From Paragemmobacter ruber (GTDB lineage: Bacteria > Pseudomonadota > Alphaproteobacteria > Rhodobacterales > Rhodobacteraceae): a DNA stretch of 64,000 nucleotides. The notes below the pieces were generated by a model. The model was not told where the DNA came from. It did no database searches and saw nothing but the letters and a program-made list of their open reading frames with translations. Each line of letters opens with the position of its first letter. The stretch's first letter is position 1. A program made the position numbers and the translations under genes. Below, in pieces: positions 1 to 64,000 of this stretch. Location of the stretch: the NCBI RefSeq assembly GCF_009908315.1, contig NZ_JAAATW010000002.1:620001-684000 (forward strand), written 5' to 3'.

Positions 1-1
1 G

Positions 2-1324
2 CTGTTCGGCGGGCTCGACGACGACCAGATGGATGGCGGGGGTGATGCCGACTCGCTCATGGGGGATGCGGGGCGCGACACGATCACCGGCGGGACCGGC
101 AATGACACGGTGTTCGGCGGCGACGGGGACGACCAGATCGACGCGGGGGCTGACCGGGATTTCGTCTTTGGCGATGTGGGCCGCGATACGCTGCTCGGGG
201 GTGCCGGGAACGACACCATGTTCGGCGGGGCCGATGCCGACCTGATGGATGGTGGCGAGGATGCCGATTCGCTTATGGGCGATGCGGGCAACGACACGAT
301 TTCTGGCGGGGCGGGCAATGACAGCCTGTTCGGCGGGAACGAGGACGACCAGATCGACGGCGGCATCGGCAACGATTCGTTGTCCGGCGATGTGGGCAAT
401 GACCGGCTGACGGGCGGGGTGGGCAACGACACGCTGACGGGCGGGTCGGGGCGTGATGTGTTCGTGCTGGGTGCGGGCAGCGGTGCGGATGTCATCACCG
501 ACTTCGACACCTCGGTCGTGAATGGCGTCTATGCGGACCAGCTGGATGTGTCGGCGCTGCGCGATGCGCAGGGCAATCGCATCAACTGGCGCGATGTCAG
601 CGTTTCGTCGGATGGGCAGGGTGGCACGATCCTGACCTTCCCGCAGGGCGAGACGCTTCGCTTGTCCTGGATCCAGCCCAGCGCGGTGGAAGGGTCTGCC
701 GCGATGGCGCGGATGGGGATTCCCTGTTTCGTGACCGGGACGCGCATCCTGACCGAGCGGGGCGAGGTGCCGGTGGAGGCGATCCGCGCGGGCGACCGGG
801 TGATGACGCTGGATCACGGGTTGCAGCCGGTGATCTGGGCGGGCGGGCGGTATCTGGACCGTGACGATCTGGCGGCGGCGCCCATGCTGCGCCCGGTCGT
901 GATCCGCAGCGGGGCGCTGGGGAACCGGGGCGATGTGCTGGTATCGCCCAACCATGCCGTGCTGGCAGAGGTGGAGGGGCAGCAGATGCTGGTGCGGGCC
1001 AAGCATCTGGCCGAGATGGGCGATGCCCGGTTCCGCGTGGCGCGCGGGCGGCGGCGGGTGGGGTATCACCACATCCTGTTGGAGCGGCATGGCATCGTCT
1101 TTGCCCAAGGCCTGGCGAGCGAGACGATGTATCCCGGGCCTGTGGCGATGGCGGCTTTGGGGCCTGAGGTGGCGGCCGAGATTGCGGCGGCCTTTCCCCG
1201 GCTGGCGCCGGTACTGGCGGGCGAGGCCGATGCGGCGGCGATCTATGGCCCGACCGCGCGCCCGATGACGCGGCGGCGGGTGCTTCTGTCGGGGCCGAAC
1301 CCGCGACAGTCGGCGGCGGCCTGA
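2..1324 (+). CDS. RTX calcium-binding repeat protein with C-terminal Hint domain (5' partial)
   Basis: The reading frame is open from base 2, so the N-terminus lies outside the window. The visible N-terminal part is made of glycine/aspartate nonapeptides of the GGxGxDxUx type (for example GGAGNDTMF), which bind Ca2+ and fold as a parallel beta-roll in type I-secreted proteins. After a repeat-free stretch (GAGSGADVITDFD onward) comes a Hint-type domain starting CFVTGTRILTERGEVPVE, with the catalytic-type Cys, the 'V.AI.AGDRV.T' block and a later 'SPNHAVL' block. This pairing is common in Rhodobacteraceae, where function is largely unknown (surface or secreted adhesin-like proteins). No type I secretion genes lie downstream. 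The family call is secure; the role is not. Confidence 0.85.
   Translation: MFGGLDDDQMDGGGDADSLMGDAGRDTITGGTGNDTVFGGDGDDQIDAGADRDFVFGDVGRDTLLGGAGNDTMFGGADADLMDGGEDADSLMGDAGNDTISGGAGNDSLFGGNEDDQIDGGIGNDSLSGDVGNDRLTGGVGNDTLTGGSGRDVFVLGAGSGADVITDFDTSVVNGVYADQLDVSALRDAQGNRINWRDVSVSSDGQGGTILTFPQGETLRLSWIQPSAVEGSAAMARMGIPCFVTGTRILTERGEVPVEAIRAGDRVMTLDHGLQPVIWAGGRYLDRDDLAAAPMLRPVVIRSGALGNRGDVLVSPNHAVLAEVEGQQMLVRAKHLAEMGDARFRVARGRRRVGYHHILLERHGIVFAQGLASETMYPGPVAMAALGPEVAAEIAAAFPRLAPVLAGEADAAAIYGPTARPMTRRRVLLSGPNPRQSAAA
44..475 (+). repeat. 72-residue higher-order duplication within the RTX region
   Basis: The stretch beginning 'gatgccgactcgctcatggg' at 44 recurs with few changes at 260, exactly 216 bases (72 codons) later. 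Both copies code for DADSLMGDAG followed by the same order of RTX units, so two tandem super-units of about eight nonapeptides each are visible. The periodicity is coding, not a CRISPR or satellite. The array may extend upstream of the window. Confidence 0.7.
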
Positions 1325-1658
1325 CCGGGACGCGGCGGCGACGGCGATCCTGATCGCGGCTGCGGGGGCAGCTATAGGCGTGGCCACAGGGGTGGGGCGC
1401 GTGGCGGCGGCATCGCTGCGCTGCGGCATGGCCCGGCAGGGCGCGGCAGGGCGCGTTTCCCGCGAGGAAGGCTTTTTTCCTGCCAGCAAGCCCAGACCTG
1501 CCGCTTTGATTGGCGAACGGGTCGCAAACTGGCCTATTTTCCCGCATTCGCGGATGATACCCCCTGACGGGGACAAGCCAGTTGCAATGCAGCAGGGCTT
1601 TGGATTTATTGAAATCAAGACGAGCGGGCAAACCGCCGACAAGACCGGGGAGACGAAT
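1325..1658. other. 334-bp intergenic region with no gene
   Basis: An open frame runs from 1380 into the ATPase gene, but its first 93 codons do not look like an ABC ATPase and have no ribosome binding site, so I treat the stretch as untranslated leader. It holds GC-rich dyads just after the RTX stop and an AT-richer part from about 1500, where the promoter of the ABC operon is expected. Confidence 0.5.
1582..1610 (+). promoter_or_regulatory. Candidate sigma70 promoter of the polyamine-type ABC operon
   Basis: TTGCAA at 1582-1587 and TTTATT at 1605-1610 are separated by 17 bases; each matches the consensus hexamer at 4 of 6 positions. It lies about 50 bp upstream of the proposed start codon in the most AT-rich part of the gap. 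Weak match, position-based support only. Confidence 0.3.
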
Positions 1659-2774
1659 TTGGCTGCTACGATGGCTGCGAAGAGCCAAAGCGATGTATTT
1701 GTCGTGTTTGATCACGTTCAGAAAAGCTACGACGGCGTGTCGCTGGTCGTGAAGGACCTGAACCTGTCTATCGGCAAGGGCGAATTCCTGACGATGCTGG
1801 GGCCTTCGGGCAGTGGCAAGACGACCTGCCTGATGATGCTGGCGGGTTTCGAGACGGCTACGAATGGCGAGATCCTGCTGGATGGCCGCCCGATCAACCA
1901 GGTGCCGCCGCACAAACGCGGAATCGGCATGGTCTTCCAGAACTACGCGCTGTTTCCCCACATGACGGTGGGCGAGAATCTGGCCTTCCCCTTGGAAGTG
2001 CGGGGCATGGGCAAGACCGAGCGCGAGGCCAAGATCAAGCGCGCACTGGACATGGTGCAGATGGGGGCCTTTGCCAATCGGCGGCCCGCGCAGCTTTCGG
2101 GCGGGCAGCAGCAGCGGATCGCGCTGGCGCGGGCCTTGGTGTTTGACCCCAAGCTGGTGCTGATGGACGAACCGCTGGGGGCTTTGGATAAGCAGTTGCG
2201 CGAGCATATGCAGTTCGAGATCAAGCATCTGCATGAAAGCCTTGGGATCACGGTGGTTTACGTCACCCATGACCAGGGCGAGGCGCTGACGATGAGCGAC
2301 CGGATCGCGGTGTTCAACGATGGGCGCATCCAGCAGTTGGCCCCGCCCGCCGATCTGTATGAACGGCCCGACAACAGTTTCGTGGCGCAGTTCATCGGCG
2401 AGAATAACCGGCTGGAAGGCACGGTGGAAGAGATCAAGGGCGGGCGCGCGCTGGTGCGGCTGGGCACGGGCGAGCTGATCGACGCAACACCCGTGAACGT
2501 GCAGTCGGTGGGGCAGAAGACGCTGGTGTCGATCCGGCCCGAGCGGGTGGAGTTCAAGCCCGACCTGCTGCCTGCGGATGCCCATATGATCGACGCCGAG
2601 GTGATCGAGGTGATCTATATGGGCGATCTGTTCCGCACCGTGCTGAAGGTGGCGGGGCATGAGGATTTCGTCATCAAGAGCCGCAACACCCTGGGCCAGC
2701 GGGTGCTGACCCCGGGCGAGAAGATCAGGATCGGCTGGGCGCCCGCGGATGCGCGCGCGCTTGACCCGATCTGA
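1659..2774 (+). CDS. ABC transporter ATP-binding protein, polyamine (PotA) type
   Basis: ATPase of a spermidine/putrescine-type importer, acting at the cytoplasmic face with the two permeases below. Seen: Walker A GPSGSGKT near residues 48-55, Q-loop FQNYALFPHM, signature LSGGQQQR near 146, Walker B LVLMDEP, D-loop GALD, switch His in YVTHDQ, and a C-terminal TOBE-like regulatory part. I start it at TTG 1659, which has GGGGAG six bases upstream and gives 371 residues, the usual PotA length. ATG 1671 is possible but has no ribosome binding site. It is the first gene of a four-gene operon. Substrate is inferred from the permease and binding-protein families; opine or other amine ligands are possible. 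Confidence 0.85.
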   Translation: MAATMAAKSQSDVFVVFDHVQKSYDGVSLVVKDLNLSIGKGEFLTMLGPSGSGKTTCLMMLAGFETATNGEILLDGRPINQVPPHKRGIGMVFQNYALFPHMTVGENLAFPLEVRGMGKTEREAKIKRALDMVQMGAFANRRPAQLSGGQQQRIALARALVFDPKLVLMDEPLGALDKQLREHMQFEIKHLHESLGITVVYVTHDQGEALTMSDRIAVFNDGRIQQLAPPADLYERPDNSFVAQFIGENNRLEGTVEEIKGGRALVRLGTGELIDATPVNVQSVGQKTLVSIRPERVEFKPDLLPADAHMIDAEVIEVIYMGDLFRTVLKVAGHEDFVIKSRNTLGQRVLTPGEKIRIGWAPADARALDPI

Positions 2775-2846
2775 GCCTATGCCGCGCCCGGCAAGGGCGG
2801 GGCCAACGACAACAGAGCAGTTCTGTTCAACATGGGAGCTAAAAGC

Positions 2847-3921
2847 ATGAAAAAAAATCCTGATCCTGACCACCGCCCTGACCGGCATGGCCTTTTCGGC
2901 CGGCGCGCAGGAATTGACGGTGATGAGCTGGGGCGGCGCCTATGGTGCGGCCCAGACCGAGGCGCATGTGAAGCCGTGGTCGGCGGCCTCGGGCTTCGCG
3001 GCCAAGATGGTGGACAGCGACAACCCCGCCACCCCGATCAAGGCCATGGTCGAGGCGGGCAACGTCACGGTTGACGTGGCGTCGCTGGAATATGCCGACG
3101 CGATCCGCCTGTGCGACGAGGGCCTGCTGGAGCCGATCTCGATCGACGATCTGCCGGCGGGCGCAGATGGCACCCCGGCGTCGGAAGACTTCATCGCCGG
3201 TGCGGTGACGGAATGTGGCGTGTCGACCGACATCTGGTCGACGGTCTATGCCTATAACGACAGCAAGTTCCCCGGCGAGAAGCCCACGACCGTGGCCGAT
3301 TTCTTCGATCTGGAGAAGTTCCCGGGCAAACGCGGCATCCGCAAGGGTGCGAAGGCGGTGCTGGAAGTGGCGCTGATGGCCGATGGCGTGCCGGCGGCGG
3401 AAGTCTATGACGTGCTGTCGACGCCGGAAGGTGTGGACCGCGCCTTTGCCAAGCTCGACACCATCAAGTCGGAAGTGGTGTGGTGGGAAGCCGGTTCGCA
3501 GGCCCCGCAACTGCTGGCCGATGGCGAGGTGGTGATGACCACCGCCTATAACGGGCGGATCTTCAACGCGGCGATCGAAGAGAAGAAGCCCTTCGTCATC
3601 GTGTGGGACGGCCAGCTGTACGAAAACGAGATGTATGCCATCCCGAAGGGCGCGCCGAACAAGGATCAGGCGCTGGAGTTCATCAAGTATGCCACCTCGA
3701 CCGAGGGGCTGCGGGCGCAGGCGCAGTACATCTCCTACGGCCCGGCGCGCCAGTCGGCGCTGAAGGACGAGCTGCTCTACAAGGATGGCGTGACCGTCAT
3801 GGGGCCGCATCTGCCGACCGCGCCCGAGAACATGAAGAACGCGCTGGAAACCTCGGCCGAGTTCTGGGTGGACCGGAACGAGGAACTGAACGAGCGCTTC
3901 AACGCATGGCTTGCGCAGTGA
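2847..3921 (+). CDS. Polyamine-type ABC substrate-binding protein (apparent frameshift in signal peptide)
   Basis: Periplasmic binding protein of the PotD/PotF class. The mature part (from QELTVMSWGGAYG) is intact to the stop at 3921. A well-placed start ATG at 2847 (GGGAGC seven bases upstream) leads straight into a run of eight A residues at 2850-2857. As written, that frame gives MKKNPDPDHR and does not join the mature protein. Removing one A gives MKKILILTTALTGMAFSAGAQ, a textbook signal peptide fused in frame to the mature domain. The only in-frame start in the written sequence is the internal ATG at 2887, which would leave a cytoplasmic protein. It is therefore either a homopolymer sequencing error, a slippage or phase-variable site, or a fresh null mutation. 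Confidence 0.8.
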
Positions 3922-3932
3922 TCTGACTGACC

Positions 3933-3958
3933 GGGGGCGCGGGTTGAACCGCGCCCCC
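3933..3958 (+). promoter_or_regulatory. Intercistronic hairpin between binding-protein and permease genes
   Basis: GGGGGCGCGG and CCGCGCCCCC form a perfect 10-bp stem with a 6-base loop (GTTGAA), starting 11 bases after the binding-protein stop. No T-run follows, so a partial terminator or an mRNA 3'-end stabiliser that raises binding-protein output over the permeases is more likely than a full stop. Confidence 0.6.
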
Positions 3959-3984
3959 ATTCCCTTTCCGACGGACCCGCACCG

Positions 3985-5277
3985 ATGGCCGATCTGACCG
4001 CTGCCGCCCCGGCTGCTGCTGCTGCTGCGACTGCCGCTTCTGCGGCGACCCTTACCACCGCCGACGGGCGCCCCCTGAAGGCCGCGCTGGCCGCCGCGCA
4101 GGCGCGGGCGAAGCGTCGGGCCTTCCTTCTGGTGGCGCCGCTGCTGGCCTTTGTGGTGCTGACCTTCATCATTCCCATCGGGCAGATGCTGGACCGGTCG
4201 TTTCACCATGACGGATTTTCCGCCAATGCCCCGGCGGTTTCGGCCTGGTTCGCGGAGAATGCGCAAGGCACCGAGCCGGACGAGGCGGCCTATGCCGCGC
4301 TGGCCGAGGATTTCAAGGCGATGCGCGAGAACCGGACGGCGGGCGAGGCGGGGACGCGGGTGAATTACACCCTGCCCGAGACGCGGTCGCTGTTCACCAA
4401 GACGGCGCGCAATGCCGATGATCTGGCCCCGCCCTTCAAGGAGGCCTTCCTTGCCATCGACGACCGCTGGGATGACGCGGCGGTGTGGCAGGCGATGCGG
4501 TCTTCGTCTTCGGCCTATACGGCGGATTTCTATCTGGCCGCGCTGGACATGGAGCGGGCCGAGGATGGCAGCATCCGGCGCGTGGAAGAGAACGGGCGGA
4601 TCTATATCTATCTGTTCGCCAAGACCTTTCTTGTTTCGGCGCTGATCACGCTGATCTGCCTGCTGCTGGCCTTTCCGGTGGCGCATCTTCTGGCGACGCT
4701 GCCGATGGCGAAGGCCAACCTGTTGATGATCCTTGTGCTGCTGCCGTTCTGGACGTCGCTTCTGGTGCGGACGACAAGCTGGATCGTGCTGTTGCAGGGT
4801 GAGGGGGTGGTGAATGAGCTGTTCATCGCGCTGGGCCTGATCGGGGCCGAGGGGCGGTTGCAGATGATCTATAACCAGCTGGGCACGATCATCGTGATGA
4901 CGCATGTCCTGCTGCCCTTCATGATCCTGCCGCTGTATTCGGTGATGCGGGTGATCCCGCCCAGCTATGCCCGCGCGGCCCGCAGCCTTGGGGCGACAAG
5001 CTGGACCACGTTCCGGCGCATCTATCTGCCGCAGACGCTGCCGGGGATCGGGGCGGGGTCGCTTTTGGTGTTCATCCTTGCGGTGGGGTATTTCATCACG
5101 CCCGCGCTGGTGGGCGGGGCCGATGGGCAGCTGATTTCCAACCTGATCGACTTCCACATGAAGAATTCAAACTGGTCGATGGCGGCCGCGCTGTCGGCCA
5201 TGCTGCTGGCGGGGGTGCTGGTTCTGTACTGGCTCTATGACCGTCTGGTCGGCATCGACAACCTGAAACTTGGCTGA
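3985..5277 (+). CDS. ABC transporter permease, PotB type
   Basis: Inner-membrane permease of the polyamine-type importer, 430 residues. An Ala/Thr-rich cytoplasmic N-terminus precedes the first membrane segment (LLVAPLLAFVVLTFIIPIG). A long periplasmic insertion of about 120 residues follows, then five more segments. The ATPase-docking EAA-type loop reads ARAARSLGATSWTTFRRIYLP. This is longer than E. coli PotB (about 275 residues) because of the N-terminal extension and the inserted loop, a form common in alphaproteobacteria. It is followed after 12 bases by the second permease. Confidence 0.85.
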   Translation: MADLTAAAPAAAAAATAASAATLTTADGRPLKAALAAAQARAKRRAFLLVAPLLAFVVLTFIIPIGQMLDRSFHHDGFSANAPAVSAWFAENAQGTEPDEAAYAALAEDFKAMRENRTAGEAGTRVNYTLPETRSLFTKTARNADDLAPPFKEAFLAIDDRWDDAAVWQAMRSSSSAYTADFYLAALDMERAEDGSIRRVEENGRIYIYLFAKTFLVSALITLICLLLAFPVAHLLATLPMAKANLLMILVLLPFWTSLLVRTTSWIVLLQGEGVVNELFIALGLIGAEGRLQMIYNQLGTIIVMTHVLLPFMILPLYSVMRVIPPSYARAARSLGATSWTTFRRIYLPQTLPGIGAGSLLVFILAVGYFITPALVGGADGQLISNLIDFHMKNSNWSMAAALSAMLLAGVLVLYWLYDRLVGIDNLKLG

Positions 5278-5289
5278 GGATCGGCGATC

Positions 5290-6228
5290 ATGGCCCTGCC
5301 CATCTATGCAAGCCCCCTGGAGCGGATCTGGCACTACACCTATCTGGTGCTGTGCACGGCGATCTTTATCTTCCTGATCTCGCCCATCCTTGTGGTCATT
5401 CCGCTGTCCTTCAACGCGGAGCCCTATTTCACCTTTACCGAGGCGATGCTGACCTTCGATCCGGCGGGCTATTCGCTGCGCTGGTATGATGCGTTGCTGA
5501 CCTTGGGGATGCAGGCGCCGGAGGCCATCCGCGACGGGGCGTGGTGGTCTGACATGTGGGAGAATTCCACCTGGGTGCGGGCGGCGAAAAATTCGATCAT
5601 CGTGGGGTTCTGGGCCACGATCCTTGCCACGGTTCTGGGCACGCTGGCGGCGCTGGGCCTGTCGCGGCCCGAGATGCCCTATCGGCGGGTGATCATGGCG
5701 ATCCTGATCAGCCCGATGATCGTGCCGATCATCATCATCGCGACGGGGCTGTTCTTCTTTTACTCCAACCCCTGTTCGATCATCGGGACGGAATGCGGGC
5801 GGCTGACCAGCACCTATCTGGGGGTGATCCTTGCCCATACCACGCTGGGGATCCCCTTTGTGATCATCACGGTGACGGCGACGCTGTCGGGCTTTGACCA
5901 ATCGCTGATCCGCGCATCGGCCAGCCTTGGGGCATCGCCGTCGCGCACCTTCTTCAAGGTGGTGATGCCGCTGATCCTGCCGGGGGTGGTGTCGGGGGCG
6001 CTGTTTGCCTTTGTGACGAGCTTTGACGAGGTGGTGGCCGTGCTGTTCATCGCAGGCCCCGATCAGCAGACCATCCCGCGGCAGATGTGGAACGGCATCC
6101 GCGAGGCGATCAGCCCGGCCATTCTGGCGGTGGCGACGATCCTTGTGGTGATATCGATCTGCCTGCTGGCCACGGTGGAATTGCTGCGGCGGCGGTCGGA
6201 GCGGTTGCGCGGCGTCACCCCGCATTGA
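5290..6228 (+). CDS. ABC transporter permease, PotC type
   Basis: Second inner-membrane permease of the same importer, 312 residues. Seen: first membrane segment YLVLCTAIFIFLISPILVVIPLSF, a periplasmic insert (residues about 55-95) mirroring that of its partner, and the EAA-type loop IRASASLGASPSRTFFKVVMP near residues 205-225. It is the last gene of the operon and is followed by a strong terminator hairpin. Confidence 0.85.
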   Translation: MALPIYASPLERIWHYTYLVLCTAIFIFLISPILVVIPLSFNAEPYFTFTEAMLTFDPAGYSLRWYDALLTLGMQAPEAIRDGAWWSDMWENSTWVRAAKNSIIVGFWATILATVLGTLAALGLSRPEMPYRRVIMAILISPMIVPIIIIATGLFFFYSNPCSIIGTECGRLTSTYLGVILAHTTLGIPFVIITVTATLSGFDQSLIRASASLGASPSRTFFKVVMPLILPGVVSGALFAFVTSFDEVVAVLFIAGPDQQTIPRQMWNGIREAISPAILAVATILVVISICLLATVELLRRRSERLRGVTPH

Positions 6229-6259
6229 GGCGAAGGGCGATTTTCCTGCGAAAAATCGG

Positions 6260-6288
6260 GGGCGCGCCGGGATGGGCGCGCCCTTTTT
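6260..6288 (+). terminator. Bidirectional rho-independent terminator
   Basis: GGGCGCGCC (6260-6268) pairs perfectly with GGCGCGCCC (6275-6283) around a 6-base loop and is followed by TTTTT (6284-6288). On the opposite strand the same stem is followed by a run of T (complement of AAAAA at 6251-6255), so it can serve both the ABC operon and the convergent gene ending at 6303. Confidence 0.8.
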
Positions 6289-6302
6289 CGTTTCTGACCG
6301 TG

Positions 6303-7049
6303 TCAGGGGACGGTGGGTTTCGGTGCCTGAAAGGACTTGCCCGGCTTGGCGATGGCGGTGAAGTCGGGATAGCCCGCCTGCGCATAGGCGCGGGCATCGG
6401 TCAGCTGGAAGCTGCTGGCGAAGCGGTCCATCCCGAAGGCATCAAGCGTGAGCGGCACATAGCGGGCGAGGATGGCGTCGTAGTTCTGGCGCAGCACGGG
6501 ATTGCCGGGAGAGAGGTTGGAGATCAGGACCAGCCCGGTGGACCGGCAGTCGAGCACCGTGATCCTGAGGTCGGGGCGGTATTCCTGCAGGATCGGGATC
6601 AGTTTCCAGACATCGCCCGTCCATGCGCCCTTTGGCAGGTTGTCCAGATCGCGCGTTGTCATGCCCAGATTGGAGGGGCAGCAGTCATGCAGCGCGATGA
6701 CGCCCTTTTCGTGGCTGTGCGCCTCGGCGTTCATGAAATCGCGCAGCAGGAATTCGAACAGGTGCATGCCGTCCAGAAAGCTGAAGGACAGCTGGATGTT
6801 CATGGCGCGCAGGAACCCCGAGGCGAAGAAATCGTCGCTGGTCTGCTGGAAGACGTGCAGCGCGGGCTTGGCGCCGATGATGTTGCCTTCGGTGCGGAAA
6901 TAGGGATCGACGGCGATGGTCCGGCTGCGGACGGGGCCGAAGGTGCGCCCGCTGCGGCAGCCCACCTCCATGTACCAGTCGAAGATGCAGGATCGGTGCA
7001 GGCCTTCGAAGAAACGCGTGTAATGCTGGCCCGCGGCGACGTTGAACAT
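6303..7049 (-). CDS. Class I SAM-dependent methyltransferase-like protein
   Basis: A 248-residue soluble protein. The part YMEVGCRSGRTFGPV resembles motif I of class I methyltransferases (E-x-G-x-x-x-G). A later aspartate-containing strand (TIAVDPYF) sits at the motif II position, and 'FLDGMHLFEFLLRDF' followed by GVIALHDC matches the Methyltransf_24-like subgroup. Related proteins are common in Rhodobacteraceae, often near glycan genes, but nothing nearby suggests a substrate. It is a single-gene unit facing the ABC operon. The fold is likely; the activity is unproven. Confidence 0.6.
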   Translation of the reverse strand: MFNVAAGQHYTRFFEGLHRSCIFDWYMEVGCRSGRTFGPVRSRTIAVDPYFRTEGNIIGAKPALHVFQQTSDDFFASGFLRAMNIQLSFSFLDGMHLFEFLLRDFMNAEAHSHEKGVIALHDCCPSNLGMTTRDLDNLPKGAWTGDVWKLIPILQEYRPDLRITVLDCRSTGLVLISNLSPGNPVLRQNYDAILARYVPLTLDAFGMDRFASSFQLTDARAYAQAGYPDFTAIAKPGKSFQAPKPTVP

Positions 7050-7131
7050 TTTAAACCCCCTACCGTTTACGCACTGACGCGGCAGAGGCTAGGGCCGCCC
7101 GGTGGCGGCGTCAATCGCCCGGCGGCGGGCC

Positions 7132-8070
7132 TTAGGGCAGGAGTTGCAGCCAGACCCAGATGCTGCCGATCGACAGGGCGGTGGCGATGAGGACGGTGGA
7201 GGCGGCGACGCGCTTGGCCACGCCGTAGAGATTGGCGAAGAGGAAGGCGTTGACGCCGGGCGCCATGGCGGCGGTCATGACGGCCGAGCGCAGGCCCGGC
7301 GTATCGAGGCCGAAGGCGAAGCGGCCTAGGAGATAGGCCAATCCCGGATGCAGGACGAGCGAGCAGGCGCAGAGCATGGCGATGATGCGGAAGTCGCCAT
7401 CAGGGCGGTAGCGCAGCAGGACGCCGCCCAGACCGAAGAGCGCGGTGGGGATGGCGGTGGCGGCGACCAGGTCCACCGCCGACCACGCGACCTGCGGCAG
7501 GGGCAGGCCGGAGAGATTGACGAGGAAGCCCGCCGTGATGCCGAGGACGAGGGGCTGGGAAAAGATTGCGCGCAGGATCTGACGCGCGAGCGCGGGGCCG
7601 GAGAGGCCCTGCCCGCGGGTGCGGGCCCATTCCATCAGCGCGATGCCGAAGCCGTAGAAGAGCGGCGAGTGGATCGAGATGATGGCGAAGTTCCCCGCCA
7701 GCGCATCGGCGCCATAGGCGCGTTCGGTGATCGGCACGCCGAGGAGGAGCGAGTTCGAAAACAGCGCGACGAAGCCGATGGCGGTGGCGTCGGTGACGGG
7801 GCGGCGGAAGACCAGGATGGCGCAGGCGAAGGCCACGGCAAAGCTGGTGAAGGCCGCGATGTAGAAGGACAGAAACAGCGCAGGCTGGAAGGTGGCGGCA
7901 AGGTCCAGCCGCGCGATGGAGGCGAATAGCAGCGTCGGCGCGGCGAAGTTCTGCGCATAGCGCATCAGGCCGTCCACGGCGCTGTCGTCGAAGAGGCGGG
8001 CGCGGGCGGCGGCATAGCCCATGCCGATCACCAGAAAGACCGGAAGGATGACGTCGAGAAGGGCTTCCAC
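7132..8070 (-). CDS. AEC family transporter (auxin efflux carrier type)
   Basis: Inner-membrane carrier of 312 residues with about ten hydrophobic segments. The typical N-terminus (LLDVILPVFLVIGMGYAAARARLF) and the helix-break region (GVPITERAYG) match the family. Bacterial AEC members export or import small organic acids such as malate or malonate, but the substrate cannot be read from the sequence. It starts 4 bases after the upstream MBL hydrolase gene and is the last gene of the dac-tmk-holB-tatD run. Confidence 0.85.
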   Translation of the reverse strand: MEALLDVILPVFLVIGMGYAAARARLFDDSAVDGLMRYAQNFAAPTLLFASIARLDLAATFQPALFLSFYIAAFTSFAVAFACAILVFRRPVTDATAIGFVALFSNSLLLGVPITERAYGADALAGNFAIISIHSPLFYGFGIALMEWARTRGQGLSGPALARQILRAIFSQPLVLGITAGFLVNLSGLPLPQVAWSAVDLVAATAIPTALFGLGGVLLRYRPDGDFRIIAMLCACSLVLHPGLAYLLGRFAFGLDTPGLRSAVMTAAMAPGVNAFLFANLYGVAKRVAASTVLIATALSIGSIWVWLQLLP

Positions 8071-8074
8071 GTCC

Positions 8075-8887
8075 CTAGGCCTGATTTTCGTAGCTGATCA
8101 CCATGCCGTCATGGGCGGGGCGGATATGGGGGGGAAGTTCGTCTTCCAGCGTGGCGAAGTCGAGATCGTGGTGCATGTTGGTGATCACCGCGCGGGCGGG
8201 CTGGGCGCGGGCGATCCAGTCCAGCGTCATGTCGAGATGGGCATGGGTCGGGTGCGGCTTGCGGCGCAGGGCATCGACGATCCAGCAATCGAGACCATCG
8301 AGGATGGGCCAGCTTTCCGGGGGTATATGCACGGCGTCGGGCAGGTAGGCGAGGGGGCCGATGCGGAACCCCAGCGCGTCGATGCTGCCGTGATTGGCGG
8401 TGAAGGGGGTGAAGTGCAGCGTGCCGCCCGCGCCGTGGATCGCGATGTCGCCGTCGATGGCGTTCAGGTCGAGGATGGGGGGGTAGGGGCTGCCTGCGGG
8501 TTGGACGAAGGCATAGCCGAAGCGGGCGATCAGCGCCTCTTGCGTGGGGCCATCTGCCCAGACGGGCAGGCGGCGGCGGATGTTGAACACGATCTGGCGC
8601 AGGTCATCCAGGCCATGGACATGATCGGCATGGGAATGGGTGTAGATCACCGCGTCCAGCGTGCCGACACCGGCATCCAGCAACTGGTCGCGCATGTCGG
8701 GGGTGGTGTCGATCAGCACGCGGGTGGTGCCGTCGCTGGTTTCGCGTTCCACGAGCAGCGAACAGCGGCGGCGGCGGTTCTTGGGGTTGAACGGGTCGCA
8801 GGCGCCCCAGTCGCCGCCGGGGGGGCCAAGGCGCGGCACACCGCCCGACGATCCGCAGCCAAGGATGGTGAAGCGCAGCGTGGCCAT
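8075..8887 (-). CDS. MBL-fold metallohydrolase, PhnP-like
   Basis: A 270-residue cytoplasmic metallo-beta-lactamase-fold protein. The N-terminus LRFTILGCGSSGGVPRLG and the metal motif HSHADHVHGLDDLR (HxHxDH) are clear, and further metal-ligand histidines lie in the middle (FTANHGS) and near the end (NMHHDL). The family acts as a phosphodiesterase on cyclic sugar phosphates or similar compounds. Its place next to tatD is conserved in alphaproteobacteria. It follows tatD by one base. Confidence 0.8.
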   Translation of the reverse strand: MATLRFTILGCGSSGGVPRLGPPGGDWGACDPFNPKNRRRRCSLLVERETSDGTTRVLIDTTPDMRDQLLDAGVGTLDAVIYTHSHADHVHGLDDLRQIVFNIRRRLPVWADGPTQEALIARFGYAFVQPAGSPYPPILDLNAIDGDIAIHGAGGTLHFTPFTANHGSIDALGFRIGPLAYLPDAVHIPPESWPILDGLDCWIVDALRRKPHPTHAHLDMTLDWIARAQPARAVITNMHHDLDFATLEDELPPHIRPAHDGMVISYENQA

Positions 8888-8888
8888 A

Positions 8889-9701
8889 TCAGGCGGCCCT
8901 TGCCCGCAGGGCGGCGCGGGGGAAGAGCCGGTCGAAATTGGCGGTGGTCTGGGCGGCGAATTCGGCCTCGGTCATATTGTAGAGGGCGGCGCCGGTCCGG
9001 GCGGTGAAGGCGATATAGGCCGGTTCGTTGCGCTTGCCGCGATGGGGGATGGGCGCAAGATAGGGGCTGTCGGTTTCCAGAAGGATGCGGTCCACGGGGG
9101 CGGCGGCGAAGATGTCGCGCAGCTCCTGGCTTTTCGGGAAGGTCGCGATGCCGGACATGGACAGGTAGAAGCCCAGATCGAGCGCCGTGCGGGCCAGCGC
9201 GGGGCCGGACGAGAAGCAGTGCATGACGCAGGAATAGGGGCGGTCGCGGTAGCCTTCGGTCAGGATCGCGGCCATGTCGTCATCCGCCGCGCGGGCGTGG
9301 ATGATCAGCGGCAGGCCGGTTTCCTGCGCCGCCGTGATGTGCAGTCGGAGCGAGGTTTTCTGCACCGCGGCGCTGTCGGCGGTGTAGTGGTAATCAAGCC
9401 CGGTTTCGCCGATGCCTACGAATTTGGGGTGCCGGGCGAGGGCCACCAGTTGATCGACAGTGGCGAGGGGTTCTTCGGCGGCGCTCGTCGGGTGGGTGCC
9501 TGCGGCGTAGAAGACGCCGTCATGCGCCTCGGCTATGGCGCGGACGGCGGGTTCGTTGCGCAGGCGGGTGCAGATCGTGACCATGCGGCGCACGCCTGCG
9601 GCGCGGGCGCGGGCGATCACGTCGGGAAGTTCTTCGGCGAAATCGGGAAAGTCGAGATGGCAGTGGCTGTCGACAAGTTCCGGGCGGGGATCGGTGGTCA
9701 T
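8889..9701 (-). CDS. tatD: TatD family metal-dependent DNase/hydrolase
   Basis: TIM-barrel metallohydrolase of about 270 residues. Seen: the N-terminal HxH metal ligand motif (VDSHCHLDF), the GETGLDYH block, a central IIHAR histidine and the C-terminal ETDSPYLAP aspartate motif. These are 3'-5' DNases or D-aminoacyl-tRNA-deacylase-like hydrolases active in the cytoplasm. I start it at ATG 9701; ATG 9716 would overlap holB by eight bases and add five residues. Confidence 0.88.
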   Translation of the reverse strand: MTTDPRPELVDSHCHLDFPDFAEELPDVIARARAAGVRRMVTICTRLRNEPAVRAIAEAHDGVFYAAGTHPTSAAEEPLATVDQLVALARHPKFVGIGETGLDYHYTADSAAVQKTSLRLHITAAQETGLPLIIHARAADDDMAAILTEGYRDRPYSCVMHCFSSGPALARTALDLGFYLSMSGIATFPKSQELRDIFAAAPVDRILLETDSPYLAPIPHRGKRNEPAYIAFTARTGAALYNMTEAEFAAQTTANFDRLFPRAALRARAA

Positions 9702-9708
9702 CTGCGGC

Positions 9709-10848
9709 TCACCCATGGGCGAGCGTTCCCGCCGTCTCTTCCAGTTTCAGCACCATATCCATGAGAAGCGCGGCAGGGTCAAGGTTGACCGATTTGCCGC
9801 GCCGGGCGCGGGCGGCGAGTGTCTGGGCGATGTCGGCCCAGCGGCGGGCGGCATCGGGGGCCGCGGAAAGGCGGGTGATGAGGGCGGCTTCGCCCGGCGC
9901 GGCCTCGGGCGGCAGTTGGCGGGTGGCGGCGGCGCGGGCGAGGCGGGTGAGGAAGAGGTCGATCAGGGACAGGATCAGGTCGAACTGCGCCTCGGCCCCG
10001 CGCCCGGCCCCGGCTTCGGCCAGCGCCAGAAGGCGGGGCCGATCAAGGCGGGGCAGGGTGGAGAGAAGCGCGATGAGGGCCGCGTAGAGTTTCAGCCCGT
10101 CAAGATTGGTGAGGCGGAACGCCTCGCCCACCGAACCACCGGCCAGTTCGGCCAGCGGTTGGGTGTCTTCGGGCGCGACCTCGCCCCCGGCTTGTGTCAG
10201 CGCCTGCGCCAGCGCATCGGGGCCGAGGGGCGTGAGGCGCAATTCGCGGCAGCGCGAGCGGATCGTGGGAAGCAGGCGATAGGGTTGGTGGGTGATGAGC
10301 AGGAAGGTGGCGCCGGGGGGCGGTTCTTCGAGGAGTTTCAAAAGCGCGTTGGCGGCGCTGGGGTTCATGTCATCGGCGGCGTCGATGATGGCGGCGCGAC
10401 GGCCCCCGTCGGCGGCGGAGAGGGTGAAGAAGGATTTCATGCGGCGGACCTCGTCCACCGTGATGTCCTGCTTCAGGCGGGCGGCCTTGTCATCCCATGG
10501 GCGGCGCAGCAGGAACAGGCGCGGTTCGGCCAGCGCGCGGATGCGGCGGGCCAGCGCATCATCCTCGGGCGTATCCAGCGTATCTGGCGGCGGGGGGGCG
10601 CCGAAGAGGCCGCCGTCATCGGCGGGCGCAGCCAGCAGGAAGCGCGCCAGACGCCAGGCGAGCGTGGCCTTTCCCACCCCGCGCGGGCCGGTGATGAGCC
10701 AGCCGTGATGCATGCGCCCGCTGTTGAAGGCCTGCAGGAAGGCAGTCTCGGCCCCCGGATGGCCGAACAGGCGCGGGGTTTCGCGCGGGTGGGGCGCGCC
10801 TTCGATGCGATCAGGTTCGGGGATGTCTTCCGGCGCGGTGGCGGCCAT
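9709..10848 (-). CDS. holB: DNA polymerase III subunit delta'
   Basis: Clamp-loader subunit, 379 residues. The AAA+ P-loop is GPRGVGKATLAWRLARFLL. Further on, a sensor-type block (INAAD... ANALLKLLEEPPPGATFLL) contains the LLK.LEEPP signature shared by delta' and DnaX proteins, followed by 'TIRSRCRELRL' with the SRC arginine finger. A zinc-module cysteine cluster is not evident, as in other alphaproteobacterial delta' subunits. The gene lies directly between tmk and tatD. Confidence 0.9.
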   Translation of the reverse strand: MAATAPEDIPEPDRIEGAPHPRETPRLFGHPGAETAFLQAFNSGRMHHGWLITGPRGVGKATLAWRLARFLLAAPADDGGLFGAPPPPDTLDTPEDDALARRIRALAEPRLFLLRRPWDDKAARLKQDITVDEVRRMKSFFTLSAADGGRRAAIIDAADDMNPSAANALLKLLEEPPPGATFLLITHQPYRLLPTIRSRCRELRLTPLGPDALAQALTQAGGEVAPEDTQPLAELAGGSVGEAFRLTNLDGLKLYAALIALLSTLPRLDRPRLLALAEAGAGRGAEAQFDLILSLIDLFLTRLARAAATRQLPPEAAPGEAALITRLSAAPDAARRWADIAQTLAARARRGKSVNLDPAALLMDMVLKLEETAGTLAHG

Positions 10849-10850
10849 GG

Positions 10851-11468
10851 TCAGCCCAGATGCGGCAGGACGGTGGACAGGATGTCGTCGGCCACCGCAT
10901 CCTCGGACCGGGCGCCGTCGATCAGGCGGAAGCGGGGGTGGCGGCTGGCGAGGGCTAGAAAGCCCGCCCGCATGCGGGTCTGGGTGTCGAGCCCCATGTC
11001 TTCGAAGCGCAGTTCGGTGCCTGCGCGGGCGCGGGCGCGCGACAGGCCAAGGGCGGGGTCGATATCGACAAGGATGGTCAGGTCGGGTTCGGTGCCGATC
11101 ATCAGATCATGCAGCCGGTCCACGGTGCCCGCCAGATCGCCGCGGGTGATGCCCTGATAGATGCGCGTGCTGTCGGCGAAACGGTCGGTGATGACCACAT
11201 CGCCGCGGGCCAGCGCGGGGCGGATCGTCTTTTCCATATGGTCGCGACGGGCGGCGGTGAACAGGAGGATCTCGGTCTCGGGCGACCAGCGGTCGGGGTC
11301 GCCTTCGAGGACGAGGCGGCGGATTTCCTCGGCCCCCGGTGATCCGCCGGGTTCGCGCGTCAGCGTGACGGCATGGCCGCGCGCGCGTAGGGCGGCGGCC
11401 AGACGGCGGGCCTGTGTGGATTTGCCCGAACCGTCAATCCCTTCGAAGCTGAGGAAACGCCCCGCCAT
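10851..11468 (-). CDS. tmk: Thymidylate kinase
   Basis: Phosphorylates dTMP to dTDP; 205 residues, normal length. Seen: P-loop FEGIDGSGKSTQ, the DR(F/Y) motif in ITDRFADSTRIYQG, and an arginine-rich LID (SRARARAGTELRFED). The start ATG at 11468 overlaps the stop of the carboxypeptidase gene (TGATG), so the two are translationally coupled. A GTG one codon upstream is an alternative start. Confidence 0.93.
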   Translation of the reverse strand: MAGRFLSFEGIDGSGKSTQARRLAAALRARGHAVTLTREPGGSPGAEEIRRLVLEGDPDRWSPETEILLFTAARRDHMEKTIRPALARGDVVITDRFADSTRIYQGITRGDLAGTVDRLHDLMIGTEPDLTILVDIDPALGLSRARARAGTELRFEDMGLDTQTRMRAGFLALASRHPRFRLIDGARSEDAVADDILSTVLPHLG

Positions 11469-12688
11469 CACGAGGCGGGGGCAGGGGCGGGGCTGGGTTC
11501 GGCGCTGCCTGCGTCGGACAGGTATTGCTGCATCAGGCGCTGCGCGGCGGTGGTCAGCCGTTTGCTGAAGCCGCCCCTTGCCACGTCGGCCTCGGCCACC
11601 AGCGGGATGCGGGCATCGGGCAGATCGGGGACATGGACGATCAGTTCGCCCAGTTGCTGGCCTGCGGTGATCGGTGCCTCGACCGGGCCGGTAAACAGCA
11701 CCTCGGCGCTGACGCTGTCCTGCACCTGCGCGGGGACGAGGAGGCGTACGTCTTCGGCAGGCACCAGACCCACGGTGTCGGCGGCGCCCAGCCAGACGGG
11801 CGCATCCGTCACGCGGGCGCCGGCCTTGACGATGGTCTTTTCGGTGAACTGGCGGAAGGCCCAGTTGACGATCGCCTCGGATTCCTCGGCGCGGTCCTTG
11901 TCGGAGGCGAGCCCGGTGATGACGAAGATCACCCGACGCTCGCCCATCACCGCCGAACCGACGAGGCCATAGCCCGCCTCGGACGTGTGGCCGGTCTTGA
12001 GCCCGTCAGCCCGCCAGTCGGACGCGGCGATGCGCAGAAGCGGGTTGCGGTTGTTGGCATTGGCCGGGGCGCGATCCTTGTAGTTGAACTCGGTCTCGGC
12101 GAAGATCGGGTAGTATTCGGGAAACTCGCTGATCAGGCGGACGGCGAGGATGCCCAGATCGCGCATCGACATGCGGTGGCCTTCGGCCGGCCAGCCCGAG
12201 GCGTTGGCGAAGGTCGAATTCATCATGCCCAGCGCGCGGGCGCGTTCCGTCATTTCCTGCGAGAAGCGTTCCTCGGACCCGGCCAGCCCCTCGGCCACCA
12301 CCACGCAGGCATCGTTGCCCGAGTTGATGATCATGCCGCGGACGAGGTCCATCACGGTGGGGCGGTCGGTTTCATTGAGGAACATGGTCGAGCCGCCCAT
12401 CGCCTTGGCGCGTGAGGACACGGAGAAGGTGGTCTCAGGCGTCACGCGGCCGTCGCGCAGCGCCTCAAACAGCATGTTGATCGTCATCAGCTTGGACATG
12501 GAGGCCGGGGGCAGGGCCACATCGGCGTTCTTGTCCAGAAGGACGGTCTGGGTCGACATGTCATAGACCCACGCCGCCTGCGCGCGCGTCTCGAAGGCGC
12601 GGGCGGGCAGGGCAGCTAGCAGCGCCACCGCGATGAGGGCGGCAAGCGGGGCAAGGATACGAGCGGCGGCGCGGCTGAGGGCGATCAA
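11468..12688 (-). CDS. D-alanyl-D-alanine carboxypeptidase (penicillin-binding protein 5/6 type)
   Basis: Trims the terminal D-Ala from peptidoglycan peptides in the periplasm; 406 residues. A signal peptide ends near PARAFE. The serine active site is S63-M-S-K66 (PPASMSKLMT), with SGN (IINSGNDACV) and KTG (GLKTGHTSEAGYGL) motifs in place. The C-terminal beta domain follows and the end is Pro/Ala-rich without an obvious amphipathic anchor. The start codon is TTG (12688) with AGGAG six bases upstream. Coupled to tmk. Confidence 0.92.
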   Translation of the reverse strand: MIALSRAAARILAPLAALIAVALLAALPARAFETRAQAAWVYDMSTQTVLLDKNADVALPPASMSKLMTINMLFEALRDGRVTPETTFSVSSRAKAMGGSTMFLNETDRPTVMDLVRGMIINSGNDACVVVAEGLAGSEERFSQEMTERARALGMMNSTFANASGWPAEGHRMSMRDLGILAVRLISEFPEYYPIFAETEFNYKDRAPANANNRNPLLRIAASDWRADGLKTGHTSEAGYGLVGSAVMGERRVIFVITGLASDKDRAEESEAIVNWAFRQFTEKTIVKAGARVTDAPVWLGAADTVGLVPAEDVRLLVPAQVQDSVSAEVLFTGPVEAPITAGQQLGELIVHVPDLPDARIPLVAEADVARGGFSKRLTTAAQRLMQQYLSDAGSAEPSPAPAPAS

Positions 12689-12718
12689 GCGGGTCTCCTT
12701 TCGGCGGGATGGCGCGGG

Positions 12719-13639
12719 TCAGCGCCCGGTGAGATAGGCATCGGCGAAGCCCAGCCCCTTGACCTTGGTCAGCAGGGCGGCGCGGTCGCCGCTGCCGGTG
12801 GCGGAAACGCTCCACCATGTCTTGCCTTGGGTGGTCTCTTGCCGCGCGCTGGCGCTGACCCCGGCCTTGCGCAGGGTTTCGACGGCGCGGTTGGCATTCG
12901 CCTCGACCGAGAAGATGCCGATCTGGATGGTGACGTCACCTGCCGGGGCCGGGGCCGGGGCGGGGGCAGGGGCGGGTGCGTTGGCGGCGGTGGCGGCGGG
13001 TGCTGTCGCGGTGATCGCCGGCGCGGGGGGCGCGGTCGGGGCGTCACCGTCGGCTTCGGCCGCGTCGATGGCGGCGGTGGCGACGGCGCCAATTTCGGCG
13101 GTGGTCACCGCCCCGGAGGACGCGCTGCCTTCGGCGGCAAGCGTTTCATTGGCATCGAGCAGGGGTTTGGCGGCATCGGGGGCGGGGGCCGCCTCTTCGC
13201 GGCGCAGGGCGGTGACGCTGATCTCGGCCGGCTGACCGGCGAGGATGCCCAGCGCCTCGGCCGCGTCGGACGAGATCTGCAGCTTCGGGCCGGGGTTGAA
13301 CGCTTCGCGCTTGAACAGCGCGCCGATGACGAATTTGCCATTCGCGGGGTTGCGCAGGATCACCCGTTCGGGATCGACGGCATCGGCCGAGGCGACCCAG
13401 ACGCCGCCCAGAGAGGGCCGCCCGTCCCAGAGCGCCTGATCGGTGACCTGAAAGACCTCGGGCGCCTCGACATCGGTATCCACAAGCGTGACCGACCGGG
13501 CGGGCGCGGCGGCCGCGTTGGCGCCGTCTGCGGCTGTATCGCGGTCGCGGGCGAAGGGGTTCTGCCCGGGCTGGCACGCGGCCAGCAGCGTGACTGCGGA
13601 GAGAAGCAGCGCAAGATGCGCTTTCGGAAGACCTGCCAT
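12719..13639 (-). CDS. SPOR-domain lipoprotein
   Basis: Envelope lipoprotein with a peptidoglycan-binding SPOR domain. The N-terminus MAGLPKAHLALLLSAVTLLAAC is a lipoprotein signal with lipobox LAAC. A conserved central part (PEVFQVTDQALWDGRPS) is followed by a long Ala/Pro linker, and the C-terminal 75 residues (VTIQIGIFSVEANANRAVETLRKAGV onward) match SPOR. It precedes the D,D-carboxypeptidase by 30 bases, fitting a role at septal peptidoglycan (RlpA-neighbour type). ATG 13639 is preferred over 13651 because it gives a compact lipoprotein signal. Confidence 0.85.
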   Translation of the reverse strand: MAGLPKAHLALLLSAVTLLAACQPGQNPFARDRDTAADGANAAAAPARSVTLVDTDVEAPEVFQVTDQALWDGRPSLGGVWVASADAVDPERVILRNPANGKFVIGALFKREAFNPGPKLQISSDAAEALGILAGQPAEISVTALRREEAAPAPDAAKPLLDANETLAAEGSASSGAVTTAEIGAVATAAIDAAEADGDAPTAPPAPAITATAPAATAANAPAPAPAPAPAPAGDVTIQIGIFSVEANANRAVETLRKAGVSASARQETTQGKTWWSVSATGSGDRAALLTKVKGLGFADAYLTGR

Positions 13640-13969
13640 GTTCAGCCCCATCGCCGCGCGTTTGCCGCGCGCATTCCGGCCGGGATGCGGACACGCGCCC
13701 GCAGACCTGTCGGTTGTTGTTCCTGCCCTGTCGGCGGGTCAACCCGATCCGACGCACGCAGCATACAGTCTGGCCGGGCGGGTGGAAAGGGCAGGGGCGG
13801 GCGATGGGCGGAAATCTCACGCGGTCGTGCCCGCCCGGGGCGCGGTTGGGCGCCAAGCCGGATGCGCAAGGGAGGCGTGTCGGTGCTGGACGGGCGGATT
13901 GGAATGTGATTAGTCGCCCCAGCGCGGCCCGTCCCCGGCTGCGTGCCGGGCGGGGACAGGGGCGCCGTC
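13640..13969. other. 330-bp gap between the SPOR gene and tRNA-Ser
   Basis: No convincing gene. It must hold the promoters of the leftward SPOR gene and of tRNA-Ser. Small open frames here are GC-rich shadows. Confidence 0.4.
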
Positions 13970-14059
13970 GGAAGTGTGGCCGAGTGGTTTAAGGCTCTGG
14001 TCTTGAAAACCAGCGTGCGGGGAACCGCACCGTGGGTTCGAATCCCACCGCTTCCGCCA
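13970..14059 (+). tRNA. tRNA-Ser (anticodon TGA)
   Basis: Acceptor strands GGAAGTG (13970-13976) and CGCTTCC (14049-14055) pair, including one G-T pair, and are followed by discriminator G and encoded CCA (14057-14059). The anticodon arm CTGGT-CTTGAAA-ACCAG carries TGA. A long variable arm (GCGTGCGGGGAACCGCAC) and T arm GTGGG-TTCGAAT-CCCAC complete a class II serine tRNA of 90 bases. Confidence 0.96.
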
Positions 14060-14100
14060 CTTGCCCTCGCGAAAGCGTTCTCCGGGTTCGGCTGCGGCCG
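14056..14100 (+). repeat. 45-bp direct repeat, left copy (starts at the tRNA-Ser 3' end)
   Basis: From the discriminator base and CCA of tRNA-Ser onward, 45 bases (gccacttgccc..., ending ggctgcggccg) recur at 15306-15350 with 42 of 45 identical, exactly 1250 bases away. The copies diverge at once on both sides. The arrangement resembles attL/attR of an element sited at a tRNA 3' end. Confidence 0.8.
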
Positions 14101-14274
14101 GTTTCTTCTGTTGTTTTCGGGGGTTTTGCGGGAAGGACTTTTCACCGGCTAGCGCGCAAAGTCCCGAAAGCGGTCTCTAACGAATAAGGCGTCCAGGAAA
14201 CATGAGGCTATTCAGTCGGTAGGCGGAAATGTTTCAACAAAGCTGCAAAGATTTGACTTACGGAATTAGTAAGA

Positions 14275-14835
14275 TCACTTTGAGCTGTTGGGGTCTCTCC
14301 CTCGAAAATTTGCGTTGTGATTTAGCGCCGCTGGAAACAGTAAGAAGCCGCAAAAACTAACAAGCACAAGCAACAGCGGCCATGCTATGAACAATGTGCT
14401 AATACAGATCGATTTCCCCCCCAATCGGGGATTCTCATTGAAAACAATCGAAGCGCTATCTGGGACAATAAAGGTGAGTATGACTACGAGCACCAGAAAC
14501 ACTCCAGCCAGAAGTTGAACATTTTCAAGTTCCAGTTTCGGTATTGCCTTGAGGCCGACCAAGACACGCCGAATGACAAGCGTTAGAAACATCGCCATGG
14601 AGATCATGATTTGGAAGAGTATTACCACAAGGAAACTCGCATAAGCATCAGCGAACGAGGCATAGCGAGGCGTAGCAGACATTCTGCCTATCTCAAGCCG
14701 CAGCCCTCTTGGCAGTACCAAGTCTGCAAACTCTCTTCCAAAAAATACGAACCCAAGATTGTGCAGAATGTAATTTAATACACAGAAAGCCACCACGCAC
14801 AGCGTTACTCTTCTCGCGCCGCGGGAGGCTCTCAT
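14275..14835 (-). CDS. Orphan four-segment membrane protein of unknown function
   Basis: A 186-residue protein I do not recognise. Four hydrophobic stretches are visible (roughly residues 10-33, 68-90, 106-126 and 148-170), with a basic N-terminus and a short polar tail. Base and codon use is markedly more AT-rich than the rest of the window (many AAT, ATT, TTA and GAA codons), and the gene is alone between the two 45-bp repeats beside tRNA-Ser. Both points suggest acquisition by transfer. The ribosome binding site is weak. A cargo gene of a small element is a reasonable guess; no function can be assigned. Confidence 0.55.
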   Translation of the reverse strand: MRASRGARRVTLCVVAFCVLNYILHNLGFVFFGREFADLVLPRGLRLEIGRMSATPRYASFADAYASFLVVILFQIMISMAMFLTLVIRRVLVGLKAIPKLELENVQLLAGVFLVLVVILTFIVPDSASIVFNENPRLGGKSICISTLFIAWPLLLVLVSFCGFLLFPAALNHNANFRGRDPNSSK

Positions 14836-15169
14836 CTCATTAACTCACATCCATTAAGTAATGACTGACATAATTCTTAAATCTGCCCTGGCCGTCGAAG
14901 CGTTTTCGAAACGGGCAATTCGAGGCTTATCTCCCGTGCGTTTACACCAGAGCCCAGACCACGCATAGGTTAGTCATGACGCAATCGCAGTCGCGCGAAA
15001 AGATCGCACCGGCACTTAAGGCGCGAACATCAATCCGTTAAAGTTATGTAGTCAAGAGCAACCTTTAGCGGCAGTGTCAAGCTGTCTCGCGCCCTTGTTG
15101 GGGCACCTACCAAACAGACCGTCCGGCAACCGCGTTTCCTCTTCGGACAAATTTATCCCTACCGCCCTT

Positions 15170-15305
15170 GCGGAAGATGTGCCGAGCGCGTTGTGGTGGC
15201 GCCCACGCCACCACATGGTGTTGGTCCGTCGCTTTCGCTACCGACACTTGCGCAGATGTCCGAAGAGTTTGCCAGAGTCGGTTCGACGTCAGACCCACTC
15301 CCTAT
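15170..15305 (+). pseudogene. Possible degraded ISL3-family transposase fragment
   Basis: In one frame the stretch reads VLVRRFRYRHLRRCP and further on SVRRQTHSL. This resembles the N-terminal 'VRRF.C.N..CPRR.F.E' region of ISL3 transposases with a frameshift between the two parts. There are no terminal inverted repeats and no downstream catalytic domain. The resemblance is by memory and short; it abuts the right copy of the 45-bp repeat. Confidence 0.22.
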
Positions 15306-15350
15306 GCCACTTGCCCGGGCGAAAGCGTTGTCCGGGTTCGGCTGCGGCCG
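15306..15350 (+). repeat. 45-bp direct repeat, right copy
   Basis: Matches 14056-14100 at 42 of 45 positions (differences at two bases after ttgccc and one after gcgtt). It begins with gCCAc, as at the tRNA end, but the bases to its left do not form a tRNA. It marks the right edge of the AT-richer segment. Confidence 0.8.
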
Positions 15351-15686
15351 CTGATGTGCAGGCCTGTCGGGGAGGGCTTGGCATGGGCGCGATGCGGTTT
15401 GAAGGCGGGCGCGCGTGGCTGGTTTCGCCGGGCCAGGGTGGCCGCGCGGATCTGGCGAGGGATTTGCAGGGCTTCGCGTGGAAAAGGTTGGGCCTTTTCA
15501 CGGGCTGAACATCCTGACGCCTGCGGCGTTCGAGGTGGGGAACGGTGACCCGCCTCTGACCGGCGCACCTGCGGTGCCGGAGGACCGAAGCTGTTGCCTT
15601 GGGCGATCGCGCGGGCCGCCGCCGTCATCGCCCGGCCTCGCGGTGGGGGGCGGGCCGCAGGGCGTGCGGGCGATGGCGCCGCAGGA

Positions 15687-16619
15687 TCACAGCGGTTCGA
15701 CGACGAGGGTGCCTGCGAACACATCGCGCACCACCGACTGGATCACCCGGGCGATGCGGGGGGCGGCGTCATCGGACGTGTCGGCCCGCGTCACCAGCCC
15801 GACCGAGCGCAGCGTGCGCGGCCCTTCCAGCGATACCACCGCGACGTCGCGATCATCCGGCCCCACCTCGGAGCGGACATAAAGCGCAGGCAGGACGGCG
15901 ATGCCCATCCCCATCCCGGCCATCAGGCGGATGGCATCGAGCGAGGTGCCTTCGTAATCCGTGCGCAGATGCGCCCCCAGCGTTTCGCAGAGGTCTGCCA
16001 CCTGTTGGCGCAGCGCGAAGGCGGGGCCGAGGGCGAGCACGGTCTGGCCGCGCATTTCCTCGCGCGGGATGCGGCTGCGGCCCGCGAAGGGGTGGTCGCG
16101 GGCGACCACGATTTCCAGCGGTTCGCGGAACAGGCGGATCGGGGCCACGTCCCCGCGCGCGGGCAGTTGCACGAGGATCATGTCGAAATCGCCCCGCGCA
16201 AGGCCCGTGGCCAGCGCTTCGGGCGTGGCCTCGCGGATGAAGAGTTGCAGGTCCGGGTGGCGGGCATGCAGGCGCGCGATCACATGCGGCAGAAGATAAG
16301 GCCCCAGCGTGCCGGAGGCGCCAAAGCGGATCGTCCCCGACAGGCCGGTGCGCGGCACATCGAACCGGTTCACGAGCGATTGCGCCGCCTCGAGGATGGC
16401 GCGGGCGCGGTCGTGCACCTCGCGCCCGGCAAGCGTGGGGATCACGCCCGCCCGCCCGCGTTCCACCAGCCGCTGGCCCAGCCGCTTTTCCAGCGTGGCC
16501 AGTTGCACCGAAAGCGAGGGCTGGCTGATCCCGCATTGCTCGGCCGCGGCCTTGAAGCTGCCCGCCTCGACCAGCGCGACGAAGTATTCCAACTGGCGGA
16601 GGCTGGGCAGATCACGCAT
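15687..16619 (-). CDS. LysR-family regulator, OxyR-like but lacking the peroxidatic cysteine
   Basis: A 310-residue LysR protein with N-terminal winged HTH (SLRQLEYFVALVEAGSFKAAAEQCGISQPSLS) and a two-lobe effector domain. The region FALRQQVADLC followed by TSLDAIRLMAGMGMGIAVLPAL aligns with the redox loop of OxyR. The position of OxyR Cys199 is Ala202 here, while Cys211 matches OxyR Cys208, so disulfide switching of the classic kind is not expected. It starts 3 bases after the TRAP large permease stop and is probably co-transcribed with dctQ-dctM. It may regulate that transporter in response to its substrate. Confidence 0.82.
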   Translation of the reverse strand: MRDLPSLRQLEYFVALVEAGSFKAAAEQCGISQPSLSVQLATLEKRLGQRLVERGRAGVIPTLAGREVHDRARAILEAAQSLVNRFDVPRTGLSGTIRFGASGTLGPYLLPHVIARLHARHPDLQLFIREATPEALATGLARGDFDMILVQLPARGDVAPIRLFREPLEIVVARDHPFAGRSRIPREEMRGQTVLALGPAFALRQQVADLCETLGAHLRTDYEGTSLDAIRLMAGMGMGIAVLPALYVRSEVGPDDRDVAVVSLEGPRTLRSVGLVTRADTSDDAAPRIARVIQSVVRDVFAGTLVVEPL

Positions 16620-16622
16620 GGC

Positions 16623-18281
16623 TCAGAGGAACTCATCCTCGCCGCCGCCTTCGTCAAAGGACGGGGGCGGGGGCGGGGCGCCTTCGGTTCCCGGCGCGTC
16701 GGAGCGGAACAGCTCGTTCGGCAGCCAGGTCGCCAGATCGGGGAAGATCCACAGCACCGCCAGCGCCAGAAGCTGGATCACGATGAAGGGGATCACCCCG
16801 CGATAGATCATCGGTGTGGTGATCGTGCGTGGCGCCACCCCGCGCAGGTAGAACAGCGAGAAGCCGAAGGGCGGGGTCAGGAACGAGGTCTGCAACAGCA
16901 AGCCGATCATCACCCCCAGCCAGATCGGGTCTACCCCCATGATCAGCAGCACCGGCGCCGTGATCGGGATCACGATGAATATGATCTCGAACGTGTCAAG
17001 GAAGAAGCCGAGGATGAAGATGATGAAGAAGACCACGAACAACGCGCCGAACTGGCCGCCCGGCATGTTTTCCAAAAAGCCCTGCACCATGGCGCTGCCC
17101 CCCAGCTGGGTGAAGACCAGCGCAAAGGCGGTGGCGCCCAAGAGGATGATGAACACCATCGAGGTGATCGACATGGTGGATTTCGACGAATAGAACAGCG
17201 TCTGGAGGTAGCTGCGCCGCAGATCGCCGCGCGCCAGGATCACGATCAGCGCCACCGCGAGAAGACCCAGCATCGTGTTCAGAAGGCCGGCCGCCCCGAA
17301 GGCAAAGGCCGTGGCCCCGAGGACGGCGATCGCCACCAGCCAGAACCAGAACAGCCGGATGTCGCGTTTGGGATCGCCCTCGGCCCCCAGATAGGCATCG
17401 GCGAACAGCTTGACGGCGGCAAGGAACAGCGCGCCCACGGCGCCCACGCTGGCGCTTTCGGTGGGGGTGGCCACGCCGGTGACGATGGACCCCAGCACCG
17501 ACACGATGAGGAGGAGCGGCGGGATCAGCGCGCCCACGATGCGCAGGCCGAGGCCTGCCTTTTCGGCCGGGGTCATGGCGACAGGCGGGCAGGTTTCCGG
17601 GTGGAAGATCGCCTTCCAGACGATGTAGAGGATGAAGGCCGCGACCAGCACGAGGCTGGGCAGGATGGCCCCGGCAAAGAGGTCGCCCACCGACACCGTG
17701 TCAGGCGCGAAATTGCCGAGCGAAAGTTGGGCGGCGGAATTCGCGCCTTGCAGGATGTCGGCGAGGAAGATGAGCACGGTCGAGGGCGGGATGATCTGGC
17801 CCAGCGTTCCGGCCGCGCAGATCGTGCCAGTGGCAAGTTTGGGATCATAGCCTGCGCGCATCATGGCAGGCAGGCTGAGCAGGCCCATGGTCACGACCGT
17901 GGCGCCGACCACGCCCGTCGCTGCGGCCAGAAGCGCCCCCACCAGCACGACCGAAAGCGCCAGACCGCCGCGCAGCGACCCGAACAGCTGCCCCATGGTG
18001 GTGAGCAGCGATTCCGCGATGCCGGATCGTTCAAGCACCACCCCCATGAAGACGAAGAGCGGCACCGCGACAAGGACGGGGTTGGTGATCACCCCCCAGA
18101 ACCGGTTGGGCAGCGCCGCAAAGAGCGATTGGTCGAAGGCCCCCACCGCGATGCCCGCAAAACCCACGAGGATCGCCAGACCGCCCAGCGTGAAGGCCAC
18201 GATATAGCCCGTCATCAGAACGAGGATGATCAGCAGGAACAGACCCGCCGCCATCAATTGGCCCAGAAGTGCCGCATCCAT
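16623..18281 (-). CDS. TRAP transporter large permease (DctM type)
   Basis: Twelve-segment inner-membrane subunit that couples Na+ or H+ flow to uptake. 552 residues, about 100 more than a short DctM, with the extra length in the central hydrophilic/hydrophobic insert (residues about 230-320), as in the keto-acid/mannitol-type TRAP subgroup. The ends of the family are visible: LLIILVLMTGYIVAFTLGG near the N-terminus and the TPPFGFSLFYLRGVAP block near the C-terminus. The tail is Pro/acid-rich (GAPPPPPSFDEGGGEDEFL). It lies 17 bases after dctQ. Confidence 0.9.
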   Translation of the reverse strand: MDAALLGQLMAAGLFLLIILVLMTGYIVAFTLGGLAILVGFAGIAVGAFDQSLFAALPNRFWGVITNPVLVAVPLFVFMGVVLERSGIAESLLTTMGQLFGSLRGGLALSVVLVGALLAAATGVVGATVVTMGLLSLPAMMRAGYDPKLATGTICAAGTLGQIIPPSTVLIFLADILQGANSAAQLSLGNFAPDTVSVGDLFAGAILPSLVLVAAFILYIVWKAIFHPETCPPVAMTPAEKAGLGLRIVGALIPPLLLIVSVLGSIVTGVATPTESASVGAVGALFLAAVKLFADAYLGAEGDPKRDIRLFWFWLVAIAVLGATAFAFGAAGLLNTMLGLLAVALIVILARGDLRRSYLQTLFYSSKSTMSITSMVFIILLGATAFALVFTQLGGSAMVQGFLENMPGGQFGALFVVFFIIFILGFFLDTFEIIFIVIPITAPVLLIMGVDPIWLGVMIGLLLQTSFLTPPFGFSLFYLRGVAPRTITTPMIYRGVIPFIVIQLLALAVLWIFPDLATWLPNELFRSDAPGTEGAPPPPPSFDEGGGEDEFL

Positions 18282-18298
18282 GATTATGCCCCCCGCCC

Positions 18299-18889
18299 TT
18301 ATTGTGTTTGTTCGGCGCCGTGGCCGCCGTGGTTCAGAGCGTGGCGTTCATGCCCTGCCAGCACCATCAACCCGCGCAGGACGAAGGCCACGCCCTGCAG
18401 GCCCACCAGCAGGACAAACCCGATGAGCGAGGCCTTCAATATCCAGTAATTCCCCATGCCGCCGGGGTTGAGCGAGCCTTCGTCCGAGGCGAAGGAGGCG
18501 CTCCAGAATGTCCAGACGGCGGTGCCGAAGACGATGAGGAAGGGCACCAGCAACAGCAGCGTCATCGCCATGTCGGACAGGGCGCGCTTGCGTGCCGGCC
18601 AATGCGAATAGAACACATCCACCCGCACGAAGCCGCCGGTCATCATCGTGTAGCCCGCGCCCAGCACGATCACCACGACATGGGTCCAGATGTAGGATTC
18701 CTGCAGCCAGATCAGGCCCGTGCCCATGACATAGCGCAGATAGACCGTGGCAAAGCACAACAGCACGGTGGCCAGCGTCGCCCAGGCGACGATGTAGCCG
18801 CTCCATCGGCAGATGCCGTCGATCACTGCCACCACGCGTGCCGATGCGCGCACCCAAGCCGGCTCGGGGCCGGCCTCCAACCTTGCCAT
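18299..18889 (-). CDS. TRAP transporter small permease (DctQ type)
   Basis: Four-segment membrane subunit, 196 residues. Seen: the first segment YIVAWATLATVLLCFATVYLRYV followed by the conserved W-x-E patch (LIWLQESYIWTHVVV), and the GGFVRVDVFYSHWPARKRA motif typical of DctQ. It is the first gene of the leftward dctQ-dctM-lysR unit. The binding protein lies across a 326-bp divergent promoter region on the other strand. Confidence 0.88.
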   Translation of the reverse strand: MARLEAGPEPAWVRASARVVAVIDGICRWSGYIVAWATLATVLLCFATVYLRYVMGTGLIWLQESYIWTHVVVIVLGAGYTMMTGGFVRVDVFYSHWPARKRALSDMAMTLLLLVPFLIVFGTAVWTFWSASFASDEGSLNPGGMGNYWILKASLIGFVLLVGLQGVAFVLRGLMVLAGHERHALNHGGHGAEQTQ

Positions 18890-19215
18890 GCTGTCTTCCC
18901 CTCCCTGTCAGCCGCGCGGTGCGGCCGATCCTGCCGATGGCGCCGCGCAGCAGTTGTTTTTCAGCCTCTCGCGGGCAGACGCGCCCCGGCCTGATTGCGG
19001 TAGTTTGACGCGGACAAGGGGAATACAAGGGTTGGCGATAGGTTTTTTTAAATCAAATAGGTCCGAATGATAGTTTTCGATAGTTTTGTCCTAAACGACC
19101 TTTTTCCGCGGGTCGGACCGTTGCCCTGCGGCATTCCATCTCCACCTCCAGCGGCATCGTGGCGGGTCAGGGGAGCGATCGGCCGCAGTTCACAACAATG
19201 CAGCGGGAGGACCGG
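18890..19215. other. 326-bp divergent promoter region between dctQ and the TRAP binding protein
   Basis: Holds the start signals of both TRAP transcription units. Bases 19030-19100 are AT-rich and contain the ATAG repeats listed separately; 19100-19200 is the leader of the binding-protein gene. No gene is visible. Confidence 0.5.
19038..19083 (+). promoter_or_regulatory. ATAG repeat cluster, candidate operator for the OxyR-like LysR
   Basis: ATAG occurs at 19038, 19057, 19070 and 19080. The last two lie in the tandem unit GATAGTTTTCGATAGTTTT, ten bases apart, one helical turn. OxyR sites are built from ATAG elements spaced one turn apart, and the nearby regulator is OxyR-like. Inference from spacing only. 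Confidence 0.35.
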
Positions 19216-20331
19216 ATGAAGAGACGCGACTTTCTGACGAAATCGGTGCTGGGCGGGGGCGCGGCGGTAGCGGCCACGACACTGGCCGCACCTGCCATCG
19301 CGCAATCGGTGATCGAATGGCGCATGGTGCACAGCTGGCCCAAGGGGTTGCCCGGTGTGGGCGTGGGGGCCGAGCGTCTGGCGCGGCGGATCGAGGCCAT
19401 GTCGGGCGGCCGGATGAAGATCAACGTCTTCGCCGCGGGCGAGCTTGTCCCCGCGCTGGGCTGCATGGACGCGGTGATGGACGGCACGGCCGAGATGGGC
19501 CATGACGCCAGTTTCTACCATGTGGGCAAGCATCCGATGCTGGCGGCCTTCTTCGCCGTGCCCTTCGGCATGACGGGCGATGAACAGGCGGCATGGCTGC
19601 TTCATTCTGGCGGCCAGCAGCTGTGGGACGAATTGAACAGCCAGTTCGGGATCATCTCGATGCCCGCAGGCCAGACATCGGCCCAGTCCTTTGGCTGGTT
19701 CAAGAAGGAAATCAACACGCCCGAGGATTTTCAGGGCCTGAAGATCCGTATGCCCGGTCTGGGCGGCGAGATGGTCAAGAAGCTGGGCGCGACGCCCGTG
19801 CTTCTGCCGGGGGGCGAGATCTTTGCCGCGCTGCAGTCGGGCGCCGTGGATGCGGCGGAATTCATCGGCCCGGTGAACGATCTGCCGATGGGTTTTCACC
19901 AGGTGGCCAAGATCAGCTATGGCCCCGGCGTGCAGGAACCGGGTGGCACGGTGCAGGCGATGTTCAACACCGCCAAGTTCCAGGAACTGCCGACCGATCT
20001 GCAGGAAATCATCCGCGCGGCCTGCCATGCGGGGCATGAGGATATGAAGGTGGAGTATGACCTGCAGTCCGGCCGCGCGATGGAGACGCTGCGCGTGGAA
20101 CATGGCGTGGAGTTCCGCCGTCTGGAGCGCCCGGTGCTGGAGGCGCTGGGCAAGGCTGCGGGCGAGGTGATCCAGGAATCCTATGACGCGGGCGACGATC
20201 TGACCCGCCGCATCTGGGACAGCTACCTTGCCAGCCGCGCCGACACGATGCGTTTCCTGCGCTTCAACGAGCAGGCCTTCCTGAACGCGCGCACGCTGGA
20301 CTTCCCCTTCCCCGGCCCGCAGGCGACCTGA
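19216..20331 (+). CDS. TRAP transporter substrate-binding protein, keto-acid/mannitol type
   Basis: Periplasmic DctP-class receptor, about 371 residues. A twin-arginine signal (MKRRDFLTKSVLGGGAAVAATTLAAPAIAQ) means it is folded before export. The body (WRMVHSWPKGLPGVGVGAERLARRIEAMSGG, then LKIRMPGLGGEMVKKLGATP and QSGAVDAAEFIGPVND) matches the TakP-like subgroup that binds 2-oxo acids or lactate with a metal ion. ATG 19216 follows GGGAGGACC and gives the clean Tat signal, so I prefer it to the earlier in-frame start at 19159. A terminator hairpin follows. Confidence 0.88.
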   Translation: MKRRDFLTKSVLGGGAAVAATTLAAPAIAQSVIEWRMVHSWPKGLPGVGVGAERLARRIEAMSGGRMKINVFAAGELVPALGCMDAVMDGTAEMGHDASFYHVGKHPMLAAFFAVPFGMTGDEQAAWLLHSGGQQLWDELNSQFGIISMPAGQTSAQSFGWFKKEINTPEDFQGLKIRMPGLGGEMVKKLGATPVLLPGGEIFAALQSGAVDAAEFIGPVNDLPMGFHQVAKISYGPGVQEPGGTVQAMFNTAKFQELPTDLQEIIRAACHAGHEDMKVEYDLQSGRAMETLRVEHGVEFRRLERPVLEALGKAAGEVIQESYDAGDDLTRRIWDSYLASRADTMRFLRFNEQAFLNARTLDFPFPGPQAT

Positions 20332-20353
20332 GACTGCGCCACCGTGGGAACGT

Positions 20354-20387
20354 GCGGCGCGCCGGGCCACCACCGGCGCGCCGCTTT
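20354..20387 (+). terminator. Terminator hairpin after the TRAP binding-protein gene
   Basis: GCGGCGCGCCGG (20354-20365) and CCGGCGCGCCGC (20373-20384) form a perfect 12-bp stem with a 7-base loop, 22 bases after the stop codon, followed by only TTT. The rest of the gap to 20776 shows no gene. Confidence 0.65.
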
Positions 20388-20776
20388 GCGTTGCCGCAGA
20401 CCGCGTGGCAGGGTCTGGGCGGCGGCCAGTTCAGCCCGGGGCCGTTGCGGCGGGCCCCCGCGTCGCGGGGATCCCGATGGAGGGCCTGCGTCCCTGCAGC
20501 CCCCCCGCAGCCACCCGCCAAGCCGCGCGGGACGGCGGTCAATCTGGCGCCCCGATGGGTGATGGCGGCGACCGGGTCGCCCCGGGCGCGGTGGCGCGGC
20601 GCTTTGGCGTCGGTTTGGACGCGGCCCGGGGAAAGGCCGTCTGCGGGAGTGATCCTTTGTCATCTCTGCGTCCCTTGGCGCTGCTGATGCCGCAGCGCGC
20701 GGCCGCCGCCTTATCTGCGCGCGGGCGCGGATGATCGGGTTGCCCAGACTTTGACAGTGGGGCGGTCGGCTGGACG

Positions 20777-20821
20777 AAATCACAAAACATCAGCGCAAAA
20801 TCACAAGAATCATGTTGTGAT
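20777..20821 (+). promoter_or_regulatory. Operator repeats for the DeoR-family regulator
   Basis: AAATCACAA occurs at 20777-20785 and again at 20798-20806, exactly 21 bases apart (two helical turns), and the inverted half TTGTGAT lies at 20815-20821. The block sits 45-90 bases upstream of the DeoR gene, where autoregulation and control of the tetritol operon would be expected. Confidence 0.6.
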
Positions 20822-20865
20822 GTGACGATGGTGTGTTAGAGGGGCCATAAGACAGGGCGCGACGG

Positions 20866-21636
20866 GTGGGTGGGGCGTTGAAACGCGAAGAGCGCAGGCA
20901 GGCGATCATGGATCTTCTGGTCGAAGCGCGGGCCGCCGATCTGGACGCGCTGGCCGAACGCTTTGCCGTGTCGCGCATGACGATCCACCGCGATCTGGAC
21001 GATCTCGAACAGGCGGGGCTGTTGCGCAAGGTGCGCGGCGGGGCCACGATCGAGGCGGGCATCCAGTTTGAAAGCGATTTCCGCATCCGCGCGCTGCAGG
21101 ACGCGGAGGCCAAGGCGCGGATGGCGCGGGCGGCGCTGGCGCTGGTGGAGCCGGGGATGACCGTGCTGGTCAATGACGGCTCCATGGCGGCGCTGCTGGG
21201 GGCGGCGCTGGTGGAAAAGCGTCCGCTGACCATCATCACCAACAATGCCGCCATGATTGATGGCCTGCGGGATGCGCCGGGGATCACGCTGATCGCGCTG
21301 GGCGGGGCCTTCAATGCCAAGTTCAACGCCTTTTTCGGCATGGTTGCGGAACATGCCCTGTCGCGGTTGCGGGCGGATGTGGCCTTCATCTCGGCCCCCG
21401 CTGTGGCGGGGGTGCAGGCCTTCCACATGGATGAGGCGGTGGTGCGCGCCAAGCGCGCGATGATGGCCGCGGCTGAACGGCGGGTGCTTTTGGTGAACCA
21501 TGCGCGGTTTGGCCGGTCCTCGCTGCATGTGCTGGCCGATCTGGCCGAGTTCGACGCCATCATCACGGATGCCGACCCCGCCGATCGCACGGATATCGAC
21601 CGCGCGGGGATCGCGCTGACCATTGCGAGGGAGTGA
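20866..21636 (+). CDS. DeoR-family transcriptional regulator (EryR-like)
   Basis: A 256-residue repressor with the DeoR N-terminal HTH (KREERRQAIMDLLVEARAADLDALAERFAVSRMTIHRDLDDLE) and a C-terminal sugar-phosphate sensor domain (NDGSMAALLGAALVEKRPLTIITNNAAMI). It is directly followed (1 base) by the TIM-like and RpiB-like isomerase genes, the same order as eryR-tpiB-rpiB in rhizobial and Brucella erythritol loci. The start is GTG 20866 or TTG 20878; the latter has GGGTGGGG just upstream. The effector is probably a tetrulose phosphate. Confidence 0.8.
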   Translation: MGGALKREERRQAIMDLLVEARAADLDALAERFAVSRMTIHRDLDDLEQAGLLRKVRGGATIEAGIQFESDFRIRALQDAEAKARMARAALALVEPGMTVLVNDGSMAALLGAALVEKRPLTIITNNAAMIDGLRDAPGITLIALGGAFNAKFNAFFGMVAEHALSRLRADVAFISAPAVAGVQAFHMDEAVVRAKRAMMAAAERRVLLVNHARFGRSSLHVLADLAEFDAIITDADPADRTDIDRAGIALTIARE

Positions 21637-21637
21637 C

Positions 21638-22405
21638 ATGCACGAACCACAGGTCTGGATCGGGACAAGCTGGAAGATGAACAAGACGCTGGCCGAGGCG
21701 CGGGTCTTCGCCGAAGGCCTGCGCGCCAGCGATGCCGCGTGCGACAGCCGCATCCAGCGCTTTGTCATCCCGCCCTTCACGGCGGTGCGCGAGGTGAAGG
21801 CGATGCTGGCGGGCACCTCGGTCAAGGTCGGGGCGCAGAACATGCACTGGGCCGATGACGGCGCTTGGACGGGTGAGATTTCGCCCCTGATGCTGGTGGA
21901 TTGCGGGCTGGACCTTGTGGAACTGGGCCATTCCGAGCGGCGCGCGCATTTCGGCGAGACGGATGCAACCGTGGGCCTGAAGGTGGAGGCGGCGGTGCGG
22001 CACGGGCTGATCCCGCTGATCTGCATCGGTGAGACGATGGAGGAGCGGCAGGCGGGCCGGGCCACGGCGGTGCTGGAGGCGCAGGTGCGCGGGGCGCTGG
22101 GGCGGCTGTCGGGCGCACAGCGCGGGGCGCCCGTTCTTCTGGCCTATGAACCGGTCTGGGCCATCGGGGTGAACGGCATCCCCGCCACGTCGGATTATGC
22201 CGATGCGCGGCAGGCCGAGATCATCGCTGTCGCGCAGGATGTGCTGGGGCGGCGCATCCCCTGCCTTTACGGTGGGTCGGTCAATCCCGACAACTGCGCC
22301 GAGCTTGTCGCCTGTCCGCATGTGGACGGGCTTTTCATCGGGCGGTCGGCCTGGCAGGTGCAAGGCTATCTTGACATCCTGTCGCGCTGCGCCGCCGCCA
22401 TCTGA
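21638..22405 (+). CDS. eryH: Triosephosphate isomerase-family protein, probable tetrulose-phosphate isomerase (EryH/TpiB)
   Basis: A 255-residue TIM-barrel isomerase. Catalytic residues of the family are present: Lys13 (SWKMNK), His in LGHSERR, Glu in AYEPVWAIG, and the YGGSVNPDN phosphate-binding end. It lies between a DeoR regulator and rpiB in a tetritol locus. In erythritol users the equivalent enzyme converts L-erythrulose 1-phosphate to D-erythrulose 4-phosphate rather than acting on triose phosphates, and that is the likely role here. A plain TpiA activity cannot be excluded by eye. Confidence 0.78.
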
Positions 22406-22416
22406 AGGAGAGACAC

Positions 22417-22872
22417 ATGAAGATTGCAGTCGCAGGCGACAGCGCGGGCGAAGGTCTGGCCCGGGTGCTGGCCGATCATCTGAAGGCAAGCCACGAGGTG
22501 GCAGAGGTGTCGCGCACCGAAGCCGGGCCGGATGCGTTTTATGCCAACCTGTCGGACCGGGTGGCGAATGAGGTGCTGGCGGGCAAGTATGACCGTGCGA
22601 TCCTTGTCTGCGGCACGGGGATCGGGGTCTGCATCGCGGCGAACAAGGTGCCGGGCATCCGCGCGGCGCTGACGCATGACACCTATTCCGCCGAACGCGC
22701 GGCCCTGTCGAACAATGCGCAGATCATCACCATGGGTGCGCGGGTGATCGGGACGGAACTGGCCAAGGCCATTGCCGACGCTTTCCTGAAGGAAACCTTC
22801 GATCCTGCCGGGCGGTCGGCGGGCAATGTCGCCGCCATCGACGCGGTGGATGCGAAATACACCAAGGGCTGA
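22417..22872 (+). CDS. eryI: RpiB/LacAB-family isomerase, probable D-erythrulose-4-phosphate isomerase (EryI)
   Basis: A 151-residue sugar-phosphate isomerase of the RpiB fold. Seen: the [13 protein letters not shown] active-site loop with catalytic Cys, the [17 protein letters not shown] block, and the MGARVIG strand. It follows eryH by 11 bases with GAAGGAGA ahead. In the erythritol pathway it forms D-erythrose 4-phosphate. Ribose-5-phosphate isomerase activity is the alternative. Confidence 0.8.
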
Positions 22873-22909
22873 CGCGGCCCTTTCTGGGGTTTTGGCGGAA
22901 GGGGGTTCC

Positions 22910-23884
22910 ATGCTGTTCCTGCCCGGTGACGGGGCGCCAGCGGGCGCCCCGATAGATGAGCGGCTGACAGGCGCGGGTCCTGTGGCGATCATCCTTGCGT
23001 TGGCCCGCGCGCTGCCGCCGCTGGCGGATCGGCTGGCGGCGGGCCTGCTGCCGGGCGATCCGGCGGCGCTGGTGGGTGACAATGCCACGGGCGATGCGCA
23101 AAAGGCGCTGGATCTGGGCGCGCATCACCACATGCTGGCCGCGTTGCGGGGGCAGGGGGTGCGGCTCGTTCTGTCGGAAGAGGCGGAGGAGATCGCGGAA
23201 CTCGATCCGGCAGGCGCATGGGATGTGGCGATGGACCCGATCGACGGATCGGGCAGCATCGGCATCGGCGCGCCCCTGGGGATGATGTTTTCCATCCTGC
23301 CCGCCGCGCCCGAGGGGTTTGCCCGGCCGGGGCGCGCCATCGTGGCGGCGGGCTATGCGTCCTTCGGCCATTCGCTGGATTTCGGCTTTTCGCTGGGCGA
23401 CGGGGTGACCATCGCCACCTTTGACCGGGGCGCGGGCCTGTTCCGCGTGATGCGCGACCGGGTGGCGCTGCCGCCCGCAGCCAAGGTCATCGCCTATAAC
23501 GCATCCAACGAACGGCACTGGCCGCGCGGGCTGCAGGCCTATGCGCGGGACCTTGTGGCCGGGAAGGACGGCCCGCGCGGGCGGGATCTGAACATGCGCT
23601 GGCTGGCGGCGGCGGTGGGCGAGTTGCACCGCATCCTGCTGCAGGGCGGGGCGTTCCTGTATCCCGCCGATCGCCGCCGGGGCAAAGAGCGCGGGCATCT
23701 GCGGCTGGTCTATGAGGCCGCGCCGATCGCGTTCCTGATCGAACAGGCGGGCGGGGCGGCGCATGATGGCCAGCGGCCCATTCTCGATATCCCGGCCGAC
23801 CATCCGCATCAGAAGACCCCGCTCTTCTTTGGCGCGACCGAGGAGATGGCGCTGCTGTTGCGCCATCTGTCACATCCCGACTGA
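22910..23884 (+). CDS. Class I fructose-1,6-bisphosphatase family protein
   Basis: About 324 residues. The metal and substrate motifs of FBPase I are recognisable: [27 protein letters not shown], and the [12 protein letters not shown] metal site. Later blocks GHSLDFGF and [10 protein letters not shown] fit the sugar-phosphate pocket. The N-terminus is short compared with house-keeping FBPases. ATG 22910 with GGAAGGGGG upstream is the best start. Next to a class II aldolase and genes making erythrose 4-phosphate, it may act on sedoheptulose 1,7-bisphosphate as well as on FBP. Confidence 0.8.
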
Positions 23885-23906
23885 TCCACGATCAAAGGAC
23901 GATCCC

Positions 23907-24941
23907 ATGGCCCGCATCACCCTGCGCCAGCTTCTCGACCATGCCGCCGAGCAGGGCTATGCCGTGCCGGCCTTCAACATCTCGAACATGGAGCAGGGGC
24001 TTGCGATCATGGCCGCCGCGCAGGCCTGCAACGCGCCGGTGATCCTGCAGGCCAGCCGGGGCGCGCGGGCCTATGCGGGGGACCGGGTGCTGGCGCGGCT
24101 GATCGACGGGCTGACCGAGATGTATCCCGACATCCCGGTCTGCATGCATCTTGATCATGGCAACGATCTGGCGACCTGCGCGACGGCGATCCAGAACGGG
24201 TTCACCAGCGTGATGATGGACGGCTCGCTGCGGGCCGATGGCAAGACGCCTGCCGATTACGCCTATAACGTCGCGGTGACGCGGCAGGTGGTGGGCATGG
24301 CCCATGCCTGCGGCGTGTCGGTCGAAGGGGAGTTGGGCGTTCTGGGATCGCTGGAAACCGGGATGGGCGATCAGGAAGACGGCCATGGCGCGACGGAAAA
24401 GCTGTCGGAACACCAGTTGCTGACCGATCCGGCCGAGGCCGCGCGTTTCGTGGCCGAGACGGGAGTGGATGCGCTGGCCATCGCCATGGGCACCAGCCAC
24501 GGCGCCTATAAGTTCACCCGCAAGCCCGACGGTGCGATCCTTGCCATGCATGTGATCGAAGAGATCCACCGCCGCCTGCCCAACACGCATCTGGTGATGC
24601 ACGGCTCGTCTTCCGTGCCCGAGGATCTGCAGGCGATCATCAATGCCCATGGTGGCGACATCAAACCCACCTGGGGCGTACCGGTCGAGGAGATCCAGCG
24701 CGGCATCCGGTCCGGGGTGCGCAAGGTGAACATCGACACCGACAACCGGCTGGCGATGACGGCGGCGATCCGGCGGGCGCTGGTGGAAGACCCGGCCGAG
24801 TTCGATCCGCGCAAATACCTCAAGCCCGCGATGGCGATGATGACAGAGGTCTGCAAGGCGCGGTTCGATGCCTTTGGCACCTCGGGCCATGCCGACCGCA
24901 TCCGCCCGCTGCCGCTGGAGGCGATGGCGAAGCGGTATTGA
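23907..24941 (+). CDS. Class II fructose-bisphosphate aldolase (CbbA type)
   Basis: Zinc-dependent aldolase, 344 residues. Seen: [29 protein letters not shown] at the N-terminus, zinc ligands in CMHLDHG and near '[13 protein letters not shown]', the GELGVLGS block, and the [10 protein letters not shown] phosphate loop. The insert and C-terminus ([20 protein letters not shown]) match the Calvin-cycle (CbbA) subtype of Rhodobacteraceae, which also condenses DHAP with erythrose 4-phosphate. It lies between FBPase and dhaK. Confidence 0.87.
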
Positions 24942-25030
24942 ACCGGGACTTGCGCGGGGGCGCGCGCGTCGGGGTTGCGCCGCGGCCCTGCGCCGCGCTC
25001 TAATCATGCCGTGCCGCGAGGGAGGAATGG

Positions 25031-26038
25031 ATGACGCTGCCGACCCAGAAGCTGATCAATGACGGCAATGCCGCCGTGGACGAGATGCTGGCAGGCATCC
25101 TTGCCGCCCATCCCGATCACCTGTTCCGCCCCGCCGATGCGCCCCGCGCCATCGTGGCCCGCCACGGCCCGCGCCCGGGCAAGGTGGCGCTGGTGATCGG
25201 GGGCGGATCGGGGCATGAGCCCACATTTCTTGGCTTTGTGGGCAAGGGGCTCGCCGATGCGGCGGCGATCGGCAACGTCTTCGCCTCGCCCCCGCCGCAG
25301 CCCGCGGTGGATGCCGCACTGGCCGCGCAGGGCGGGGCCGGGGTACTGTTCATGTACGGCAATTATGCGGGCGATGTGATGAATTTCGACATGGCCTCGG
25401 AACTGCTGGAGATGGAGGGGGTCGAGGCGCGCACGGTGCTTACGACGGATGACATCGCCTCGCACACCGACCGGGCCAAGCGGCGCGGGGTGGCGGGAAA
25501 TGTCTTCATCTTCAAGGCGGCGGGGGCGGCGGCCGATCTGATGCTGCCCTTGGACGAGGTGGAGCGCATCGCCCGCCACGCCAATGCGCGCACCTGCACG
25601 ATGGGGGTGGCGCTCTCTTCCTGTTCGCTGCCGCAGACGCGGCGGCCGTCCTTCGATCTGCCCGTGGGCGAGATGGAGATCGGCATGGGCATCCATGGCG
25701 AACCCGGCGTCCGCCGCGGCCCCCTGCGCCCGGCGGATGAGGTGGTGGACGAGATCATGGATGCCCTGCTGGCCGAGATGGGTGCCGCGCGCGGCGACCG
25801 GGTGGCGGTGCTGGTCAATTCGCTGGGCGCGACGCCGTTGATGGAGCTATACATCCTGAACGCGCGCGTGGCGCAGCGGCTGGATCAGGCGGGGCTTGGC
25901 GTGCATCGCACGCTGGTGGGTCCCTATTGCACCTCGCTCGACATGGCGGGGGCGTCGATCACGCTGATGCATCTGGATGATGAATTAACGCGGTTGATCG
26001 ACCATCCCTGCGATTGCGCGATGTTCCGGCACGGGTGA
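25031..26038 (+). CDS. dhaK: Dihydroxyacetone kinase subunit K / L-erythrulose kinase-type
   Basis: Substrate-binding subunit, 335 residues. The family's covalent substrate-binding histidine is His222 in GMGIHGEPGVRR; the N-terminal GGGSGHEPTFLGFVGKGL block and FMYGNYAGDVMNF are typical. It starts at ATG 25031 behind GGAGG. With DhaL immediately downstream and no DhaM phosphotransferase gene seen, an ATP-dependent split kinase is likely. In tetritol loci DhaK homologues act as erythrulose kinases (LerK/DerK), so the substrate may be erythrulose rather than, or as well as, dihydroxyacetone. Confidence 0.85.
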   Translation: MTLPTQKLINDGNAAVDEMLAGILAAHPDHLFRPADAPRAIVARHGPRPGKVALVIGGGSGHEPTFLGFVGKGLADAAAIGNVFASPPPQPAVDAALAAQGGAGVLFMYGNYAGDVMNFDMASELLEMEGVEARTVLTTDDIASHTDRAKRRGVAGNVFIFKAAGAAADLMLPLDEVERIARHANARTCTMGVALSSCSLPQTRRPSFDLPVGEMEIGMGIHGEPGVRRGPLRPADEVVDEIMDALLAEMGAARGDRVAVLVNSLGATPLMELYILNARVAQRLDQAGLGVHRTLVGPYCTSLDMAGASITLMHLDDELTRLIDHPCDCAMFRHG

Positions 26039-26045
26039 GGGGCGA

Positions 26046-26657
26046 ATGGAGTTCACGACCGATGATCTGAAGGCGCTGTTTCACCGGCTGGCCGCGCGCA
26101 TGGCGGCAGAGCGCGATGCGCTGTGCGCGCTGGATGGGCTGGTGGGGGACGGCGACCACGGCATTGCCATGGAGCAGGGCATGGTGGCGGCGGATGCGGC
26201 GGTGGCGGGGGCGGATGGCAGCTTGCAGGATCTGTTCAACGCCGGTGCCAAGGGCTTTCTGAACGCGGTCGGCGCTTCCTCCGGCCCACTTTATGCCACG
26301 GCCTTCCTGCGGGCGGGCAAGGTGGCGGGGCCGCGTCCCGCCATGCCGCGCGACGATCTGCGCCAGATCATCGCCGCGATGCGCGACGGGGTGGCGCAGC
26401 GCGGCAAGGCCGCGCCGGGGATGAAGACGATGCTGGACGCCTGGCACCCGGCGGCAGAGGCGGCGCTGGGCGGGGCCGCGCCCGACGCCATCACCGCCGC
26501 TGCCCGCGACGGGGCCGAGGCGACGCGAACCATGGTCGCCGCCATTGGCCGGTCGGAACGGCTGGGCGCGCGCAGCCTTGGCCATCTGGACCCCGGCGCG
26601 GTGTCCGCCGCGATGGTGATCGAGGACATCTGTCGCGCCCTGCGCGGGCAGGGCTGA
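26046..26657 (+). CDS. dhaL: Dihydroxyacetone kinase subunit L (nucleotide-binding)
   Basis: A 203-residue all-helical DhaL domain. The Mg-nucleotide motif GDGDHGIAMEQG is present, followed by FLNAVGASSGPLYATAFLRAG and the C-terminal GHLDPGAVSAAMVIEDICRAL helix. It starts 7 bases after dhaK and forms the active kinase with it. It is the last gene of the rightward operon; the stop lies 6 bases from the end of the convergent eryC. Confidence 0.87.
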   Translation: MEFTTDDLKALFHRLAARMAAERDALCALDGLVGDGDHGIAMEQGMVAADAAVAGADGSLQDLFNAGAKGFLNAVGASSGPLYATAFLRAGKVAGPRPAMPRDDLRQIIAAMRDGVAQRGKAAPGMKTMLDAWHPAAEAALGGAAPDAITAAARDGAEATRTMVAAIGRSERLGARSLGHLDPGAVSAAMVIEDICRALRGQG

Positions 26658-26663
26658 GGGCGG

Positions 26664-27596
26664 TCAGACCTTCAGATCGGCCGCCCCCGTGTCGATATGC
26701 GGGGCCCAGAAAGCGATGCTTTCGGCGATCTGGGGGATCACCTGCCGGTCATTCGGCTCGCGTTCCTTGAAGGAGAGTTCCAGACAGATCTCGTTGTCCT
26801 GCGCGCCGCCTTCGGCCAGCGCGGCCAGCAGGGGGGCGGGATGGATGCGGCCCTTGGCGTTGAATTCGGCGGTGAAGGGGCGGTGGCCGCCTTTGTCCAT
26901 CAGGCTTTGCTTGATGTGGATGATGGGGGAGACGCGCGGCACCGCCCGCGCCCAAGCATAGGGGTCGTAATCATCGGGGTTGGGGCTGGTGATATCGCCA
27001 TGGTCGATATCGGCCATCATCCACATCGGCACGGCCATGCGCGCGGCGGTCAGCCTGTCCTGCAGGTCCATGCAGGCGGCGATGGTTTCGCCGAATTCGC
27101 GGCCCACGCTCATGGGTTCCCAGAAGATGTAGGTCAGGCCTGCCGCCCGTGCATGTTCCGCCACCTCGGCCCAGGCGTCGATGGCGATGCGGATCAGATC
27201 CTCGCGCCGGGTGGGATCGTCGTAGTCGCGATAGGTGAAGATGGCGAATTGCGTGCCGATGGAGGTGCCGCCCAGATCGGCGGTGATGTCGGCAAAGGTC
27301 TTGAACCAGTCGATGTAGTAGCGCCGCACCTCTGCGTCGGGATGGCCGAAATGGTTGAGCCGCCCGTAAGGCCCGGTCATGCCCGATGTCACGCGCACGC
27401 CCGTCCGGCGCAGCGCCGCGCCCATTTGCCGGGTCAGGCGCCGGATCACCGGGGCGGGCCAGCTTGGGTTGATGAATTCATGGGTCAGTTGCAGATCGCG
27501 GATGCGCAGGTCGCGCGCCACCGTGTCGATCAGATCATCGGCATCGGCAAAGCGGTTCACAAGGGGGTTCGTGTTCAGGGACAGGGTCAGGGGCAT
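26664..27596 (-). CDS. eryC: Sugar-phosphate isomerase/epimerase, probable tetrulose-4-phosphate epimerase (EryC)
   Basis: A 310-residue xylose-isomerase-like TIM barrel. Metal-site acids and histidines are visible in LQLTHEFINPSW, FWEPMSVGREFG, MWMMADIDHGDI and the C-terminal NEICLELSFKERE. The start LSLNTNPLVNRFADADDLIDTVA is the form I associate with rhizobial and Brucella EryC, which interconverts L- and D-3-tetrulose 4-phosphate. It is the promoter-distal gene of the long leftward tetritol operon. It was once misread as a dehydrogenase in Brucella; no nucleotide-binding motif is present here. Confidence 0.8.
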   Translation of the reverse strand: MPLTLSLNTNPLVNRFADADDLIDTVARDLRIRDLQLTHEFINPSWPAPVIRRLTRQMGAALRRTGVRVTSGMTGPYGRLNHFGHPDAEVRRYYIDWFKTFADITADLGGTSIGTQFAIFTYRDYDDPTRREDLIRIAIDAWAEVAEHARAAGLTYIFWEPMSVGREFGETIAACMDLQDRLTAARMAVPMWMMADIDHGDITSPNPDDYDPYAWARAVPRVSPIIHIKQSLMDKGGHRPFTAEFNAKGRIHPAPLLAALAEGGAQDNEICLELSFKEREPNDRQVIPQIAESIAFWAPHIDTGAADLKV

Positions 27597-27599
27597 GGG

Positions 27600-28427
27600 T
27601 CACACCGCGAAACGGGGAAGGACATGGTCTGGCAGGACGCCCGCCTCTGCCAGGCAGAGCGCGGGCAGATCGGCCTCTGCCGCCCCGGCATGCAGCCCGG
27701 TGCGGGCAAGGCAGGTCTTGTGCCCTGCGGCATGGCCGCCCGCGATGTCATGCGCGGGGCTGTCGCCGATGCAGAGGATGCGGCCCGGCGCGATCCCGGG
27801 CAGAAGGCGCGCGGCTTCGGCATAGATCAGCGGATGGGGCTTGCCGATCCAGTCCACCCGCCCGCCCCATCCGGCGTAGAGGGTGGCGATGCGCCCCGCG
27901 CCGGGGCGGGTGCCATGCGCGGTCAGCATCTCGACATCCGGGTTGGTGCAGAGCATGGGCCGCCCCTGCCGGGCGGCGGGTTCCAGAAGGTGGCGGTAAT
28001 CGTCAAGCGACAGCCGGTCGGCCTGACTGCCCGCAAGGATCAGAAGATCGGCTGCCGCGGGATCGTCGGTCAGGGTCAGGCCCAGCCCTTCGATCGCGCT
28101 TGTGTCACCGTCGCGGGCATGGAGCCAGACCCGCGTCTGCGGGGGCAGGGCGCGGTGTGACAGGTGCCGCCAGGCCGCCTCGCCCGAGGACAGGACGAGG
28201 CGGAAGCTTTCGCGCCGGAAGCCGAGGGCCACCAGACGCGCGGCATTGGGTTCGGACCGCTTGCCGGAATTGGACAGAAGGATCACGGGCTTTCCCGATG
28301 CGGCAACCGCATCCAGCGCGGCGGAGGCCCAGGGGTAGGCGGCCTTGCCATCCAGCAGCACGCCGAACTGGTCGATCAGAAAGGCGTCGTGGCGGTCGAT
28401 CAGATCGGGCAGGGTGGCGGGCGTCAT
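27600..28427 (-). CDS. HAD-superfamily subfamily IIA hydrolase
   Basis: A 275-residue phosphatase-like protein. Motif I is DAFLIDQFGVLLDG, motif II is ILLSNSGKR, and motif III/IV is WIGKPHPLIY with CIGDSPAHDIAGG. The start ATG overlaps the upstream kinase stop (ATGA). It resembles the TIGR01459-type group found next to sugar kinases. It may dephosphorylate a pathway intermediate or a damaged by-product; the substrate is unknown. Confidence 0.75.
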   Translation of the reverse strand: MTPATLPDLIDRHDAFLIDQFGVLLDGKAAYPWASAALDAVAASGKPVILLSNSGKRSEPNAARLVALGFRRESFRLVLSSGEAAWRHLSHRALPPQTRVWLHARDGDTSAIEGLGLTLTDDPAAADLLILAGSQADRLSLDDYRHLLEPAARQGRPMLCTNPDVEMLTAHGTRPGAGRIATLYAGWGGRVDWIGKPHPLIYAEAARLLPGIAPGRILCIGDSPAHDIAGGHAAGHKTCLARTGLHAGAAEADLPALCLAEAGVLPDHVLPRFAV

Positions 28428-29683
28428 GCGGCCCCCCGCAGCGCCAGAAGCGCCGTGCCGAAGGCTGCCTCGTCCGACCGGGGGGCGGGCATGGCTACGC
28501 CAAGGCGGCGCGCGCGGAGGCGGGTCCAGACCGGGTTCGCCGCCCCGCCCCCCACCGTGCGGACCGAGGTCAGGGCCGGCGCCCCGAGTTCCGCAAGGCG
28601 GCGATAGGCCAGCGCCTCGATCCCCGCGATGCCTTCGAACAGGGCGTGCAGGAAGCGCGCATCGTCTGCGGGGCGCGGGATGGTGCGCGAGGGCAGGGCG
28701 GGATCGGCGATGGGAAAGCGCTCGCCGGGGGCGGGCAGGGGATAGAAGTCGAGGCCGGTGTCCTGATCCGGGTCGATGCGGGGCGACAGGTCGGCCATCT
28801 GGGCGGCGGTGAAATGCGCCAGCAGCGCCGCGCCGCCGGAATTCGACGCCCCGCCCGCCAGCCAGCGCCCGAGGAAGCGGTGGGAATAGATGCCGTATTC
28901 GGGGGCGAAGATCGGGCGGTCTGACAGAAGCTTTACCGTCAGGGTGGTCCCCAGCGCGGTGACGCCGTCCCCCGCGGCCTCGGCCCCGGTGGCAAGGAAG
29001 GAGGCGCAGCCGTCCGTCGTGCCCGCGACCACGCGGCAATCGGGGGGCAGGCCGAATGCGGCGGCGGCGGCGGGCGTCACGCGGCCTGTCACCGTGCCGG
29101 GTTCCACGACCGGGGGCAGGGTGCGCAGGTCCACCCCGGCCGCCGCCAGCCAGTCGGGCCAGCGCGCGGCGACGGGATCGTACCCCGTCTTCAGCGCGTT
29201 GTTCGCATCGCTGACCCATGCGCCGCAAAGGCGGCTGGCGATCCAGTCGGCCTGATGGGCCATGCGCACCGCGCCGCGCCGCGACAGAAGCACCGCACGC
29301 GCTGCGCCCGAGGTGGGGCCGTGCGCGGCCGAAGTCGGGGGGGCATGGCGGGCGATGGCATCAAGGATCGCAGGATCGGGGCAGGGGTCGTTGTACATCA
29401 GCCCCGTACCGATGACCGCCCCATCCGCGCCCAAGCCCACCATCGTGCCCGAGGTGCCATCCACCGCCAGCGCGCGCACCGCCCGCGCCTCGACCATCCC
29501 CAGCGCCGCCGCCAGCGCGCTGCGCACCGCCGCCCACCAGATCTGCGGATCGCGGTGGTCGCCGCCGTGATCGGCCATGGCCGATTTCGCCGTGGCGTGC
29601 AGGGTGCCTGCCGCGTCGATCACCGCCGCCCGCGCGCCCGAGGTGCCAAGATCAATGCCGATATACAGCGCCTCAGCCGACAT
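28424..29683 (-). CDS. FGGY-family carbohydrate kinase (second kinase of the locus)
   Basis: A 419-residue kinase, shorter than the usual 490-520. The phosphate-1 loop IGIDLGTSGARAAVID is present, along with a VDGTSGT block, the catalytic-base region GTTDGCASF, and the C-terminal adenosine loop VGGGAANPVW. It resembles the ribulokinase/xylulokinase-like short FGGY group rather than EryA. It overlaps its neighbours on both sides by 4-11 bases, so it is tightly coupled. The substrate is not evident; a ketopentose, ketotetrose or their acids are candidates. Confidence 0.75.
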   Translation of the reverse strand: MSAEALYIGIDLGTSGARAAVIDAAGTLHATAKSAMADHGGDHRDPQIWWAAVRSALAAALGMVEARAVRALAVDGTSGTMVGLGADGAVIGTGLMYNDPCPDPAILDAIARHAPPTSAAHGPTSGAARAVLLSRRGAVRMAHQADWIASRLCGAWVSDANNALKTGYDPVAARWPDWLAAAGVDLRTLPPVVEPGTVTGRVTPAAAAAFGLPPDCRVVAGTTDGCASFLATGAEAAGDGVTALGTTLTVKLLSDRPIFAPEYGIYSHRFLGRWLAGGASNSGGAALLAHFTAAQMADLSPRIDPDQDTGLDFYPLPAPGERFPIADPALPSRTIPRPADDARFLHALFEGIAGIEALAYRRLAELGAPALTSVRTVGGGAANPVWTRLRARRLGVAMPAPRSDEAAFGTALLALRGAA

Positions 29684-30707
29684 TCAGGCTCTGCCGGTAT
29701 TTTTCGGCATCCCAGTTCAGCAGTTCGGCGTTCTGCGCATCGGTCAGGGGCGCGACTTCGGCCCCTTCGGGCAGGCGCGCCAGCACATCGCCAAGGCAGC
29801 GGGTCAGGGCTTCCGCCCCCGCGCTGGCATCGCGGGCGATCAGCGCGCCTTGCCCGGGCACCAGCAGGAAGGCTGGGCGGGGCAAGCCGCGCGCCGCGAT
29901 GCGGGCGGCGGCCTGCGCGGGCGTGTCACCCTCGCCAAGAACCGGGGCGCCCACCCCGCAGAAGACGACATGATCGGGATAGAGACTGCCCGCCTGCGCC
30001 GCGCGCAAGAGATGCGGCAGACGCGCCACCGTATGCAGCGGGTGATCGGGGGGAAGGGGGCGATAGTCCCCGTCCGCCCGTTGGGCCAGCATGGCCGCCG
30101 GGGGCAAGGCGGCAGCCGGGGCGGTGACGGCGGCGACGACGCGGGACAAGAGCGCCTCTGTCTCTGCCACCGTATCCGCCGCCACGATCAGCCCGTGGTT
30201 GCGCAACACGACCACATCCACCCCGGGTGCCAGAACCGACTGCACCTGTCGCGCCAGCTCTGCCCCGGGCTTGGCATAGGGCACGATGGCCCAGCCGAAC
30301 CCCGCCAGCCGCCGGGCGACCGCGTCCCCGGCATCCTGCCGGATGGCAAGGGCCAGCGTGTTCACGCAATGGACATGCACCACCACCCGCTGCGGGAAGA
30401 CGGCATGGAGCGAGGTTTCGATCGACGGGCGCAAGCCCTGCGCCACCAGCGCGAATTCACCCGGCCGGTCGGCGCGTGCCTCGCCCGCCGCCATGGCCGC
30501 CCGCATCGCACCCAGATCGCAGGGAACAAAGACATCGCGCGTCAGGGCATCGGCCAGCAGCGTGCCGGACGCCTTGATCCACATCACCGCGTCTTCCTTG
30601 ACCGAGGTGTTCCCCCCCGCGCCTTGGATCAGCAGCGGATCGGCCCCGATCCGCGCGGACAGGCGCGCCAGCGCGGGCAGGTCGGCAGGGCGCGGAAGCA
30701 CGGTCAT
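29673..30707 (-). CDS. Class II aldolase/adducin-family protein, long form
   Basis: A 344-residue protein. The N-terminal half has the aldolase II pattern: GAGGNTSVKEDAVMWIKASG, a metal site HVHCVNTLALA, and the LRNHGLIVAADTV histidine. A second half of about 140 residues (from LPPAAMLAQRADGD) has no motif I know and is typical of the rhamnulose-1-phosphate-aldolase-like long forms. ATG 30707 overlaps the eryB stop (ATGA). It probably cleaves or epimerises a phosphorylated ketose made by the neighbouring kinase. Confidence 0.7.
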   Translation of the reverse strand: MTVLPRPADLPALARLSARIGADPLLIQGAGGNTSVKEDAVMWIKASGTLLADALTRDVFVPCDLGAMRAAMAAGEARADRPGEFALVAQGLRPSIETSLHAVFPQRVVVHVHCVNTLALAIRQDAGDAVARRLAGFGWAIVPYAKPGAELARQVQSVLAPGVDVVVLRNHGLIVAADTVAETEALLSRVVAAVTAPAAALPPAAMLAQRADGDYRPLPPDHPLHTVARLPHLLRAAQAGSLYPDHVVFCGVGAPVLGEGDTPAQAAARIAARGLPRPAFLLVPGQGALIARDASAGAEALTRCLGDVLARLPEGAEVAPLTDAQNAELLNWDAEKYRQSLNVG

Positions 30708-32212
30708 GCCGAAATCGCCAGATGCGCGCTGTCGAACCATGCCGCGAAATCGGCCTGTTCGGCGGGCGTCATGTGCAGGCGGTGCTTGGTGCGCCGCCAC
30801 AGGATGTCTTCGGCGGTTTCGGCCCATTCATGGGCCACCAGATAGCGCACCTCTGCCTCATATAGCAGGGGGCCGAAACGGCGGCCCAGTTCGGCCAGCG
30901 ATTGCCGCGCCCCGATCAGGCGCCGCGTCCGGCTGCCATAGAGCCGCGTGTAATGCCGGGCCAGATCGCGCGGCAGCCAAGGATAGGCCTGCGCCAGTTC
31001 GGCCATGAAGCGTGCCACGTCGCCATCGGGCAGATCGCCCCCGGGCAGGGTGCCGCGCGCCGTCCAGTCGCCCTTCATCTGCGGGAAATGTGGCGCGAGG
31101 CGCTGGATCGCGTGTTCGGCCAGCTTGCGGAAGGTGGTGATCTTGCCGCCGAAGATGTTCAGCATCGGCGCACCGCCCGTGGTATCAACATCGAAGACGT
31201 AATCGCGCGTCACCGCCGACGGGTTGCCCGCCCCGTCATCATAGAGCGGGCGCACGCCCGAGAAGCTTTCCAGCACATCCTCGCGCCGCAGCCCTTGGGT
31301 GAAATAGCGGTTCACGGCGGCGATCAGATAGTCGATCTCGGCCTCATCGGCGGTGACCTTTTCCGCCGCGCCTTCATAGGGGATGTCGGTGGTGCCGATC
31401 AGCGCCTTGTCGCCCTCATAGGGGTTGATGAAGATCACGCGCTTGTCGTGGTTTTGGATCAGATAGGCCTGCGCGCCTTCCCAGAATTTCGGCACGATGA
31501 TGTGGCTGCCCTTGACCAGCCGCACGCTGCGGCTGGAGTTGCTGCCCGCGACGCGACCGATGATGTCGTTCACCCAAGGCCCGCCCGCATTGACCACCGC
31601 CCGCGCCATCACGCTGCGGCGGGTGCCGGTGCGGGTGTCGGTCATCTCTACCCGCCACAGCCCGCCCTCGCGCCGGGCCGAGGTGCAGGCGGTGCGGGTC
31701 AGCACCCGGGCCCCGCGTTCGGCGGCATCGAGCGCGTTCAGCACGACCAGACGCGCATCATCCACCCAGCAGTCGGAATATTCGAACCCCTTGACGTAGG
31801 CAGGTTTCAGCGGCGCGCCCTCGGGATCGCGGCGCAGGTTCAGCGCGCGCGTGCCCGGCAGCCGCTTGCGCCCGCCCAAGTGATCATAGAGGAACAGCCC
31901 CAGCCGGATCAGCCATGCGGGCCGGTCATCGGCCGAATGGGGCAGGACAAAGCGCATCGGCCAGATGATGTGCGGCGCGCTTTCCAAAAGCACCTCGCGT
32001 TCGATCAGCGCCTCGCGCACCAGACGGAATTCGTAATATTCCAGATAGCGCAGGCCGCCATGCACCAGCTTGCCTGACCGCGACGAGGTGCCCTGCGCCA
32101 GATCGTCCTTTTCGCACAGGATCACCGAAAGGCCCCGCCCCGCCGCATCCCGCGCGATCCCCGCGCCGTTGATGCCGCCGCCGATGATGAACAGGTCTAC
32201 CGTTTCGGTCAT
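30704..32212 (-). CDS. eryB: FAD-dependent glycerol-3-phosphate/erythritol-4-phosphate dehydrogenase (EryB/GlpD)
   Basis: A 502-residue membrane-associated flavoprotein. The FAD-binding motif FIIGGGINGAGIARDAAGRG is near residue 8-27, followed by the GlpD signature TSSRSGKLVHGGLRYLEYYEFRLV and the GTTDIPYEG and FSGVRPLYDD blocks. A C-terminal helical domain is present. EryB proteins of erythritol users are GlpD paralogues that oxidise L-erythritol 4-phosphate. Since eryA and eryC lie in the same operon, EryB is the better reading, but glycerol 3-phosphate is a possible co-substrate given the glycerol-type transporter. Confidence 0.83.
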   Translation of the reverse strand: MTETVDLFIIGGGINGAGIARDAAGRGLSVILCEKDDLAQGTSSRSGKLVHGGLRYLEYYEFRLVREALIEREVLLESAPHIIWPMRFVLPHSADDRPAWLIRLGLFLYDHLGGRKRLPGTRALNLRRDPEGAPLKPAYVKGFEYSDCWVDDARLVVLNALDAAERGARVLTRTACTSARREGGLWRVEMTDTRTGTRRSVMARAVVNAGGPWVNDIIGRVAGSNSSRSVRLVKGSHIIVPKFWEGAQAYLIQNHDKRVIFINPYEGDKALIGTTDIPYEGAAEKVTADEAEIDYLIAAVNRYFTQGLRREDVLESFSGVRPLYDDGAGNPSAVTRDYVFDVDTTGGAPMLNIFGGKITTFRKLAEHAIQRLAPHFPQMKGDWTARGTLPGGDLPDGDVARFMAELAQAYPWLPRDLARHYTRLYGSRTRRLIGARQSLAELGRRFGPLLYEAEVRYLVAHEWAETAEDILWRRTKHRLHMTPAEQADFAAWFDSAHLAISA

Positions 32213-32215
32213 CTT

Positions 32216-32872
32216 TCATGTCCTCTGGGGTTCGGCTTTCGATTGGGTTCCGTAAGTGGCGAAGCCCTTGAGGGTGTCCTCAAGTTCCGCCTCGGACAGG
32301 ACCTGTCCGCCACCGATCAGCAGGCTGTGATAGTGCTGATGGGCGAGGGCTTCCAGTTCATTGGCCAGCCACAGCGCATGGGTCAGGTCGCGCCCGCCCA
32401 CCACCATGCCGTGATTGGCCATCAGGCACCCGGCCCGCCCCTCCATCGCCTGCAGGATGCCTGCCGACAGGTCCGGGGTGCCGAAGGTGGCGTAGGGGGC
32501 CAGCCGGATCTCTGGCCCGCCGAAGGCCGCGATCATATAGTGGACGGCCGGGATCGTGCGCCGCGCGATGGCAAGGACCGTACACCATTGGGCATGGGTA
32601 TGCACGACGGCGTTGATGTCGGGGCGGTGGCGCAGGATGTCGCGGTGAAAGCGCCATTCGACCGAAGGCTTCTTCGGCCCCTCCCAATCGCCATCCCCTG
32701 TCAGCGCCATCCGCGTCACCTCGGCGGGCAGGATGTCGCGCGGCGGGATGCCCGACGGGGTGATCAGCATGTGATCCCCGTCCCGGACCGAGATATTGCC
32801 CGATGCACCCCGGTTCAGCCCGGTCTCGACCAGCGCGACCATGGCCGCGCAGATATCCTCGCGCGCGCCCAT
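32216..32872 (-). CDS. Class II aldolase, short form (FucA-like)
   Basis: A 218-residue zinc aldolase. Seen: RGASGNISVRDGDHMLITPSGIPP, the metal pair VVHTHAQWCTVLA, Glu in VEWRFHRDIL, and ANHGMVVGG with the third histidine. This is the L-fuculose-phosphate aldolase fold, also used by 3-oxo-tetronate-phosphate decarboxylases such as OtnC. The start overlaps the dehydrogenase stop (TGATG). It could split a ketose phosphate to DHAP plus an aldehyde or decarboxylate a tetronate intermediate. Confidence 0.75.
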   Translation of the reverse strand: MGAREDICAAMVALVETGLNRGASGNISVRDGDHMLITPSGIPPRDILPAEVTRMALTGDGDWEGPKKPSVEWRFHRDILRHRPDINAVVHTHAQWCTVLAIARRTIPAVHYMIAAFGGPEIRLAPYATFGTPDLSAGILQAMEGRAGCLMANHGMVVGGRDLTHALWLANELEALAHQHYHSLLIGGGQVLSEAELEDTLKGFATYGTQSKAEPQRT

Positions 32873-33912
32873 CAGCAGGGGTTCCGCGCGGGTTCGCCCG
32901 CAAGGTAGCGGCGCACTTCCTCGGCGGCCTGTTCGGCGGCGAAGGTGACGGTGCGCACCGAGGCCCCGGCGATATGGGGCGTGAGGGTGACGTTGGGCAG
33001 TTGCAGAAGCGGCCAGTCCTGCGGCACGGGTTCCACGGCAAAAGTCTCCAGCATGGCCGAGCCGAGCGTGCCATCTGTCAGCGCGGCATGAAGCGCATCG
33101 TAATCGCACAAGGGGCCGCGCGCGGTGTTCACGAACAGCGCCCCCCGCTTCATCCGGGCGAAGGCTGCGGCGTTCATCATGTGCCTGGTCTCTTCCGTGA
33201 CACGGGCATGCATGGTGACCACGTCGCTTTCCGAAAGAAGCCGGTCAAAGGCCACCAGTTCCACGCCTGCCGCCGCATCCTCGGGCGCCAGCTGGACATA
33301 GGGATCATGCACCAGAACGCGCGCTCCGAAGGCGCGCAGAAGGCGCACCACCTTGGTGCCGATATTGCCGTAGCCGATGACGCCCACCGTCATCTCGCAC
33401 AGTTCCCGGCCCGTCACATCGGCGCGGTAGAGATCGCCGCGCCAGTCGCCCCGGCGCAGCGCCTCGTGCCCTTCACGGATCTTGCGCGTTTCGGCCAGCA
33501 TGGCGCCCAGCGTGAATTCGGCCACCGCGCTGGCATTGCGCCCCGGCGTGTTGACGACAAGGACGCCGTGATCGCGCGCCGCCGCCATGTCGATGTTGAC
33601 CGGCCCGCCGCGCGACACCGCGATCATCCGCAGCGCGGGCAGCCGCTCCAGCATCCCGCGCGACACGGGCGCCAGTTGGGTGACGAGGATCTCGGCATCG
33701 CCCACGAAGTCCACCACCCCGTCGGGATCGCCGAAATATTCCTTCAACCCATCCATCCCCGCCACGGCATAGCCATGTTCCATCGGCTCATCCGGCCAGT
33801 TGTCCTTGCGGATGCGGATGGCAAGATCCTCGCCGCAGGCGGCGCGCAGTTTCTCCTCGAAAACTTCGGGGAGCATGAAGTGATCACCGATGATGGCGAC
33901 GGTTCTAGGCAT
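32872..33912 (-). CDS. D-isomer-specific 2-hydroxyacid dehydrogenase family protein
   Basis: A 346-residue NAD(P)-dependent oxidoreductase. Seen: substrate-side SRGGPVNIDM with catalytic Arg, the Rossmann motif GVIGYGNIGTKV, the NTARGPLCDYDAL arginine block, and the catalytic histidine region LTPHIAGAS. The usual 'ALDVFEPEP' stretch reads AMLETFAVEPVP, a departure shared by some sugar-acid dehydrogenases. Its operon position between eryA and the short aldolase points to a C4 sugar acid such as erythronate or threonate. That is inference. Confidence 0.75.
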   Translation of the reverse strand: MPRTVAIIGDHFMLPEVFEEKLRAACGEDLAIRIRKDNWPDEPMEHGYAVAGMDGLKEYFGDPDGVVDFVGDAEILVTQLAPVSRGMLERLPALRMIAVSRGGPVNIDMAAARDHGVLVVNTPGRNASAVAEFTLGAMLAETRKIREGHEALRRGDWRGDLYRADVTGRELCEMTVGVIGYGNIGTKVVRLLRAFGARVLVHDPYVQLAPEDAAAGVELVAFDRLLSESDVVTMHARVTEETRHMMNAAAFARMKRGALFVNTARGPLCDYDALHAALTDGTLGSAMLETFAVEPVPQDWPLLQLPNVTLTPHIAGASVRTVTFAAEQAAEEVRRYLAGEPARNPC

Positions 33913-33925
33913 TGTCTTTCAGTCC

Positions 33926-35473
33926 TCAGTCGGTCTTCAATCCGTCCCATACGGGTTCCAGCGCCAGTCGTGCAGCGCGATAATCGGGGTAGCGGCGGGC
34001 GTAAAGCGCGGTCAGGTCGGGATCGGCAGGCTCGGCCGGGCCGAGGGCGGGCGTGACCCAGTCGGCGATGCAGGCCGCCATGTCGGGATAAAGGCCGTTG
34101 GCCACGGCGGCCATCATGGCCGCCCCGGCCGCGCCGGCCTCTTCGCGCGAAGAGACGCGGGTGGGTGCGCCGACAGCGGCGCCCAGCACCCGGCGCAGCG
34201 CAGAGGATCGCGCGGCCCCGCCGGTCAGGCGCAGTTCGGCGGGCATCGCCCCCATCGCGGCATAGCAATCGCGGGCCGATAGCCCGAGCCCTTCGATCAC
34301 CGCGCGCATCAGATCGGGGAAGCGGTGGCGCATCGACAGCCCGATCAGGCTGGCCCGGGCGGCGGCGTTCACGAAGGGGCCGCGCTCGCCCGCGTCCGAG
34401 ATATAGGGGTGATAGATCAGTGCGCCCGGCGTGCTGTCGGCCATCCAGCCGTCGATCCGCGCGATCAGGGCGGCGCGGTCCTGCGGGGCGCCGAAACTGG
34501 CCAGAAGATCGCCCGCCAGCGCCAGGGCCCAGTCGATGTTCAGCGTGGCCGCCATGTTGGATTGCAGCATGGCAATCATGCCGGGCAGGGGCAGGCACAT
34601 CACATAGCCTGTCAGCGCGTCGTTCAGCACGGCGTCGGCCGCCGCCTGCGCGCGCATGTGCATGCCCGTCGATCCGATGATGGTGCAGGCGGCGGGCGCA
34701 TCGGTCACGATGCCTGCCCCCAGCGCGGTGCAGACCACATCGACATAGCCAAGGCTGACGGGCGTTCCGGCGCGCAGGCCGGTGTCCTGCGCGGCGGCCT
34801 CGGTCAGGGGATGGGTGATCTGGCTGCCGTCAAGGATCGGCGGCAGGAGATGGCACTGCGCCTGCAGGCCCAGCGCCGCGATGGCGGTGTCGGAATAGGC
34901 GCGGGTGCGGAAGTCGCCGAAGGTGAAGCAGGCCTCGGACGGATCGGTGGCGCGGATGCCGGTCAGGTTCAGATAGAGCCAGTCCTTGGGATGCAGCGCC
35001 ACCTCGGCTGCCGCCACCATTTCGGGGGTGGTCGCCAGCATATGCGCGATCTGGCTGCCCTGCTGGCACACGTTCAGCCCCGATCCCGTGTGGTGGAACC
35101 GCGCGCGGTCGGCCTCGGTCCCGCGCAGGCGCTTCACCGTGGCGGCGGCGCGGGCATCGAGCCAGATCCAGCCTTCTGTGACGGGGCGGTTCTCTGCCCC
35201 CACAAGCCATGTCCCGTCGCCCTGCGCCGTCACCGCCAGTGCCAGCGTGCGGGCGGCGAGGTTTTCCACCTTGCCGGCCAGCGCGCGCAGGGTGGCCGCG
35301 CAATCGGCCCAGGTGCGTGCCATGTCCTGATAGGCCGCGCCGTCGGGCCGGGTGGTATAGGTGTTGGGCGTGGCGGCGACGGCAAGCTGGCGACCGCCCG
35401 CATCAAAGGCCACGGCCTTGATGACCGAGGTGCCCGCGTCGATGCCGATCAGGATGCCGTCGCCCGAGGTCAT
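33926..35473 (-). CDS. eryA: Erythritol kinase (FGGY family)
   Basis: A 515-residue kinase that phosphorylates erythritol to L-erythritol 4-phosphate, the first committed step. Seen: the phosphate-1 loop ILIGIDAGTSVIKAVAFDAGG, the TAQGDGTWLVG block, GWIWLDARAA, the LGYVDVVCTALGAGI catalytic aspartate region, and the adenosine motif LTGGAARSSALRRVLG. The N-terminal 200 residues fit the EryA subgroup well from memory, and the operon carries eryB, eryC and eryD homologues. It overlaps the upstream ATPase gene by 4 bases. Confidence 0.85.
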   Translation of the reverse strand: MTSGDGILIGIDAGTSVIKAVAFDAGGRQLAVAATPNTYTTRPDGAAYQDMARTWADCAATLRALAGKVENLAARTLALAVTAQGDGTWLVGAENRPVTEGWIWLDARAAATVKRLRGTEADRARFHHTGSGLNVCQQGSQIAHMLATTPEMVAAAEVALHPKDWLYLNLTGIRATDPSEACFTFGDFRTRAYSDTAIAALGLQAQCHLLPPILDGSQITHPLTEAAAQDTGLRAGTPVSLGYVDVVCTALGAGIVTDAPAACTIIGSTGMHMRAQAAADAVLNDALTGYVMCLPLPGMIAMLQSNMAATLNIDWALALAGDLLASFGAPQDRAALIARIDGWMADSTPGALIYHPYISDAGERGPFVNAAARASLIGLSMRHRFPDLMRAVIEGLGLSARDCYAAMGAMPAELRLTGGAARSSALRRVLGAAVGAPTRVSSREEAGAAGAAMMAAVANGLYPDMAACIADWVTPALGPAEPADPDLTALYARRYPDYRAARLALEPVWDGLKTD

Positions 35474-36594
35474 GCCGCCAACTCGTTCCCATGCGACAGG
35501 GCAAGGCCCGTGGTCGGATCGAAGACATGCAGATCCTGCGGGCGGATTTCCACCCGGATCGGCTCGCCCTCGGACAGGGGGGCGCGGTCATGTTCCACCA
35601 GCACGATGGTCTTGCCCGCGAAGCTGGCCGCGATATGGCTCTGGTCGCCCAGCCACTGGTTGGCCACCACCCGCGCGGCTGCCCCCGTCTCCACGCGGTG
35701 GACGGCATAAGGCCGCACGCCGATCACCACCTGCTTGCGGTCAAGGAGCATCTTGCGCACGCGCGGGTCAAACGCCGCTTCGTCATAGCGCAGGTCCAGC
35801 CCGCCCGTCAGATCGAAGGTCAGCCGCCCCGCCGCGACCGACACGCTGGCGGGAAAGACGTTCATCGGCGGCTCGCCCACGAAGGTGCCGGTGAACAGGT
35901 TGGCAGGCCGCTCCTTGATCTCGGCCGGGCTGCCATATTGCTGCAAGACGCCCCCCTCCATCACCGCGATCCGGTCGGCCAGCGCGTTGGCCTCGGTCTG
36001 GTCATGGGTCACGAGGATGGCGGTCAGGCCGCGTTCCTTGACGTAATGCTTGATCCGCCCGCGCAACAGCGTGCGGAGCTGCGGTTCCAGCTGGCCCATG
36101 GGTTCGTCCAGCAGATGCAGATCGGCATCGCGGACGAGCGCGCGCGCAAGGCTTGCCCGCTGCTGCTGCCCGCCCGAGATGGACGAAGGGAAGCGGTCAA
36201 GGATATCGGTGATCTCCAGCATTTCCGTCACATGGGCCACGCGGCGGGCGACCTCGGCCTCGGCCAGACGGCTGGCCTTCAGGGCGAAGGCGATGTTGTC
36301 GCGCACGGTGACGGTGGGGTAGAGCGAATAGCCCTCGAAGGCCATGGCCACGTTGCGCCGGACGGGGGGCAGGGTCTGCACCTGTTTGCCCGCCAGTTCG
36401 ATCGTCCCGCGCGAGACGGTCTCGAAGCCTGCGATCATGCGCAGGGTGGATGTCTTGCCACAGCCCGACGATCCCAGAAGGGCGATGATGTCGCCCCGGG
36501 GCACATCCATCGAGATGGATTTGACCGCGTGCACGCCCTTGCCCACCGGGCCATAGAACTTGTCCACCGATTTCAGCGAAAGCTGCAGGCTCAT
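35470..36594 (-). CDS. ABC transporter ATP-binding protein (GlpT-like, polyol importer)
   Basis: One of two different ATPases in this importer, 374 residues. Walker A GSSGCGKTS, signature ISGGQQQRASLARAL and Walker B LHLLDEPMGQLEPQLR are present; the D-loop reads GQLE instead of SNLD. A C-terminal TOBE-type domain follows. The paired ATPases are the hallmark of the GlpSTPQV glycerol importer of rhizobia. With eryA next door the cargo is probably a tetritol. Overlaps both neighbours by 4 bases. Confidence 0.85.
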   Translation of the reverse strand: MSLQLSLKSVDKFYGPVGKGVHAVKSISMDVPRGDIIALLGSSGCGKTSTLRMIAGFETVSRGTIELAGKQVQTLPPVRRNVAMAFEGYSLYPTVTVRDNIAFALKASRLAEAEVARRVAHVTEMLEITDILDRFPSSISGGQQQRASLARALVRDADLHLLDEPMGQLEPQLRTLLRGRIKHYVKERGLTAILVTHDQTEANALADRIAVMEGGVLQQYGSPAEIKERPANLFTGTFVGEPPMNVFPASVSVAAGRLTFDLTGGLDLRYDEAAFDPRVRKMLLDRKQVVIGVRPYAVHRVETGAAARVVANQWLGDQSHIAASFAGKTIVLVEHDRAPLSEGEPIRVEIRPQDLHVFDPTTGLALSHGNELAA

Positions 36595-37703
36595 GCCACG
36601 TCCTCCTGACGCATCATCTTGTGCACCGGCGCGATGCGGCGGCCGGTCGCGCGATCAAACAGGATCGCCGCGCCCGCATCCACCGCCACATGCGCCTGTC
36701 CCGACGCAGGGCCGGGGGTGCCCGCTGGGCGCGACACCATGATCTCGCGCCCGCGCAGGGTCAGGACCAGCGTCACGGTCTTTTCATTCAGTGGCGTCTC
36801 CGCCTCGACCTCCACCGGGATGGCGCCGGGGGTGCCATCGGCCACGAAGCGCAGCGCCTCGGGGCGCAGGCCAAGAATGCAGGGCTGGCCGATCTGCGGG
36901 GCGTAGTCGTCGGCAAGCGGGATCGCCCGGTCCGAGATCATCGCCACCACCCGCCCGTCGCGCCGTTCCGGCACGATGTCCAGCAGGTTGATCACCGGAT
37001 CGCCGAAGAGCCGCGCGATATCCACATTGGCGGGGGCGTGGTAGATGTCGGCGGGCGTGCCCACCTGCTGGATGCCATGGCCGTTCATCACCGCGATGCG
37101 GTGCCCCAGCGCCATCGCCTCCTTGTAGTCCTGCGTGACGTAGATCACGGTGGCATTCTGATCCTTCAGCAGGCGCGGCAGTTCCAGCCGCATCTCGAAG
37201 CGCAGCTTGGCATCCACGTTGCGCAAGGGATCATCCAGCAGCAGCACCGACGGCTGCGCCGACAGGGCGCGCGCCAGCGCGGTGCGCTGCTTCTGCCCGT
37301 TGGACAGCTCTTTCGGCTTGTGGTGCAGCACATGGTCGATCTTCAGAAGACGCGCCACCTTTTCCACCGTTTCCGTCATCGCGCCCTTGCTCTGCCCCCG
37401 CGCCGTCAGCGGTGCGGCAATATTGGCGAAGGCGTCCATATGGGGAAACAGCGCGAAGTTCTGGAAGGCCATGCCGATGCCGCGATCTTCCGGCTCTACC
37501 CCGGCCATGTTCTGGCCGTTCACGCGGATCTCGCCCGCGTCGGGTTCGATCACCCCGGCGATCAGGCGCAGAAGCACCGTCTTGCCCGCGCCCGAGGGGC
37601 CGAAGAGCACCAGCGTTTCGCCCTTGGCGACCGACAGCGACAGGTCTTCGATCACCGTATTGGTCTTGAAGGCCTTGCGGATGTTTTTCAGTTCAATCGT
37701 CAT
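36591..37703 (-). CDS. ABC transporter ATP-binding protein (GlpS-like) with Asp in place of the catalytic Glu
   Basis: Second ATPase of the importer, 370 residues. Walker A GPSGAGKTVLL is intact. The signature reads LSNGQKQRTALARAL and Walker B reads VLLLDDPLRNVDAKLR, with Asp where the catalytic Glu usually stands (DEP). The switch His appears as YVTQDYKEAMALGH, with Gln in the usual His place. These changes suggest a weakly hydrolysing or regulatory half of an asymmetric ATPase pair. Confidence 0.85.
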   Translation of the reverse strand: MTIELKNIRKAFKTNTVIEDLSLSVAKGETLVLFGPSGAGKTVLLRLIAGVIEPDAGEIRVNGQNMAGVEPEDRGIGMAFQNFALFPHMDAFANIAAPLTARGQSKGAMTETVEKVARLLKIDHVLHHKPKELSNGQKQRTALARALSAQPSVLLLDDPLRNVDAKLRFEMRLELPRLLKDQNATVIYVTQDYKEAMALGHRIAVMNGHGIQQVGTPADIYHAPANVDIARLFGDPVINLLDIVPERRDGRVVAMISDRAIPLADDYAPQIGQPCILGLRPEALRFVADGTPGAIPVEVEAETPLNEKTVTLVLTLRGREIMVSRPAGTPGPASGQAHVAVDAGAAILFDRATGRRIAPVHKMMRQEDVA

Positions 37704-37706
37704 GGC

Positions 37707-38564
37707 TTATCCCTTGACGGCGCCCAGCGACAGACCTTCGACAAGGTAGCGCTGCGCATAGAGGGCGAGGGCGAAGGTGGGGGCGATGGACAGCACGATC
37801 CCGGCCGCCACCTGCCCGTACTGGATGCCGGATGCGGTGACAAAGGCCAGCGCGCCCACGGTGACGGGTTGCTTGTCCGCCGAGGCAAGGACCAGCGCAA
37901 AGACGAAGTTGTTCCAGGCAAAGATGAAGGACAACAGCCCCGCCGCCGCAATCCCCGGCCCCGCCAAGGGCAGCGCGATGCGCCGGAAGGTGGACCAGAA
38001 GTCATGCCCGGCGATACGGTAGGCATATTCGATATCGGCCGGGATATCCTCGAAATACCCGCGCACGATCCACAGGATCAGCGGCAGCACGATCAGCTGG
38101 TAGACCCAGATCAGCCCGCCATAGGTATTGGCCAGCCCGAGCTGTTGAAAATAGATCGTCAGCGGCAAGAGCACCAGCAGCGGCGGAGCAAAGCGGAAGG
38201 ACAGAAGCGTGAAGGCGATATCCTCGGACCCGCGGAACTTCAGCCGGGCAAAGGCATAGGCCGCAGGCACCCCGAGCAGCAGGCCGATGGCGACCGACGT
38301 CGTGGACAGGAACAGCGAGTTCCACAGATTGCCCATGAAATCGATGTTCAGCGTGCCGGCCGCCGTCTCCAGCCGCCCGGTGATCAGCGCGGTATAGTTC
38401 TCGAGCGTCGGCATGAAGACGACCGAGGGCGGCACGCGCAGGATCGTCTCGTTGGTCTGGAAGCTCATCAGCACGATCCAGACGATGGGGAACATGAAGA
38501 ACAGGCAGACCAGCGTCAGGGCGATGCCGCGCAGCAGGCGTTCGAGGGGGGAATGGGTTTCCAT
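37707..38564 (-). CDS. Carbohydrate ABC transporter permease (MalG/UgpE type)
   Basis: A 285-residue six-segment permease. First segment GIALTLVCLFFMFPIVWIVLMSF is followed by a periplasmic region. The EAA loop reads YAYRIAGHDFWSTFRRIALPLAGPGI near residues 190-215. The C-terminal LVEGLSLGAVKG ending is typical of the MalG subgroup. It lies 9 bases after the partner permease and 3 bases before the GlpS-like ATPase gene. Confidence 0.88.
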   Translation of the reverse strand: METHSPLERLLRGIALTLVCLFFMFPIVWIVLMSFQTNETILRVPPSVVFMPTLENYTALITGRLETAAGTLNIDFMGNLWNSLFLSTTSVAIGLLLGVPAAYAFARLKFRGSEDIAFTLLSFRFAPPLLVLLPLTIYFQQLGLANTYGGLIWVYQLIVLPLILWIVRGYFEDIPADIEYAYRIAGHDFWSTFRRIALPLAGPGIAAAGLLSFIFAWNNFVFALVLASADKQPVTVGALAFVTASGIQYGQVAAGIVLSIAPTFALALYAQRYLVEGLSLGAVKG

Positions 38565-38573
38565 GATCAGACC

Positions 38574-39497
38574 TCAGGCATTGCCGCGCTGCTTTTCACG
38601 CAGCCTCAGCCAGTTCTTGATGAAGATGTTCGACAGCACATAGGTGATGGCCCACAGGATCATCAGCAGCGCCGCCGACCGGCCCACATTGGTGGATTGG
38701 AAGAAGTTGAGATAGGCCTCGACCTGGAAGACGGTCAGCGTGTCGCCGGGTCCGCCCTGCGTCATGGCATAGATGATGTCGAACTGCTGGATGCTCTCGA
38801 TCACGCGGAACAGCGTTGCGGTCAGCAGGAAGGGCGTGAGCATGGGCAGGGTGATGCGCCAGAAGACAAAGAGCCGCGGCACCCCGTCCAGCGCCGCCGC
38901 CTCAAACGGCTGGGGCGGCAGCGACCGCAGACCGGCCAGCAGCAGGATCATGATGAAGGGCGTGTAGACCCAGACATCGACGATCACCACGGTCAGCATG
39001 GCCGTGCTGGGATCGGACGCCCAGTTGAAGTTCTCAAGCCCCAGAAGGGTGGCGAAATAGGACAGGATGCCGAAGCCCGGGTTCGTCATCAGCTTCCACA
39101 TCAGCGCGGCCAGCGCGGGCGCGGTCATCAGCGGCATCAGCAGCATGATGGAGATGAAATTGTTCAGCCGTGTCCGTTTCTGCAGCAAAAGCGCGATGCC
39201 GAGGCCCAGCAGAAGCTCTACCGTCACGGTCAGGAAGGCATAGGTGACAGAGACCTTCAGCGTGTTCCAGAAGGCGGAATCCGTCAGGAAGTTCAGATAG
39301 TTCTGACCCCAGTTGAACTCGCGCGCCCAAGGCTGCGACAAGCGGTAGCGCTGCAGCGAATAGACCACCGCCGTGAGGAACGGGATCAGGATGCCGATGC
39401 AGGTCAAGAGCGCGGGAAGCGACAGAAGATAGGGCAGCACCTTCCGGCTGACGCGGAAACGGCGGCGGCGCGGCAGATCGGGCGCGGCGGTGGTCAT
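38574..39497 (-). CDS. Carbohydrate ABC transporter permease (MalF/UgpA type)
   Basis: A 307-residue permease with a basic N-terminus and first segment VLPYLLSLPALLTCIGILIPFLTAVVYSL. The EAA loop reads FEAAALDGVPRLFVFWRITLPMLTPF. It forms the channel with the MalG-type permease. The gene is separated from the binding-protein gene by 129 bases that contain a strong hairpin. Confidence 0.88.
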   Translation of the reverse strand: MTTAAPDLPRRRRFRVSRKVLPYLLSLPALLTCIGILIPFLTAVVYSLQRYRLSQPWAREFNWGQNYLNFLTDSAFWNTLKVSVTYAFLTVTVELLLGLGIALLLQKRTRLNNFISIMLLMPLMTAPALAALMWKLMTNPGFGILSYFATLLGLENFNWASDPSTAMLTVVIVDVWVYTPFIMILLLAGLRSLPPQPFEAAALDGVPRLFVFWRITLPMLTPFLLTATLFRVIESIQQFDIIYAMTQGGPGDTLTVFQVEAYLNFFQSTNVGRSAALLMILWAITYVLSNIFIKNWLRLREKQRGNA

Positions 39498-39572
39498 GGG
39501 ATATGTCCTTCCGATCCCCGATCCGTGCCGGGGTGTTCAGGGCGCAAGTGCGGTGTCATCTCGGGCGGGTGC

Positions 39573-39599
39573 GGGTGACGGGCGCTGTGCCCGTCACCC
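39573..39599 (-). promoter_or_regulatory. Intercistronic hairpin between polyol-binding protein and permease genes
   Basis: GGGTGACGGGC (39573-39583) and GCCCGTCACCC (39589-39599) form a perfect 11-bp stem with a 5-base loop. In the direction of transcription (leftward) it follows the binding-protein stop and is not followed by T residues. It probably limits read-through or protects the upstream mRNA, so that the binding protein is made in excess. Confidence 0.6.
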
Positions 39600-39626
39600 C
39601 CTTTGCTTTGGGCGATCCCGGGGCGA

Positions 39627-41069
39627 TCAGCCCAGACCGGCCTCTTTCAGCTGGTTGTTGACGCTTTCGGCCAGCTGGTCCAGCCCTTCGTCCACCGGCA
39701 CTTCCTTGGCCACCATCTTCTGCAGCGTCGCCGCCCATTCCGTGGTCAGGTCAAAGAACAGAGGCTGCGGCGTGAACTTGATCGACGCACCGGGGGCCGA
39801 GGCATCGTGCATCTCGACATAGCCCGGATAGGATTTCGACAGCTTGTCGCGGAAGGCCCCATCCGCCCAGACCGAAGCCCGCGCCGGATTGACGAGGTCC
39901 ATCTTCTGCGCGCCGAACAGGCCATGTTCCGGCCCGGTCACCCATTGCAGGAAGTACCAGGTCGCATCCTTGTCGGCCGAGAAGGACGACATGGCCATCG
40001 ACCAGATCCAGATGTTCGGCGTCGGGGCCGCCGCCGCCGCATTGGCCTTGAACGCCGAGAAGGCGAGGTTGCCAGCTTCGGCATTGCCCGCACCGTTCAT
40101 GAAGTAGCCAAGGATATCGGCATCGAACATCATCGCCGACTTGCCCGCGCCCACATCGGTGCCGACCTGATACCATGTGTGGGTGGACCAGTCCGGCGCG
40201 CCGGAATCCTGAATCATCTGCACCCATTTACGATGGTATTCCTTCGACACATCCGTGTTCATCGCGGCCGACAGCTTGCCTTCCGCGTCGATGTTGAGGT
40301 CCTTCTGGTCAAAGTTCGCATAGCCCGACAGGAAGCCCGGGTGGATCGTCGCCCAGGACCGCGAGCCGCGCACACCGATGCCATAGCCACCGTTCATCAC
40401 GGCCTTGGCCTTGGCAGCGGTTTCCAGCAGTTCGTCGATGTTGGTGGGAACAGCCAGACCGTTCGCATCGAAGATGCGCTTGTTGTAGGTCAGGTTGTTC
40501 TGCTCATAGGCCAGCGGGATACACCACTGCTTGGCATCGTCCGAACCCAGCGCGCCACCTGGCTGGCCGTTCCAGGCGCAGGACTTGATCACGCCCGGCA
40601 GGAAGTCGTCCCAGGCGTAAAGCGGGTTGGTCTTGGCTGGATCCTTGGCCCACTGGCCCAGATCCTCGCACCAGCCGGCGGGGCCATAGGTCCAGGTCAT
40701 GTAGGCGCCGGTCATGAAGGCGTCGTATTCGCTGGAGCCGGAGGAGAGCGCGGCAGTCACCTTGTCGAAATAGACATCCTCGGGGAAGACGTCATAGGTG
40801 ACTTCCATACCCGTCAGCGACTTGAAGTTGTCGATGTTGGCGATCATCGCGTCGGTATAGGGGTGCTTGTTGAGCAGAAGCTTGACCGTCTTGCCCGCAT
40901 GGGCCTTCCAGTCGAAATCCGCCGCCAGCGCGCGCGTCGCGGCCGCGTTCAGCAACACGCCGCCCATCGCCGTGGACAGCCCCAGCGCGCCGAGACCCTT
41001 GATCAGCCCCCGGCGGCTGACCGAGCCGCGGATATAGGCATCTATCAGGTCCTTTTCCTTATCGTACAT
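39627..41069 (-). CDS. Extracellular solute-binding protein family 1, polyol importer
   Basis: A 480-residue periplasmic receptor. The N-terminus (MYDKEKDLIDAYIRGSVSRRGLIKGLGALGLST) carries a twin-arginine motif followed by a hydrophobic stretch ending ATRALA. The body (KTVKLLLNKHPYTDAMIANIDNFKSLTGMEVTYDVFPEDVYFDK) is a family 1 sugar-binding type. It is the first transporter gene behind the SorC regulator with GGGAGGAG ahead of ATG. The ligand is inferred as erythritol or a related polyol from the operon. Confidence 0.85.
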   Translation of the reverse strand: MYDKEKDLIDAYIRGSVSRRGLIKGLGALGLSTAMGGVLLNAAATRALAADFDWKAHAGKTVKLLLNKHPYTDAMIANIDNFKSLTGMEVTYDVFPEDVYFDKVTAALSSGSSEYDAFMTGAYMTWTYGPAGWCEDLGQWAKDPAKTNPLYAWDDFLPGVIKSCAWNGQPGGALGSDDAKQWCIPLAYEQNNLTYNKRIFDANGLAVPTNIDELLETAAKAKAVMNGGYGIGVRGSRSWATIHPGFLSGYANFDQKDLNIDAEGKLSAAMNTDVSKEYHRKWVQMIQDSGAPDWSTHTWYQVGTDVGAGKSAMMFDADILGYFMNGAGNAEAGNLAFSAFKANAAAAAPTPNIWIWSMAMSSFSADKDATWYFLQWVTGPEHGLFGAQKMDLVNPARASVWADGAFRDKLSKSYPGYVEMHDASAPGASIKFTPQPLFFDLTTEWAATLQKMVAKEVPVDEGLDQLAESVNNQLKEAGLG

Positions 41070-41097
41070 TCCTACTCCTCCCTTTGTGTCTGAGCCG

Positions 41098-42063
41098 TTA
41101 ACCGGTCAGGCCGTGTGCAAGCGCATGTGCCGTGCGCTCGTCGGTGATGAGCCCGCCGAGCAGGCCGCTCATCAGGACAGACCTGATCGCCCAGGTCTTT
41201 TCCGCGCCGCCAGCGATGGCGACGATCTTGCGTTCCCTCAGCTCCTCCAGCCCGAGGGAAAGCGTCCGCTGGGTGAGCGATGTCTCGATCGCCCGCCCCT
41301 GTTCGTCAAAGAAATGGCCGAGGATTTCGCCAAGGCCGCCCTGTGCCTTGACCTCGGTGATCTCGGGCATCTCGACCATGCGCGAGGCGACGAGCTGCGC
41401 ATGGGGTTCGGCGGTGCCGATCCCCACCAGCATCAGATCGGCCGAGGCCGCCAGCCGGAACACATCCGACACGCCGCGCTGCGCCAGCAGAACCTCGCGG
41501 TCCTCGACCGTGTTGGCAAAGAAGGGGACAGGCATCACATAGGCCTGCGCGCCGGTCTTTTCGGCAAGGCGGTGGATCACGTCATGGGGGTTGGCCGCGT
41601 AGTTCCGCGTCAGCCCGCCCAGAAGCGAAACGAACCGCACCGAGGCCGCATCGACATGCGACATCTCGCGCACAGCCGCCGCCAGCGTCCGGCCATGGCC
41701 CACGCCGATCACGCCTTTCGGGTGGGCGTCGATCATCCGGTGGATATAGCCCGCCCCGGCATGGCCCAGCGCCCGGAAGGGAAGCCCCTCTTCGGCCAGA
41801 TCCGGCACGATCTCGCAGTAGTCGAGGTTGTACTGGCCCGCCAGACGATCTTCCAGCTCCACCAGTTCGGCAACGTCGCCGTCGATCGTCACCTTGACGA
41901 CCCCGGATTCAGCCATCCGCGTGATCAGCCGATGCGCCTTCACCCCGGTGATCCCCAACCGCTTGGCCACCTCGGCCTGCGTCAGGCCGCCGGCGTAATG
42001 CAACCAGGCAGCCCGCACGGCAAGGCTGTCCTCGGCATCCCGGATGCGGTGCCCGCGCGCCAT
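41098..42063 (-). CDS. eryD: SorC-family sugar-binding transcriptional regulator (EryD)
   Basis: A 321-residue regulator. The N-terminal HTH reads AAWLHYAGGLTQAEVAKRLGITGVKAHRLITRMAESG, followed by the SorC effector domain (GVGHGRTLAAAVREMSHV, LLGGLTRNYAANPHDVIHRLAEKTGA, VGIGTAEPH). It opens the leftward tetritol operon. ATG 42063 has GGGAGG upstream; an earlier in-frame start at 42144 would run through the operator. EryD represses the ery operon until an erythritol metabolite binds in Brucella, and the same is expected here. Confidence 0.87.
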   Translation of the reverse strand: MARGHRIRDAEDSLAVRAAWLHYAGGLTQAEVAKRLGITGVKAHRLITRMAESGVVKVTIDGDVAELVELEDRLAGQYNLDYCEIVPDLAEEGLPFRALGHAGAGYIHRMIDAHPKGVIGVGHGRTLAAAVREMSHVDAASVRFVSLLGGLTRNYAANPHDVIHRLAEKTGAQAYVMPVPFFANTVEDREVLLAQRGVSDVFRLAASADLMLVGIGTAEPHAQLVASRMVEMPEITEVKAQGGLGEILGHFFDEQGRAIETSLTQRTLSLGLEELRERKIVAIAGGAEKTWAIRSVLMSGLLGGLITDERTAHALAHGLTG

Positions 42064-42096
42064 CGATCCTCCCCATCGTGACGGACCGGTTTCCCG

Positions 42097-42135
42097 ATCT
42101 GTAATTTTTTCTCCCTTGTGTAAGTTTTTACAGAT
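42097..42135 (-). promoter_or_regulatory. Operator region of the leftward tetritol operon
   Basis: On the plus strand ATCTGTAA (42097-42104) and TTACAGAT (42128-42135) form an inverted repeat, and within it TGTAA (42119-42123) with TTACA (42128-42132) form a tighter palindrome with a 4-base spacer. The block is AT-rich, lies 34-72 bases upstream of eryD, and is the natural site for EryD and the promoter. Confidence 0.55.
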
Positions 42136-42291
42136 TCGCCCCATCTGTCAATCCGCTTCCTGCGCGGATGGGCCGCAGGGTGACGCGGCACCCGGCCCAA
42201 GCCGCGTGTAGCGGGCCGGGGTGCAGGGCAGGGTGGGGCGGTGGCAGGGCGGTGGCGGTGGGGCGCGCGGCTGCGGGCGGGGAAAAGGCGA

Positions 42292-43197
42292 TCAGAACTC
42301 GTAGCGGTCCTGCAGCGACCCTTCGACCTGCGCGGCGAATTTCGCGGCCGCCACGGGCAGGGTGCGGCCGCGCAACTGGCACAGATACAACCGCCCGGCG
42401 GGGATATCGCGCGTGTCCACGGGGCGCGAGGTCACGCCGTCGGCGGTGGGGCCATCGGGCAGGCCTATGGGAATCTGGAACGAAATCAGATGCTCCTGCG
42501 CGGGATAGCGGCGCAGGAAATCGAAGTTATCCGCCTCCAGCACAACGCGCAGGCGCACCGAAAAGCGCACCAGCGCCAGATCAATCAGCGAACGCACGCC
42601 ATATTGCGTGGTGGGGATGGCGACGGGATAGGCCGCGCAATCGCGCAGGCGCACCGTCGCTTGCGCCGTCAGCGGGTGGTCTATCGCCATGACGGCATGG
42701 ATCGGCTGGCGGACCGAGGCGAGGATCTGCACCTCGGACAGGCGGATCGGTTCGAAGATCAGCGCAAGGTCCGCGTCATGTTCCACCAGCGCCGCCTCGG
42801 CGGCAGCGCGGTCGCGCAACTGGACCGAGAAGGTCACACCGGGATGGTCGCGGCGGTAGCGCCCGATCTGTTCCGGCAGGAAGAACGGCAGCAGCGCCTG
42901 CGAACAGGCGATGGCCACATGCCCCCGCCGCGCGCCCGCCAGATCGGCCAACTGGCTGCGCAGGCGTTCGAAATCCGATGCCTGATGACGCAGGTGCGAC
43001 ACCAGCAACTCGCCCGCCGTGGACAGCCGCACCCCGCGCGGCAGGCGTTCGAAGATGGGGACGCCCAGTTCCTCTTCCAGCGCCAGCACGCGGCGGTTCA
43101 GCGCGGTGGACGTGATCGCCAGCACCTCGGCCGCCTTCCGGATGGATCCGGCGCGCGCGATGACGTCGATGAACTGGTGCGGGGTCAGGCTGTGCAT
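42292..43197 (-). CDS. LysR-family regulator of the ureide operon
   Basis: A 301-residue LysR protein. HTH: MHSLTPHQFIDVIARAGSIRKAAEVLAITSTALNRRVLALEEELG. The effector domain runs from about residue 90. It is divergent from the BMP/biuret operon with palindromic boxes in between, so it is the likely activator of those genes. I start it at ATG 43197 because the HTH begins there; the longer frame to 43344 would cross the operators. Confidence 0.85.
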   Translation of the reverse strand: MHSLTPHQFIDVIARAGSIRKAAEVLAITSTALNRRVLALEEELGVPIFERLPRGVRLSTAGELLVSHLRHQASDFERLRSQLADLAGARRGHVAIACSQALLPFFLPEQIGRYRRDHPGVTFSVQLRDRAAAEAALVEHDADLALIFEPIRLSEVQILASVRQPIHAVMAIDHPLTAQATVRLRDCAAYPVAIPTTQYGVRSLIDLALVRFSVRLRVVLEADNFDFLRRYPAQEHLISFQIPIGLPDGPTADGVTSRPVDTRDIPAGRLYLCQLRGRTLPVAAAKFAAQVEGSLQDRYEF

Positions 43198-43203
43198 GAC
43201 TGA

Positions 43204-43238
43204 TGCATTTCTTGCAGCGGTTAAGTGCAAAGTTAGCA
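43204..43238 (+). promoter_or_regulatory. Two LysR-type boxes between the regulator and the ureide operon
   Basis: TGC-N7-GCA dyads at 43204-43216 and 43226-43238 (the second extends to GTGC-N7-GCAC) each fit the T-N11-A pattern of LysR sites. Their centres are 22 bases apart, two helical turns, and the first lies 7 bases from the lysR start codon, suiting autoregulation. Confidence 0.6.
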
Positions 43239-43355
43239 CAAGACGGCATCGGTGCAAAGCCGCATGCTGCGCCGCAGAAGTGACAGACAACCGGGGCGAA
43301 TCGCGGGGCCTGACCCGCGATGGAGCGCCCGACCACACCAGCATGGAGAATTTGC

Positions 43356-44510
43356 ATGACCGAGTTTCCGGCTTTCCCGCGGCGCTTGGCCGCCCCCGCC
43401 ACCCTGTCGCGCCGCAACCTTTTGCGCGGTGCCGCCGCGCTGGGCGGTGTCGCTGCGCTGTCGGCCCTGCCCGGTGCGGCGCGGGCGCAATCGGGCCTGA
43501 CCGTGGGGTTCATCTATGTCGGCCCGCGCGATGACTTCGGCTACAACCAATCGCACGCCGCGGGCGCGGCGGCGGTGAAGGCGATGGAAGGCGTCACCGT
43601 CGTCGAAGAGGAAAACGTCCCCGAAACGCAGGACGTGCAGAAGTCGATGGAATCGATGATCAATCTGGACGGGGCGACGTTGATCTTCCCGACATCCTTC
43701 GGCTATTTCGATCCCCATATCCTTGCTCTCGCGCCGAAATACACCGATGTGCGCTTCCAGCATTGCGGTGGCCTCTGGGCGGCCGACAAGCACCCCGCAA
43801 ATGTGGGCAGCTATTTCGGCTATATCGGGATGGGCCAGTATCTGAACGGCATCGCGGCGGGCCATGCCTCGGTGACCAAGAAGATCGGCTTCGTCGCGGC
43901 CAAGCCCATCCCGCAGGTGCTGCTCAACATCAACTCTTTCCTTCTGGGCGCGCGGTCGGTCGATCCCGCGATCACCTGTCAGGTCATCTTCACCGGCGAA
44001 TGGTCGCTGGCGGTGAAGGAGGCCGAGGCCACCAACGCGCTGGTCGATGCGGGCTGCGATGTGATCACCTGCCATGTGGACGGGCCGAAGGTGGTGGTGG
44101 AGACAGCGGCGGGACGCGGGGCCTTTGTCTGCGGCTATCACGCGGATCAGACCGCACTTGCCCCCGAGAAATACCTGACCGGGGCCGAATGGAACTGGGC
44201 CAAGGTCTATACCGACATGGTCACCGCCACGATGGCAGGCGAGGCAATCCCGAACTTCGTGCGCGGCGGTCTGGCCGAGGGGTTCATCAAGATGTCGCCG
44301 CTCGGTCCTGCGGTGCCGGAGGCGGGCCGCGCCCAGTTCGAGGCCGTGAAGGCCGAGATCGAGAAGGGCGGGTTCAGCGTCATCAAGGGGCCGCTGAAGG
44401 ACAATCAAGGCAATGTCGTCGCGGCCGATGGCGAGGCCTTCCTCGAGACCGACCCGGTGCTGGAAGGCATGGGCTATCTGGTCGAGGGCGTCATCGGTTC
44501 GACGTCGTAA
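43356..44510 (+). CDS. BMP-family ABC transporter substrate-binding protein
   Basis: A 384-residue periplasmic receptor with a Tat-type signal (LSRRNLLRGAAALGGVAALSALPGAARAQ). The Bmp/Med fold is recognisable in LTVGFIYVGPRDDFGYNQSHAAGAAAVK, the PTSFGYFDPHILALA block and HCGGLWAADKHPANVGSYFGYIGMGQYLNGIAAG. Members bind nucleosides, purines or other planar nitrogen compounds. With biuret and allophanate hydrolases downstream, a ureide such as biuret is the likely ligand. ATG 43356 is preceded by GGAGA. Confidence 0.88.
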   Translation: MTEFPAFPRRLAAPATLSRRNLLRGAAALGGVAALSALPGAARAQSGLTVGFIYVGPRDDFGYNQSHAAGAAAVKAMEGVTVVEEENVPETQDVQKSMESMINLDGATLIFPTSFGYFDPHILALAPKYTDVRFQHCGGLWAADKHPANVGSYFGYIGMGQYLNGIAAGHASVTKKIGFVAAKPIPQVLLNINSFLLGARSVDPAITCQVIFTGEWSLAVKEAEATNALVDAGCDVITCHVDGPKVVVETAAGRGAFVCGYHADQTALAPEKYLTGAEWNWAKVYTDMVTATMAGEAIPNFVRGGLAEGFIKMSPLGPAVPEAGRAQFEAVKAEIEKGGFSVIKGPLKDNQGNVVAADGEAFLETDPVLEGMGYLVEGVIGSTS

Positions 44511-44522
44511 GGGGGCAGGGGC

Positions 44523-45602
44523 ATGGCGGTGGTCGAGGCGCAGGTGACGGGGGGCGGGGCCATGGCGGCCCTGCGCCGGGCCGAACCGGTGGTGATCCCC
44601 GTGCTGGCATTGCTGGCGGGGCTGGCTGTCTTTGCGCTGTTCCTGCTGACGCAGGGGCAGTCCCCCGCCGCCTTTTTCGGGTATGTCTGGCAGGGGGCCT
44701 TTGGATCGGTCTTTTCCTGGATGAACACACTGTCGCGTGCCGCCCCGCTGCTGCTTGCGGCGCTCTGCGTGGCGCTGCCCGCACGGCTGGGCCTTGTCGT
44801 GATCGGCGGAGAGGGGGCCATCGTTCTGGGCGGGCTGGCCGCCGGAGCCTTGGCCCTGCCGCTGGCGGGGGTGCCTTCGGCGGTTGGCCTGCCGCTGATG
44901 GCGCTGGCCGCGATGGCGGTGGGCGCGGTCTGGATCGGGATGGCGGGGGCGCTGCGCCATTATCGGGGCGTGAACGAGACGATATCAAGCCTGCTGCTGG
45001 CCTATATCGCCATCGCGCTGATGAACCACCTTGTGGAGGGGCCGCTGCGCGATCCGGCAAGCCTGAACAAACCCTCGACCGCGCCGCTGGCCGACGGGTT
45101 GCAGGTCGGAATGCTGCCCGGGATGGAGGTGCATTGGGGCCTTGCCTTCGGCATCCTTGCCTGCATCCTCGCCTGGGTTGTGATAGAGCGGACGCGGTGG
45201 GGCTTTGCCGCGCGCATCGCCGGCGGCAACGTCCGCGCGGCCGAGGTGCAGGGCCTGCCCGTGGGGCGGCTGATCCTGGGCTTCACGGCGCTGGGCGGGG
45301 CCTGCGCGGGGCTGGCCGGGTTCTTCGAAGTGGCGGCGGTGCATGGGTCGGCCAATGCGTCGCTTGCGGCGGGGTATGGCTATACCGGCATCCTGATCGC
45401 CTTCCTGGCCCGTCACAACGGGCTGGCGATCCTGCCCGTGGCGGTGCTGCTGGCGGGGTTTGATGCGTCATCGGGCCTGATCCAGCGGCGGATGGACCTG
45501 CCGGATGCCACGATGCAGGTGCTGCAGGGGATCGTGTTCATGGCGATCCTGATGTCGGACGCGGCCTATGGGCGGCTGCCCTTCTTCAAGGCACGGGGGT
45601 AG
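44523..45602 (+). CDS. BMP-type ABC transporter permease 1
   Basis: A 359-residue inner-membrane permease of the BPD_transp_2 type with eight to ten segments. Seen: VVIPVLALLAGLAVFALFLLT as first segment, the GEGAIVLGGLAAGALAL block, the YRGVNETISSLLLAYIAIALMNHLVEGPLRDP loop conserved in this group, and RIAGGNVRAAEVQGLPVGRLILG facing the ATPase. It pairs with the next gene. Confidence 0.88.
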   Translation: MAVVEAQVTGGGAMAALRRAEPVVIPVLALLAGLAVFALFLLTQGQSPAAFFGYVWQGAFGSVFSWMNTLSRAAPLLLAALCVALPARLGLVVIGGEGAIVLGGLAAGALALPLAGVPSAVGLPLMALAAMAVGAVWIGMAGALRHYRGVNETISSLLLAYIAIALMNHLVEGPLRDPASLNKPSTAPLADGLQVGMLPGMEVHWGLAFGILACILAWVVIERTRWGFAARIAGGNVRAAEVQGLPVGRLILGFTALGGACAGLAGFFEVAAVHGSANASLAAGYGYTGILIAFLARHNGLAILPVAVLLAGFDASSGLIQRRMDLPDATMQVLQGIVFMAILMSDAAYGRLPFFKARG

Positions 45603-45606
45603 GGCG

Positions 45607-46530
45607 ATGGAAGGCGATCTGGGCTGGTGGGCGGTTCCTCTTGCCGTGCTGGGCGGTGCGATCCGGGTGTCAACGCCGATCCTGTTCGTCTCGCTGGGCG
45701 AGACACTGACAGAGCGGTCGGGGCGGATCAATCTGGGGCTTGAGGGGACGCTCGTTTTCGGGGCGATGGCGGGATATGCCACCGCGGTGATGACGGGGAA
45801 CCCCTGGGCGGGGGTTCTGGTTGCGGCGCTGGCGGGGGCGGTGTTCGGGCTGGTGCATGGGCTGATCTGTTCGATGGCGAAGGTGAACGACATCGCCATC
45901 GGCATCGCCATGATGCTGCTGGGGACGGGGCTTGCCTTCTATTTCGGCAAGCCCTTCATCCAGCCTGCGGCGCCCGATCTGCCGTCAATCCCCTTTGGCT
46001 GGTGGTCGGATGTGCCGCAGGTGCAGGCGGCGTTGAATGTGAACGTGCTGTTTCTTGCGGGCATCGCAGCGGCGCTGGTGCTGCATTGGGGGTTGCGGGC
46101 CACCAAGCCGGGGCTGATCCTGCGGGTGGTGGGCGACAGCACCGATGCGGCCCGTGCGATGGGGCTGCGGCCTGCCGTGATCCGCACGATGGCGACAGCG
46201 CTGGGCGGGGCCTTTGCGGGGGTGGGCGGGGCCTATCTGTCGCTGTTCTATCCCGGCAGCTGGAATGAGGGCATTTCCAGCGGGCAGGGTCTGATGGCCG
46301 TGGCGCTGGTGATCTTTGCACGCTGGCAACCGCTGAACTGTTTCTGGGCGGCGCTGCTGTTTGGCGGGGCGGGGGCCTTGGGTCCGGCGCTGCAATCGGT
46401 GGGGGTGACGCAGGGCTACTACCTCTTTTACGCCGCGCCTTATGTGCTGACGCTTGGCGTGCTGATCGCCACCTCGTCGCCGAACCGCGCGCTTGCGGGC
46501 GCGCCGGGTGAACTTTCCATAACGAAATGA
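45607..46530 (+). CDS. BMP-type ABC transporter permease 2
   Basis: A 307-residue permease of the same family. The block [26 protein letters not shown] is the conserved start, and the cytoplasmic loop reads [32 protein letters not shown]. It starts 4 bases after permease 1. The earlier in-frame start at 45568 lies inside that gene and is not used. Confidence 0.88.
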
Positions 46531-46538
46531 GGGGCAGG

Positions 46539-47216
46539 ATGACCACGATCAACGCCAATCCTTATGCCTGGCCATACAATGGCGATCTGCGGCCCGAGAA
46601 CACCGCGCTCATCATCATCGACATGCAGACCGATTTCTGCGGCCAGGGCGGCTATGTGGACATGATGGGCTATGACCTATCGATGACACAGGCGCCCATT
46701 GAACCCATCCGCGCGGTGCTTGGCGCGATGCGGGCCAAGGGCTACCACATCATCCACACGCGCGAAGGGCACCGGCCCGATCTGGCCGACCTGCCGCCGA
46801 ACAAGCGCTGGCGCAGCCAGCAGATCGGGGCGGGGATCGGGGATGCGGGGCCGTGCGGAAAGATCCTGATCCGGGGGGAACCGGGGTGGGACATCATCCC
46901 CGCGCTCTACCCCCTGCCGGGCGAGGCGATCATCGACAAGCCGGGAAAGGGATCGTTTTGCGCGACCGATCTGGAACTGATCCTGCGCACGCGGGGCATC
47001 GAGAACCTGATCTTGACCGGCATCACCACGGATGTCTGCGTGTCCACCACAATGCGCGAGGCGAACGACCGGGGCTTTGAATGTCTGATCCTGTCGGATT
47101 GCTGCGGGGCGACGGACGCGGGCAACCATGCGGCGGCGCTGAAAATGGTCACCATGCAGGGCGGCGTCTTCGGCGCGGTCAGCGACAGCGCCACCCTGAT
47201 CGGGGCGCTGCCATGA
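46539..47216 (+). CDS. biuH: Biuret hydrolase (isochorismatase-like cysteine hydrolase)
   Basis: Hydrolyses biuret to allophanate and ammonia; 225 residues. The catalytic triad Asp28 (IIIDMQTDF), Lys134 ([10 protein letters not shown]) and Cys167 (TTDVCVST) lies at exactly the spacing of Asp36, Lys142 and Cys175 in Rhizobium biuret hydrolase. The flanking sequence ([39 protein letters not shown]) also matches that enzyme closely from memory. It sits between the BMP permeases and their ATPase, with AtzF further down, forming a complete biuret route. Confidence 0.88.
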
Positions 47217-48763
47217 GGCCGCCCGTCACAGGGATCGGCGCGGATCCTTTGCCCGCAGGCGCGCTGGAGGTGGAAACGGTGGGCATGACCATGCGCTTTG
47301 GCAGTTTCACCGCGCTCGACGATGTGTCGATCCGCATCGCCCCGGGCAGTTTCCATGCCCTGCTGGGGGAAAACGGGGCGGGAAAGTCCACGCTGGTGAA
47401 ATGCATCATGGGCTTTTACCACGCGACGGCGGGGCAATTGCTCGTGGCACGGCGCGAGGCCGAGATCGGTGATCCGCGCGACGCGCGGGCCTTGGGGATG
47501 GGGATGGTGTATCAGCATTTCACGCTGGTCCCGTCCCTGACCGTGGCCGAAAACCTTGTGATCAGCCGCGCCGATGCGCCGGTGGTGATCGACTGGGCGC
47601 AGGAACGCGCGGGGCTGGAGGCGTTCATGTCTGCCATGCCCTTTCGGGTGCCGCTCGACCAGCCGGTGGCGCGGCTGGCGGCGGGCGAGAAGCAGAAGCT
47701 CGAGATCCTCAAGCAGCTGTATCTGGGAAGCCGTTTCCTCATCCTTGACGAACCCACCTCGGTGCTGACGCCGGATGAGGCGGACGAGGTGCTGGGCCAT
47801 GTGCGCGGTCTGTGTCAGGCGGGCGAGATTTCGGTCCTGATGATCACCCACAAGTTCCGCGAGGTCACGGCCTTTGCGGATGAGGTGTCAGTGCTGCGGC
47901 GCGGGCGTCTGGTGGGGCAGGGCCGGGTGGCCGATCTGACGCACGACCAGATGGCCGCGATGATGATCGGCGAGGAAAAGGCGCTGCGCCCGATGGACCG
48001 GCAGGGCACGCGCGGGGCGCCGGTGCTGGAACTGCGCGGCGTCCGGGCGGTGGATCGGTCAGGGCTGAAAGAGATCAGCATCGACGCGCTGACCGTCCAT
48101 GCGGGCGAGATCGCAGGAATTGCGGGCATATCGGGCAATGGGCAGATGGAACTGATGGAGGTGCTGACCGGCCAGCGCGCGCTGCGCGCGGGCGAGGTGC
48201 GTGTGGCGGGCGAAGCCTATGGCGCGACGCGGCAAGAGGCGCAGGCCCATGCCGTGCGCTACCTGCCCGAAGAGCCGCTGCGCAATGCCTGCGCCCCCCG
48301 GATGAGCGTGATCGAGAACATCGCCTTCCGGTCGTTCGACCGCAACGGCAAGGGGCCGCGCTTCTGGCTGTCGGCGGCCGAGATGCGGGCCCGCGGGCGC
48401 GATCTGATCGCGGCCTTCAAGGTCAAGGCCGCCGATCCCGAAGGCCCGATCGCGGCCTTGTCGGGCGGCAATGTGCAGCGCGCGGTGCTGGCGCGCGAAC
48501 TGACGGGCGCGGTGCGTCTGCTGGTCATCTCGAACCCCTGTTTCGGGCTGGATTTCGCCGCCGTCGCGGATATCCGCGCGCGGATCGTGGCGGCGCGCAA
48601 TGCCGGCGCGGCGGTGCTGTTGATGAGCGAAGACCTGGACGAGGTGCTGGAACTGTCCGACCGGGTCCTCGTGATGTCGGAAGGGCGGATCACCTATGAG
48701 GTGCCCGCCGCCGAGGCGCGGGTGGCTGAGATCGGCCATCACATGGGGGGACATGCGGCATGA
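47213..48763 (+). CDS. BMP-type ABC transporter ATP-binding protein (two ATPase domains)
   Basis: A 516-residue duplicated ATPase. The first half has Walker [10 protein letters not shown], the signature variant [12 protein letters not shown] and Walker [11 protein letters not shown]. The second half has a degenerate Walker A ([14 protein letters not shown], no GKT) and a good signature [15 protein letters not shown]. Walker B ends SNPCFGLD, lacking the DEP acids. So only the first half should bind and hydrolyse ATP normally, as in other ribose/BMP-type duplicated ATPases. The start overlaps the biuH stop (ATGA). Confidence 0.88.
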
Positions 48764-49452
48764 ACGAAATGCGCGGATTGGGGATGCGGCAGATCGCGGC
48801 GGCGCGGCCCTTCGCCTTTGGTTTCGATCCGGCGACCACGGCGTTGATCGTGATCGACATGCAGCGCGATTTTGTCGAACCGGGCGGGTTCGGCGCAAGT
48901 CTGGGCAATGACGTGACGCGCCTGCGGGCGATCATTCCCGCCGTGGCAGCGCTGATTGCCGGGGCGCGGGCGGCGGGCGTGCCGGTGATCCACACGCGGG
49001 AATGTCACCGCCCCGATCTGTCCGACCTGCCGCCTGCCAAGCGCGACCGTGGCGCGCCCGAGCTGCGGATCGGCGATGCGGGCCCCATGGGGCGCATCCT
49101 GATTGCCGGCGAGCCGGGCGCCGATATCGTGCCAGAACTCTATCCCGTGGCGGGGGAACTGGTGATCGACAAGCCGGGAAAGGGCGCCTTCTACGCCACC
49201 GGCCTGTCGGCCCATCTGGTGCGGATGGGAACACGCAGCCTGATCCTTGCCGGGGTGACGACCGAGGTCTGCGTCCAGACCACCATGCGCGAGGCGAATG
49301 ATCGCGGGTTTGACTGTCTGCTGGCCGAGGATGCGACCGACAGCTACTTTCCCGCCTTCAAAACCGCCACGCTTGAGATGATCCGCGCGCAAGGCGCCAT
49401 CGTCGGCTGGACAGCCACCGTGGCCGAGATCGTCGAGGCCTTCCATGCCTGA
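48760..49452 (+). CDS. Second isochorismatase-like cysteine hydrolase (BiuH paralogue, perhaps triuret hydrolase)
   Basis: A 230-residue paralogue of BiuH with an intact triad: Asp33 (VIDMQRDF), Lys138 ([10 protein letters not shown]) and Cys171 (TTEVCVQT). The substrate-facing N-terminal part differs ([16 protein letters not shown] in place of the [12 protein letters not shown] region of BiuH), so another substrate is likely. Triuret hydrolase TrtA belongs to this family and would feed biuret to BiuH; ureidoacrylate- or carbamoyl-type amides are alternatives. It overlaps the ATPase gene by 4 bases and the cupin gene by 8. Confidence 0.78.
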
Positions 49453-49789
49453 CCGCGCAGAAGAGCCCGTGGCCTTTGCCGCGCTGCTGACGGGCTGGCG
49501 CGCGCGCACCTTCAAGCCCTTCCGCGACGGCGTGGAGATATCGGTGCTGCGCGAAGGCGCGCCGGGTGTGGCGCTCTTGCGTTATGCGCCCGGTGCGGGG
49601 GTGCCACGCCACCGCCACCCGGGGATGGAGACGATCCTCGTTCTCGAAGGGGTGCAGAGCGACGAACGCGGCGATTATCCGGCTGGATCGCTGATCCTGA
49701 ACCCCGAAGGGACCGAACATTCGGTCTGGTCAGCATCGGGTTGCACCGTGCTGATCCAGTGGAACCGGCCTGTGGAATTCATGACCTGA
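49445..49789 (+). CDS. Small cupin protein (ChrR-like)
   Basis: A 114-residue single cupin. Motif 1 is [20 protein letters not shown] (two His and a Glu, the metal ligands) and motif 2 is [10 protein letters not shown] with the third His. Small ChrR-like cupins act as metal-binding sensors or accessory isomerases; none is known to be required for biuret use. Its tight overlap with the second hydrolase suggests a shared role, perhaps a regulatory or pre-processing step. Confidence 0.75.
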
Positions 49790-49797
49790 GAAAGACG

Positions 49798-51609
49798 ATG
49801 GACAAGACAAGCCTGACCGATCTGCCGTTCGACATCGACCGGCTGCACGCCGCCTATGCGACCGGGCTATCACCCGCCGCCGTGATGGCCGAGGTCCATG
49901 CCCGTATCGCGGCGGCCGGGGACCGCGCGATCTTTTTGCATCTGCGCGATCCCGCCGCCACGGCGGACGAGGCCGCGTCCCTGCTGCCTTTCGATCCGGT
50001 GGCCTATCCGCTCTGGGGGATTCCCTTCGCGGTCAAGGACAATATCGACGTGGGCGATGCGCCCACCACGGCCGCCTGCCCGGACTTCGCCTATCTGGCG
50101 CAGGCGGATGCCTTTGTGGTGGCGCGGTTGCGCGCGGCAGGGGCGATCTGGATCGGCAAGACCAATCTGGATCAATTTGCGACCGGGCTGGTGGGCGTGC
50201 GGTCACCCTATGGCGTGCCGCGCAATGCGCTGGACCCCGCCATCGTGCCGGGCGGTTCGTCCAGCGGGTCGGCGGTGGCGGTGGCGCGCGGGCTGGTCAG
50301 CTTTGCGCTCGGCACCGATACGGCCGGATCGGGCCGCGTTCCGGCGGCGCTGAACAACATCGTGGGGCTGAAGCCGTCGCTCGGTGCGCTGTCGGCCACA
50401 GGTGTTGTTCCCGCCTGCCGGACGCTCGACACGATCTCGATCTTCGGCCTGACCGTCGCCGATGCGTGGCGCGCCTACCGTGTGGCCTGCGCGCCCGACG
50501 CTGATGATCCGTGGTCGCGCCCGATGCCCGCCCCGGCCCTGTCCGCCCCGCCGCCGGGCCAGCGCATCGGCGTGCCGGATGCCGCCAGCATCGAGTTCTT
50601 CGGCGACACGGCACAGGCCGCCGCCTTCGGCACCGCCCGCGCCATGTTGCAGGCCATGGGCGCCACAGTGGTGGAGGTCGATTTCACCCCCTTCTACGCC
50701 GTGGCGCAGATGCTCTATGACGGCGCGTGGGTGGCCGAACGCATGGCCGCGGTGGAACCCCTGTTCCGGGCGCGGCCCGGGGCCTTTCACCCGGTGACGG
50801 CGCGCATCATCGGCGGGGCGGACCGGCTGTCGGCGGCGGATGCCTTCCGTGGCATCTATCGGCTTGCGGCGCTGCGGCGGCAGGCGGTGGCGGCGATGGC
50901 TGGCCTTGACTTGCTGGCGGTGCCGACGATCCCCACCTTCTATTCCTTGGCCGATCTGGAGGCCGATCCCATCGGCCCCAACAGCCGCCTTGGGACCTAT
51001 ACGAACTTTGTCAATCTGCTGGACATGTGCGGTCTGGCCGTGCCGACCGGCCCGCGTGGCGACGGGCGGCCGGGAAGCATCACGCTCTTGGCCCGCCCGG
51101 GCGAAGACGCCCGTCTGGCCGCGCTGGGCGCGGTGGTGCAGGCGCAGTCGGGCGCAGCTCTGGGGGCCACGGGTTGGGCGCTTCCCGCCGCGCCCGCGCC
51201 AGCCCCCGCCGCCCTGCCGCAGGAAATGGAACTGGTGCTGGTGGGCGCGCATATGTCGGGCCTGCCGCTGAACAGCCAGATCACGGGGCTGGGCGGGCGC
51301 TTCCTGCGGCGCACCACCACCGCGCCGGTCTACCGCCTGTTCCGCCTGCCCGGATCGCCGCCCGCGCGCCCGGGCCTTGTGCGCGCCGAAACCGGCGCGG
51401 CCATCGACGTGGAGGTCTGGGCGCTGCCCATGGCGCAGGTGGGGGCCTTTCTGGCGCAGATCCCCTCGCCCCTTGGCCTTGGGCGGGTGGACCTGACAGA
51501 TGGCCGCAGCGCGGTGGGCTTTCTGGCCGAAGCCCTGGCGGTCACAGGGGCAGAGGAGATCACGCATCACGGGGGGTGGCGGGCCTATCTCGCGGCGCAG
51601 CCGGCGTGA
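49798..51609 (+). CDS. atzF: Allophanate hydrolase (AtzF type)
   Basis: Hydrolyses allophanate to ammonia and CO2, the last step of biuret breakdown; 603 residues. The amidase-signature catalytic set Lys80 (FAVKDNID), cis-Ser154 (PGGSSSGSA) and nucleophile Ser178 (TDTAGSGR) keeps the spacing of Lys91, Ser165 and Ser189 in Pseudomonas AtzF. The C-terminal 150 residues (from MELVLVGAHMSGLPLNSQI) are the AtzF C-domain. The start at ATG 49798 comes 8 bases after the cupin stop. Last gene of the operon. Confidence 0.92.
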   Translation: MDKTSLTDLPFDIDRLHAAYATGLSPAAVMAEVHARIAAAGDRAIFLHLRDPAATADEAASLLPFDPVAYPLWGIPFAVKDNIDVGDAPTTAACPDFAYLAQADAFVVARLRAAGAIWIGKTNLDQFATGLVGVRSPYGVPRNALDPAIVPGGSSSGSAVAVARGLVSFALGTDTAGSGRVPAALNNIVGLKPSLGALSATGVVPACRTLDTISIFGLTVADAWRAYRVACAPDADDPWSRPMPAPALSAPPPGQRIGVPDAASIEFFGDTAQAAAFGTARAMLQAMGATVVEVDFTPFYAVAQMLYDGAWVAERMAAVEPLFRARPGAFHPVTARIIGGADRLSAADAFRGIYRLAALRRQAVAAMAGLDLLAVPTIPTFYSLADLEADPIGPNSRLGTYTNFVNLLDMCGLAVPTGPRGDGRPGSITLLARPGEDARLAALGAVVQAQSGAALGATGWALPAAPAPAPAALPQEMELVLVGAHMSGLPLNSQITGLGGRFLRRTTTAPVYRLFRLPGSPPARPGLVRAETGAAIDVEVWALPMAQVGAFLAQIPSPLGLGRVDLTDGRSAVGFLAEALAVTGAEEITHHGGWRAYLAAQPA

Positions 51610-51710
51610 CGCTGGCCTGCGCCGCCCCCACTGCGGCCCATGTCGAGTTTGCGACATGACCTGTCGTTCCAAAGGGGATTCGTTCCCGGGCGACCCCCTA
51701 CATTCGCCCG

Positions 51711-51884
51711 GCAAGGTGCCGCCCCGACAGGCGGAGAATTGGGAAGCCGGTGCAAGACCGGCGCTGCCCCCGCAACGGTAACGGGAGAGGGCGCGACATC
51801 AGGCCACTGGGGGGGAGGAGCCCCTTGGGAAGGCGTCGCGTCCGGGCCGAAAGGCCGCTCCCCCAGCCCGGAAACCAGCCTTGC
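51711..51884 (+). ncRNA. Cobalamin riboswitch
   Basis: The closing stem GCAAGG (51711-51716) pairs with CCTTGC (51879-51884). Between them lie the conserved core GGGAAGCCGGTGCAAGACCGG, then GCTGCCCCCGCAACGGTAA, a GCCACTG segment, and the B12 box CAGCCCGGAAACCAGCCTT. The expression platform reaches to 52016: CTGTC (51961-51965) can pair with GACAG (52006-52010) just before the ribosome binding site, around an inner CGTGC/GCACG hairpin, so translation control is plausible. Confidence 0.92.
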
Positions 51885-52021
51885 ACCGATACGTCGAACC
51901 GCGGTGGGCGGTGGGGCGATGCGTTGCGTCGGGCCTGCATGTCGCCGCGCGCATTTCCCCCTGTCTGGCCGCATGTCAGGAACAAGACCGTGCGGGAAGG
52001 CACGGGACAGCGAGGGTGATG

Positions 52022-53260
52022 ATGCTGAGCCACTCCCAGATTGCCGCCGAACTGGCCGCGCGCCGCAAGAACTTTTCCCTCTCGCGCGCGCTTTACGCCG
52101 ATCCGGCCGTCTATCAGGCCGATCTCGAACAGATCTGGTATCGCGAATGGCTGTTCGCGCTGCCCTCGGCCGCGTTGCAGAAGACGGGCGATTATCAGAC
52201 CGTGCAGGTGGGCGCCTATCCGGTGATCGTGGTCAAGGGCGCCGACGGGCGCATCCGCGCCTTCCACAACGTCTGCCGCCACCGCGGCCAGCGGCTGTGC
52301 TCCAAGACCATGGGCAACACGCCCAAACTCGTCTGCCCCTATCACCAGTGGACCTATGAGCTGGATGGCAAGCTTCTTTATGCCCGCGACATGGGCGAGG
52401 ATTTCGATGCCGCCAAGTTCGGGCTGAAGCGGGTGCATTGCGTCGATCTGGGCGGGGTCGTCTACATCTGTCTGGCCGAGGTGCCGCCCCCCGTCGCCGA
52501 TCTGGCGCGCACCGCGGCGGGCTATCTGGCGCCTTCGGGTCTGTCGGATGCCAAGGTGGCCTTCACCTCGACCATCGTGGAAAACGGCAACTGGAAGCTG
52601 GTGATCGAGAACAACCGCGAATGTTATCACTGCGGCGGTTCGCACCCGTCGCTCTGCCGCACCTTCTCGGATAATCCCAAGATCGGCGCGATGGATGGCC
52701 CCCATTCGGCCAGCCCCGAAATCCTTGCCCATTGGGAACGCTGCGAAGCCGCAGGCCTGCCCTCGCGCTTTGTCCATGCCCCCGATTTCCAGTGGCGGCT
52801 CGCGCGCATCCCGCTTTTGAACAACGCCGAAAGCTATACGCTGTCGACCAAGGCAGCCGTGGCGCGGCGGATGGGGCGGATGCCCTTCAACGATGCGGGC
52901 AGCCTGCTTATGTATCACTATCCCAACACGTGGAACCACTTCCTGGGCGATCACGCGATCACCTTCCGCGTCCTGCCCGTCAGCCCGACCGAGACCGAGG
53001 TGACGACGACATGGCTCGTCCACAAGGACGCGGTGGAAGGTGTGGACTACGATCTGAAAACCCTGACCGAGGTCTGGATCGCCACCAATGACGAGGACCG
53101 TCAGGTGGTGGAGGAAAACCAGAAGGGCATCCTGTCGCCCGCCTATGAACCCGGCCCCTATTCGACCATTCAGGAAGAAGGCGTGATCCAGTTCGTGGAT
53201 TGGTATTGCGGCGTGATGGCCGGGCGCGTTGCGCCGGGTCCGGCTCTGGCGGCGGAGTAA
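52022..53260 (+). CDS. Rieske-type oxygenase alpha subunit, glycine betaine demethylase (GbcA) type
   Basis: A 412-residue Rieske/mononuclear-iron oxygenase. The [2Fe-2S] ligands are Cys85-Arg-His87 and Cys105-Pro-Tyr-His108. The mononuclear iron region reads WKLVIENNRECYHCGGSHPSL, where Asn-Asn-Arg-Glu precedes the two iron histidines as in GbcA and stachydrine demethylase. The product would be dimethylglycine plus formaldehyde. ATG 52022 sits behind CGAGGG; ATG 52019 is one codon earlier. The gene is directly controlled by the cobalamin riboswitch and followed after 3 bases by its reductase. Confidence 0.8.
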   Translation: MLSHSQIAAELAARRKNFSLSRALYADPAVYQADLEQIWYREWLFALPSAALQKTGDYQTVQVGAYPVIVVKGADGRIRAFHNVCRHRGQRLCSKTMGNTPKLVCPYHQWTYELDGKLLYARDMGEDFDAAKFGLKRVHCVDLGGVVYICLAEVPPPVADLARTAAGYLAPSGLSDAKVAFTSTIVENGNWKLVIENNRECYHCGGSHPSLCRTFSDNPKIGAMDGPHSASPEILAHWERCEAAGLPSRFVHAPDFQWRLARIPLLNNAESYTLSTKAAVARRMGRMPFNDAGSLLMYHYPNTWNHFLGDHAITFRVLPVSPTETEVTTTWLVHKDAVEGVDYDLKTLTEVWIATNDEDRQVVEENQKGILSPAYEPGPYSTIQEEGVIQFVDWYCGVMAGRVAPGPALAAE

Positions 53261-53263
53261 GCC

Positions 53264-54334
53264 ATGGGTCAGATGAACTGGACGGCCCGGCCCTGGACGG
53301 ATGCAGAGCTTCTGGAATGTGCCATGGTGGTGCCGGATGTGTCCGACACTGCGACCTTCACCTTCCGCGCGCCGTCGGGCGCGTGGTTCGACTATCAGCC
53401 GGGCCAGTTCCTGACGCTGGATCTGCCGGTGCCGGGCGGCAATATCCAGCGCACCTACACGATCAGTTCCAGCCCCTCGCGCCCCCTGTCGATCAGCGTC
53501 ACGGTCAAGGCGCAGAAGGACAGCATCGGCACGCGCTGGATGCTGGATCACCTCAAGCCCGGGATGCGGATCAAGGCCTATGGTCCGTCGGGCATCTTCT
53601 CCTTCCATCGCCACCCGGCGAAGAAATACCTCTTCATCTCGGCAGGCTCCGGCATCACCCCCATGATGTCGATGACGACATGGGCCTGGGATTCGGGCGA
53701 GATGCCCGACATCACCTTCGTCCACGCCGCCCGCCGCCCGTCCGAGATCATCTTCCGCGAAAGGCTGGAGCAATTCGCCAACCGCGTGCCGGGCCTGCAA
53801 TTGCGTTTTGTGGTCGAGGAACCCGATCCCTTCCGCGCCTGGCCCGGCTATACCGGACGGCTCAGCCAGATCATGCTGGGCCTGATGGCCCCCGACTATC
53901 TGGAGCGCGAGGTGTTCTGCTGCGGCCCCGAACCCTTCATGCAGGGGGTGCGCGACATGCTGGTGTCGCTGGGCTATGAGATGGCGCACTACCATCAGGA
54001 AAGCTTCGGCGCCCCCGTGCGGACCGAGGCCGAGGCGCCCGTGATCTCAGACGTGGTCCCCGATGCCGGGACCGGCGCAGTCATCACCTTTGCCAGCAGC
54101 GGCATCACCGCGCCTTGTGCCGAAACCGATACGGTGCTGGCGGTGGCCAAGCGGTCGGGGCTGAACATCCCCTCGGGCTGCACCTTCGGGCTGTGCGGCA
54201 CCTGCAAGGTGAAAAAGACCGAAGGCGATGTGCACATGGTTCATAACGGCGGGATCAGCGATGACGACATCGCCGCAGGCTACATCCTCGCCTGCTGTTC
54301 CCATCCCATGGGCAAGGTCACCGTCGCCGTCTGA
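53264..54334 (+). CDS. Hybrid flavin/[2Fe-2S] reductase of the Rieske oxygenase (GbcB type)
   Basis: A 356-residue electron-transfer partner. The FNR part has an FMN/FAD motif (RTYTISSSPS) and an NAD(P) motif (YLFISAGSGITPMMSM, later FCCGPEPFM). The C-terminal plant-type ferredoxin domain carries the cysteines C-T-F-G-L-C-G-T-C (residues about 305-315) and a final CCSHP. It supplies electrons from NADH to the oxygenase encoded just upstream. A terminator follows. Confidence 0.83.
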   Translation: MGQMNWTARPWTDAELLECAMVVPDVSDTATFTFRAPSGAWFDYQPGQFLTLDLPVPGGNIQRTYTISSSPSRPLSISVTVKAQKDSIGTRWMLDHLKPGMRIKAYGPSGIFSFHRHPAKKYLFISAGSGITPMMSMTTWAWDSGEMPDITFVHAARRPSEIIFRERLEQFANRVPGLQLRFVVEEPDPFRAWPGYTGRLSQIMLGLMAPDYLEREVFCCGPEPFMQGVRDMLVSLGYEMAHYHQESFGAPVRTEAEAPVISDVVPDAGTGAVITFASSGITAPCAETDTVLAVAKRSGLNIPSGCTFGLCGTCKVKKTEGDVHMVHNGGISDDDIAAGYILACCSHPMGKVTVAV

Positions 54335-54356
54335 CCCCGGTTGTATAGTCAGGGCA

Positions 54357-54376
54357 GGGCGGCGCGCGCGCCGCCC
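54357..54376 (+). terminator. Terminator-like palindrome between convergent genes
   Basis: GGGCGGCGCG and CGCGCCGCCC are a perfect 20-base palindrome 22 bases after the reductase stop, followed by TTGT. It lies between convergent genes and may serve both. Confidence 0.5.
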
Positions 54377-54385
54377 TTGTCTGCC

Positions 54386-54754
54386 TCAGAAATGCGATTT
54401 CGGCTCGTCCGGCTTGCCCGCCGCGATGGCCAGGATCCCGCCCACGATGCAAAAGCCGATGGGAAACATCGTGAACACGCCAAAGCCGAAAGAGAAATAC
54501 ATCAACCCGCTGGCCACCAGCATCAGCACACCCCCCACCAGCGCGCGGATCTTGGCCATGGCGGCCCCCGCAATCGCCAGCAGCGGGGCGATGAAACTGG
54601 CAAAGCGGATCAGGGCGGGGTTGTCGAATTCGCCGAAGATCTCGCCCAGTTCGGCATGCTCCTGCACCAGTTCGGTATAGCCGAACCCGAAGAACCCCAC
54701 GAGCATCGCGATCAACCCCCCGATGATCCCGAGCACCATAGCCGCGTTGCGCAT
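54386..54754 (-). CDS. Small four-segment membrane protein (DUF4064-like)
   Basis: A 122-residue protein. Four hydrophobic segments are visible, including MVLGIIGGLIAMLVGFFGFGY at the N-terminus and MFPIGFCIVGGILAIAAG near the end, with a short loop TELVQEHAELGEIFGEFDNP. This pattern resembles DUF4064 proteins. Function unknown. ATG 54754 begins the first hydrophobic helix directly; the upstream in-frame extension to 54814 is not convincing. Confidence 0.6.
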   Translation of the reverse strand: MRNAAMVLGIIGGLIAMLVGFFGFGYTELVQEHAELGEIFGEFDNPALIRFASFIAPLLAIAGAAMAKIRALVGGVLMLVASGLMYFSFGFGVFTMFPIGFCIVGGILAIAAGKPDEPKSHF

Positions 54755-54839
54755 CCTGTTTCCTCTGCTCGCCTGCCGCCCCGGCACATAAGCCGCTCTG
54801 GCACCTGCCAGCAAGTCTTGGCGGCGCGGCCCGCCCGAT

Positions 54840-55457
54840 CTAGGCGGCGCGCCCGTCGCGCAGGATCGCGGCCGCCACCTGCATGAGCATCGGCCAATCC
54901 GCGCCCGGGGCGAATTTCCCGGTCGTCTTGCCGTCGATGGTCAGGAAGGAATGGCCATGCACGGTGGCCCACAGCATATAGGCGCGCTCTTGCACCTGCG
55001 GGTGGCCTTCCGACAGGCCAATCACCCGCGCCACCGCCTGCAGCAGCACGGAAAAGCAGTTCCACCCCTTGCCCTGCAACTGCGTATCGGCGGCATGTCC
55101 CTCGGTCAGCCCGAAGACGAGGCGGAACACACCCGGCCCGCCGCGCGCGAAATCCACATAGGCCTGCCCGATCGCGGCCACGGCCTCGATCGAACCGGCG
55201 GGATGGCGGGCGCAGCCCGCCTCCATCGCGGCGCGCAGCCGGTCCATCCCCTCGGCCGCGACGGCGCGCAGCAGTTCGGGGCGGTCGCGGAAATGCTTGT
55301 AGGGCGCGGCGGAACTGACGCCCGCCCGGCGGGCGGCCTCGGCCACGGAAAACCCGTCAGGGCCGTGGCTTTCCACCAGGTCCCGCACGGCCGCGATCAG
55401 CTGCGCCCGCAGGTCGCCGTGGTGATAGGTGCTGCGCGCGGTCGTCTTGTCGGGCAT
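54840..55457 (-). CDS. TetR/AcrR-family repressor of the RND pump
   Basis: A 205-residue regulator. The HTH region is TYHHGDLRAQLIAAVRDLVESHGPDGFSVAEAARRAGVSSAAPYKHFRDRPELL, and the ligand domain is of the TetR_C WHG type (DFARGGPGVFRLVFGLTEGH). ATG 55457 is chosen; the longer frame to 55571 crosses the operators. It is divergent from the RND adaptor gene, with two tandem palindromes in between, so it likely represses both. Confidence 0.88.
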   Translation of the reverse strand: MPDKTTARSTYHHGDLRAQLIAAVRDLVESHGPDGFSVAEAARRAGVSSAAPYKHFRDRPELLRAVAAEGMDRLRAAMEAGCARHPAGSIEAVAAIGQAYVDFARGGPGVFRLVFGLTEGHAADTQLQGKGWNCFSVLLQAVARVIGLSEGHPQVQERAYMLWATVHGHSFLTIDGKTTGKFAPGADWPMLMQVAAAILRDGRAA

Positions 55458-55540
55458 GTCGCTTTCCAGAAGGGCCAGTTCGGCGCCGGGGCCGCAGGCG
55501 ACGCGGCCTTTTCGGGATACCGCGAGAAAGGGGCTTGTCA

Positions 55541-55576
55541 AGTAAGTATCACTTACTAATGTATGTGTCACTTACT
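55541..55576 (+). promoter_or_regulatory. Two tandem TetR operators
   Basis: AGTAAGT-ATC-ACTTACT (55541-55557) is a perfect palindrome with a 3-base spacer. A second, weaker copy TGTATGT-GTC-ACTTACT lies at 55560-55576, 19 bases on, with an identical right arm. Both lie 84-120 bases upstream of tetR and 39-75 bases upstream of the adaptor start, where they would block both promoters. Confidence 0.75.
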
Positions 55577-55614
55577 TTGCGAGAATCAACCCCACCCCAG
55601 CACATGAGGTCGCG

Positions 55615-56742
55615 ATGGCACGGAATTCGGGACGGCGGGCCGTGGCCATCACGGCCTTTGTGATCCTGTCGCTGGGGGGCTTGGGCGCCGCCGGGGCGGT
55701 TCTGGCCCCCCGGGCCGGGCAGGCCACCGCCACCGCAGAACGCCCCGCCCAGCCTGTCCGCGTGACCGAGATCGCCTTCACCCCCACGACGCGCGCCGTC
55801 ACTTATACCGGCACGATCCGCCCCCGGCACGAGGTGGCGATGGGCTTTCGCCTGTCCGGCAAGATCGTCTCACGCAGGGTGGAGGTGGGCGATGCCGTGA
55901 CGGCGGGCACGGTGCTGGCCACGCTCGACGATACCGATGCGCGGCTGGAACGCGATGTCGCCGCCGCCGAGGTGGCCGCCGCCGAGGTGGACCACCGCCG
56001 CGCGCGCGCCGATATCGACCGTACCCAAACCCTGTTCGACAAGGGCCATGTCGCGCAGGCCGCGCTCGACCGCGCGCTCAGCGTTGAGGCCGAGGCCGCC
56101 GCCCGCGCCGACCGCGCCCGCCGGTCGCTGGCGCTGGCCGAAAACGGGCTGGGCTATACCCGGCTGCTTGCCCCCGCCGATGGCGTGATCACCGCCACGC
56201 CGGGCGAGGCGGGGCAGGTGGTCGCCGCCGGAACGCCGGTTGTCTCCATCGCGCAGGGCGGGGCGGTGGATGTGGTCTTCTCGCTGCCCGAGGATGACCG
56301 CGATCTGCTGGCGGGCAGCACCGCCCGCGCCGAAATCTGGGGCGCGGGCGCTGTGTCCCACCCGCTTGTCCTGCGCGACATCGCCCCTGATGCCGATCCG
56401 CAGGGGCGCACTTACCGGGTGCGCATGGCGCTGGCCGATCCGGGGGCAGGGGCCAGCTTCGGGCGCACCGTGACCATCAGCGTCACCCCCGGGGCAGGGG
56501 CGCCGGTGGCCACCGTCCCCCTCGCCGCCGTGCAGGATGCAGGCGCAGGCCCCGCCGTCTGGCGCGTGACGGGCGACCGGGTGGAGCGTGTCCCGGTCGA
56601 ACTGGCCGCCGTCACCGACACGGTTGCCACGATCCGCGGCGCGCTGCGCCCCGGTGACCGCATCGTCAGCCTTGGCGCCCACAAGCTGGATCCCGATCGC
56701 CCTGTCCGCGTGGTGGAAATCCAAACCCCGGTCGCGGAGTGA
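55615..56742 (+). CDS. RND efflux periplasmic adaptor (HlyD/AcrA family)
   Basis: A 375-residue inner-membrane-anchored adaptor. The N-terminal segment AITAFVILSLGGLGAAGAVLAP anchors it; the barrel-sandwich start GTIRPRHEVAMGFRLSGKIVSRRVEVGDAVTAG is clear. The hairpin is a coiled-coil rich in Ala and Arg (residues about 100-170), and lipoyl/beta-barrel halves follow (VITATPGEAGQVVAAGTPVVSIAQGGAVDVVFSLPE). It links the pump to an outer-membrane channel not encoded nearby. Confidence 0.88.
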   Translation: MARNSGRRAVAITAFVILSLGGLGAAGAVLAPRAGQATATAERPAQPVRVTEIAFTPTTRAVTYTGTIRPRHEVAMGFRLSGKIVSRRVEVGDAVTAGTVLATLDDTDARLERDVAAAEVAAAEVDHRRARADIDRTQTLFDKGHVAQAALDRALSVEAEAAARADRARRSLALAENGLGYTRLLAPADGVITATPGEAGQVVAAGTPVVSIAQGGAVDVVFSLPEDDRDLLAGSTARAEIWGAGAVSHPLVLRDIAPDADPQGRTYRVRMALADPGAGASFGRTVTISVTPGAGAPVATVPLAAVQDAGAGPAVWRVTGDRVERVPVELAAVTDTVATIRGALRPGDRIVSLGAHKLDPDRPVRVVEIQTPVAE

Positions 56743-56746
56743 TCCG

Positions 56747-59700
56747 ATGCGCAACCTGAACCTGTCGCGTCTGGCCGTCACCAACCCGGCGGTCACGCTC
56801 TTTGCCATCCTCGTGGCGCTGGCTGCCGGGGCCTTTGCCTATGTCAATCTCGGACGCGCCGAAGACCCGACCTTCACCATCAAGACCATGGTCGTCACCG
56901 CTGTCTGGCCCGGCGCCACGGCGGATGAGATGCAGAACCTCGTCGCCGAACCGATGGAAAAGCGCATCCAGGAACTGCCGGAGCTTGAATTCGTCCGCAC
57001 CTTCTCGCGCCCCGGTGCGACGGTGCTGCAGGTGCAATTGCAGGATTCGGTGCGTGCGGCGCAGCCTGTCTGGTATCAGGTGCGCAAGAAGCTGGACGAT
57101 CTGGCGCCGTCCCTGCCGCAGGGCGTGATCGGCCCGTTCTTCGACGATGAATATGGCGATGTCTTTTCCGCCATCTACATGTTGACGGGCGAAGGGCTGG
57201 GCCGGGCCGAGCTTAAGGCCTATGCCGAACGCCTGCGCACGCGCCTGCTGGCGGTCGAGGATGCCGCCAAGGTGGCGCTGATCGGCGATGTCGAGGAACG
57301 CATCTGGGTAGAGATCAGCCACCGCCGTCTGGCCACGCTGGGCCTGTCGCCCCAGACCATCTTCGATGCCATCGCGGGGCAGAATGACATGACGGCGGCG
57401 GGGGCGATCCAGACGCAGGGCGATGCCGTGCAGGTGCGCGTCAGCGGCGGCCTCGCCACGCTGGCCACGCTGCGCGCCCTGCCCATCCCGGCCGGAGAGG
57501 CGACGCTCCGGCTGGGCGACATCGCCGAGGTGCGGCGCGGCTACGAGGACCCGCCCGACTATCTTGCCTTTCACGGCGGGATGCCGACCGTGGGCGTGGG
57601 CGTCGCCATGGCCGAGGGCGCGAATGTCGTCCAACTCGGCCAGCGGCTGGAGGCCGAGGTTGCCGCCTTCCGCGCCGACCTGCCGCTCGGGGTCGAGGTG
57701 ATCCAGACTGCCGACCAGGCCGATATCGTGACCCATGCCTTCGACGAATTCCTGAAGACATTTCTCGAGGCGCTGGTGATCGTCCTTGTCGTGTCCTTCG
57801 TCACGCTGGGCTGGCGCACGGGGATCGTGGTGGCGCTGTCGGTGCCCATCGTGCTGGCCATCGTCTTTGTGGTGATGCAGGTCTGGGGGATGAACTTTGA
57901 CCGCATCACGCTGGGCGCGCTGATCATCGCGCTGGGCCTTCTGGTCGATGATGCCATCATCGCGGTCGAGATGATGGTGGTGAAGATCGAACAGGGCCAT
58001 GACCGCATCGCCGCCGCCTCGGCCGCCTGGTCCTCCACCGCCTTCCCGATGCTGACCGGCACGCTGGTCACGGCGGCGGGGTTCCTGCCCGTGGGGCTGG
58101 CCCGGTCCACCAGCGGGGAATACGCGGGCAACATCTTCTGGGTGGTGGGCATCGCGCTGATCGTGTCCTGGTTCGTGGCGGTGATCGTGACGCCCTATCT
58201 GGGGATGAAACTCTTGCCTCCGCCCAAAGCCGGGGCGCATCACGCCAGCTATGACAGCCGCCTCTACCGCGCCCTGCGCGCGGGCGTCACCGCATCGCTG
58301 CGCGCCCGCTGGTGGGTGATCGGGGCGACGCTGGGCGCGCTGGGGCTGACGGGCGTGGGGATGGGCCTTGTCCAGCAGCAGTTCTTCCCCACCTCGGCGC
58401 GGGCGGAACTGTTCATCGAAACGCGCATGCCTGAAGGCACCTCAATCACGGCCACGGCCCGCGCCGCGCTGGCGGCTGAGGCGCTGGTCGCGGGCGATCC
58501 GGATGTCCGCCATGCCACCACCTATGTGGGGGCGGGCGCGCCGCGCTTCTTCTTCGCGCTGAACCCCGCGCTGCCCAACCCATCCTTCGCGCTGACGGTC
58601 ATCATGGCGCAGGATGCCGCCGCGCGCGACCGCCTGCGCGCCCGGATCGAGGCGGCCGTCGCCGCAGGCGCCATCCCCGAGGCGCGCATCCGTGTGGATC
58701 AGATCGTCTTTGGCCCGCCCGTGGGCTTTCCCGTGCAGTTCCGCGTGATCGGCCCCGACCCGGCCGAGGTGCGCCGCATCGCCGCCGATGTCCGCGCCGC
58801 CTTGGTCGCCAACCCCAACACGGTAGAGCCGCAGTTCGACTGGAACGAACAGGCCAAGGCGTTGCGGGTGCACCTCGATCAGGACCGCATCCGCGCGCTG
58901 GGCCTGAATACGGCGGATGTGTCCAACACGCTGCAAACCCTGCTGTCGGGGGTCAAGGTCACCGAGTTTCGCGATGGCACCGAACTCATCGACGTGATGG
59001 TCCGCGCGCCACAGGCCGAACGGGCCGATCCCTCGCGCCTGTCCGATCTGACGGTGCTGCTGCCCACCGGCGCGGCTGTGCCGCTGTCGCAACTGGCCGA
59101 TGTGAGCTATGATTTCGAAGAGCCGATCCTGTGGCGGCGCAACCGCGACATGGTGCTCACCGTGCGCGCCGATGTGGTGCCGGGCGTGCAGGCCCCCACC
59201 GTGACCGCGCAGATCCTGCCCGGCCTGCAACCCATCATCGACGCGCTGCCTGCGGGCTATCGCATCGAAACCGGCGGCGCGGTGGAGGAAAGCGCCAAGG
59301 CCAATGCCGCGCTGTTCCGCATCTTTCCGCTGATGTTCGTGGTGATGCTGTCGCTTCTGATGCTGCAATTGCGCAGCTTCTCGAAGCTGTTCCTCGTCTT
59401 TCTGACGGCGCCTCTCGGGGCCATCGGGGCGGTGGCGGCGCTTCTGCTGTTCAACGCGCCTTTCGGCTTTGTGGCGCTGCTCGGGGTGATCGCGCTTGCG
59501 GGCATGATCATGCGCAACACCGTGATCCTTGTGGATCAGATCGACCACGACCTTGCTGCCGGGGCCGCCCCATGGGATGCGGTGGTGGAAAGCACCGTGC
59601 GCCGCGCGCGCCCTGTGGTGCTGACCGCGCTGGCGGCGATCCTTGCCATGATCCCCTTGGCGCGGTCGGTCTTCTGGGGGCCGATGGCCATGGCGATCAT

Positions 59701-59863
59701 GGGCGGGCTGATCGTGGCCACGGTGCTGACGCTGTTCTTCCTGCCCGCGCTTTATGCCGCGTGGTTCCGCATCCGCGACACCCGGCCGGATGCGGCCGCC
59801 GCGCATGTGCCTGCATCTGCGCCCGCGCGCGCCCTGCCGCCGCAGGCCACGGCGGCGCGCTAA
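56747..59863 (+). CDS. RND efflux pump permease (AcrB/HAE1-like)
   Basis: A 1038-residue proton-driven pump. The N-terminus MRNLNLSRLAVTNPAVTLFAILVALAAGAFAY is the first segment, and GLLVDDAIIAVEMMVV carries the paired aspartates of the proton relay in segment 4. Two large periplasmic loops follow segments 1 and 7, and the second half repeats the pattern (GVIALAGMIMRNTVILVDQIDHDL). It starts 4 bases after the adaptor stop. The substrate is unknown; the pair is induced when its TetR ligand binds. Confidence 0.9.
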   Translation: MRNLNLSRLAVTNPAVTLFAILVALAAGAFAYVNLGRAEDPTFTIKTMVVTAVWPGATADEMQNLVAEPMEKRIQELPELEFVRTFSRPGATVLQVQLQDSVRAAQPVWYQVRKKLDDLAPSLPQGVIGPFFDDEYGDVFSAIYMLTGEGLGRAELKAYAERLRTRLLAVEDAAKVALIGDVEERIWVEISHRRLATLGLSPQTIFDAIAGQNDMTAAGAIQTQGDAVQVRVSGGLATLATLRALPIPAGEATLRLGDIAEVRRGYEDPPDYLAFHGGMPTVGVGVAMAEGANVVQLGQRLEAEVAAFRADLPLGVEVIQTADQADIVTHAFDEFLKTFLEALVIVLVVSFVTLGWRTGIVVALSVPIVLAIVFVVMQVWGMNFDRITLGALIIALGLLVDDAIIAVEMMVVKIEQGHDRIAAASAAWSSTAFPMLTGTLVTAAGFLPVGLARSTSGEYAGNIFWVVGIALIVSWFVAVIVTPYLGMKLLPPPKAGAHHASYDSRLYRALRAGVTASLRARWWVIGATLGALGLTGVGMGLVQQQFFPTSARAELFIETRMPEGTSITATARAALAAEALVAGDPDVRHATTYVGAGAPRFFFALNPALPNPSFALTVIMAQDAAARDRLRARIEAAVAAGAIPEARIRVDQIVFGPPVGFPVQFRVIGPDPAEVRRIAADVRAALVANPNTVEPQFDWNEQAKALRVHLDQDRIRALGLNTADVSNTLQTLLSGVKVTEFRDGTELIDVMVRAPQAERADPSRLSDLTVLLPTGAAVPLSQLADVSYDFEEPILWRRNRDMVLTVRADVVPGVQAPTVTAQILPGLQPIIDALPAGYRIETGGAVEESAKANAALFRIFPLMFVVMLSLLMLQLRSFSKLFLVFLTAPLGAIGAVAALLLFNAPFGFVALLGVIALAGMIMRNTVILVDQIDHDLAAGAAPWDAVVESTVRRARPVVLTALAAILAMIPLARSVFWGPMAMAIMGGLIVATVLTLFFLPALYAAWFRIRDTRPDAAAAHVPASAPARALPPQATAAR

Positions 59864-59903
59864 AAGGACAGGGCCAAAAGGACAGGGCTAAAAGGACAGG
59901 GGG
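59862..59903. repeat. Three tandem 14-bp repeats at the RND/acdR convergent stops
   Basis: AAAAGGACAGGGCC, AAAAGGACAGGGCT and AAAAGGACAGGGGG follow one another from 59862. The first contains the stop of the pump gene (TAA 59861-59863) and the last encodes the C-terminal end of the Lrp gene on the other strand. A local slippage duplication at the junction is likely. Confidence 0.7.
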
Positions 59904-60364
59904 GCGTTGTCCTTCACCTCTTTCAGCACAAAGAAGGTGCGGATCTGGCGCACGCCGGGCAGGGCGATCAGCTGCCGCCCATGCAGCAGGTTGAACCCCG
60001 CCATGTCGCGCACGCGGATTTTCAGCAGATAGTCGAAATCACCCGCGACAAGGTTGCAATCCAGCACCTCGGTCATCGCGCCCACCGCCGCCTCGAAGGC
60101 GGCAAAGCTTTCAGGCGTGGACCGGTCCAGCACCACGCCCACCATCACCAGCGCGCCAAGTCCCACCGCATTGGGCGCGATCTGGGCGCGGATGGCGGTG
60201 ACATAGCCTTCGTCGATCAGCCGCTGGGTGCGGCGGTGGCAGGTGGCGGGGCTGACATTCACCATCCGCGCCAGATCGGCATTGGCCAGCCGCCCATCCT
60301 TTTGCAGCGCCCGCAGCAGGTTGCGATCGATTCGGTCCAGATCGGCGGTGGAAGGTTCTTTCAT
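59888..60364 (-). CDS. acdR: Lrp/AsnC-family regulator, probable AcdR
   Basis: A 158-residue regulator with an N-terminal HTH (DLDRIDRNLLRALQKDGRLANADLARMVNVSPATCHRRTQRL) and a C-terminal RAM ligand domain (GVVLDRSTPESFAAFEAAVGAMTEVLDCNLVAGDFDYLLKIRV). It is divergent from the ACC deaminase gene across 141 bases, the conserved arrangement of acdR and acdS in which AcdR activates acdS when ACC is present. Confidence 0.82.
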   Translation of the reverse strand: MKEPSTADLDRIDRNLLRALQKDGRLANADLARMVNVSPATCHRRTQRLIDEGYVTAIRAQIAPNAVGLGALVMVGVVLDRSTPESFAAFEAAVGAMTEVLDCNLVAGDFDYLLKIRVRDMAGFNLLHGRQLIALPGVRQIRTFFVLKEVKDNAPLSF

Positions 60365-60419
60365 CCTGTGGGCCTGCTGTCTTCGCCAAGGCGCGAATCA
60401 TGCCGCATCGTGGAAGAAA

Positions 60420-60433
60420 CGGCAATTCTGCCG
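60420..60433. promoter_or_regulatory. Inverted repeat in the acdR-acdS divergent region
   Basis: CGGCA-ATTC-TGCCG is a perfect dyad midway between the two genes. It could be an AcdR half-site or part of the acdS promoter; Lrp sites are usually more AT-rich, so the assignment is weak. Confidence 0.3.
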
Positions 60434-60505
60434 CCCCAATATGAAAGCCCCCTCTGCGCCGATCCTGCTAGTCTTTCGGCATAGCCACCCACAGGAGACA
60501 CCGGC

Positions 60506-61525
60506 ATGTCGCTGCTTGCCAAATTCGAACGCTACCCGCTCACCTACGGCCCCACACCGATCGAGCACCTCCCGCGCCTGACCGAGGCTTTGGGCGGCAA
60601 GGTCCAGATCTATGCCAAGCGGGATGACTGCAACTCGGGCCTGGCCATGGGCGGGAACAAGCTGCGCAAGCTGGAATACATCGTCCCCGATGCCATCAAG
60701 TCGGGGGCGGATACGCTGGTCTCCATTGGCGGCGTGCAGTCGAACCACACCCGGATGGTGGCGGCGACGGCGGCCAAGATCGGGATGAAATGCGTGGTCG
60801 TGCAGGAAAAATGGGTGCCCCATTACGATGCCGTCTATGACCGTGTGGGCAATATCCTGATGACCCGCCTGATGGGCGCGGATTCGCGGCTGGTGGAGGA
60901 TGGGTTCGACATCGGCATCCGCAAAAGCTGGGAAGACGCGATCCAATCGGTGCGCGATGCGGGCGGCGTGCCCTATCCCATCCCGGCGGGGGCGAGCGTG
61001 CACAAATACGGCGCGCTGGGCTATATCGGCTTTGCCGAAGAGGTGGCCGAACAGGAACGCGCGCTTGGCTTCACCTTCGATTACATCATCGTCTGCGTCG
61101 TGACCGGTTCCACGCAGGGCGGCATGATCGTGGGCTTCGCCGCGCAGGACCGCGCGGATCGCGTCATCGGGATTGATGCCTCTGGCACGCTGGACCAGAC
61201 CCGCGCGCAGGTGCGCCAGATCGTGGACCAATCCGCCGAACTGGTGGGCCTTGGCCGCAAGATCCGCGAGGATGAGATCGTCATCAACCCCGACTACGCC
61301 TATCCGGCCTATGGCGTCCCGTCCGAGGAAACGAATGACGCCATCCGCCTTGCCGCCCGGACCGAGGCGATGATCACCGACCCGGTCTATGAGGGCAAGT
61401 CGATGCAGGGGATGATCGACCTGACGCGCAAGGGGTTCTTCCCCGAAGGATCGCGCGTTCTCTACGTCCATCTGGGCGGCGCACCCGCCATCAACGGCTA
61501 CAGCTATTATTACAAAGAGGGCTGA
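60506..61525 (+). CDS. acdS: 1-aminocyclopropane-1-carboxylate (ACC) deaminase
   Basis: PLP-dependent enzyme that opens ACC to 2-oxobutyrate and ammonia; 339 residues, normal length. The PLP lysine is Lys52 (GGNKLRK) and Ser79 lies in VQSNHTR. The residues that separate ACC deaminase from D-cysteine desulfhydrase are of the deaminase kind: Tyr-Glu in DPVYEGKSM and Leu in [10 protein letters not shown] 60506 has AGGAGA upstream. Plant-associated bacteria use it to lower ethylene; aquatic relatives may use ACC or D-amino acids as nitrogen. A 2-oxo-acid dehydrogenase gene follows downstream. Confidence 0.9.
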
Positions 61526-61533
61526 TCGCGCCC

Positions 61534-62016
61534 CTAGAGGCTGCGGCTGATGCCGGCCTTGACCCGCCGCAAGGGGATGGAGCTTTCGATGCTCGATACA
61601 CTTGGCAGGCGGGTCAGGCGCCCGGTCAGGAAAGCCTCGAACCCGGCAAGGCTGTCCGTCACCACCCGCAGCAGGTAATCGCGGTTGCCCGTCATCAGCC
61701 AGCAATCCACCACTTCGGGGAAATCCTGCACCGCCGCCTCGAAACTGACCAGCGCCGCGTCCACCTGACGGTCCAGCTTGACCGACACGAAGACCTGCAC
61801 CGGAAAGCCCACCGCCACCTCATCGACCAGCGCAGCATAGCCTGTGATCACGCCATCCTTTTCCAGCCGCCGCATCCGCCGCAGCACCGGGGTCGGGCTC
61901 AGCCCCACGCGCTGGCTCAGGTCCTGCACCGACAGGCGGCCCTCGCGCTGCAGGGTCTGGATGATTCGAACGTCGAATTCGTCGATCTGGGCGGGATCAG
62001 CCATGAATGGCGCCAT
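61534..62016 (-). CDS. Lrp/AsnC-family regulator of the E1 dehydrogenase gene
   Basis: About 160 residues. HTH: QIDEFDVRIIQTLQREGRLSVQDLSQRVGLSPTPVLRRMRRLEKDGVITGY. RAM domain: VFVSVKLDRQVDAALVSFEAAVQDFPEVVDCWLMTGNRDYLLRVV. It is divergent from the AceE-like gene (about 100 bases between start codons) and convergent with acdS (8 bases between stops). The start is ATG 62016 (AGGAAA upstream) or ATG 62004. It likely senses an amino or 2-oxo acid and controls the dehydrogenase. Confidence 0.85.
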   Translation of the reverse strand: MAPFMADPAQIDEFDVRIIQTLQREGRLSVQDLSQRVGLSPTPVLRRMRRLEKDGVITGYAALVDEVAVGFPVQVFVSVKLDRQVDAALVSFEAAVQDFPEVVDCWLMTGNRDYLLRVVTDSLAGFEAFLTGRLTRLPSVSSIESSIPLRRVKAGISRSL

Positions 62017-62117
62017 GTGTAGCGGTTTCCTGCGCAAGGCTGGCGCGCCCGGGCGGAAATAGCAAGGACAAGCGCGCCCCCCGCGCCGCAGACTGCCGCC
62101 ACAGAGGGAGACAGGCC

Positions 62118-64000
62118 ATGACCAGCGCGCATCTGAAAACCATCGAACAGCGGCTCTTGTGGCTGTCGCACTGGATGATCCACCACGCCAACCACATCCG
62201 CCCCAAGACGGACGCGATCAAGATCGGCGGGCATCAGGCCTCGTCAGCATCCATGGTGTCGATCATGACGGCGCTCTATTTCCACGCGCTGCGGCCCGAG
62301 GATCGGGTGGCGGTCAAGCCCCATGCCGCCCCGGTCTTTCACGCCATCCAGTATCTGATGGGCAACCAGACCCGCGCGCGGATGGAAAACTTTCGCGGCC
62401 TTGGCGGCGTGCAAAGCTATCCCAGCCGCACCAAGGATGTGGATGATGTGGATTTTTCCACCGGTTCGGTGGGCCTTGGTGTGGCCATCACCACCTTCGC
62501 GTCGCTGGTGCAGGATTTCATTGCCGCCAAATCCTGGGGGGCGGACCTGCCCCTGGGCCGCATGGTGGCGCTGGTGGGCGATGCCGAACTGGATGAGGGC
62601 AACGTCTATGAAGCCTTGCAGGAAGGCTGGAAGAACGGCCTGCGCAACTGCTGGTGGGTGATCGACTACAACCGCCAGTCGCTGGATGGGATCGTGCGCG
62701 AGGGGTTGTTCGCGCGCGTCGAGAAGATCTTTGATGCCTTCGGCTGGGATGTGGTGCGAGTGAAATACGGCGCGCTCCAGCGCGCGGCCTTTGCGGAACC
62801 GGGGGGTAGCGCCTTGCGCGACTGGATCGACGCCTGCCCGAACCAGGACTATGCCGCGCTCACCTTCATGGGCGGGGCGGTGTGGCGCAAGCGGTTGATG
62901 GAGGATCTGGGCGATCAGGGCGCGGTCAGCGCGCTGATCGACCGGCGCAGCGATGCGGAACTGGCGGCGCTGATGGAAAACCTCGGCGGCAATTGCGTGC
63001 AGACCATGGCCGATGCCTTCGACGCCGTCACCCATGACCGCCCGACCTGTTTCCTCGCCTATACGATCAAGGGCTGGGGCACACCCATCGCGGGCCACAA
63101 GGACAATCACGGCGGGCTGATGAACCCCACCCAGTTCGCCGCATGGCAGGCGCATATGGGCGTGGCCCCCGGGCAGGAATGGGAGCCGTTCGCCACCGTC
63201 CCCGATGCGTTAGCCTTGCGGGATTTCCTGTCACGTGTTCCCTTCTTCGCGCAGGGTCCCCGCCGCCACAGCGACGCGCGCCTTCCCGTGCCGCCCATCG
63301 CGATCGACACCGACCGCGAGATATCCACCCAGGCCGCGTTTGGCCGCATCCTCGACGATCTGTCCAAGGGCGACAGCGCGCTTGCCGCGCGGATTGTGAC
63401 CACCTCGCCCGATGTGACGGGGACCACCAACCTCGGCCCCTGGGTGAACCGGCGCAAGCTGTTTGCCCGCGCGGCGCAGGCCGATGCCTTCATCGAACAT
63501 CGCATCCCGTCCACCGCGAAATGGGAATTCACGCCGGACGGCCAGCATATCGAACTGGGCATCGCCGAGATGAACCTGTTTCTGCTGCTGGGGGCCGCCG
63601 GCCTGTCGCACAGCCTGTTCGGCAAGCGGCTTTTCCCCATCGGCACGGTCTATGATCCCTTCGTCCATCGCGGATTGGATGCGCTGAACTACGCCTGCTA
63701 TCAGGATGCGCGCTTCCTCATCGTCGGCACGCCCTCGGGCGTGACACTGGCGCCGGAAGGCGGGGCGCATCAATCCATCGGCACGCCGCTGACGGGGATG
63801 AGCCAGGACGGGCTCGCGGCATTCGAGCCGGCCTTTGCCGATGAACTGGCCGTCATCATGGAATGGGCCTTTGATTATCTGCAGCGCGACGGCGACGGCG
63901 ACGCGGATGAGCGCACATGGCTGCGCGATGAAACGGGCGGATCGGTCTATCTGCGGCTGACCACCAACCCGCTGGAACAGCCGGGAAAGCGGCGCGACGA
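62118..64000 (+). CDS. AceE-like homodimeric 2-oxo-acid dehydrogenase E1 (3' partial)
   Basis: Open from ATG 62118 (GAGGGAGACAGGCC upstream) to the window end, 627 codons visible of an expected 750-900. The start reads TIEQRLLWLSHWMIHHANHIRP, then the ThDP region VALVGDAELDEGNVYEAL...VIDYNRQSLDG, and an IKGWGTPIAGHKDNHGG block, all of the AceE family. The second domain (HIELGIAEMNLFLLLGAAGLSHSLFG) is present. It decarboxylates a 2-oxo acid as part of an E1-E2-E3 complex. Close to acdS and an Lrp regulator, 2-oxobutyrate or a branched-chain keto acid is a likelier substrate than pyruvate. Confidence 0.83.
   Translation, partial: MTSAHLKTIEQRLLWLSHWMIHHANHIRPKTDAIKIGGHQASSASMVSIMTALYFHALRPEDRVAVKPHAAPVFHAIQYLMGNQTRARMENFRGLGGVQSYPSRTKDVDDVDFSTGSVGLGVAITTFASLVQDFIAAKSWGADLPLGRMVALVGDAELDEGNVYEALQEGWKNGLRNCWWVIDYNRQSLDGIVREGLFARVEKIFDAFGWDVVRVKYGALQRAAFAEPGGSALRDWIDACPNQDYAALTFMGGAVWRKRLMEDLGDQGAVSALIDRRSDAELAALMENLGGNCVQTMADAFDAVTHDRPTCFLAYTIKGWGTPIAGHKDNHGGLMNPTQFAAWQAHMGVAPGQEWEPFATVPDALALRDFLSRVPFFAQGPRRHSDARLPVPPIAIDTDREISTQAAFGRILDDLSKGDSALAARIVTTSPDVTGTTNLGPWVNRRKLFARAAQADAFIEHRIPSTAKWEFTPDGQHIELGIAEMNLFLLLGAAGLSHSLFGKRLFPIGTVYDPFVHRGLDALNYACYQDARFLIVGTPSGVTLAPEGGAHQSIGTPLTGMSQDGLAAFEPAFADELAVIMEWAFDYLQRDGDGDADERTWLRDETGGSVYLRLTTNPLEQPGKRRD

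Follow-up and report, generated by a model that had tools for sequence, protein, structure and literature searches.

Glycine betaine is a major marine osmolyte and nutrient, and the metE and nrd genes are examples of B12-independent isozymes under cobalamin riboswitches. Such isozymes are named as a regulated category in the available part of PMC3766115, which catalogues cobalamin regulons and includes 15 Rhodobacterales genomes. According to the excerpted text of PMC12478193 (2025), B12-dependent demethylation of glycine betaine represents a large and newly recognised cobalamin demand in such bacteria; in Ruegeria pomeroyi, mutants in mtgC and mtgD could neither make methionine nor grow on betaine, and the corrinoid protein is encoded next to a DUF1638 gene.

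Our analysis concerns a stretch of 64,000 nucleotides from the genome of Paragemmobacter ruber (Rhodobacteraceae), hereafter the window. A sequence-only reading of this DNA had placed a cobalamin riboswitch in front of a betaine-type Rieske oxygenase and its reductase, and had proposed that cells replete with B12 use a corrinoid methyltransferase for betaine methyl groups while starved cells switch to the oxygen-dependent route. It had also regarded the regulated class as unusual; given the isozyme category of PMC3766115, as far as that text is available, the class is less odd than claimed. No description of a link between a cobalamin riboswitch and a Rieske or betaine oxygenase was found in titles and abstract beginnings of the open-licence literature, among the matches listed. 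The words 'Rieske', 'oxygenase' and 'betaine' do not occur in the available main text of PMC3766115, an unremarked listing in its tables being possible, and the sole mention of 'riboswitch' in the text at hand of PMC12478193 is a reference title on the glycine riboswitch. The principle of B12 control over B12-independent isozymes is known; the Rieske target and the riboswitch subtype appear to be new to the open-licence literature. We consider the pair of riboswitch and oxygenase real and conserved and the predicted physiological switch likely. We hold it to be fairly probable that cobalamin represses an O2-dependent demethylase, which would stand in for a corrinoid route, or take load off it, when cobalamin is scarce.

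The riboswitch and its two-gene operon

The riboswitch is real: cmscan matches RF00174 end to end on the forward strand (positions 1-189 of the 189 in the model) with a score of 99.8 bits, the gathering threshold being 31.5, and an E value of 9.5e-24, and the element begins 14 bases before position 51711, where the earlier reading had put its start (Table 1). Between the stop codon of an allophanate hydrolase gene (51609) and the start of the aptamer lie 87 bases, and about 120 bases separate the aptamer's end from the Rieske start codon. Rfam predicts seven cobalamin riboswitches in the genome of 3.96 Mb. The other six adjoin B12- or cobalt-related frames, named by eye as cobW/cobN-like, cobalt-transport-like, BtuC-like permease, two bluB-like and one cbtA-like frames; by the same naming, the riboswitch of the window is the only one that precedes another kind of gene.

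The Rieske and reductase genes are separated by three bases, and the next likely gene (54386-54814) lies on the opposite strand; hence both genes should form one operon under the riboswitch. Both domain sets were found by Pfam, in agreement with the earlier naming of the regulated genes. Directly 5' of the riboswitch and on the same strand, positions 46527-51609 hold genes for biuret and allophanate degradation: among the NCBIfam models, BiuH scores 419.9 bits, above its cut-off, the allophanate hydrolase exceeds its own cut-off, and a second isochorismatase-type hydrolase stays below that of BiuH. It is possible that transcription from these genes runs on into the riboswitch leader.

Table 1. 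Features of the riboswitch-oxygenase locus in window positions, and loci of a small protein found behind cobalamin riboswitches in relatives.
Feature	Position	Strand	Basis
Cobalamin riboswitch aptamer RF00174, Rieske-linked subtype	51697-51897	+	cmscan 99.8 bits, letter signature
Subtype signature GAGAATTGGGAA...CTGCCCCCGCAACGGT	51734-51779 (= C2:671734-671779)	+	pattern search
Hairpin ACCGC-GGTGG-GCGGT, directly 3' of aptamer	51898-51912	+	possible P13/L13 pairing with loop L5
Hairpin CCGTGC-GGGAAG-GCACGG, ending 4 nt 5' of ribosome-binding-like site	51988-52005	+	presumed role
Ribosome-binding-like site GCGAGGG	52010-52016	+	sequence
Rieske oxygenase, quaternary-ammonium demethylase type, Stc2-like	52022-53260 (start ATG 52019 or 52022)	+	homology, Pfam
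Cognate reductase, FAD, NAD and 2Fe-2S ferredoxin domains	53264-54334	+	Pfam, NCBIfam
Protein of about 95 residues in relatives	L189/L212, L190/L213, L200/L214, L203/L215, L053:7281-7583, L084 about 6680-6980		

The oxygenase carries the domains PF00355 (Rieske, 64.1 bits) and PF00848 (Ring_hydroxyl_A, 126.6 bits), both above their cut-offs. The best NCBIfam models are GbcA for the oxygenase and GbcB for the reductase; the oxygenase reaches 498.7 of the 670 bits set for NF058607 and the reductase 363.3 of the 500 bits set for NF058606, and the label GbcA was dropped because the score lies below the curated cut-off. The nearest solved chains are 4QUP, 3VCA and 3N0Q with near-equal scores of about 578 bits, followed by a carnitine monooxygenase at 110 bits. 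We take 4QUP and 3VCA to be the stachydrine demethylase Stc2 and 3N0Q to be a homologue from Ruegeria sp. TM1040. The alignment with Stc2 (578 bits over residues 7-409) retains the stretches CRHRG, CPYHQW, ECYHC..HP and NDEDR, which presumably hold the metal ligands. By homology the protein is probably a Rieske demethylase of the quaternary-ammonium type, and N-demethylation of a betaine is predicted. A reading as a glycine-betaine oxygenase proper is not supported by the GbcA and GbcB scores. Glycine betaine is the most likely substrate; proline betaine or a similar compound is possible. A role in B12 biosynthesis was considered and is not favoured: the oxygenase is a close homologue of Stc2, and a CobG-like frame adjoins the cobW/cobN frames (by eye).

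The leader between aptamer and gene bears on the mode of control. A search for terminator-like sites on the forward strand found none in this interval, which fits translational control, and we infer this mode for the operon. Within 50 nt after the aptamer core, 34 of the 44 riboswitch-bearing loci have a short hairpin whose loop is G-rich, in a few a different one; its absence from the other 10 we count against an exchange of demethylation routes. A hairpin of this kind occurs within 75 nt of the start of the Rieske match in 29 of 44 bearers vs 8 of 80 other loci. By analogy with the kissing-loop mechanism of a cobalamin riboswitch class (described in the excerpted text of PMC10653944), these G-rich loops may be pairing partners of L5, a C-rich loop. 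The whole leader folds no better than its shuffles (z -0.48), which likewise counts against the exchange.

Recurrence of the pair and the riboswitch subtype

Homologues of the oxygenase (E 1e-100 or better) occupy 51 loci in 49 of 248 genomes of the family. The Rfam scan covered every one of these loci (17 as short loci with flanks of 1.5 kb): a cobalamin riboswitch lies directly upstream in 20, each reaching the gathering score, and is absent in 31. An nhmmer profile, which is blind to very different riboswitches, agrees with Rfam on these loci. In a second set of 80 named loci the profile finds the riboswitch in 28; 16 of these reach the Rfam gathering score, four come from genomes whose sampled loci are already Rfam-positive, and the remaining eight are positive by profile only. 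Twenty of the 80 were run through Rfam (16 positive, 4 negative), and since the profile was built from Rfam-found riboswitches including the 16 named positives, agreement there is by construction. The named bearers include Rubellimicrobium thermophilum, Rhodobacter capsulatus SP108, Cypionkella, Ruegeria, Leisingera, Shimia marina, Sulfitobacter mediterraneus, Phaeobacter and Marivivens, and in other families Hoeflea (now Parahoeflea) alexandrii (Rhizobiaceae) and Roseibium (Stappiaceae). In a sample of 385 genomes of the class, two more genomes from other families bear the pair (L216 and L220, Rieske gene identified by eye). A survey of other genomes, one of the checks suggested beforehand, thus shows that the pair recurs. 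The match to the Rieske gene of Rubellimicrobium thermophilum (L111:3001-4241) has a length not divisible by three, owing to a frameshift or a sequencing error.

A tree of the Rieske proteins requires 7 or more changes of the riboswitch trait for the 51 rows and 12 or more for a set of 124 rows; the latter set was formed after L106, L107, L108, L116, L162 and L173 (duplicates of sampled genomes) and L147 had been dropped. The link has therefore persisted, arisen or disappeared several times over, and it is not confined to one recent clade. By profile, degenerate riboswitch remnants precede the Rieske gene in L072 of the 51 loci and in L120 and L169 of the 80, as if cobalamin control were being lost there.

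These remnants, which indicate that the element can decay, are the point in favour of taking the riboswitch for a chance neighbour or a functionless relic. We find this scarcely credible. By chance, 0.018 of the 51 loci should have a riboswitch on the same strand in the 400 nt upstream, and 20 have one, which rules out chance adjacency; and across 33 Rieske-linked sequences, 22 of 41 predicted pairs show double-sided changes with pairing kept, around an invariant core.

We compared 36 Rieske-linked riboswitches with 17 other cobalamin riboswitches from the P. ruber genome and from relatives in the set. CAACGGT occurs in 35 of 36 Rieske-linked sequences vs none of the others, 16 of which have an ACTGT or GCTGT form; CCGGA(A/T)ACC occurs in 36 of 36 vs 0 of 17, with CAG(G/A)AGACC in 16 of the others. 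ATTGGGAA and ACCAGCC likewise distinguish all 36 from all 17, the others being variable at these sites, with GACCTGCC in 12 of 17. On the Rfam structure, the changes look like compensation in P6 (U-A to G-C) and P3 (often A-U to U-A), along with a shift from AGA to AAA in the strand taken as J6/3. By these letters the Rieske-linked riboswitches form a distinct subtype. That J3/4 and J6/3 motifs bear on the form of cobalamin bound is discussed in the part of PMC11260477 at hand.

The signature GAGAATTGGGAAN{14,44}CTGCCCCCGCAACGGT occurs once each in 24 of the 248 family genomes (reversed control: 0), and these are exactly the 20 Rieske-linked genomes plus G044, G115, G138 and G141. In the latter four it precedes an unannotated protein of about 95 residues, located 3' of a uvrD-like helicase gene (by eye); G138 also has a riboswitch-free Rieske homologue elsewhere (L087). 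Among the 385 class genomes, the six hits are P. ruber itself, the two Rieske loci of other families (L216, L220) and three genomes of one genus, in which the signature stands before the frame of a TonB-dependent receptor, with cobW- and cobN-like frames on the opposite side (by eye). A Rieske gene follows 22 of the 29 distinct hits; hence the subtype is not exclusive to Rieske genes.

The small protein (with LGFLEW and a C-terminal RRGG..RR) lies behind a cobalamin riboswitch in six relatives, four of them with the Rieske-type subtype (Table 1), and the three copies searched against Pfam and NCBIfam gave no match. A combined reading would make the subtype a discrete regulatory class, in which the altered P3, P6 and J6/3 (AAA for AGA) tune the aptamer to methyl- or aquocobalamin, so that it reads the capacity for corrinoid methyl transfer and, together with the small protein of four relatives, switches quaternary-amine use between the corrinoid and the oxygen-dependent route. 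We regard this extended proposal as doubtful.

The loci with the TonB-dependent receptor also bear on the sign of control. The riboswitch might activate the operon with cobalamin, or sense another corrinoid form, and B12 would then favour production of the oxygenase. Activation has a precedent in one corrinoid riboswitch described in the available text of PMC10653944, which we count against repression. The arrangement of the three receptor loci fits a repressing B12-uptake switch (by eye), however, and this alternative seems to us quite improbable.

Candidate corrinoid methyltransferases, gene neighbourhoods and the proposed control logic

According to the repression model that we prefer, the cobalamin-bound riboswitch would hide the ribosome-binding site of the two-gene operon, whose product would be a Rieske enzyme that uses O2 and NAD(P)H to remove N-methyl groups from quaternary ammonium compounds. 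With ample cobalamin, methyl groups would pass from MtgB to MtgC and on to tetrahydrofolate. When cobalamin falls, translation would start and the oxygenase would take over, leaving the substrate usable; its use would spare the scarce corrinoid protein. The sparing idea comes from R. pomeroyi, in which a single corrinoid protein serves both betaine demethylation and methionine synthesis, according to the text at hand of PMC12478193.

The corrinoid betaine methyltransferase that this logic calls for has a candidate in the genome, which encodes five proteins of the MttB superfamily. The best of them (C3:342019-343518) shares 44% identity with 2QNE, a chain deposited as glycine betaine methyltransferase that we take to be MtgB of Desulfitobacterium (D.) hafniense. 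It scores 794.7 bits with PF06253 and 264.5 bits with TIGR02369, the model of the pyrrolysine TMA enzyme, below the cut-off of 525; it groups as an MttB member near glycine betaine methyltransferase, and this activity is predicted for it. The only PF02607 hit in the genome (C2:558234) is a free-standing MtgC-like corrinoid protein with its B12-binding domains, beside a DUF1638 gene; it remains under the NCBIfam cut-offs (NF047996, 200 vs 370 bits; NF047995, 171.3 vs 310 bits). As this single hit is MtgC-like, no classical MetH is seen in the genome, and the scarce corrinoid protein probably serves methionine synthesis as well.

At E 1e-165, 227 of the 248 family genomes encode the MtgB-like protein (some of the weakest matches may be paralogues); its presence alone therefore says little. 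All 20 riboswitch-bearing family genomes possess it, and none of the four family genomes with an oxygenase and without MtgB (G042, G046, G094, G226) bears a riboswitch at that oxygenase. The same holds for the named set: every riboswitch-bearing genome has MtgB, and the genomes without MtgB, most of them Paracoccus, show no riboswitch at the oxygenase. Absence of MtgB means no match at E 1e-165 and no match of at least 60% identity in follow-up searches, some genomes being drafts. Left out of the count by genome were L163, a draft whose oxygenase is near-identical to that of L073 (a genome with MtgB), and the second copies L142, L090 and L094. Among oxygenase genomes, 44 then have riboswitch and MtgB, none the riboswitch only, 55 MtgB only and 21 neither (Fisher p 2.8e-5); without 17 Paracoccus the counts are 44, 0, 52 and 7 (Fisher p 0.019), both p-values ignoring ancestry. 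Independent pairs chosen on the tree, which included one out-of-frame row (L111, long branch) and one doubtful MtgB absence, gave no significant association: most pairs show no difference, those differing in the second trait averaging 0.9 of 9 and 1.7 of 10, and none is reversed.

The association of riboswitch and MtgB is consistent with an exchange of routes and is not proof of it. The swap proposed by the sequence-only reading is genuinely supported by the five MttB proteins with their MtgB-like member, the MtgC-like protein by the DUF1638 gene and MtgB in 44 of 44 bearers; an association independent of ancestry is not supported. We count this null result against the exchange, together with the missed cut-offs for GbcA, GbcB and MtgC and the presence of MtgB in 55 of 76 riboswitch-free oxygenase genomes. 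One of these, L051 (Pseudotabrizicola formosa), belongs to the window's own clade and has MtgB and an oxygenase free of a riboswitch.

Gene neighbourhoods differ between the two kinds of loci. In flanks of about 4-6 kb, shorter at contig ends, and by cluster labels that we assigned ourselves, OYE-, DMGDH-, SoxB- or GbdR-like neighbours occur at 0 of 20 riboswitch-bearing vs 16 of 31 riboswitch-free loci (p 4.4e-5), and with the LysR family added at 0 of 20 vs 22 of 31 (p 1.7e-7). This contrast suggests two regulatory modes, substrate-inducible catabolic clusters on the one hand and stand-alone operons under cobalamin control on the other. In L066, a riboswitch-free oxygenase operon stands beside DMGDH-like and MttB-like genes, the latter named by eye.

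The OYE-type flavoprotein beside several riboswitch-free relatives is presumably an N-methylproline-type demethylase. Together with the near-equal scores of the two Stc2 chains and their homologue and the missed GbcA cut-off, it speaks for an oxygenase acting on a betaine that corrinoid enzymes do not use, such as proline betaine, cobalamin then being a signal for something else, e.g. a B12-poor niche. This is unlikely, in our view: the riboswitch occurs in oxygenase genomes only with MtgB, and five MttB-type proteins could cover several betaines.

In some relatives NrdHIEF or metH adjoin the operon, in part with cobalamin riboswitches of their own, yet riboswitch-bearing loci show no enrichment of them (4 of 20 vs 3 of 31 riboswitch-free loci, p 0.41), a further count against the exchange. 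A two-gene MetH, with the homocysteine domain apart from the pterin, B12 and activation domains, lies beside the operon in L053, L054, L059 and L084; Pfam and NCBIfam confirmed the split domains in L053. The split metH genes directly behind the operon and in the same direction in L053 and L054, and the shared use of MtgC and MtgD for methionine synthesis and betaine demethylation in R. pomeroyi (PMC12478193, in the available text), could mean that the oxygenase is a source of C1 units, or saves methyl-tetrahydrofolate, when methionine synthase stalls without B12, betaine being merely the source. GbcAB-type oxygenases, however, yield formaldehyde (same source and extent), which provides no methyl group for homocysteine, and with neighbours of this kind unenriched we judge such a role improbable.

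Comparison with described systems

Like the riboswitches of B12-independent isozymes, the riboswitch of the window precedes a gene whose product would be able to stand in for a B12-dependent enzyme. Unlike there, the stand-in is an O2-dependent Rieske demethylase whose chemistry is unrelated to the corrinoid route, and the step concerned is catabolic rather than part of methionine or deoxynucleotide synthesis. If the predicted switch is true, the supply of the vitamin determines by which route betaines are degraded and how much oxygen this takes; the switch is testable in cultivable bacteria such as Rhodobacter capsulatus, Ruegeria and Shimia.

With GbcAB of Pseudomonas and Chromohalobacter, the window pair shares the combination of oxygenase and reductase and the best NCBIfam models; it differs in scores below the curated cut-offs, and no GbdR-like regulator stands beside the 20 riboswitch-bearing loci. 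Homology to Stc2 of Sinorhizobium meliloti extends over the full length and includes the metal-site stretches, whereas the window oxygenase falls in a separate clade of the tree and is placed under a cobalamin riboswitch instead of in a catabolic cluster. The presumed B12-dependent counterpart is MtgBCD(E) of R. pomeroyi, described in the excerpted text of PMC12478193; its enzyme class differs from that of the window oxygenase, and MtgB-like, MtgC-like and DUF1638 genes are present in this genome too. The same excerpts mention bacteria with GbcAB but without MtgBCDE, whereas here both kinds of enzyme co-occur in most oxygenase genomes.
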